A DNA stretch of 27,255 nucleotides from a virus. The notes beneath the pieces were generated by a model, which was not told where the DNA came from, ran no database searches, and saw nothing but the letters and a program-made list of their open reading frames with translations. Shown here one piece after another: positions 1-27,255 of the stretch. Made by a program: the position numbers and the translations under genes. Location of the stretch: IMG/VR virus record IMGVR_UViG_3300027743_000075, positions 1 to 27,255 of that record; one strand, 5' to 3'. How positions within the stretch are numbered: position 1 is the stretch's first letter; each line of letters opens with the position of its first letter.

Positions 1-1
1 A

Positions 2-883
2 CTGCCTGATTACTATGGCTGGCGAGGAGGAATCGACGACGTCAGAATCTACGGACGCGCTCTATCTCCCAGCGAGGTGTTGACGCTCTATAACCAAGCA
101 TCGAACGTGCGGTTACCGCCGGTGGTCATCTCGGGAATGAAGTGCAAGGAATCGAGCTTCCTGGGCCACGATACCAGAGCGATGACCTGCGCGATGACCT
201 CACAGAATACCGCCTGGCGCGGAAGCCTGCAGGTCAAGCTCGAGCATGCGGATCCCAATATCATCCAGCCGCCCCTGAACTACTCGTGGCCTGTCCTGAT
301 GCAGCGTGACGGCAAGTACGCAGTGACGGGTGTGGCCGTCTACGACAAGCCGGGCACGAAGCCGCGGGTGATGGGTGCGGACTTCTATGGAGACAGAGCA
401 GCCGCGGAGTGGTATTCGCATACCGAACCGAGAGCGGTGCTGGTGCAGTCGCTCGATTCGCCCTGCCCTTCGCAGACACCGTGCGCCTCCGGCCTGTATC
501 CTCCTCCGCTGGTAGTCACCGAGATGCGATGCGAGGCGGCCCCGATGGACTCGGCGACACAATCGGTGACCTGCGGAATAGCCGCGAACCAGAACGTGTA
601 CAGCGGGACACTACGTATCACGTACAACGACGGGACGAACGAAGACCAGCGGGTCACGCTCGAGCAGCCTACGATTGACGGGGCGTTGACGTACTGGGGT
701 GTGACAGCCGTGGCAGCGAACAGCTCGCAGCCGATCGATCAGGTATCGTTCGGGGCCGAGTCGCCTATCGCGAACTGGACACCGGAATCGATCACGCCGT
801 ATCCGCCGTCACCGGCACCGGAACGGCTGTATGGCAGCTTTCACCGCTGGTTGTGCCAGGTGTTCGGGTGGTTCTGCAAGTGA
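2..883 (+). CDS. C-terminal part of a LamG-type (concanavalin-like) surface or tail protein with two tandem beta repeats; 5' end outside window
   Basis: The frame is open from the first bases of the window, so the gene starts upstream. The first residues seen (GGIDDVRIYGRALSPSEV, about 29-79) are the typical last strands of a LamG/concanavalin-like jelly roll, a fold that usually binds glycans. After it come two related modules of about 95-100 residues, at about 116-415 and 500-781. Each begins PPxVVxxMxC and continues with xxxMTC/VTC and then xGxLxV/xGTLRI. They are probably beta-sandwich modules duplicated in tandem. A Pro-rich linker leads to a short Cys/Trp-rich C-terminus ending FGWFCK. 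The same LamG ending occurs in the fibre gene at 13438-15432, which fits a tail or cell-surface adhesin role. A GTG at 77 could be miscalled as the start, but it cuts the LamG motif. Confidence 0.75.
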   Translation: MPDYYGWRGGIDDVRIYGRALSPSEVLTLYNQASNVRLPPVVISGMKCKESSFLGHDTRAMTCAMTSQNTAWRGSLQVKLEHADPNIIQPPLNYSWPVLMQRDGKYAVTGVAVYDKPGTKPRVMGADFYGDRAAAEWYSHTEPRAVLVQSLDSPCPSQTPCASGLYPPPLVVTEMRCEAAPMDSATQSVTCGIAANQNVYSGTLRITYNDGTNEDQRVTLEQPTIDGALTYWGVTAVAANSSQPIDQVSFGAESPIANWTPESITPYPPSPAPERLYGSFHRWLCQVFGWFCK

Positions 884-979
884 CGTTTCTCCTAATTGCT
901 AACGTTCAAGCATAAGTACTGGTTAGACTTACGCTACCTTTCGCGAACGTGAGAATGACGCTGCGGGTCCAATGAAGTA

Positions 980-1183
980 ATGAGCGATGTGCTGGTTCGC
1001 GCAGCCAAGCGATGCCTGAGACGTGTGTTGAAAGCGGAATGGTGCGAGGAGCACGACTACTTCGTGGCCACGCTCGAATGCGGGCATGTGATGCACGGGC
1101 CGGAAGAGTTCCTGAAGTCCCCTCTGTTCTGCCTGATCTGTATGCGGGAGAAGACGTTCGGGGTTAGCGCAGAAAGAGGTTAA
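980..1183 (+). CDS. Small Cys/His protein, probable zinc-binding, unknown function
   Basis: This is a 67-residue protein. The N-terminal third is basic (residues 1-20), followed by CEEHDYFVATLECGHVMHG and a CLIC pair near residue 51. The Cys/His spacing suggests one treble-clef or RING-like zinc site, but I cannot assign a named family. It stands alone on the plus strand. A tiny ATG-AAG-TAA reading frame lies immediately upstream of the ATG. Its last 20 bases overlap the end of the leftward small membrane-protein gene at 1164-1337. The function is not recognised. Confidence 0.55.
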   Translation: MSDVLVRAAKRCLRRVLKAEWCEEHDYFVATLECGHVMHGPEEFLKSPLFCLICMREKTFGVSAERG

Positions 1184-1337
1184 AGAGTATGGTCCAGATC
1201 AGGATCAAACTAGTGATGCTGCTGAACGTCAGCCAGTATAACTTCGTGGGAATACCCGCATAACGAATCAAGCACCCGATGACGGTTCCCATCGAAACAA
1301 TGAAGCCAATCATGAGCCAATCAATCGTGTAGAGCAT
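1164..1337 (-). CDS. 57-residue two-helix membrane protein, holin-like in size and topology
   Basis: Reading leftward from the ATG at 1337 gives 57 residues beginning MLYTIDWLMIGFIVS. Two hydrophobic stretches (about residues 5-25 and 34-55) are separated by a short polar turn with GIPTK, and the protein ends FNLFLR. The start overlaps the end of the zinc-ribbon gene at 1321-1554 by 17 bases. A GGAGAGAGG ribosome-binding stretch lies about 6 bases upstream, so the pair probably forms a small leftward operon. Size and topology fit a class II holin or another small phage membrane protein. No sequence match is claimed. No endolysin was recognised nearby, so the holin idea is only a possibility. 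Confidence 0.55.
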   Translation of the reverse strand: MLYTIDWLMIGFIVSMGTVIGCLIRYAGIPTKLYWLTFSSITSLILIWTILFNLFLR

Positions 1338-1554
1338 TCAGAGCCTCTCTCCAAGAGAGCGCAAAACCGATGATCTGATTGTGTCCCGTGTTGATACGGA
1401 AGTACTCCCAATACCCAGGCCTATATTTGCTCTTCTGAATCCGCCATTTGGGCATGAGGCCGAGATCTCGAAAACACCGCGGGCAGTACCAGAGGTCAGC
1501 GCCTGACACACGCTTTACTGTGTGTGATCTGACGCCGCACCGTGGACACTCCAT
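1321..1554 (-). CDS. Small zinc-ribbon protein
   Basis: This is a 77-residue protein. The N-terminus shows CPRC (residues 3-6) and CPRC (about residues 24-27) about 20 residues apart, a classic four-Cys zinc ribbon. A basic, aromatic-rich C-terminal half follows (WRIQKSKYRPGYWEYFRINTG). Zinc ribbons of this size in phages often act in DNA binding or as transcription factors, but the partner is unknown. It lies leftward, opposite to the late genes, directly upstream of and overlapping the 57-residue membrane protein. Its 5' end overlaps the possible GTG start of the divergent gene at 1520. Confidence 0.6.
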   Translation of the reverse strand: MECPRCGVRSHTVKRVSGADLWYCPRCFRDLGLMPKWRIQKSKYRPGYWEYFRINTGHNQIIGFALSWREALNALHD

Positions 1555-1960
1555 ACCACAGAGACTAGCTCACAGAGAGAGCCTGCTCAAAGAATTAGCC
1601 CGCTGCGACCGGGAGATAGCAGAAGCGGAAGCCACGCTGCGTAGCGGCTACCCAGATATCGATGGATGTTTGCTGTGGCTGTATGACTGGCGGGTTGAAC
1701 GCAAACTGATCGAGGCAGAGATGAATATGGCACTAACGAAAACGGCAGTGACGGACGACGTCGTATCCCGCAAGGCAGGCAGGAAGAAGCCGGGGGACAA
1801 GGTCAGCACGGTGATGCACGAGTTCAACACGGGCGATCTGAAAAGCAGTAGCGGACAACCTATAACGTCTCGCAAGCAGGCCGTCGCGGTCGGTCTGTCA
1901 GAGGCACGTCGGGCTAAGAAGGCGTGTGACTGCGCGGACAAGGCGAAGTGCAACTGCTGA
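1520..1960 (+). CDS. DUF6496-like protein with N-terminal coiled coil and Cys-rich tail
   Basis: The conserved segment is VMHEFNTGDLKSSSG followed by SRKQAVAVGLSEARRAKK, at about 1813-1920. It matches what I recall as the DUF6496 motif (VMHEFKxGxLKSGSG...RKQAIAIALSEA), a small domain common in phages and bacteria and of unknown function. Before it is a helical region (ESLLKELARCDREIAEAEATLR). The last residues CDCADKAKCNC carry a Cys cluster. The start is uncertain. GTG at 1520 is the nearest standard start that keeps the coiled coil. ATG at 1721 has a better GAGG ribosome-binding site but drops it. ATG at 1448 reads antisense to the zinc-ribbon gene and is unlikely. The gene lies just before the portal gene. 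Confidence 0.62.
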   Translation: MCDLTPHRGHSIPQRLAHRESLLKELARCDREIAEAEATLRSGYPDIDGCLLWLYDWRVERKLIEAEMNMALTKTAVTDDVVSRKAGRKKPGDKVSTVMHEFNTGDLKSSSGQPITSRKQAVAVGLSEARRAKKACDCADKAKCNC

Positions 1961-1963
1961 GGG

Positions 1964-2125
1964 TTAGCGATACATCGATCCTGATCCCGTAATCTTCTCT
2001 ATGGCGATCTTAGCGCCTAGTCGTAGACAAACAATCCCTATCACTACTCCGCTGATCATCGACCCAACAAGACAGGCGGAATGATTGGCAATATAATCCA
2101 GCACCCCACACAATTCTAATGGCAT
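1964..2125 (-). CDS. Possible 53-residue single-pass membrane protein
   Basis: Leftward from the ATG at 2125 the frame encodes MPLELCGVLDYIANHS and then a hydrophobic segment (about residues 17-36, GSMISGVVIGIVCLRLG) and a basic tail. The ORF exactly fills the otherwise empty gap between the DUF6496-like gene and the portal gene and overlaps the portal start by 7 bases. That favours a real gene. Against it, no good ribosome-binding site is visible. A longer start inside the portal gene (2167) is unlikely. It resembles the other tiny leftward membrane gene at 1164-1337 in size and placement. The function is unknown. Confidence 0.4.
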   Translation of the reverse strand: MPLELCGVLDYIANHSACLVGSMISGVVIGIVCLRLGAKIAIEKITGSGSMYR

Positions 2126-4239
2126 ACAAGAAGACGAAGGACGAGGACGATTTCCTCTCCACGGCACGGGAGCGCTTCAAGCTAAGCGCGGAGTCGGAGA
2201 ACAAGCTGCGCGATCTCCAACTCAGCGATCTCCGCTTCTATTCCGGAGAGCAATGGCCGGATAACGTCAAGCGCCAGAGAGAGATGGACAAGCGCCCGTG
2301 CCTCACGTTGAACCGCATGCCGCAATTCGTCCATCAGGTCACGAACGAAATCAGACAGAACAAGCCCGCGCCGAACGTCTCTCCGGTCGACGATACAGGG
2401 GACAAAGAGACAGCGGAGATCTTCCAGGGCATCATCCGCCACATCGAACGCCAGTCGAAAGCCGATACCGCAAGATCGTACGCAGCCTTCTATGCCGTAG
2501 TGTGCGGACGAGGCTACTATCGCATCCTTGCCGATTACGCGGACCCGATGAGTTTCGACCAGGAACTCTACATCAAGCGCATCAAGAACCCGGCAACGGT
2601 GTACATGGACCCAGCCTGCCAGGAACCGGATTACAGCGATGCGCGGTATTGCTTCATCGTCGAAGATTTAACTGAGGACGAGTTCAAAGCGCAGTTTCCC
2701 GACAAGGATATGTATAGCGCGGAAGACTTCCGCAGCCTGGGAGACGACGCCCCATTCTGGCGATTCGAGAAAGGCGTGCGAATCGCGGAGTACTTCAGCC
2801 GCGAGTTGGTTCCTACTCCAATCGCGAAGCTCGCCGACGGCACCGAACTCCCGCTCGAGCAAGTCCCGCCGGGAGCCAACGTGATCCATCAGCGCGTCTC
2901 GAATATCCCGTTGGTGAAGTGGTGCAAGATCGACGGCTGTCAAATACTCGAGGAAGCGGACTGGCCGGGGCAATGGATACCCGTCATTGCGGCACTCGGA
3001 GAAGAATACGACGTCGACGGCGAGACGGAACTGGCTGGCATGGTGAGGAACGCCAAAGACCCGCAGAGGATGTTGAATTACTGGGAAAGCTGCAAGACCG
3101 AGACGATTGCACTCGCTCCGAGAGCGCCGTACATGGTGGCCGAAGGTCAGACCGAGAACCACGAACAGGAGTGGGCGCAGGCGAATACCCGCAACTATCC
3201 GTACCTGATCTATAAGCCGAAAGCCGTAGGACAGGAGCTGGTCCCGCCTCCGCAACGCCAGGTCTACGAGCCTCCGGTGCAAGCCATCACCGCGGCCGAG
3301 ATGGTTGCTGTAGATCACCTGAAAGCTGCAACCGGCATCTACGACGCAAGCCTCGGCAACCGATCCAACGAGACATCCGGCATCGGCATACACCAGCGCA
3401 AAGTGCAAGGCGAAGTATCCAATTATCACTTCGTCGACAATTTAGCCACCGCGATCACGCATGAGGGCCGCATCTTAGTCGACCTCATTCCGAAGATCTA
3501 CGACCGGCCCGGCCGCGTGGTTCGCATCATCGGCGAGGACGGCACCGAGAAGAGCGTACCCGTCAACGCACGGTTTCAGAAGAGGGATAACGGATCACTC
3601 ATCCTCGATGAGATGCAATTCGATCCGCAGCAGATCACTAAGTTCTACGACCTCAGTGCAGGCCGGTACGACGTAGCAGTATCGGTCGGCCCATCGTACG
3701 CAACCAAGCGCCAGGAGAGCGCCGAGAGCATGATGCAGTTCGCTCAGGTGGCTCCGGAGCTGGTGCCGCGGTATGCGGACCTGCTGGTCACCGCGATGGA
3801 CTGGCCGGGAGCCGATGCGATTGCAGACCGCATCCGTCCGCCCGATATCCCGAAAGAGGGCGAACCGCCGATCCCGCCGCAAGCGCAAGCCGCTATGCAG
3901 CAGATGCAGATGCAGACACAGGAATTGCAGGCGCGGTTGCAGCAGGCCGAGCAGATCATCAACACGCAGAAGCTGCAGATCGATTCCGCGGAACGGATGC
4001 AGATGCGCGATATCGAATCGAAACAGATGCTTGCTGAGATGAAGGCACAGACGGACATCATGCGGGACGCCGGCAAGATCCATAGCGATGTGTTGCAGAC
4101 CGATCAAAAAGTTGAGTCGCAGGAATCGATAGCGCAGTTGAATGCGGAAACGAAGATCACTGCTGAACAGATGAAGTTGGGAGCTAAGAAAGAGCAACAA
4201 CAGAAGCCGCCGAATGGATCGTTTGGGGGAGGGGACTAA
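2119..4239 (+). CDS. Portal protein, P22 gp1-like
   Basis: 706 residues, close to the roughly 725 of P22 gp1. The dodecameric portal sits at one capsid vertex, is the channel for DNA packaging and exit, and carries the tail. Family features are the N-terminal LSDLRFYSGEQWP and RPCLTLNRMPQFVHQVTNEIRQNKP (about residues 35-85), the GRGYYRI segment (about 130), and the helical crown/stem region with LKAATGIYDASLGNRSNETSG (about 405-430). The last 130 residues are a Gln/Met-rich coiled coil (MQQMQMQTQELQARLQQAEQ), as expected for a barrel-like C-terminal extension. No clear Shine-Dalgarno precedes the ATG at 2119. It is followed by a leftward coiled-coil gene and then the scaffold, which is P22 order. 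Confidence 0.93.
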   Translation: MAYKKTKDEDDFLSTARERFKLSAESENKLRDLQLSDLRFYSGEQWPDNVKRQREMDKRPCLTLNRMPQFVHQVTNEIRQNKPAPNVSPVDDTGDKETAEIFQGIIRHIERQSKADTARSYAAFYAVVCGRGYYRILADYADPMSFDQELYIKRIKNPATVYMDPACQEPDYSDARYCFIVEDLTEDEFKAQFPDKDMYSAEDFRSLGDDAPFWRFEKGVRIAEYFSRELVPTPIAKLADGTELPLEQVPPGANVIHQRVSNIPLVKWCKIDGCQILEEADWPGQWIPVIAALGEEYDVDGETELAGMVRNAKDPQRMLNYWESCKTETIALAPRAPYMVAEGQTENHEQEWAQANTRNYPYLIYKPKAVGQELVPPPQRQVYEPPVQAITAAEMVAVDHLKAATGIYDASLGNRSNETSGIGIHQRKVQGEVSNYHFVDNLATAITHEGRILVDLIPKIYDRPGRVVRIIGEDGTEKSVPVNARFQKRDNGSLILDEMQFDPQQITKFYDLSAGRYDVAVSVGPSYATKRQESAESMMQFAQVAPELVPRYADLLVTAMDWPGADAIADRIRPPDIPKEGEPPIPPQAQAAMQQMQMQTQELQARLQQAEQIINTQKLQIDSAERMQMRDIESKQMLAEMKAQTDIMRDAGKIHSDVLQTDQKVESQESIAQLNAETKITAEQMKLGAKKEQQQKPPNGSFGGGD

Positions 4240-4240
4240 A

Positions 4241-4259
4241 GCGGGCTTAACCTACCCGC
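4241..4259 (+). terminator. Possible weak hairpin after the portal gene
   Basis: GCGGG (4241-4245) and CCCGC (4255-4259) can pair around a 9-base loop directly after the portal stop codon. There is no U-tract, so a factor-independent terminator is doubtful. It could instead protect the message end or mark a processing site between portal and scaffold. Confidence 0.25.
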
Positions 4260-4315
4260 GATGACAGGCGCGACCCTGAAGACTCAGCCTGCGCTAAGGA
4301 AACGCACAGCAGAGA

Positions 4316-4663
4316 TTAAGAGCGTGGGAGCGTATTCACGTATGCCTGCCACTGTCTCGCAAGTGAGGCTATCTGCTCGTCATGCGAGGCCACACTAGCA
4401 GCCACTGTCTCGACAACTCCCGCGAGACGATCGATGTTCTCCCTTGCCGCCAGCAAGCCGTTGGTCAATTGTGTTATGGCCTTGTTGTTCTCGGCGATCG
4501 TTTTGTTGATCTCAGCCATCGCTTTGTTGTGCTCAGCAATAGCTAACGTGTTTGCCGTGACGATGGGCGTCAGTTCTTTAGTGGTCAATTGAAGTTCCTT
4601 ATATCGGATAGCATCCGACTCCTTCCATCGTAACAACCTAAGCCCTACATATCTATAGCCCAA
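4316..4663 (-). CDS. Leftward coiled-coil protein inserted between portal and scaffold
   Basis: 115 residues, TTG start at 4663. The centre is a regular helical repeat (AIAEHNKAMAEINKTIAENNKAITQ, about residues 41-65), followed by LAARENIDRLAGVVETVAASVASHDEQIASLARQW in heptad pattern. This is an all-helical coiled coil, likely oligomeric. There is no signal peptide, membrane segment or recognised family. It is transcribed against the late operon, and its start faces the scaffold start at 4672 only 8 bases away. That position, between two genes normally adjacent in P22-like phages, is typical of a moron (an extra gene with its own promoter). The function is unknown. Confidence 0.55.
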   Translation of the reverse strand: MGYRYVGLRLLRWKESDAIRYKELQLTTKELTPIVTANTLAIAEHNKAMAEINKTIAENNKAITQLTNGLLAARENIDRLAGVVETVAASVASHDEQIASLARQWQAYVNTLPRS

Positions 4664-4671
4664 AGGTACCC

Positions 4672-5649
4672 ATGTCCCTTGTAGTATCCAGCACCACAGA
4701 CAGCCAGGAAGCCGTCAACGCAGCCGCCGGCATCGAAACGGAAGCGCCGGCAGAGCAGCCTTCGCTTCAGCGCGAGGAGCAGGCAGTCAAAGCGCCAGCA
4801 CCGGCCAAGCCCGCGGAGCCTGACGAAGCGGAAGAAGAAACCGAAGAAGAAGGCGACGGCGAAGAGAAGGAAGGCGACGAAGAGCCGGCCAAGCCGAAAC
4901 GCACCGGCGGCTTCCAGCGCAAGATCGAACGGCTCGTCAGAGAGAACGAGTACTTATCGCGCCGCTTCCACGAGCTCGCCTATCAACAACGCCAGCAGCC
5001 CCCGCAGTCCCCGGCAGGACAAGCGGCCTTAGCGCAACGCGATTTCGCGCAGGCCGCCTTAGCGCAGCCCGAAGGACGTCCCCGGCAGGACCAGTTCGAT
5101 TCCTACGACGAGTATCTCGACAAGCTGACCGACTGGAAGCTCGAGGCACGGCTACAGCAGGAGCATACGGCGCAGCAGCAGCGGCAACAGGCCGCGCAGC
5201 AGCAGGAACGACTAACTGGCTGGCAACAACGTGTTGGCCAATTTAAATCGGAAGCACCGGACTTTGAAGACGTACTCGAGTCCGTAGACCACATCAACCT
5301 CACACCCGTTTTGCAGCAGGCGATTATGGCGGATGCACTCGGACCGAAGCTGGCCTATGAGCTGGCACGGAAACCGGAGGACTTCGCACGTATCGCGAGT
5401 CTCGATCCCGTTGGCGCGTTAACCGCGCTGGGCGAATTCAAGGCGAGATTAGAACCTGCAAAAACGGCAGCTCCGCAGCAGCATACAAACGGCAACGGAG
5501 TGAAGCCGGTCAGCCGCGCACCCAACCCGATAAGGCCTGTCGGGCAGGGCGCCGGCGCGACCTCTACCGTTCCCCCGGATCAGATGCCGTTAGGCGACTA
5601 CATCCGGTGGCGGGAACGGTCACTCAAAGCAGCGCGGGGAAAACGTTAA
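4672..5649 (+). CDS. Scaffolding protein, P22 gp8-like
   Basis: 325 residues, highly polar. It has an acidic N-terminal third with an Asp/Glu-rich run (EEETEEEGDGEEKEGDEEP, about residues 54-73), a helical Gln/Ala-rich middle (about 95-180), and a C-terminal stretch ending YIRWRERSLKAARGKR. The basic helical C-terminus matches the coat-binding helix-turn-helix expected of scaffolds, which assemble with coat protein into procapsids and then leave. An AAAGG ribosome-binding site lies about 5 bases before the ATG. The call rests mainly on composition and on position between portal and coat. A small internal duplication (QAALAQRDFAQAALAQPEG) is visible near residue 120. Confidence 0.8.
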   Translation: MSLVVSSTTDSQEAVNAAAGIETEAPAEQPSLQREEQAVKAPAPAKPAEPDEAEEETEEEGDGEEKEGDEEPAKPKRTGGFQRKIERLVRENEYLSRRFHELAYQQRQQPPQSPAGQAALAQRDFAQAALAQPEGRPRQDQFDSYDEYLDKLTDWKLEARLQQEHTAQQQRQQAAQQQERLTGWQQRVGQFKSEAPDFEDVLESVDHINLTPVLQQAIMADALGPKLAYELARKPEDFARIASLDPVGALTALGEFKARLEPAKTAAPQQHTNGNGVKPVSRAPNPIRPVGQGAGATSTVPPDQMPLGDYIRWRERSLKAARGKR

Positions 5650-5658
5650 CTCCTAAGC

Positions 5659-5674
5659 CAGCGCATTCGCGCTG
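5659..5674 (+). promoter_or_regulatory. Hairpin in the leader of the coat gene
   Basis: CAGCGC (5659-5664) and GCGCTG (5669-5674) form a perfect 6-bp stem with an ATTC loop. It lies just upstream of the AAGGA ribosome-binding site (5682-5686) of coat exon 1. It may influence translation or stability of the coat message. No protein or ligand is implied by the sequence. Confidence 0.4.
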
Positions 5675-5693
5675 AGACACCAAGGACATCCCA

Positions 5694-5793
5694 TTGGCTA
5701 CCAATAACCTGTTAACGATCAGTATGGTGACGCGTGAAGCAGCACGTATACTGACCAACAATTTGTGTTTCACAAAGCAGATCAATCGAGAGT
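5694..5793 (+). CDS. Major coat protein, P22 gp5-like, exon 1 (split gene; joins to 6670-7781)
   Basis: From a TTG start at 5694, preceded by AAGGA at 5682-5686 with 7-base spacing, the frame encodes 33 codons: MATNNLLTISMVTREAARIL, then TNNLCFTKQINRE. This is the typical N-terminus of environmental P22-type coat proteins, whose members continue NREY..QFA..GAKIG. Here the last base T5793 plus intron bases AA make a TAA stop, so unspliced RNA gives only a 33-residue peptide. Joining T5793 to A6670 restores TAT (Tyr) and the expected continuation YSDQFARSGAKIGSVLNIRKPP. The coat gene is therefore interrupted, and this is its first exon. Confidence 0.88.
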
Positions 5794-6669
5794 AAACATA
5801 CATGCTCCCTCAGCGAGCAATCGCTGAGTGCACAACGCCGTGAATTCGGTGAACGCCTAAAGACTGCGAATAAGTACTAGTTCGTAACTTTGCGAATGGG
5901 TACTTCTTGTCCATTGTGGTTCGCTAAACAGCCTGCCACGCTGGTATTTGCAGCCCATGGTAACGCCGAGCCAAGACCTGAAAACTTGCAAACTCTGTGG
6001 TGAGACGAAGTCGATTACTGAGTTTTACCAGAGGTATCGTTCTAAACGAACGGGGTTAAAAAGTATCTCGTGTGAATGCAAGTCATGCACAATAGACCGC
6101 ACCAGAACGCGCTATTACGGTCCTACGTATGCCGAGATCAAGGATCGCGAGAACGCTAAAAATCGGTCGAGGCGTCAGATTGTCAAAGCAATCGTGTTTT
6201 CCAAATACTGTGAAACTACTGACCCTCGATGTGCATGTTGCGGAGAAAAGGAATTAATCTTCCTGACTCTGGATCACATCAATAATGATGGTGCAGAGCA
6301 TCGAAGAGAGATCCACGGAAGGCAGACTGCTGCAGGCTATCAGACCTATCGTTGGCTGATGCGCAATGGTTTTCCTCCGGGCTTCCAAGTTCTATGCGCC
6401 AACTGTAATCATGGCAAGCGCATGAACGGAGGCACCTGTCCGCATCAGGTAAGGTCTAACGACTATCCCATGACGGGAGTAGAGCCAAACGGCTCGAAGC
6501 GCGGCGAGCCCCTCGTGGGCTATGAAATAGTCTCCTCCGTTGCGAAAGTAACGGCAGCGACCAGACTCCTTAGGGATTTGAGGGAAGTGCTTAAAAAGCA
6601 CAAGGCTCTTGAATTACACGAGGAACTGGAAGCGGAGTTCGAGCTAGTGACTCAACTCGAAGATTAAGG
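5794..6669 (+). ncRNA. Group I self-splicing intron in the coat gene, with an HNH endonuclease ORF
   Basis: 876 nt. The base before the intron is U and its last base is G, as group I introns require. A possible guide, GCUC (5805-5808), pairs with exon GAGU (P1, short). P2 is CTCAGCGA/TCGCTGAG with a GCAA loop (5809-5828). P4 is TCGGTG (5846-5851) with CGCCGA (5964-5969), inside the motifs AATTCGGTGAACGCC and GGTAACGCCGAGCC. These resemble the P and Q core elements of the Azoarcus tRNA intron. P5 includes CTGC/GCAG (5864-5867/5950-5953) and carries extra stems such as AAGTAC/GTACTT. P6 is AGACC (5974-5978) with GGTCT (6453-6457), enclosing most of the ORF. P7 is GACTAT (6461-6466) with ATAGTC (6527-6532). 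P9 is CCGTT/AACGG (6537-6554). P3 is only tentative: CCGT (5838-5841) with ACGG (6473-6476). Subgroup is probably IC-like, uncertain. Confidence 0.88.
5957..6667 (+). CDS. Intron-encoded HNH homing endonuclease
   Basis: 236 residues from the ATG at 5957 (TTG at 5948 is an alternative). Such enzymes cut intronless alleles near the insertion site, and repair copies the intron across. Visible features are an N-terminal zinc-binding region (CKLC at residues 11-14; C39, C41, C44) and a basic middle. The HNH domain has CACC (92-95), LTLDHINNDGAEHR (103-116, catalytic His after Asp) and LCANCNHGKR (146-155). The ORF starts inside the ribozyme Q element and has no clear ribosome-binding site. Its last roughly 70 codons run through P7, P8-like stems and P9, and its stop is 2 bases before the 3' splice site. 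The helical C-terminus (LLRDLREVLKKHKALELHEEL) could be real or fortuitous. Confidence 0.85.
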   Translation: MVTPSQDLKTCKLCGETKSITEFYQRYRSKRTGLKSISCECKSCTIDRTRTRYYGPTYAEIKDRENAKNRSRRQIVKAIVFSKYCETTDPRCACCGEKELIFLTLDHINNDGAEHRREIHGRQTAAGYQTYRWLMRNGFPPGFQVLCANCNHGKRMNGGTCPHQVRSNDYPMTGVEPNGSKRGEPLVGYEIVSSVAKVTAATRLLRDLREVLKKHKALELHEELEAEFELVTQLED

Positions 6670-7781
6670 ATAGCGATCAATTCGCCAGATCAGGCGCAAA
6701 GATCGGATCTGTTTTAAACATCAGAAAACCACCAAAGTACATCGGACGCACGGGGCGCGTGTGTGCAATTGAAGACACCGTTGAGACGAGCGTACCGCTG
6801 GCATTAACCACGCAGTTCGGCGTTGACTTGCAGTTCACCAGTGCCGAATTAGCGTTGAGCATCGATGACTTCTCGAATCGCATCTTGAAACCGGCAGTCG
6901 CTGTAGTCGCGAACAAGATTGATTTCGACATGATGTCGCTGTATCAGACAGTGCCCAATGTAGTCGGCACGGCCGGCGTGGTTCCGAATACGCTACTCAC
7001 CTATCTGATGGCGGGCGTAGCTTTGGATGACAACATGGCTCCCAGAGACAATCAGAGGGCCGTCGTCGTAAATCCAATTCAGCAAGCCACCATCGTCGAC
7101 GCGCTGAAGGGCTTGTTTCAAAGCGCGGATCAGATCGAAGACCAATATGAAAAGGGCACGATGGGGATCACGGGCGGATTCAAGTGGTGCATGGACCAAA
7201 ATACGCGAGTCCATACCGCAGGTGCCTACGGCGGCGCTCCTATCGTAGCCGGCGGTTCACAGGTAGGCTCCACGCTCAACGTGTCGGGCTTCACCGCGGC
7301 CGCAGCGCCTCGCCTGAAGAAGGGCGATATGTTCACCCTCACAGGCGTGAACGCGGTGAACGGTCAGAACCGTCAGGATCTGGGCTATCTGCGCACCTTC
7401 ACCGTAACCTCGGACGTAAGCTCCGATGCCGGCGGTTTGGCAGCGGTGCCGATCTATCCGCCCATCACGCCAACCGGCGCAAGCCAGACCGTGACCGCCA
7501 GCCCAGCAGCGGGCGCACCGCTCACCATGACGTTCGTCGCCAACTCGAAGACAGCGCAAGCCATGGCATTCCACAAGGATGCGTTCACGTTCGCGACGGC
7601 CGATTTGCCGTTACCGGATGGCGTCGACATGGCATCCCGCGTCAGCGATTCGCAGTTAGGCGTATCGGTTCGCATGATTCGTCAATATCAAATCTGCGAC
7701 GATGTTTGGCCAACTAGATTGGACGTTTTATACGGTTTTGCAGCGGTTTACCCAGAGTTGGCCTGCCGCATAATCAGCTAA
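6670..7781 (+). CDS. Major coat protein, P22 gp5-like, exon 2
   Basis: This exon continues from 5694-5793, giving 403 residues against 430 in P22. Several hundred copies form the icosahedral shell. Signature segments are YSDQFARSGAKIGSVLNIRKPP at the junction, FTSAELALSIDDFSNRILKPA, DALKGLFQSADQIEDQYEKGTMG, FKWCMDQNTRVHTAGAYGG, and RLKKGDMFTLTGVNAVN within the inserted I-domain-like region. The C-terminus has SVRMIRQYQICDDVWPTRLDVLYGFAAVYPELACRI. Calling the gene from its first internal ATG-like codon (6759) would lose about 63 N-terminal residues that the family conserves, including exon 1. Downstream is AAGGAGA and the next virion gene. Confidence 0.93.
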
Positions 7782-7793
7782 GGAGAGACTATT

Positions 7794-8420
7794 ATGGCAC
7801 AAGAATTCGACGGCACATTAACGCTCGATCAGACCGGATTCGCGTACAGCACGTCAGCCGGGCCGTTTCAGGCGCAGCCCTGGCCCCGCTATGCCTACCA
7901 CGCTACGGAAGCGCCACGCATCGTCAGCAGCAAAGAAGAATTCCAAACCCTCGAACCTGACGGCTGGACCCTTCAATACCAGCACAAGGATTACCCGAAG
8001 ATGATGTTCGCCCCCAACGGCGACACGGCGGTAGTCAACAACCCCGAAGAGGAAACGGCACAAGCAAGCGCCGAAGGCGGCCCGTGGGCCGATGCGCCGC
8101 ACGGCTCGACTGATCCGCAGTCAAGTATCACCCGGCACAGCAACTTCACCTTGCAAGAGAAAGCGGACGCGATCCGGGACAGCCGGCGGCTATCGCTCGA
8201 TTACGTTCAGTTGAATCAGTCCCTCGACTGCCACGCCGATAACGCCCCGATGCGGGCTATCAACCCGCAGGACGTGCCGCGGCCGCAGTTCAAGCCGGTC
8301 GAGACACCGGAGCAGATCGAGAAACGGCGCGAACGGGAAGATGAAGAACGCCGGCAACGTGGCGAACACGTCGAGCACACCAGTACTAAAGCGAAGAACG
8401 ACAAGAAAAACGATAAATAA
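7794..8420 (+). CDS. Conserved phage structural-region protein, function unknown
   Basis: 208 residues with a strong AAGGAGA ribosome-binding site 13 bases after the coat stop, so it is in the same operon. The core AYHATEAPRIVSSKEEFQTLEPDGW followed by KDYPKMMFAPNGDTAVVNNPEEE (about residues 33-87) resembles a short segment often seen in small proteins downstream of coat genes in podo- and siphophages. The C-terminal 50 residues are a highly charged Arg/Glu then Lys/Asn tail, probably disordered. No enzyme motif or membrane segment is present. A minor head or assembly role is inferred from position only. Confidence 0.65.
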   Translation: MAQEFDGTLTLDQTGFAYSTSAGPFQAQPWPRYAYHATEAPRIVSSKEEFQTLEPDGWTLQYQHKDYPKMMFAPNGDTAVVNNPEEETAQASAEGGPWADAPHGSTDPQSSITRHSNFTLQEKADAIRDSRRLSLDYVQLNQSLDCHADNAPMRAINPQDVPRPQFKPVETPEQIEKRREREDEERRQRGEHVEHTSTKAKNDKKNDK

Positions 8421-8455
8421 TCGGTTAGAGCACGCGAAGGAGGCATAGACGGACT

Positions 8456-9109
8456 ATGGCAGTCACCGTTCAACAATTCATAGAATCGACCCTGCGTCTC
8501 ATCCGCGTGCTCGACTCTGGAGAGCAGCCAACCGCGACCGAATCGGATAACGCGCTCACCGCTCTGAACCAGATGATCGGGAACTGGTCGGCGGCGGGCG
8601 TTCCGATCTACCAGGAGAGCAAGGATACGATTGCGCTTACCGGCGCGTCGGTATACCCGCTGTCCTTCCGTCCCATGAGGATCACCGCCGCACAGGTTAG
8701 CTACTCGGGCATCACCTTCCCGGTGGCAATCGTTCCTTCGCAACAGTGGATACTCCCCAAGGACCGCACCGCTACCTCGAAGTTCGCCAAGGAACTCTAC
8801 TACGACGGGACCTTCCCAACGGGAAATGTGTACCTCTGGCCAATTGTGCAAGCCGGATCGTCGCTCGAGTTGTTCTCGCTGAAACCCTTGGCGCAGTTCG
8901 CTAGTTTGGGCGATGTCATCAACCTGCCGGCGGGCTATGAGCAGGCTTTGCGGTATGGTCTGGCTGGCGTATTGGCGCCGGAATATGGCTCGGCCTTACC
9001 CGCTGAATACCAGCAGCAGGCAGCGCAGGCTACCTCCGCGATAGCCGCTATGAATACCGCCACGCTCGGGCAGGGCGCGGCGCCGTCCGCAGTGCCCGCA
9101 GCCTCTTAA
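8456..9109 (+). CDS. P22 gp4-like tail accessory / packaged-DNA stabilisation protein (copy 1)
   Basis: 217 residues, AAGGAGG ribosome-binding site upstream. In P22, gp4 binds the portal after packaging, closes the head and builds the neck. The N-terminal helical signature is here: FIESTLRLIRVLDSGEQPTATESDNALTALNQMIGNWSAAGVPIY (about residues 8-52). A central beta region with YPLSFRPMRITAAQVSY and TGNVYLWPI follows, then a C-terminal helical part (LPAGYEQALRYGLAGVLAPEYG, about 163-185) and an Ala-rich tail. A second, longer gp4-like protein is encoded at 12062-12847. The two share the same order, N-terminal helices, beta core and PxGYxxALRxGLA. It ends with a 4-base overlap of the convergent methyltransferase gene. 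Confidence 0.75.
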   Translation: MAVTVQQFIESTLRLIRVLDSGEQPTATESDNALTALNQMIGNWSAAGVPIYQESKDTIALTGASVYPLSFRPMRITAAQVSYSGITFPVAIVPSQQWILPKDRTATSKFAKELYYDGTFPTGNVYLWPIVQAGSSLELFSLKPLAQFASLGDVINLPAGYEQALRYGLAGVLAPEYGSALPAEYQQQAAQATSAIAAMNTATLGQGAAPSAVPAAS

Positions 9110-9852
9110 CGCCTACGCGCAATCAGCGTGCTCCGCTCTTCCCAGACCCCGTCCGGTTCAAAGAAGGCTGTGGACTTCGTAATAGCTTCGATCTCAAAGC
9201 CCATGTTCTCGAGCACTCTTTTATACATCCCTCGCGATCCGATCCACCAGGTGAAGTCGCTAACCGGATCGGTCATCGGTATCGCCGCCTGCAGCAGGAT
9301 CTCGTCACTGTCGAGGATAGGCGTGAACGCGATAACAAGCCGTTCCCTGGTTACGGTGGCAATGCTGGCCAGTGCGGAAACCGGGTCGCTGATGTGTTCG
9401 AGAATGGCCCCCGCAATCGTGACATCGAATCCATCGGGGAACATCTGCCGTAACTGAAAGATATCGCCGTAACGCGCCTCGGCTTTCGAGCCCAGGCAAT
9501 CATGGGCGACACGCCACGCGGCTTTCAGCCCGGCCAGCCAACTGCCATCGTTTTCCTCTACCCAGCGAGGCCAGTCCTTCCAGAAGAGGTTCTCTCGAAA
9601 CGGAAGCCGGTACATTCTCGCGGTGGTGTCGGCATCGAAGGAAGTGACCTTCAAAGCGCCGGCGCGTTCTGCTTCGAAGCTCAGGAAGCCTGACGCTGTA
9701 CCGACATCGAGCACGGACTTATTGCGGAGATCGATGCCGCCGACGTATTGCGGAAACTCCTCGATATGCCACTCCCCCCGCACCAGCCCGATTTCCGGCA
9801 GCGTCATCGTGTGGTAGAAGTAACAACCTGCTAGCGCGGGCATTGTATCCAT
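9106..9852 (-). CDS. SAM-dependent methyltransferase (CmoB/DUF1698-like fold), moron candidate
   Basis: 248 residues. The Rossmann motif I is VLDVGTASGFLSFEAERAGA (about residues 47-66), motif II ends VTSFDAD, and a motif IV/post-I region reads FDVTIAGAILEHISDPVSAL (about 141-160). The preceding FYHTMTLPEIGLVRGEW resembles the lead-in of DUF1698/CmoB-type methyltransferases, though identity with a tRNA enzyme is not claimed. The substrate could be a tRNA, a glycan or a small molecule. The gene is leftward, against the late operon, and overlaps the end of the gp4-like gene by 4 bases. Its start lies about 45 bases from the tailspike start. It probably has its own promoter in that gap, as morons do, and may be expressed from the prophage. 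Confidence 0.75.
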   Translation of the reverse strand: MDTMPALAGCYFYHTMTLPEIGLVRGEWHIEEFPQYVGGIDLRNKSVLDVGTASGFLSFEAERAGALKVTSFDADTTARMYRLPFRENLFWKDWPRWVEENDGSWLAGLKAAWRVAHDCLGSKAEARYGDIFQLRQMFPDGFDVTIAGAILEHISDPVSALASIATVTRERLVIAFTPILDSDEILLQAAIPMTDPVSDFTWWIGSRGMYKRVLENMGFEIEAITKSTAFFEPDGVWEERSTLIARRR

Positions 9853-9897
9853 CTGGCCGATTGTATCCCCTGTAGAAAAGAGAGAGGCGTATTGTAT

Positions 9898-11988
9898 ATG
9901 GCAGCTACCAACAGTTGTGTCGAGTTAATGAAGGGGACCCTCGTCCTTCCCGTGCCGCGCTATCCGGCAAGCGTAGTAACCGACGCCGCGCTAAAGATTG
10001 CCGCCAATCAGGTGGAGACTACGCTTATCGGGCGGGTGAGTTCGGCAGACTGGCTCTTCCGGGTATCGGACACCTCGCGCCTGGTGGTGGACATGCTGCT
10101 CACGATCGACAGCGAGATTGTGAGCGTAGCGACCATCGACACCACCTCGAACATTATCACGGTCACCCGCGGATTCGATGGAACGATCCCGTCGTCTCAC
10201 AATGCCGGGAGCGCACTCCGCGCGTTCATCGACGCATGGCACCACAACGCGCTGGCCGCGGAGGTGAAGGCGATTGAAGCGGCACTCGGCCCCAATTTAT
10301 CGAATATTCCCGGGTCGAGTTCGGGCGCTGCCTCGATTATTTCGACGGCCTACAACTTCCCGGCGCAAAGCCCCGGCGGCAACCTCATCGTCGGCAACAA
10401 CGTGATTACGCTGGCGCCGGTCCCGAGAGGCATCAACGGAACGAACACCAACCACTATCTCTATGTCAGCGGGGGGACCGGAACGGCGGAAGCGGTACTC
10501 ATTACCGGCGGGACGGCGGTATCGGGCGCGCCATCGGGAACCCTGATCATCAATTGCGCGAGCGCGCACAGCGGAGCCTGGACGATCCGGAGCGCAACGG
10601 CCGGAGTGCAGGAAGCCGTCTCGACGCTGATCCCTTCGGGCGGGGGGATGGTGGTCGTTCCCGCCGGCACCCATAACTTCTACGGGCCGTTCACGGCTCC
10701 CCCCGTTCCGACGCTACTGGTTGGAGCGGGTGCCGGAACCCTGATCACAGTGAACCAGAAGACCGGATTCGTATTCGCGTTCGAGGGCGGTGCGGTGGAT
10801 TCTGGAATTACCCAGCTACAGATGCGAACGGCGGACGGCACTCCGCAAAATGTGATCGCCATCAAAGTCGGCGGCAACGGCAGTTTCCTCGCCCAGCGGC
10901 TCACGATGGCCGGATTTGCTGAGTATTTCCACATCAACGGCCCGTCTCAACTGAACTACATCGACGGCAACGTAATGCTGGACCCGTTCAGTCCCGCCAA
11001 AGCTATTTATTTCCCGGGCGTGGTGCCGACCGGGAATACCGTCATTTCCAATAACACGATTGCCTGCGGGGTCATCGGGGAGTTTCAGATGGCAATCGGC
11101 ACCGACGGAAACGCCGGCGTCAGCGGCATCTGGATCATGAACAACAACATCTTCCAGTGCGATTTCGGGATTTACGCGGCGGGCACATGCGGACAAATCT
11201 TTTCCCTCCACAACGCCTACCAAAGCTGCGGGCAGATTGGGGTGGCCTTTATCCCTGCGGCAGTGGACCGTTTCCAGCGGGCGATTGTCTGTATCGGCGA
11301 CAACTTCGAGACGGGCCAGGGGGTAGGAATCCAGATCGGCGGCGGGCCGGGAGGCAGCGTGGACTCGGTGGCGCTGGTTAACTGCAATGTCAATCTCGGC
11401 GCGAAAGCCGGGATTATACTTGCGCCGGGCGCGGTCAATACCACCGTGAACAACTGCATCGCGGCTGATAACTCGCAAATCATCCCCGGCGGCTACCCTG
11501 GCCTGCGGGTTCTGGCTGGAACGTCGAAATGGCAGGTGGTCGGCGGGGTTTACGGGCCGGCGGAAGGGAGCCCGACGACGGTTAACTCGCAATCGTACGG
11601 TATCGAGGTGCAAGCGGGCGCATCGGATTACTACTCGATCACCGGGGCCTTTATCCCGATGAATACCACCGGGACGCTGTTTGACGGCGGGACGGGCGTT
11701 CATAAGGTGATCGCCAATAACCTCGGGGTCGATACGCAGGCATTCCTGACAGTTGCCAGCGCTACGACGGTAGCGCTTCCGGCGAACGATTCTAATATTC
11801 TTTACGTGTCCGGCACTACGTCGATCGCGACGATTACGGGTGGTTGGATCGGCAGGAGAATCACGTTCATCAAGTCCGACGGGGGCACTCTCATAGTGGG
11901 CGCCGGTGGGAACGTCCTGTCATCGCGCTCCATAATTCAAGGAAATACGCTCACCCTGGTGTTTGACGGAGCTAACTGGTGGGCTTGA
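9898..11988 (+). CDS. Tailspike-like protein with right-handed beta-helix
   Basis: 696 residues from the ATG at 9898. An in-frame TTG lies 6 bases earlier, and AGAGAGG is at 9881-9887. The N-terminal 120 residues (GRVSSADWLFRVSDTSRLVVDMLLTIDSEIV, TVTRGFDGTIPSSHNAGSALRAFIDAWHHNAL) look like a virion-attachment head domain. The bulk (about 200-600) has short beta repeats with Asn/Gly turns (VISNNTIACGV, GIWIMNNNIFQCDFGIYAAG, LVNCNVNLGAKAGIILAPGAVNTTVNNCIAADN), typical of pectate-lyase-like helices in tailspikes that bind or cleave surface polysaccharide. PAGTHNFYGPF near 260 resembles a helix cap. The last 80 residues form a separate small beta domain ending FDGANWWA. No catalytic residues can be named. 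Confidence 0.8.
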   Translation: MAATNSCVELMKGTLVLPVPRYPASVVTDAALKIAANQVETTLIGRVSSADWLFRVSDTSRLVVDMLLTIDSEIVSVATIDTTSNIITVTRGFDGTIPSSHNAGSALRAFIDAWHHNALAAEVKAIEAALGPNLSNIPGSSSGAASIISTAYNFPAQSPGGNLIVGNNVITLAPVPRGINGTNTNHYLYVSGGTGTAEAVLITGGTAVSGAPSGTLIINCASAHSGAWTIRSATAGVQEAVSTLIPSGGGMVVVPAGTHNFYGPFTAPPVPTLLVGAGAGTLITVNQKTGFVFAFEGGAVDSGITQLQMRTADGTPQNVIAIKVGGNGSFLAQRLTMAGFAEYFHINGPSQLNYIDGNVMLDPFSPAKAIYFPGVVPTGNTVISNNTIACGVIGEFQMAIGTDGNAGVSGIWIMNNNIFQCDFGIYAAGTCGQIFSLHNAYQSCGQIGVAFIPAAVDRFQRAIVCIGDNFETGQGVGIQIGGGPGGSVDSVALVNCNVNLGAKAGIILAPGAVNTTVNNCIAADNSQIIPGGYPGLRVLAGTSKWQVVGGVYGPAEGSPTTVNSQSYGIEVQAGASDYYSITGAFIPMNTTGTLFDGGTGVHKVIANNLGVDTQAFLTVASATTVALPANDSNILYVSGTTSIATITGGWIGRRITFIKSDGGTLIVGAGGNVLSSRSIIQGNTLTLVFDGANWWA

Positions 11989-11992
11989 TAGC

Positions 11993-12036
11993 TCGCTTTA
12001 GCGCATCCTCGCTTTAGCGCATCCTCGCTTTAGCGC
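11993..12036 (+). repeat. Three tandem copies of the TCGCTTTAGCGC dyad repeat
   Basis: TCGCTTTAGCGC occurs at 11993-12004, 12009-12020 and 12025-12036, separated by ATCC (period 16). Each copy contains the 10-bp dyad CGCT-TT-AGCG. The cluster fills most of the 73-base gap between the tailspike gene and the second gp4-like gene, which has no evident Shine-Dalgarno. Further copies lie before other late genes (12851, 16891, 18073, 19132). It is likely a regulator-binding or RNA-level control element. Confidence 0.75.
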
Positions 12037-12061
12037 AAGCTCTACCCGGAAATAAACATTT

Positions 12062-12847
12062 ATGGCACTCTGGAACTCCTCTATCTGGAACTCGACCGAG
12101 TGGGGCGGCAGCTCGTCCTCCGGTGGAGGGATGCGTCCCGTAACCGCGGGACGTCTGATCTACGACGCGTATCGCGCCCTCGGTGTCTTGCGTCCCGGCC
12201 AGCTCACCAGTCCGGAAGGGCACGAAGATGCTTTCGGCCTGCTCAATGACATGGTCGATTCGTGGAATACCGAATCGCTCATGATCCCGTCGTTGCAGCG
12301 AAGTGTCTATCCTCTGACCGCCGGCGTGGGCTCGTACACGCTGGGACCGGGCGGCTCACTGAGCGGGGATAGGCCGCAGCGGGTGATGAGCGCAGCGTTA
12401 GTCGCATGTGATTGCGGGTGCGGTTGCGCGGACGGCAACTGCCGGCAGTTGGTCTTGCGCTCCGGGTGGCTGGACTGCGGCTGCAATTGCGGCATCCATA
12501 TCGACCGGGCGTTTCCGAACGCGAACGTTCGCATTAATCCCGCGCCGTCCGACGGGCAGTCGCTGGCCTTGCAGTCCTGGCAGACGCTTTCAGGCTTTGC
12601 GGATCTCGATTCGCAGTACGGCTTCCCTCCCGGCTATGCGTTGGCATTACGTTGGGGACTCGCGCTGCAGCTCGCGCCGGCGGCTCTCATCATGATGAAA
12701 ATCCCGCAGAACCTGCTGCAAGTGATAGAACAACGCGCTATCGACGCCAAGGCTGCGGTTAAGTCGTTCAACTCCAGCCCGATCCCCGAGATGGATAGCG
12801 GGTTCGGCGGCTGCGGCTACGATATCTGCTCTGACAGCTATTGCTAA
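12062..12847 (+). CDS. P22 gp4-like tail accessory protein (copy 2), with a Cys-rich insertion
   Basis: 261 residues. The N-terminus starts MALWNSSIWNSTEWGG. Then comes the gp4 signature TAGRLIYDAYRALGVLRPGQ and AFGLLNDMVDSWNTESLMIPSLQRSVYPLTAGVGSYTLGPGG (about residues 28-103), which matches head-tail adaptors of this family. FPPGYALALRWGLALQLAP (about 187-205) corresponds to the C-terminal helix also seen in copy 1. Unusual features are a Cys-rich stretch CDCGCGCADGNC then LDCGCNCG (about 115-142) and a Cys-rich C-terminus (CGYDICSDSYC), 12 Cys or so in all, suggesting metal binding or disulfides. It is preceded by the triple dyad repeat rather than a ribosome-binding site. Confidence 0.78.
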   Translation: MALWNSSIWNSTEWGGSSSSGGGMRPVTAGRLIYDAYRALGVLRPGQLTSPEGHEDAFGLLNDMVDSWNTESLMIPSLQRSVYPLTAGVGSYTLGPGGSLSGDRPQRVMSAALVACDCGCGCADGNCRQLVLRSGWLDCGCNCGIHIDRAFPNANVRINPAPSDGQSLALQSWQTLSGFADLDSQYGFPPGYALALRWGLALQLAPAALIMMKIPQNLLQVIEQRAIDAKAAVKSFNSSPIPEMDSGFGGCGYDICSDSYC

Positions 12848-12850
12848 ATT

Positions 12851-12862
12851 GCGCTGAAGCGA
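12851..12862 (+). repeat. Dyad repeat GCGCTGAAGCGA before the collagen-like gene
   Basis: This copy is in the reverse orientation to those at 11993-12036 and differs at one central base, keeping the CGCT/AGCG arms. It lies 9 bases before the ATG at 12872, where a Shine-Dalgarno would be expected but is not seen. Confidence 0.65.
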
Positions 12863-12871
12863 AGAAACGCC

Positions 12872-13441
12872 ATGTCTAACTGCGTACCGATTCCCGGACC
12901 TCCGGGGCCCCCCGGACCGACTGGGATTCCTGGGCCTATCGGGCCTATCGGACCCTCCGGCGGACCGATTGGACCGCAGGGGCCGAAGGGCGATACCGGA
13001 GCCACTGGAGCTACTGGAGCCACTGGAGCCACCGGCCCCGCGGGACCGCAGGGAAGCCCCGGACCCACAGGCACAACCGGAGCCACCGGAAGCCCGGGAC
13101 CGGCGGGAAACACCGGCACGCAGGGCGTCCCGGGACCTACCGGACCGGCTGGAATCGCGGGACCTGCGGGACCGGCAGGGCAGGGAATTCAGCTCAAGGG
13201 CAGCGTCCCCACGTTCGCGAGTTTACCGGCATCGGCCGCGCAAGGCGACTCCTGGACCACCACCGATACGGGGCTTCTGTGGGTCTGGAATACCGGCACC
13301 GGCTGGGCGAACGCGGGCCAGATCCAGGGACCGGCAGGACCGCAGGGGAGCCCCGGATTGCAGGGTGTCCAGGGACCGGCCGGCGGCTTGGGGCCAGACG
13401 ATAGAGTTTCACCATTGAGGGCACTAGAGTTTCACCATTGA
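12872..13441 (+). CDS. Collagen-like fibre protein, apparently the separated N-terminal part of the following gene
   Basis: 189 residues. Gly-X-Y repeats run from about residue 9 to 105 ([39 protein letters not shown]), so it should trimerise as a collagen triple helix, common in phage fibres. A small module, [21 protein letters not shown]...[20 protein letters not shown] (about 108-156), is followed by more Gly-X-Y. The last residues [14 protein letters not shown] are non-collagenous and are encoded by a repeated 17-bp sequence. The TGA overlaps the TTG of the next ORF. Removing one 23-bp repeat unit would keep the frame open into the 664-residue LamG protein. No Shine-Dalgarno is visible. 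Confidence 0.8.
13402..13441 (+). repeat. 17-bp direct repeat (period 23) at the junction of the two fibre ORFs
   Basis: TAGAGTTTCACCATTGA occurs at 13402-13418 and 13425-13441, separated by GGGCAC. The repeat unit of 23 bp is not a multiple of three. The second copy supplies both the TGA of the upstream ORF and the TTG of the downstream ORF. Loss of one unit joins the frames (RVSPL then [10 protein letters not shown]). Confidence 0.9.
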
Positions 13442-15432
13442 AAAGTCATTCAATCCGAAGGGTTTCCCACAAACCGACGAGCGGTCCGAGAGTCCACTGG
13501 AGGCCGGCGGGGCCACCCGTCACGATGAAGGGCTCTATCCCCACGCTCGCCGAGTTGCCAACCACAGGGGAACCCGGCGATGTGTGGTATGTCGAAGCCA
13601 ACGGCAACCAGTACACCTGGGGCGATGCGGACGTCTCGCAGCAGATCGCTGCCGACATGACGGGTACGCATGAAGGTATCCCGCATGGTGTGCCCGTAGA
13701 CTACGAATGGCGGACCGCTCCATTTATAGTCATGGGGAATAACCCCGATGGAGCGACGGCTTGCAATCACTGGCTGAACGTCTACGCCGATACGACCAAT
13801 GTCCACCCTGCCAACACCCGGGTACAGCTCCGCAACTGTCAGGTGTGGTGGAAGCGTGCATCGACGGGTGTGTGGACGCGGGGAGTTCTCAGCAGCGCGC
13901 CTGAAGTCGAAGCGTATGCGGAGGATTACGTCTCCGGTGGGCCGTTCACCGCAGATCAGCGTACCGAGACGGACGGGAGCATCAGCGTCAAGCCCGCCAC
14001 CGGACAGAATGTACACGGCTTTACGCCGTTCCCGCGAGTGCCGATCAGTGCAACCGATATGGGCGGTATTGTGTCGGTGCTCGATGCCCGTCTCATCATG
14101 GCGAACACGGGGGGCACCGATGACCGTGCTTCGGCGCGGTATCTGGTCGAAGCGGGCGCGGATTATTACCCCGCGACCACGGGGCCGGGAATCGAAAATA
14201 ACCCCGGCGTCGGCGGCGGCAAGTTCAAGTACGTTACGAATAACTGGCGTTCGTATTGCTTCAGCACGCTGAGCGCTGAAGAGCTTGAGGCGAATCCGCC
14301 GGCCATCACCTTAGCCACGGGCGGCACAGGCTGGATGGATGCAGGGCATATCCAAGGTCCCGCAGGCACTACCGGCCCGGCGGGGGCAGCAGGGTCCGCG
14401 GGGGCTGCTGGTGTGACGGCGCCGTTTCGCATGGGCTACGGCTGGACCGTCGTGGGTGCGGTGACCGCGGTGACGCTGCCGTCCCAGTTCGTACCGCTCA
14501 AAGCAGGTCAGTCAGCTTCTCTGGTCGGGCTGCGGTCGAAGCTTGCTTCCGGCACCAGCGTGGTTGCCCAGGTGCGGCGGAACGGGTCGAACCTCGGCAG
14601 CACGATCACGATCACATCGACCGCGGCGACCACTACGTTTAACCAGGCACTGACAGCGGATGATGACCTCGGCATCGTGCTTACCTCGCCCACCGGGTCG
14701 CCCACCAGTCTCGGCTTGACGATGTACCTGGAGCTCACACCGGGCGCGCCGGCCAGCGGCTTTACGACGGATGCGGCAATGTGCGGCTACTGGTATATGG
14801 AAGAGGCAACGGCCGCTACCAGAAACGATGGCAGTGCGAAGCTGAACCACTTAACGCAAACGAACGGTGTAGTGCAGAGCGCGACGAAGAAGCAGGGATC
14901 GTTCTCGGCAAGCTTTGCCAAGGCCTCTTCGATGAAGCTGGCGCGCACTGACGCCAATCTGTCAGCGGGTTTTCCAGGGAAGAGCGGAAGCGCGGCCCAG
15001 GACATGACGATGGGTTGCTGGGTGCAGATGGCAACCGTGGCTTCGAACATGTGGGCGATGGGTAAGGGCGAAAATTATGTTCTCTACTTCAACCCCACAA
15101 ACAACAAGTTCCATGCGGAGTTATACGACGGCGGGACGTATAAGTCAGCGATCTCAAACGCGACACACAACCAGACGGCTACCTGGAAACACATTGTGCT
15201 TCGCTTCATGGGCACAACCACTAAGGAAATAGCCCTGTTCATGGATGGGGTGAAGCAATCGACGCCGCAAACAGCAGCAAGCGGTGTGCTTACTTCCGCT
15301 AACGATTTCTGTATCGGCTCGGCTTGGTACGGCGGAACTTATTGGGATGGATTGATAGACGAGGCGTGGATCTTCAACCGGGCGTTGTCCGATGCCGAGA
15401 TCCTGACTATTTTTACTTCGGGGCTGACATAA
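13438..15432 (+). CDS. Fibre protein with module insertion, collagen-like hinge and C-terminal LamG domain
   Basis: 664 residues from the TTG at 13438 (ATG at 13525 also possible). It begins with WRPAGPP then [23 protein letters not shown], the same module as at the end of the preceding ORF. The module is interrupted after NQYTWGDA by about 230 residues (64-292, with [20 protein letters not shown] and [15 protein letters not shown]) and resumes with [16 protein letters not shown] short Gly-X-Y stretch (305-325) and a beta domain (about 328-435, with [18 protein letters not shown]) lead to a LamG/concanavalin-like domain (447-664: [34 protein letters not shown]), likely glycan-binding. It is probably a receptor-binding fibre. 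It may be expressed as a fusion with 12872-13441. Confidence 0.8.
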
Positions 15433-15435
15433 GCC

Positions 15436-16860
15436 ATGCCCATATCGCCTTTTAATCTCTGCGGTGGAACCGAGATCACCCGCGACTCGCTATGGTCCGC
15501 ATCTCGGGTTTGCAATTGGTTCCCAATCGTAGACACCAGCGGCACCGCGCAGTCAAAAGTCGAACTCGCGCCGATTCCCGGCCTGCAAGTATTCACCACG
15601 TTGACCAACCCGCCGATACGCGGATTGTGGGCGGGGGATAACCGCTTATTTGCGGTAGCGCAAGGCGGCCTGTTTGAGATCTTTTCAAGCGGTGCAGCCA
15701 CGGCGGTAACCGGTGGCGTCCTCAGCGCAGCAACGCCAGTGCAGTTTGCGGGCAACGGCCAGAGCCTGCTGATCGCGAGCGGCGATCAGATCTGGTTTGC
15801 AACCGGCGGCGTCAGTCACAAAACGTACGACGGGGCTTACTCGGTTGTCTACTTGGATGGGTATTACATCATCCTCCATGTGGACGGCCAGACCATTCAG
15901 ATCTCGACCGATGGCTTGACCTGGGACCCGATCGATGTAGCGCAATCGCAGACCCAGATTGACCGCAAGGTACGTCTCGAGGCGCATGAGGGGCACCTGT
16001 GGATCTTCGGTCAACGCTCGATTAGTGTCTGGTACGACAGTGGGAACGCCGATTTCCCCTTCGCGCCGATCGACGGAGCCATGATCGATCAGGGCACGAT
16101 GGCCCCGTGGAGTGTGACCCGAATCGACAGAAAGTTGTATTGGCTCGGGATGGACGAGCACGGCTATGGACGCGTCTTTAGGACCGAAGGCTACACGCCG
16201 GTCCCGATCAGTAATCAGGCGATCGAATACCTGATTAAGGGCTACCTGGACTTGGGAACGGACCAGTGCATCACGGGTTCGGGATACACCGAGAACGGGC
16301 ATACGTTCTATGTGCTGAGCTTCCCGAAGGCGAAAGCGTGCCTGGTTTATAACCTCTCGACCAACATGTGGCACGAACGCGCAAGATGGAACGCCGATCA
16401 CTGGGAACACTGGCGAGGCGCATCCTTCCATGCGTTCTGCTTCGGTAAACATATCGTTGCGAGGACTTCCGAAGCTCCGTTCCCGGATGGCGATCACACC
16501 AAGATCTACGAGCAAGGCCTGCACATCTACGGCGACGACGGGAACCGCATTCGGCGTTATCGGGCCGCACCTTATACGCAGGCGGACCAGCAGTGGCTCT
16601 TTCATCATTACCTGCGGCTACTGACCTCAGGAAGCAGTGCGGTGACGATGCGGTATCTCTACGACGACAACACAACGTGGTCGAACGAACGGACAGTCGC
16701 ACCGTTCAAACACGAGATCAAGTACCGAAGGCTGGGCAGGGCGCGGGACCGGATGTACGAGCTGTACTTGCTTGACTCCTTGACGGGAGCGCAGGGGATT
16801 ATCGAAGGCTATCTGCACCTGGCCGATCCCCCGCAGAATCCCGCTACAATCGCACGGTAG
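15436..16860 (+). CDS. P22 gp10-like packaged-DNA stabilisation / tail hub protein
   Basis: 474 residues, essentially the length of P22 gp10 (472). In P22, gp10 forms a hexameric hub under gp4 that closes the filled head and holds the tail needle and tailspikes. The start at 15436 lies 3 bases after the fibre stop. Features are an N-terminal ICxNWFPxxD-like segment (VCNWFPIVDTSGTAQSKVEL), PGLQVFTTL, and beta-propeller-like repeats of Gly/Asp-Gly turns (VVYLDGYYIILHVDGQTIQISTDGLTWDPID, HLWIFGQRSISVWYDSGNADFPFAPIDGAMIDQG, LYWLGMDEHGYGRVFRTEGY). The C-terminus has beta strands (RYLYDDNTTWSNERTVAPF). The call is strong on both sequence pattern and order. Confidence 0.88.
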   Translation: MPISPFNLCGGTEITRDSLWSASRVCNWFPIVDTSGTAQSKVELAPIPGLQVFTTLTNPPIRGLWAGDNRLFAVAQGGLFEIFSSGAATAVTGGVLSAATPVQFAGNGQSLLIASGDQIWFATGGVSHKTYDGAYSVVYLDGYYIILHVDGQTIQISTDGLTWDPIDVAQSQTQIDRKVRLEAHEGHLWIFGQRSISVWYDSGNADFPFAPIDGAMIDQGTMAPWSVTRIDRKLYWLGMDEHGYGRVFRTEGYTPVPISNQAIEYLIKGYLDLGTDQCITGSGYTENGHTFYVLSFPKAKACLVYNLSTNMWHERARWNADHWEHWRGASFHAFCFGKHIVARTSEAPFPDGDHTKIYEQGLHIYGDDGNRIRRYRAAPYTQADQQWLFHHYLRLLTSGSSAVTMRYLYDDNTTWSNERTVAPFKHEIKYRRLGRARDRMYELYLLDSLTGAQGIIEGYLHLADPPQNPATIAR

Positions 16861-16875
16861 CTAAATCGTTAGCTA
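16858..16875 (+). repeat. Perfect inverted repeat TAGCTAA-ATCG-TTAGCTA after the gp10-like gene
   Basis: The 7-bp arms include the gp10-like stop codon (TAG 16858-16860). AT-rich arms and no U-tract make a strong terminator unlikely. It may be a protein-binding dyad or a weak 3' hairpin in the 50-base gap before the next gene. Confidence 0.4.
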
Positions 16876-16890
16876 ACCATCTTAGGCTTT

Positions 16891-16902
16891 GCGCTGAAGC
16901 GA
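16891..16902 (+). repeat. Dyad repeat GCGCTGAAGCGA before the 383-residue gene
   Basis: The 12 bp are identical to the copy at 12851-12862. The following bases are also similar (ATAAACGAATG here against AGAAACGCCATG there). It lies 8 bases before the ATG at 16911, which lacks a Shine-Dalgarno. Confidence 0.65.
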
Positions 16903-16910
16903 ATAAACGA

Positions 16911-18062
16911 ATGAGACGATTCGGCGGGATGACCCGCAGCGAGCGCTTTGCGGCGTCGACGGAACAGGTGTCCCCGCTCCCGATCCCGCTCCCGCTTCAG
17001 AACGAAGTGGTAGACGAGCGGCGACTGCTGACCGTGCCTTGGGTGTCCCTGTTCCAGTGGATTCTTAATATCGGCACCCGGACGTTTCTCACCGGAACGC
17101 ACGCGGACCGCATCGACGAGAAGAACGACCCCGCACAGTTCCGCCCCGGCACCTGGTTCTGGGAGACAGACCGCACCGTGCTGTATCAAGTGCGGATCGT
17201 CCCGGTTGTGCCGGCCACAGTGCCGCCCACGGTAGCGCCGCAGTGGGTCTACGTCCTCGGGACGATGAAAGCTGCGAAAACATTAAGACCTGCGGACCTC
17301 GGCACGTACGACGCAGGCTTCCAGTTCGCGGCTACCGACACCGGGCAGCTTTACCTCTGGAACGGAACGGCCTGGGTCGACATCACGGCCTATCCGGTTA
17401 CCCGCTATGGCACACATGCCCAGCGCCTGGCGTATGCAACGGCCACTCTGACGGACGGGGCGTTGTGGTGCGAGACAGACCGCGGCAACGTGCTCTACCA
17501 GCTCCAGAACGGTGTCTGGTGGTACATAGCGGGGACGATGTTCGGGACGCTATCCCCCGATCAACGGCCCACGGATCTCGGGGTGCGTGATGCGGGGTTC
17601 GACTTCCGCTCGACCGTCCCCCCACCCCAGGAGTTTCTGTGGTCGCAGACGGCCTGGGTCGAGGTGTCTTCGGCATCCGGCGACGTCCAGCACGTCAACA
17701 GCACGGCGTCTTTAACGCTGACGGCTACGGCGGCCGCCGTTCCCGGCACGACGATCACGCTCGCCCGGGCCGGCCGTTATCTGATCAGCGGCAACTTTAC
17801 TTTTGTAGTGTTTGGCACCGGGGACTTCAACGTTGGCTTGCGCGGGGATATGGCGGCGAATGGAGTGGCGCAGCCCGGCCAGGTACTGCTTACCTGCCCC
17901 ACCGCGAACACGTATATCGCCACGTCGCAGATGTGGGTCTACCAGGCGCCCGCCGCCGGCCACACCGTACTGCTGCGGGCCTGGAAAGACGCGGGCGCCA
18001 CCGGAACGAGCCAGGCGCTGGGGGGATTTACCTCGATCACCGCTCTCTGGGTAAGTCCGTAA
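16911..18062 (+). CDS. Repeat-containing tail or fibre protein with C1q/TNF-like C-terminal domain (inferred)
   Basis: 383 residues. The N-terminus (residues 1-75) is unusual: Pro-rich, then VPWVSLFQWILNIG. Two modules repeat, at about 79-158 and 182-253. Each has the plan W.ETDR..LYQ...W.Y..GTM......P.DLG..DAGF.F...(Q).LW...AWV(D/E)(I/V). This motif is shared with many small phage beta-structured proteins. The last 125 residues (TASLTLTATAAAVPGTTITLARAGRYLISGNFTFVVFG ... ITALWVSP) look like a C1q/TNF-like jelly roll, often the tip of trimeric phage fibres. The position after gp10, where P22 has gp26, suggests a tail appendage. The call is pattern-based. Confidence 0.6.
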   Translation: MRRFGGMTRSERFAASTEQVSPLPIPLPLQNEVVDERRLLTVPWVSLFQWILNIGTRTFLTGTHADRIDEKNDPAQFRPGTWFWETDRTVLYQVRIVPVVPATVPPTVAPQWVYVLGTMKAAKTLRPADLGTYDAGFQFAATDTGQLYLWNGTAWVDITAYPVTRYGTHAQRLAYATATLTDGALWCETDRGNVLYQLQNGVWWYIAGTMFGTLSPDQRPTDLGVRDAGFDFRSTVPPPQEFLWSQTAWVEVSSASGDVQHVNSTASLTLTATAAAVPGTTITLARAGRYLISGNFTFVVFGTGDFNVGLRGDMAANGVAQPGQVLLTCPTANTYIATSQMWVYQAPAAGHTVLLRAWKDAGATGTSQALGGFTSITALWVSP

Positions 18063-18072
18063 TTCGCTGTCT

Positions 18073-18084
18073 TCGCTTTAGCGC
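18073..18084 (+). repeat. Dyad repeat TCGCTTTAGCGC before the first ejection-type gene
   Basis: A single copy in the same orientation as the triplet at 11993-12036. It lies 43 bases before the ATG at 18128, which has its own AGGAGA ribosome-binding site. In this case the dyad cannot simply be a ribosome-binding substitute. Confidence 0.65.
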
Positions 18085-18127
18085 GGTACTTAACGTATTA
18101 CTACAACTGTAGTAGGAGAACAACATT

Positions 18128-19138
18128 ATGGCAGATCCGGTAACGATGGCCCTTATGGCCGGCGGTTCGTTGGTCAAAGGGATCGGTTCGATCTTCGCGG
18201 GACGGGCACAGAAGGCCGCCGCAAAGAAGGCCGGCGGCATCCTGCAACAGGGCTACGGCAACGAAGCGGCCAACGCGCTGCTGATGCCGGAGACGGTCAA
18301 CCCCGGAATCAGCGATGCCTACCAGAAAGCGCAGGGGTATGTCGGGGACGTCTATAACCGTTCAGGCGATGACCTGATCGGGGCGGGACGGACAGCGAAC
18401 GAATACCTGAATCCGTACATCGACGCCGGCGGCAATGCGCTGACGACTCTGAGCAGCCTTGCGCAGGCCCCGGAAGAGCGCTTCACGGGGCAGGGGCTCG
18501 AGATGGACCCCGGATACGCCTTTCGTCAGGCGGAAGGGCTGAAGGCCCTCGAGCGCAGCGCGGCCAGTAGAGGCATTGGACAAACGGGAGGGACATTAAA
18601 AGCCCTCACACGGTACGGGCAGGATATGGCCTCGCAGGAATACCAGAATGCGTTTCAGCGAAGCCTCGACGCCTTCAAAACGAACCAGGCCGGAAGGCAG
18701 CAGCGATTCTCCAATCTCAGCGGGTTGATGCAGACCGGCTACGGCGCATCGGGAGCCGCTGGCCAGAACCTCATCGGTGCCCAGCAGACCGCGGGCGGAT
18801 GGCGCAACACAGCGGCACAACTCCAGGGCGGGTACGGCATCGACTCGGCAACCCAGCAGGCCAACAACGCGATGAAGTACGGCGACATGGCGCGCAACTT
18901 GAGACTCGGCGGGGTGCAGTCGGAAGCAAACAGCATCCTCGGTGTCGGGCAGGCAACCGCAGATATGTGGAGTGGAGGAGCGAACGCAATCGGCGGTGGG
19001 ATGCAGATGGCCGGCGCGATGGGCGGATGGGGCGGCCGCGGCACTACTCCTGGGTCTTACCCCAACCTGCCCGGCGGCCAAGGCGGATATAACTATCCGG
19101 CCGACTGGTATACATACGCCCCAAGGCCTCAGCGCTAA
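18128..19138 (+). CDS. DNA ejection / injection-type virion protein (gp7-like role)
   Basis: 336 residues with AGGAGA upstream. The N-terminus VTMALMAGGSLVKGIGSIFAGRAQKAAAKKAG is a short hydrophobic helix followed by a basic helix. The middle has GYAFRQAEGLKALERSAASRG and GGTLKALTRYGQDMASQEYQNAFQRSL (about residues 137-180), a segment typical of short-tailed phage DNA-transfer proteins that leave the head first and form a channel across the cell envelope. The C-terminal third is Gly/Ala/Gln-rich (MQMAGAMGGWGGRG) and flexible. It is the first of three consecutive helical Ala/Gln-rich proteins, matching the gp7-gp20-gp16 arrangement of P22. Confidence 0.72.
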   Translation: MADPVTMALMAGGSLVKGIGSIFAGRAQKAAAKKAGGILQQGYGNEAANALLMPETVNPGISDAYQKAQGYVGDVYNRSGDDLIGAGRTANEYLNPYIDAGGNALTTLSSLAQAPEERFTGQGLEMDPGYAFRQAEGLKALERSAASRGIGQTGGTLKALTRYGQDMASQEYQNAFQRSLDAFKTNQAGRQQRFSNLSGLMQTGYGASGAAGQNLIGAQQTAGGWRNTAAQLQGGYGIDSATQQANNAMKYGDMARNLRLGGVQSEANSILGVGQATADMWSGGANAIGGGMQMAGAMGGWGGRGTTPGSYPNLPGGQGGYNYPADWYTYAPRPQR

Positions 19139-19143
19139 AGCGA
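19132..19143 (+). repeat. Dyad repeat GCGCTAAAGCGA spanning a stop codon
   Basis: The exact reverse complement of the 11993-12036 unit. The TAA of the preceding gene (19136-19138) lies inside the repeat and the next ATG is 7 bases after it (19151). AGGA right behind the dyad can act as ribosome-binding site. That a coding end has been fitted around the element suggests it is under selection. Confidence 0.65.
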
Positions 19144-19150
19144 GGAATAA

Positions 19151-20575
19151 ATGGACCCATCAGTACTTCTCAAACAACGCTCCGTCCGATGGGATGATCC
19201 CTTAGACGACTACTCGAAGCTCCAGACCCTGCGCCAGATGATGGACCAGAGACGCATCCGGGAGCAGCAATATCAATTGCAGCAACAAGCGATGCAGGAG
19301 CACGTCCGTAAAGCACAGTATGAGCAGGAAGACCGCCAGCGGGCGATGACTATACGCGAGTTGTTCGCGAAGAATCCCAATCCCTCCTTCCAGGACATTG
19401 CCGCTGTTGATCCCGCGACCGCCATCAAGCTCGATACAGATCGCAGGCTGATGCAGAGCGCAGCGAGCCAACAGGCGAAGGCTGCCCTGGACCTTCAAGG
19501 GGAACGCGCTAAGCGGGAAGCGAACACGTACGCGGCCGTCACCGCCTTGCCACAGGATCAGCAGCAGGATTGGTGGGATACGAACGTGGGAGGCGGTCTA
19601 CCGGTAGACCGTCCACCCTCCGCACTTGAAGAGCAGGCGAAGTACGCAGAAGCCTACGGAGGAGAGGCTCTGCAGAAACGCCGGGATGCCCAGGAGAAGG
19701 CTATTCGGGAAAACGCTCTATACGCAATCGATATCCCTAAACATATAGCGGAAGCCAAAACGGCTCAGGATAAAGCAGAAGGCAAGGAACCGCCCACTGG
19801 CAATCTTGCGTACTTCACAAAGACCTGGTATCCCAACTGGCTCGATACTAACAAGCTTCCGAAAACCGCAACGAATGAGATAGCCGCATACAAAGAGTTT
19901 CAGACCCTTGGTCAGCGTAGCGATGTGTTATCGCCGGAAGCAGAAGCACAAAAGATCCGGATGTCACAGGCAGGCAAGTCCGCCGCTGACACTTCCGGCT
20001 TGGTCGATGCAGTCATTCAGAATCCAGCCCTCTACGACAACCTGACACCGACAGCCAAAACGGCTATTGGTCCGAAGTTGGTGGAACGTGGATTTACCGG
20101 CTTCGGGAAGCCGCTCTCGGAAGGTGCGATTACCAAACTGTCAGAGTCGCGGTCCGCGATCGCCTCTCTCAAGGATCTGCGTGAGGTAGTTAAAGCCAAC
20201 GAGCAGTACATCGGCCCCATCGCGGGATTTGCGGCTTTGAATCCCTACCATCCCGCCCGCAAAGCACAGGCCGATATTGACCGCGTCCGTCAGCGTGTGG
20301 GTAAAGCTCTCGAGGGGGGCGTGCTTCGGAAAGAGGACGAGGAGAAGTATAAGAAGATCCTCGCTACCTTGCAGGACGATCCCAAGACCGCAATTTACAA
20401 GATTGATCGGTTAGGCGAAGATCTCGCCCGCGATATCGAGATCTTCAGCAACGAGCAGAAGGCAGCAGGACGCCGCGTGGAATCGTCCGCGCAGCCGGCG
20501 CAATCTTCCAGTGTTCCCAAGGTGGGCGAGAGCTTCAACGGCAAGAAGGTGACCAAGGTAACGAAGGTCCAGTAA
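19151..20575 (+). CDS. Large helical virion protein, probable DNA ejection protein (gp20-like role)
   Basis: 474 residues, mostly alpha-helical and polar. A Gln/Arg-rich coiled N-terminus (RQMMDQRRIREQQYQLQQQAMQEHV, about residues 27-55) is followed by LFAKNPNPSFQDIAAVDPATAIKL. A C-terminal helical domain reads ITKLSESRSAIASLKDLREVVKANEQYIGPIAGF, then DIDRVRQRVGKALEGGVLRKEDEEKYKKIL and TAIYKIDRLGEDLARDIEIF (about 330-440). I recall such C-terminal segments in phage injection proteins of environmental podoviruses. No catalytic motif is evident. It sits between the 336- and 519-residue ejection-type proteins, with a 2-base gap to the next gene. Confidence 0.65.
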   Translation: MDPSVLLKQRSVRWDDPLDDYSKLQTLRQMMDQRRIREQQYQLQQQAMQEHVRKAQYEQEDRQRAMTIRELFAKNPNPSFQDIAAVDPATAIKLDTDRRLMQSAASQQAKAALDLQGERAKREANTYAAVTALPQDQQQDWWDTNVGGGLPVDRPPSALEEQAKYAEAYGGEALQKRRDAQEKAIRENALYAIDIPKHIAEAKTAQDKAEGKEPPTGNLAYFTKTWYPNWLDTNKLPKTATNEIAAYKEFQTLGQRSDVLSPEAEAQKIRMSQAGKSAADTSGLVDAVIQNPALYDNLTPTAKTAIGPKLVERGFTGFGKPLSEGAITKLSESRSAIASLKDLREVVKANEQYIGPIAGFAALNPYHPARKAQADIDRVRQRVGKALEGGVLRKEDEEKYKKILATLQDDPKTAIYKIDRLGEDLARDIEIFSNEQKAAGRRVESSAQPAQSSSVPKVGESFNGKKVTKVTKVQ

Positions 20576-20577
20576 CT

Positions 20578-22137
20578 ATGCCAAAGGAAAAGTACCGCAT
20601 CGAGACAGACGACGGCTCGGTCTACGAGATCGAAACGGACGATGCTCAGTCGCAACAACCCGCAGCAGTAGCCGCAGCGCCGCAACAGCAGTCATACCCG
20701 GAGATGGCTGGGCAATTCGCCACTGACGCACTCCAAGGGCTGAAGGCAGGCGCACTCTCGACGATCTACCACGGGGGCGACCTCGTACGCCGCGGAACGG
20801 AAGCGGTGGTGGGTCCGGAATGGGCCGCCAGACTTGGCATGGAGAACAAACTCGACAAGCCAGAGGTGCGTTCAGTTATCACTCCGCCCGAAAGCACCGC
20901 AGGACAACTCGGCTACGGTGCGGAGAAGATGGGCGAGTTCTTCATACCTGCGGGTGCAGTCGGTAAGGCGGCAAAGGCAGTCGAAGGAGCAACCGCTGGG
21001 ATGCGTGGCGCTGGGGCTCTCAACTTAGCAGCACGCGCAGGACTCGAAGGAGCTGCAGCCGGTGGCGTGGCTGGTGTGCAGACGGGCGGCGATCCCAACG
21101 CCATGCGGGAAGCGGCCCTGACTGCAGGTGGCGTGACCGCAGGACTGGGCGCAGTAGGAATGGCAGCTAGGCCTGTGGCGGATTTGCTGAAGCGCTCTGC
21201 CTTGACGCAATACGGCCGCGTGCTTAATCCGACAAAGCAGGCAACGAAGTATCTATCGCAGACTCAAGTCGCACCGGGGTTGCTGGAACGCGGCGTGATG
21301 GCCGGCAGCATGAAGACGCTGCAAGGCAAGGCAGGGGCGCAAGTTCAGAAGTGGGGTCAGGCCATCAGTGACGCCTGGTCTAACGTTCCCGCGGGAACCT
21401 CGATAGAACTAGGCCCGGTAATGAATAACCTCGATCAGTCATTGGATGATCTCTTTGTTACGACCTCACGCGGCAAGGCACCCAAAGGTCCGTTCGCAGA
21501 GCAGGCTGCACAAAATGTCGACAAACTCAAACAGACACTCTCGGATGTTGCCGAAGTCAACCCGGCAACGGGAGTTCCCGAAATCCCGGTAGATCGCTTG
21601 CGCGAAATGCGGCAATACTTCGATGACATCGCCGCGCAGGCTGGCCGCTATGACGGGAAGACGCTTGCAGAGAAGAGTATGGCTGAGGCTCACGGACGGG
21701 CCGCCGATGCGATCCGCGAAGAGCTGGCGCAGCAGTTTCCGGATATCGCGAAGATCAACAAGGAATACAACTTTTGGAAGAACGCCAGGCAAGTTGTCGA
21801 TGAAACCGTGCTGCGGAGAGAAGGACAAGCCAAGCCGCTCGGGCGAAAGCTGGTATCGGCGGCTGCTGCTGCCGGGGGAGCTGCACAGTATGGTCCCCTT
21901 GGAGTGCTGCTAGGGAAGGCCGCTGGCGATCAGTTTGAAGCTCTGGTAACCGGCCCAGCGTGGGGAACGGTCAGCGCGGTACTCAAAGACCGGCTGGCCA
22001 ATGCTATGGCTAAAGGGAACAGCGGAGAGATCGAGTTCTATCTGCGGAAGATCCTGGGGGCAGCAGGAGGAGCGAAAGCCACGGTCCCGGCATCACTGCA
22101 ATTCAGCCCACCCGCTAAGGTTTCTTCCGCTCGTTGA
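20578..22137 (+). CDS. Large virion protein, probable DNA ejection protein (gp16-like role)
   Basis: 519 residues. An acidic N-terminus (YRIETDDGSVYEIETDDAQ, residues 6-24) is followed by a Gln/Ala linker and long Ala/Gly-rich hydrophobic helices (about 115-205: FIPAGAVGKAAKAVEGATAG, NLAARAGLEGAAAGGVAGVQ, LTAGGVTAGLGAVGMAARPV) that could insert into a membrane. A helical domain comes next (VDRLREMRQYFDDIAAQAGRY, AEAHGRAADAIREELAQQFPDIAKINKEYNFWK), and a second Ala/Gly-rich helix lies near 430-450. Amphipathic or membrane-active ejection proteins are usual for this position. It is the last late gene. Its end overlaps the convergent leftward membrane-protein gene by 23 bases. Confidence 0.62.
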   Translation: MPKEKYRIETDDGSVYEIETDDAQSQQPAAVAAAPQQQSYPEMAGQFATDALQGLKAGALSTIYHGGDLVRRGTEAVVGPEWAARLGMENKLDKPEVRSVITPPESTAGQLGYGAEKMGEFFIPAGAVGKAAKAVEGATAGMRGAGALNLAARAGLEGAAAGGVAGVQTGGDPNAMREAALTAGGVTAGLGAVGMAARPVADLLKRSALTQYGRVLNPTKQATKYLSQTQVAPGLLERGVMAGSMKTLQGKAGAQVQKWGQAISDAWSNVPAGTSIELGPVMNNLDQSLDDLFVTTSRGKAPKGPFAEQAAQNVDKLKQTLSDVAEVNPATGVPEIPVDRLREMRQYFDDIAAQAGRYDGKTLAEKSMAEAHGRAADAIREELAQQFPDIAKINKEYNFWKNARQVVDETVLRREGQAKPLGRKLVSAAAAAGGAAQYGPLGVLLGKAAGDQFEALVTGPAWGTVSAVLKDRLANAMAKGNSGEIEFYLRKILGAAGGAKATVPASLQFSPPAKVSSAR

Positions 22138-22462
22138 CGAGGCAATACTTCACGCCCAGGAGCAGCGGCGTCATGGCATACCAGACAATGCTCTTGATCT
22201 GCGCGTCAGACCGCGGCGAGGGATCGAAGATACACCACGCAAAGTAGGTCATCATCCAACAGAAGCTCACGGCTAGATAGACCTGCCGGGACCACTCCTG
22301 ACTCAGGATAAGTTCTGACAGCCTCCACAGACAAAAGCCTAAGATCAGCGCCCCGAGCACGGCCCCGTTATCGAACAAGCCCATCCGATTCGCTATGTAG
22401 AGACAGACAGTCAGGAACAGCGGATACCAGATGTACTCGAGTATCCGCAGGACGATCCGCAT
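22115..22462 (-). CDS. Four-helix membrane protein, function unknown
   Basis: 115 residues. Four hydrophobic segments are visible: about residues 10-29 (IWYPLFLTVCLYIANRMGLF), 33-53, 62-82 (VYLAVSFCWMMTYFAWCIF) and 90-108 (IVWYAMTPLLLGVKYCLV). The protein ends NERKKP. It starts immediately after the stop of the secreted repeat protein, so the two are translationally linked, and it overlaps the end of the late operon. It could be a holin, a superinfection-exclusion protein or another envelope protein. Sequence alone does not decide. Confidence 0.6.
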   Translation of the reverse strand: MRIVLRILEYIWYPLFLTVCLYIANRMGLFDNGAVLGALILGFCLWRLSELILSQEWSRQVYLAVSFCWMMTYFAWCIFDPSPRSDAQIKSIVWYAMTPLLLGVKYCLVNERKKP

Positions 22463-22816
22463 TTACCAGGACCAGTCAGAACAGCATTTGGTGCTGAGAG
22501 ACGGCAACGACGACCAGGATGGCATGGTGGAATACGTCGACCGCGGCGCCACGATGACCGGTGCGGTGGTGGTGTAGGGATTGGTTGCGCTGTAGGACGA
22601 ATAGGGCGAGCCATACGTGCCGTACGGGTTGTTGATGGAGTTCTGGCTGTACGGGCTGCCGTACTTTCCGTAGGGGTTTGAGACGGAGTCCTGATCGTAT
22701 GGATTAGCGGACAGTTTGCCGAGATATACGCCTTTGCCATCGTTGGAATAAAGGCGTGGTGCCTGCTGCGCGAACGCAGCGGCGGTTAGTAATATTGCCG
22801 AAATGAGGAGTCGCAT
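22463..22816 (-). CDS. Secreted NPYG-repeat protein
   Basis: 117 residues from the ATG at 22816. AGGAG lies just upstream but only 2 bases away. A signal peptide (MRLLISAILLTAAAFAQQA) is followed by LYSNDGKGVYLGKLSANPYDQDSVSNP and then YGKYGSPYSQNSINNPYGTYGSPYS, a repeat of about 12 residues with consensus NPYGxYGSPYSxxS. I recall similar short secreted proteins in bacterial chromosomes (annotated as hypothetical, YLGxLSxNPYD...). Their role is unknown. The tail carries two adjacent Cys residues. Its presence in a phage early operon suggests a host-derived cargo gene acting outside the cytoplasm. Confidence 0.65.
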   Translation of the reverse strand: MRLLISAILLTAAAFAQQAPRLYSNDGKGVYLGKLSANPYDQDSVSNPYGKYGSPYSQNSINNPYGTYGSPYSSYSATNPYTTTAPVIVAPRSTYSTMPSWSSLPSLSTKCCSDWSW

Positions 22817-23011
22817 GACTCCTATCGTGACAAGTGTGTCTACTCGTCGTCTATGGTCTTTTAGTACCCAAACCCCGCCGTTTCCCCATCCAAACACTCG
22901 CCTGATATCACTCCCCACATACCCCGCCGTCACACAGAAACACCCCTAGAACGCATCGCGTTGCCGATGAGTCCCAAACCCACGCGACCCGCAGGAGAAT
23001 TGCGTCTTGGC

Positions 23012-23230
23012 TTATTTCTGTCCGTTCACGGGCACTTTGGCGCAGCCCTTATGGGCGCATAGCGTGTCGTCTCGCTCGAGATACCACTGACCTGGTTCGA
23101 TGTCGAGCGCACAGAGCATGCAGTAGCGTTTGATCCGCACGCCGGCATGTTTCAAGTGGGCGTCCGCAAAGCTGGCTACGGTTTGCAGCCGGAGGAACCG
23201 CGTCAGTTTCTCGGCGTCGTCGCCATTCAC
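23012..23230 (-). CDS. Small zinc-finger protein, paralogue-like to the upstream gene
   Basis: 72 residues from a GTG that overlaps the stop of the preceding gene in a GTGA. Helical N-terminus AEKLTRFLRLQTVASFADAHLKHAG, then a Cys motif YCMLCALDIEPGQWYLERDDTLCAHKGC (about residues 36-63). The spacing C-x2-C...C-x4-C with His parallels the neighbouring protein (ECVLCGMPIRPGDTF...HRSHESC). The two may be related zinc-binding domains. Role unknown. It probably belongs to a regulatory or DNA-metabolism set of early proteins. Confidence 0.55.
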   Translation of the reverse strand: MNGDDAEKLTRFLRLQTVASFADAHLKHAGVRIKRYCMLCALDIEPGQWYLERDDTLCAHKGCAKVPVNGQK

Positions 23231-23457
23231 AGGCTGGTCTTCAGGCAGGATTCGTGGGAACGGTGGCGGTAGCCGGCATCCCGGAACGTGTCGCCGGGAC
23301 GGATCGGCATGCCGCACAACACGCACTCGGCGGGTCGGGTCAGGCGGGTGGCGCGTTTCACGGCGCCGGATTCGAGTTTGGTGCGGAGGAGCTGTTTGTG
23401 GAGGGCGCGGTACTGCTGGTAGGCCAGCTCCGCTTTCTTGTTGATCGGAATTACCAT
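23227..23457 (-). CDS. Small basic zinc-finger protein
   Basis: 76 residues from the ATG at 23457. A basic helical N-terminus (INKKAELAYQQYRALHKQLLRTKLESGAVKRATR, residues 4-37) precedes a Cys/His motif ECVLCGMPIRPGDTFRDAGYRHRSHESC (about 44-71). The gene overlaps its upstream neighbour by 7 bases (ATGGTAA) and its downstream neighbour by 4. Tight coupling marks an operon. It may bind nucleic acid. The family is not recognised. Confidence 0.55.
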   Translation of the reverse strand: MVIPINKKAELAYQQYRALHKQLLRTKLESGAVKRATRLTRPAECVLCGMPIRPGDTFRDAGYRHRSHESCLKTSL

Positions 23458-23612
23458 CTCTGCGCTTTCGCCCACTCGACCAGGTCGGCATCGACAGGTT
23501 TGCCGTGCCTCACGTCTGCGAGGATACAACGGACGGTCAGTTTCCGCCAGAAGATCCGCCGCTGTTCCTGCTCGTACTCACGGTGGCGTTGGGGTTGGAT
23601 GGATTTGTTCAT
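23451..23612 (-). CDS. 53-residue basic protein, unknown
   Basis: Starting at the ATG at 23612: MNKSIQPQRHREYEQEQRRIFWRKLTV, then CILADVRHGKPVDADLVEWAKAQRW. Rich in Arg/Lys/Gln, a single Cys, likely helical. There is a 4-base gap to the upstream stop and a 7-base overlap with the downstream gene. The upstream extension (to 23687) would run into the preceding gene. Function is not recognised. Confidence 0.5.
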   Translation of the reverse strand: MNKSIQPQRHREYEQEQRRIFWRKLTVRCILADVRHGKPVDADLVEWAKAQRW

Positions 23613-23616
23613 ATTT

Positions 23617-23862
23617 TCACGCGTACGGCATAGGCCACGGAATCTCGCCGGCTTCCATGAGGTGGTAGCGGGCCTCGATGCGTTCAACTCCCAGCGACTC
23701 GACCAGGTACTCGGAGACAGCTTTCACGAACTCAGCTTCCGGCCGGCGCAGGTACTTCCGCTGAAGTTTCCGGATGTGTTGTGCATGCTCGCCGGTCAGC
23801 AGCGAGATCGCCGCCATGACACGGCACGGGTCGAGAAAGTAGTGCCCTACCTCCGGATCCAT
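23617..23862 (-). CDS. 81-residue helical protein, unknown
   Basis: The chosen ATG at 23862 (MDPEVGHYFLDPCRVMAAIS) overlaps the upstream gene by 16 bases. Earlier starts (23883 and 23958) overlap it more. The body LLTGEHAQHIRKLQRKYLRRPEAEFVKAVSEYLVESLGVERIEARYHLME looks all-helical and charged. No domain is recognised. It is part of the early leftward operon. Confidence 0.5.
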   Translation of the reverse strand: MDPEVGHYFLDPCRVMAAISLLTGEHAQHIRKLQRKYLRRPEAEFVKAVSEYLVESLGVERIEARYHLMEAGEIPWPMPYA

Positions 23863-24056
23863 ACCTTTCCCGTCCCCTCGCATACCTGACACGGGTACCT
23901 CCCCGCCGTCGAGTTCGTGATTCCCGTCTGGCAATACCTGCAATTTGTTTCCTGCCATTTCGCTATTACCTCCAGTGCGTAGAGTTGTTCTTTGTCCCCG
24001 AACCGGGGACGCTCGGCTAGGACTCGTAAGGCTGCGGCGACTTCAGGAGGGGTCAT
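23847..24056 (-). CDS. Small DnaJ-type zinc-finger protein
   Basis: 69 residues from the ATG at 24056, with a good AAGGA site about 7 bases upstream. N-terminal helix (PPEVAAALRVLAERPRFGDKEQLYALEVIAKWQ), then CRYCQTG...CQVCEGTGK (about residues 41-63), which matches the two CxxCxG half-sites of a DnaJ cysteine-rich zinc finger. Small proteins with this motif occur often in phage early regions. Role unknown. The start lies within the end of the preceding gene, which also has a CxxCxG motif. Confidence 0.6.
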   Translation of the reverse strand: MTPPEVAAALRVLAERPRFGDKEQLYALEVIAKWQETNCRYCQTGITNSTAGRYPCQVCEGTGKVWIRR

Positions 24057-24333
24057 GGTTTGTCCTTCGCCGCAGTAGATCTTCGAGGTCCGTCTGATTC
24101 CGAATCCGGCGCAGTCGGTCTTCTTCGGGATCGACCGGGGGGATCTGTGGTTTTTGGGGAACCGCTTTTTGCAAGGCATCCTTGCGGATCCGGCGGACAC
24201 TGAATAACGGCCGGCAGTATTTCCAGGCCCACTCGCCGTTCGGACAGTCGCAGGGCTGGTAACCGGTGGGCGTCTCCTTGAGGCCGGTCCCGGCGCAAAC
24301 ACTGCAACGCTGTTTCCAGCGGTCGTCGCTCAC
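24043..24333 (-). CDS. Small protein with N-terminal DnaJ-like zinc finger
   Basis: 96 residues from a GTG that overlaps the upstream stop by 4 bases. The N-terminus carries CSVCAGTGLKETPTGYQPCDCPNG (about residues 10-33), a CxxCxGTG half-site followed by CxC, like a single DnaJ-type finger. The C-terminal 50 residues are charged and basic (EEDRLRRIRNQTDLEDLLRRR). It and its downstream neighbour form a tandem pair of CxxCxG proteins. Confidence 0.6.
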   Translation of the reverse strand: MSDDRWKQRCSVCAGTGLKETPTGYQPCDCPNGEWAWKYCRPLFSVRRIRKDALQKAVPQKPQIPPVDPEEDRLRRIRNQTDLEDLLRRRTNHDPS

Positions 24334-24893
24334 TGGGTTTCCGTTAGCTTCTTTAATCCGAGTTGGAGTTCAAGGTCGGCAAGGAGGCGCGCTGTTTCCT
24401 CCTCTGAACGCCGTTTGTTCTGGGCGAGCTGCTCGTTGAGTTCAGCTTCCGCCTCACGCAAGGAAGGGATTCGCTTTATCGGCTTCGGTGGAGGCGTGGG
24501 ATCCGTAGCCGGAGGAGGAGCAGGAGGGGCGTCGCCAGGTATGCGCTTGAACGCATCGGAGGGAATCGGGAAAGGCTCCGGATCGCCAGAGCCTAGGAGC
24601 TTCGCTTCTTTCTTCCACTCTCGAAGCTTGCGTTCCTGCTCGAGGGTTTCGCGTTCGTAAAAGAGGCGCTCGGAAACAGAGGTCCGGAGCAAGAGGAACT
24701 CCGGCAGCGACCAGCGGCGCATCGTATCGCAGGCGATCCGTACCAGGCTTCTCAACTCGTCAGTGCCGAAGACATGGCGTTCGATCGAATCCTGGACTAC
24801 GTCGAGTCCCAGGGGGTCTGTCGGGAAGTAGTCGATACTTGCCCCCATCACGGCCAGGGCTCGCGCTATATCTTTCGGAGTCGCCCTGGTCAT
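24330..24893 (-). CDS. Possible helicase-loader-like replication accessory protein
   Basis: 187 residues. The ATG overlaps the replication protein stop in ATGA, so the two are coupled. N-terminal 75 residues (KDIARALAVMGASIDYFPTDPLGLDVVQDSIERHV, LRSLVRIACDTMRRWSLPEFLLL) look like the small helical domain in phage helicase loaders. The middle is Pro-rich (PPAPPPATDPTPPPKP) and the C-terminus is a coiled coil (EAEAELNEQLAQNKRRSEEETARLLADLEL). It lacks a P-loop, so it is not a DnaC-type ATPase. Position directly after the replication initiator supports the idea; the sequence evidence is weak. Confidence 0.45.
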   Translation of the reverse strand: MTRATPKDIARALAVMGASIDYFPTDPLGLDVVQDSIERHVFGTDELRSLVRIACDTMRRWSLPEFLLLRTSVSERLFYERETLEQERKLREWKKEAKLLGSGDPEPFPIPSDAFKRIPGDAPPAPPPATDPTPPPKPIKRIPSLREAEAELNEQLAQNKRRSEEETARLLADLELQLGLKKLTETQ

Positions 24894-26107
24894 GGCTTCC
24901 CCTCTTCCCGGGCAAAGACGCGCTCGAGGTGAGCCTTCATCGCGGCATCGGCTTTTTCTTTTTGTGTCGGCGGCCGTGCGGGAGCAAACTTACGGGCTGT
25001 AATGGGCTCTGTATCCCAAATCTGACTATTTAGGTATTTCAGCGGGTCCGTTACAAACGTGGGGTCATCCCACTTCTTCCCTTGGGACCGGATAGTGACG
25101 TCATCGATGATGCGCTGTTGCGTTTGGGGGGGGTAGCGAAAAAACGACTGACGACAGGCGGCAATGCGGGGTACGCTGACGGGCCGGCCGCAACCGTCCA
25201 TGAGGAAACAGAAAACCTCAAAGAGTTTGTGCGCTGGGTCTTTGCTGACGACTACCGCTGTTACTGGTTCCGGTTGGGGTTTAGGGATAACTGCTGGAGG
25301 GGAGGGGGGGAAGTATTTGGGTTGTTCCGGTTCCTCTACACTACTAGTAGCTTTTACGCCCCCCTCTGTCCCGCCGTATATATCTTCTAATTCTTCTAAT
25401 TCTTCTTCAATAAGGATAGGCCCACTGAAAAGTGCATTTTCCGCTACCTGCTTGTAGCGACTTTGTAGCTCTGCCAGGTCTTTTTTATAGTCCTCGCTAA
25501 GGCTTTTCAGCCGTTCTACCGTTGTAGCGGAATTCGCTACATCCTGGCTTACATGTTCTGGGCTTTGGAGGATCTTACGGAGGAAAGGAGGGAGAAAAGT
25601 GTAAGCTAGATTGTAGCGAATTTTGCTACATGCTTGCTTACTCTTTGTCTCGGCGGCGAGCCGCTTTGGATCGAGAACAGGATACCAGACTTTTTCGGGA
25701 TCGTGCTCCTCAAGACAACCTTGGCTGATCAGTTTGCGGATGGCTCGGGAGACATGGATGCGGTTATGGCCTGGAGTAAGCCCTAGGATCTGGAGTAGGT
25801 GCTTGACCCGCAGCGGGTATATCTGGCCCTTCTCGTCCGTTACCAGGCGCCCGAGGTCTTCCTTTCTGCCGCTTTCTTTACGCAGAAAGCAGCCCTCTCT
25901 AACGTCCGGGCCGCATGCGCTCGACAGGATCAGCGCCCAGTACACCCGGTCTGTCAAGCATGAGGCAGTAGCTATCTTGTGAAGTGCAAGCTCGCGGGAT
26001 AGGACCGCGTAGGATTTAAAGTCATACTTTTTGCGGAGATCCACGTAACCGGGATCTGCTACGCTCTGCTGATTTTGTAAGATAACTGTCGTTCCCAACG
26101 CCAACAC
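24890..26107 (-). CDS. Phage replication initiator-like protein (lambda O-like organisation)
   Basis: 405 residues from the GTG at 26107. The N-terminal part has a winged-helix-like region (YPLRVKHLLQILGLTPGHNRIHVSRAIRKLISQGCLEEHDPEKVWYPV, about residues 97-144). A long helical, then Pro-rich, linker (EEELEELEDIYGG ... PPSPPAVIPKPQPEP) leads to a C-terminal domain with KKWDDPTFVTDPLKYLNSQIWDTEP (about 345-370), resembling the PxxYLxxxxW ending of DnaD/Rep-type phage replication proteins. The linker DNA holds several GTAGC/GCTAC inverted repeats, as expected for a replication origin placed inside the initiator gene. It is the first gene of the leftward early operon. Confidence 0.65.
   Translation of the reverse strand: MLALGTTVILQNQQSVADPGYVDLRKKYDFKSYAVLSRELALHKIATASCLTDRVYWALILSSACGPDVREGCFLRKESGRKEDLGRLVTDEKGQIYPLRVKHLLQILGLTPGHNRIHVSRAIRKLISQGCLEEHDPEKVWYPVLDPKRLAAETKSKQACSKIRYNLAYTFLPPFLRKILQSPEHVSQDVANSATTVERLKSLSEDYKKDLAELQSRYKQVAENALFSGPILIEEELEELEDIYGGTEGGVKATSSVEEPEQPKYFPPSPPAVIPKPQPEPVTAVVVSKDPAHKLFEVFCFLMDGCGRPVSVPRIAACRQSFFRYPPQTQQRIIDDVTIRSQGKKWDDPTFVTDPLKYLNSQIWDTEPITARKFAPARPPTQKEKADAAMKAHLERVFAREEGKP
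25442..25630 (-). repeat. Cluster of GTAGC/GCTAC repeats inside the replication gene; candidate origin iterons
   Basis: Two 19-bp inverted repeats share the frame TGTAGC-N7-GCTACA, at 25523-25541 and 25612-25630. A third, in the opposite sense, is CGCTAC-CTGCTT-GTAGCG at 25442-25459, and a lone TGTAGC lies at 25464-25469. That makes seven half-sites in about 190 bp. Just to the left (25384-25408) is a TTCTTCTAA-type AT-rich repeat that could ease DNA opening. The arrangement recalls the iterons within lambda O. An origin role is inferred. Confidence 0.55.
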
Positions 26108-26486
26108 CCAATCCGGCGCAAACGCGCCACCGCAGCTAAAAACTTGCAGTTGAGGATTGACTGGCTGGAAACTTATGTGAGAATAAAGCCAGTACTAGCT
26201 CAACTGGTACGTCCTCCCTTCTTTGGGCTCGTAACTTGTCGCTGCTCTAATGTTTTCCAGGCACAGGCAGCAACGAGTTATTTTCCATCGGAGGGGGCCT
26301 TTCTAGACCCTGCTGAACTGGCCGCCGCCGGTCCGGATTCAAAGTCGACATCTTTGCATTAGCCACAGTTGACCCCATAGTTTGTTAACCTCCTAACGAA
26401 CGTTGTAGCCTTTTGGGTACTTTTAGGCGATTCCCCTTCGGCTTTGGAATTGTGATCCTGAATGTTTGAGGCGTCCTCAAACGCTC
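26108..26486. promoter_or_regulatory. Divergent intergenic control region between replication operon and integrase
   Basis: 379 bases with no convincing gene. It holds GGCGC-AAAC-GCGCC (26115-26128), a dyad just upstream of the replication GTG; CCAGT...ACTGG near 26190-26210; a TTGACT (26157-26162) without a good -10; and a TTGACC near 26370. Early leftward and integrase rightward promoters, repressor operators and perhaps attP should lie here. None can be pinned with confidence. One plus-strand frame (26144-26362) is open but looks non-genic. Confidence 0.5.
26464..26482 (+). promoter_or_regulatory. Perfect 8-bp inverted repeat before the integrase start
   Basis: GTTTGAGG (26464-26471), CGT, CCTCAAAC (26475-26482). 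The dyad ends 4 bases before the integrase ATG, at the place of a ribosome-binding site, which is otherwise missing. It could be an operator or an RNA hairpin that limits integrase translation. Confidence 0.5.
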
Positions 26487-27255
26487 ATGGAATTTCATCA
26501 GCAACAACTCCCCCTGTTCGCGGATGCTTTCACAAACGAGAATCATCTGCTGCGGGAAAGTCTGCACTTTGCGGAATCGATCCGCGCGCCCCGTACCTTG
26601 CAGGGCTATTTGAGCGATTGGAAAACCTTTTGCCTGTGGTGTGCCAAGGAAGGGAGGGAAGCCCTTCCCGCCACCACCGACACCGCGAAGCTCTACATAA
26701 CGGACTCGCTGCTTCACAACAAACGCGTCAGCACCCTGCGGCACCATGTCTGCGCGATCATCCATCACCACCGGTTGGCGGGATGTATCGAGCCTTCGCG
26801 CCGGGAGATTCTGACGATCCTCACCGGAGCACAAAGGATTCGGGGCGAACAGATGCGGGGCAAGGCGGCGATCACCGTCGAGCAGCTCCGGATGATGGTG
26901 TGGAGCATCGACCGCCCGGAGCCTGCGCGCACCCGCGACCAGGCCGTTCTGTTGGTCGGCTTTACGTCGGCTCTCCGGCGATCGAACCTCGCGACGTTCA
27001 CACTCGAGGACGTGGACTTCCGGCCCCAGGGTTTTGTCATTCACATCCGGAAAGAGAAGCAGGACCAGACCGGGATCGGCCGCTATATCGGAGTCCCTAA
27101 CGGCAAGCACGCAGACACTTGTCCCGTCCAAGCTTTGAGGGCTTGGCTGACCTACCGCGGCGTCACGCCGGGGCCGGTCTTCTGCGGAATGCGGGCGTCG
27201 AAAATCAACCACGCGAAACCTATCCACACGAACACGCTGGCAATGATTGTCAAGA
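26487..27255 (+). CDS. Tyrosine-recombinase integrase, 3' end outside window
   Basis: 256 complete codons are visible from the ATG at 26487. The N-terminal SAM-like DNA-binding domain includes HFAESIRAPRTLQGYLSDWKTFCLWCAKEG and TLRHHVCAIIHHHRLAG (about residues 27-100). The catalytic domain starts about residue 125. It shows TRDQAVLLVGFTSALRRSNLATFTLEDVDF (about 148-177), with the box I catalytic Arg in ALRRS, then IRKEKQDQTG with the likely catalytic Lys. The HxxR and Tyr motifs lie beyond the window. It integrates or excises phage DNA at att sites. The gene points away from the replication operon and overlaps antisense and shifted ORFs that are only shadows. Confidence 0.85.
   Translation, partial: MEFHQQQLPLFADAFTNENHLLRESLHFAESIRAPRTLQGYLSDWKTFCLWCAKEGREALPATTDTAKLYITDSLLHNKRVSTLRHHVCAIIHHHRLAGCIEPSRREILTILTGAQRIRGEQMRGKAAITVEQLRMMVWSIDRPEPARTRDQAVLLVGFTSALRRSNLATFTLEDVDFRPQGFVIHIRKEKQDQTGIGRYIGVPNGKHADTCPVQALRAWLTYRGVTPGPVFCGMRASKINHAKPIHTNTLAMIVK

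Follow-up and report, generated by a model that had tools for sequence, protein, structure and literature searches.

In phage T4, the td, nrdB and nrdD genes (all of nucleotide metabolism) are recorded as carrying group 1A introns with endonucleases, which are of the GIY-YIG type in td and nrdD and of the H-N-H type in nrdB (I-TevIII). Introns in capsid genes are likewise already known: RT-PCR has demonstrated an intron in the major capsid gene of the mycobacteriophage LittleE, which is about 820 bp long and includes an ORF for an endonuclease, and the portions of that report dealing with it term the endonuclease HNH in a legend and LAGLIDADG-like in the text, regard the intron as ‘most likely a group I’ and cite a further capsid gene intron in Tuc2009 (PMC3706429). 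In crAss-like phages, group I introns have been predicted in the MCP (several per gene in one case), and in ICP1 the introns of the tape measure gene, which carry HNH-3 genes, are described as splicing in RT-PCR and as showing HNH turnover at fixed splice sites (PMC7886860 and PMC10448857, respectively). Within the open-access literature that we searched, we found described neither introns in P22-type coat genes nor a capsid-specialised HNH intron family.

The stretch of DNA analysed here (hereafter the window, 27,255 bases) is an IMG/VR virus record from an uncultured phage, in which a P22-type coat gene is interrupted by an 876-nt group IA intron with an HNH gene. As with the three T4 introns, its core is found by the covariance model R1 (see below); it differs from them in that its host gene encodes the coat and its ORF covers much of the 3' core. 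With ICP1 it shares the presence of HNH-bearing introns in a virion gene, while the ICP1 gene is that of the tape measure and the endonucleases are of the HNH-3 class, a comparison that rests on the description of those introns (PMC10448857). The likeness to LittleE is also one of description, and that phage differs in being a siphophage with its ORF on the other strand (PMC3706429); the crAss-like introns, similarly compared by description, belong to Delta/Zeta phages and were detected via signature domains, mainly those of endonucleases (PMC7886860). A first, sequence-only reading of the window knew of few introns in the major capsid gene of podovirus-type phages, and in the light of the portions of the LittleE (PMC3706429) and crAss-like (PMC7886860) reports that bear on them, capsid-gene introns are less rare than it claimed. 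It also overlooked the larger point, which is that the intron of the window belongs to a family encountered chiefly in capsid genes, and this family pattern is a more interesting result than the element of the window itself.

The interrupted coat gene

The P22-type morphogenesis block of the window (portal, scaffolding and coat genes on the plus strand, as are the intron features below) starts with a P22-like portal gene (2119-4239, profile matches) and a head scaffolding gene (4672-5649, profile match), which are succeeded by the coat gene and then by adaptor-like and tail genes. The first coat exon (5694-5793) comprises a TTG start, 33 codons and the first base of a Tyr codon; its frame meets a stop at codon 34, and the coat sequence continues from 6670 in a different frame. 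The second exon (6670-7781) has its first ATG/GTG/TTG at 6759 (i.e. about 30 codons inside), and the ORF from that position matches the phrog_283 major head protein and P22_CoatProtein (PF11651: E 1.2e-38, profile positions 68-421 of 423), which together with the adjoining P22-type portal and scaffold genes identifies the product as a P22-type coat protein. Both exons are open and conserved. The insert between them (5794-6669, 876 nt) is preceded by T5793 and ends in G6669, and its removal restores the Tyr codon and yields a coat protein of 403 aa, the same length as in all six uninterrupted coats extracted from the clade of the window. An automated search for exon/intron pairs with a coat HMM (21 proteins), which demanded U before the intron and G at its end, chose precisely 5794-6669 (129.5 bits, as against 121.8 bits for the runner-up). 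The sequence-only reading had proposed this very architecture (the TTG with 33 codons and a stop, the 876-nt gap, the T5793-A6670 join with its Tyr codon and 403-residue product, and the U and G at the borders), and it can be read directly at 5694, 5793 and 6670. Its expectation that homologous coats keep the sequence of exon 1 was borne out as well, the start of exon 1 aligning with the ATG/TTG starts of uninterrupted relatives.

Among 22 coat relatives from viral contigs, the junction is uninterrupted in 18 (several of which are near-copies of one another), one (L022) is a distant uninterrupted coat relative, and the remaining three (L014, L017 and L021) carry an insert at the same nucleotide as the window. 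Since 18 of the 22 relatives are uninterrupted across the junction, the position and frame of the insert are not due to chance. The insert of L014 measures 295 nt and contains no large ORF, those of L014, L017 and L021 occupy the same coordinates, and all three possess the core of the window with helices that are spelt differently. Phage records with a coat match numbered 95, 30 of which are among the matches listed; no coat relative was found in genome contigs, and when the intron itself served as a DNA query against phage records, 15 of these shared 5-9% of it, in every case within the 3' core. Taken together, these observations confirm that a P22-type coat gene is interrupted by an 876-nt intron, the group IA character of which is set out below.

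Ribozyme core and intron subgroup

The intron (5794-6669) contains an internal guide sequence (GCTCCC, 5804-5809) that pairs with exon positions 5788-5793 and places a U.G pair at the splice site; the pairing has one mismatch and comprises 4 consecutive bp at offset 10. Thus the exon-1 U is paired with a guide G and a G is the last intron base, as is usual for group I ends, with one guide mismatch, and 8 of the 10 introns inspected have a guide at a distance of 8-11 nt from their 5' splice site. By-eye reading, in agreement with the first description of the element, gives a P2 hairpin of 8 bp with a GCAA loop (5809-5828; P2 of the ORF-less relative is spelt differently) and a P9 of 7 bp with a GAAA loop (6537-6554). 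Between these, alignment of the core and covariation within the family place the 5' strands of P3 (5836-5842, partner 6500-6506) and P4 (5846-5851, partner 5964-5969), P7.1 (6467-6477) and P7.2 (6482-6495), and the core alignment places P6 (5970-5972, partner 6453-6455), P6a (5976-5980, partner 6446-6450), the 3' strand of P3 (6500-6506) and P8 (6507-6521), with P7 formed by 6461-6466 and 6527-6532 (both strands located by R1, the former also by the core alignment). Two inserts depart from the compact form of the intron: an extension of the P5 loop (about 100 nt, 5858-5957), which is longer than in the 24 compact introns described below and holds the HNH start codons (TTG 5948 and ATG 5957), and the ORF in P6a. 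Once both were trimmed by hand, 40 of the 41 pairs of the P3-P8 core form, 7 of which differ from L014 on both sides.

Covariance model R1 was built from an alignment (A1) of 24 of 34 compact cores, themselves drawn from at least 123 pattern matches in other viral contigs; the alignment omits L014, the near-duplicates L070, L123, L134 and L150, and the cores that seemed mis-anchored (L099, L109, L116, L147 and L156). The introns were chosen by a P7/P7.1 pattern that the window also has, none of the 24 rows is known to lie at the site of the window, and three (L078, L113 and L140) adjoin P22-type coat ORFs, with the introns of L078 and L140 sitting at other sites by manual reading. In A1, a structure of nine helices (P3-P8 with P7.1 and P7.2) is paired in 98.5% of cells, two-sided changes occur in 25 of 41 pairs, and the covariation score amounts to 0.541, as against 0.150 in shuffles (none of 500 as high); sliding the structure along the alignment lowers the paired fraction to 34-43%. 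R1 recognised the intron of L014 with 127.9 bits (E 1.1e-27), the T4 introns with 93.3 (nrdD), 59.6 (td) and 41.8 bits (nrdB), and the window with 63.2 bits (E 1.1e-12) over the 3' half of the core only. Even with filters off it failed to recover the 5' half of this core (0.8 bits for 5828-6036), so the assignment of P3-P5 rests on the hand-trimmed alignment. Furthermore, R1 gave no match in the 115,621 bases of 19 coat loci that lack this intron, and a single match over 80 further coat loci (417,943 bases), at a locus with an intron. The trimmed core, the R1 match to its 3' half and the covariation within the family show a group I P3-P9 core with the P3/P7 pseudoknot.

The sequence-only reading had looked to Rfam for recognition of the insert, and this part did not hold, as RF00028 (Intron_gpI) scored 14.3 bits (E 0.94, lax settings) against a gathering score of 50, whereas the group I core itself stood through the R1 match. 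At gathering thresholds Rfam found no match in the window, in L014, L017, L021 and L024, or in L146, L241, L250 and L254, and the intron of L014 reached 29.0 bits when 501 bases were searched (E 1.5e-5). The failure on the window is not decisive, because in a calibration with the three T4 introns nrdD passes while td and nrdB also miss the gathering threshold. A different case is the insert of L024 (MW202674, 2654-2921), where the ends are U/G and the guide pairs over 8 bp, but neither Rfam nor R1 recognised a group I core.

The presence of P7.1 and P7.2 between P7 and P3 is the hallmark of subgroup IA, while introns of the Azoarcus type (IC3) have a short P7-P3 junction devoid of both. The window has P7.1/P7.2 at 6467-6495, and the T4 introns fit the same model. 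The Azoarcus-like core envisaged by the sequence-only reading is ruled out by these two helices, and the core belongs instead with the td-like IA introns, in keeping with the detection of T4 td, nrdB and nrdD by R1.

The HNH endonuclease, the insertion codons and probable homing

The ORF of the intron (5948-6667, 239 aa from the TTG; ATG at 5957) begins in the P5 loop. Its HNH domain (about residues 83-166) is encoded by the P6a insertion, after which the frame continues through P7, P3, P8 and P9 and stops two bases short of the intron end. Its best family match is phrog_2255 (HNH endonuclease; E 3.8e-16 over residues 8-166), a general phage HNH family that nothing in the PHROG library ties to capsid introns; a Pfam search returned no family at E 0.01, and a search of solved structures by sequence nothing relevant. 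The AlphaFold model (mean pLDDT 83.6) had no Foldseek match at E 0.001, the best being Hpy99I, a beta-beta-alpha-Me enzyme, at E 0.06. On structural realignment, residues 68-190 showed a weak similarity (Z 3-4) to the HNH domain of Cas9 and to those of other nucleases of this type, and residues 5-53 matched part of Hpy99I (Z 6.6). The window shares all 21 columns that are invariant in an alignment of 25 HNHs (including D109, H110, N113, C150, N152, C153 and H166), several of these conserved residues having belonged to the search patterns that picked the rows; the site A or C loci L244, L258 and L282 (sites as defined below), missed by the motif filter, are absent from that alignment. The HNH/beta-beta-alpha-Me motif and the ORF as a whole thus appear intact.

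In order to place the introns on the coat, a splice search that required a T to close exon 1, a G to close the intron and a preserved reading frame, and that combined an HMM of 21 uninterrupted coats with guide pairing, was run on 65 loci and repeated on 11, and 58 of the 65 were counted. Set aside by hand were L140 (automatic choice and manual reading disagreed), L240 (exon 1 off contig), L245, L292, L300 and L303; L298 was not rerun, its coat hits being the same as those of L296, and L078, read by eye, lies outside the 65-locus set. The 58 loci represent 41 distinct introns (i.e. sharing less than half of their 15-mers), 39 of which have an HNH, the exceptions being L014 and L024. The Tyr codon of the window (site A) holds 14 of the 41, including 12 further HNH introns; site B, an Ile codon that precedes it by 15 residues, holds 16, and a position between them (site C) holds 6. 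Five occupy single sites (one of them L024, whose intron is of another type), among which those of L247, L290 and L304 may be mis-called, the HNHs of L247 and L290 nesting among those of sites A and B. Site B is independently supported by the coat of L146, for which 596 relatives were found and the best 80 kept: 75 fit the uninterrupted pattern (77 by eye, e.g. ITRKALEI-LENNLV), 2 begin at a contig edge and L183 alone has an intron.

Phylogenetic analysis of 51 HNHs placed that of the window in a set of 15 rows (support 99/91) composed of all 13 site A HNHs together with L240 and L247. Site C forms one group (93/97), and site B falls in two, L248 and L291 standing apart from the other 14, so that the match between site and lineage is imperfect. 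Site labels change 9 times on the tree, in comparison to 30.3 when shuffled (none of 200 as low), a contrast to be read with the caveat that near-copies favour any clustering. HNH lineage and insertion site largely agree, which is what homing predicts, because an endonuclease is kept only where its target is cut.

In our view, the insert very probably represents a group IA intron that is mobile, which self-splices from the coat pre-mRNA and whose HNH homes to intronless coat alleles. The claim of the first reading that this is a group I intron with an HNH ORF is upheld by the empty sites, the ORF-less homologue at the same site, a covariance model derived from other loci and the 12 further HNH introns. 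Sequence comparison shows that the intron is either present or lacking at a single nucleotide, that its core covaries, that HNH residues are conserved and that site and lineage broadly agree; splicing, HNH expression, cleavage and repair are projected from established group I biology. By the usual group I transesterification, guanosine would attack after U5793 in the coat pre-mRNA, and exon 1 would then attack after G6669 to give the normal mRNA for the 403-aa coat. The HNH protein would be translated from the unspliced RNA or from free intron RNA, and during co-infection it may cleave coat alleles that lack the intron, or nick them, at the Tyr codon or close to it; repair of these alleles would copy the intron in.

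The explanation that survives best beside this one, although we regard it as unlikely, is that the intron still splices but has lost its mobility, with the HNH ORF a relic or in some other role and the distribution a product of old vertical inheritance. Copies without the ORF at the same site (L014, L017 and L021) are in line with such a loss, as is an ORF that crosses the ribozyme core to its 3' end, where the C-terminus is partly dictated by RNA structure; yet all 21 invariant HNH columns are retained in the window (some of them in the row-picking motifs), most members of the close clade have an empty site, and even among divergent coats the HNH clades largely correspond to insertion sites. 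Far less probable is a coat split by a free-standing HNH gene into two separately translated subunits without splicing, an arrangement of which the family HNHs that adjoin uninterrupted coat genes without a detected core (L300 and L303) are reminiscent: the earliest start in exon 2 lies some 30 codons inside it (6759), the insert has a covarying IA core that recurs in dozens of loci, and the guide sequence recurs near the 5' splice site in most introns inspected. An assembly chimera or a decayed pseudogene might be suspected from a single metagenomic record, but is hardly credible given that other contigs have 13 further distinct introns in this codon and that both exons are open and conserved. 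An intein or recoding (frameshift or stop read-through), which the endonuclease encoded by the insert could bring to mind, is equally implausible beside the in-frame stop at codon 34 with its change of frame, the group I core and the 295-nt versions, which lack a large ORF and cannot be inteins.

A capsid-associated intron family

A search for relatives of six such HNHs found 504, and the best 80 of these were analysed. Within this set, 68 overlap an R1 core or lie within 150 nt of one, a P22-type coat ORF accompanies 56 on the same strand, and 54 combine coat ORF and core. Of the 14 that have a core without a P22-type coat ORF, 12 (all but the intron HNH loci L306 and L307) were examined in Pfam or PHROGs, which revealed 8 Phage_capsid_3/phrog_334 major head genes (L275 being a weak member, with a Pfam E of 0.0007 below the curated cut-off), 1 tail sheath gene and 3 genes without a match. 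As a baseline, among 122 cores picked by RNA pattern alone, 10 lie near one or other of the two capsid types, and these 10 include 4 of the 5 cores that carry this HNH family. The association with capsid genes thus seems to go with the HNH lineage and not with the type of RNA.

We think it likely that there exists a widespread lineage of HNH group IA introns specialised in phage major capsid genes, which occupies a few fixed codons of P22-type coats as well as sites of the Phage_capsid_3 type, with HNH clades largely matched to codons. In that case, mobile introns would find a recurrent refuge in the most abundant late gene, and capsid-gene cleavage would be a means of competition between co-infecting phages. 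Moreover, since ORF lists split such genes and the curated Rfam threshold missed those tried, the coats of these environmental phages are likely truncated in databases and the element overlooked. With about 40 distinct introns, three main codons and HNH clades that largely follow them, the family would offer a clean system for studying shifts in homing specificity; it would also lend itself to the study of how a phage tolerates an intron in a strongly expressed gene, and of whether capsid-targeting endonucleases serve as weapons between co-infecting phages. A scan of genome contigs for the HNH recovered 8 relatives.

HNH genes beside uninterrupted coat genes

At two loci in other viral records (L300 and L303), HNH genes belonging to the group of site B (the Ile codon situated 15 residues upstream of the window's Tyr codon in P22-type coat genes) lie upstream of a coat ORF whose N-terminus is complete, and no intron core was detected at either HNH. 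We consider both HNHs to be candidates for free-standing or collaborative homing.

Further interrupted coat genes and an intron core in an apparent helicase gene

The coat gene of a deposited phage genome (MW202674.1, L024) is represented by two CDS annotated as 'P22 coat protein', between which is located a 268-nt insert (2654-2921) that has U/G ends and an 8-bp guide, and whose type was recognised by neither Rfam nor R1 (i.e. the covariance model of the IA intron core, built from 24 other phage introns). Reading by eye of another P22-type coat gene (L078) indicated two compact, ORF-less IA introns (6196-6459 and 6527-6766), flanking a mini-exon of approximately 22 codons; U/G ends and guide sequences are present in both. 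Furthermore, an endonuclease-like ORF followed by an IA intron core was observed at L027 (1838-2650), inside an apparent helicase gene (gene names assigned by eye).

The same HNH family in other virion genes

Introns with HNHs of the family to which the HNH of the window's coat-gene intron belongs were found in major capsid genes of the Phage_capsid_3 type (L255, L257, L259, L264, L275, L281, L285 and L293), the assignment of L275 to this gene type being weak. In the HNH tree (51 HNHs, L275 left out), the other seven fall outside the P22-coat HNHs. Moreover, L245 and L275 each harbor two intron cores, located within a few hundred bases of each other and adjoining a capsid gene, and at L270 (2775-4304) a tail sheath gene is preceded by an HNH and an intron core of the same kind.

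Other genes in the window

Three minus-strand ORFs (187, 405 and 280 aa) within 24330-27227 had no PHROG matches at E 0.001. Two further genes (8456-9109 and 12062-12847) both match phrog_12985, and may represent a duplication of an adaptor-like gene.
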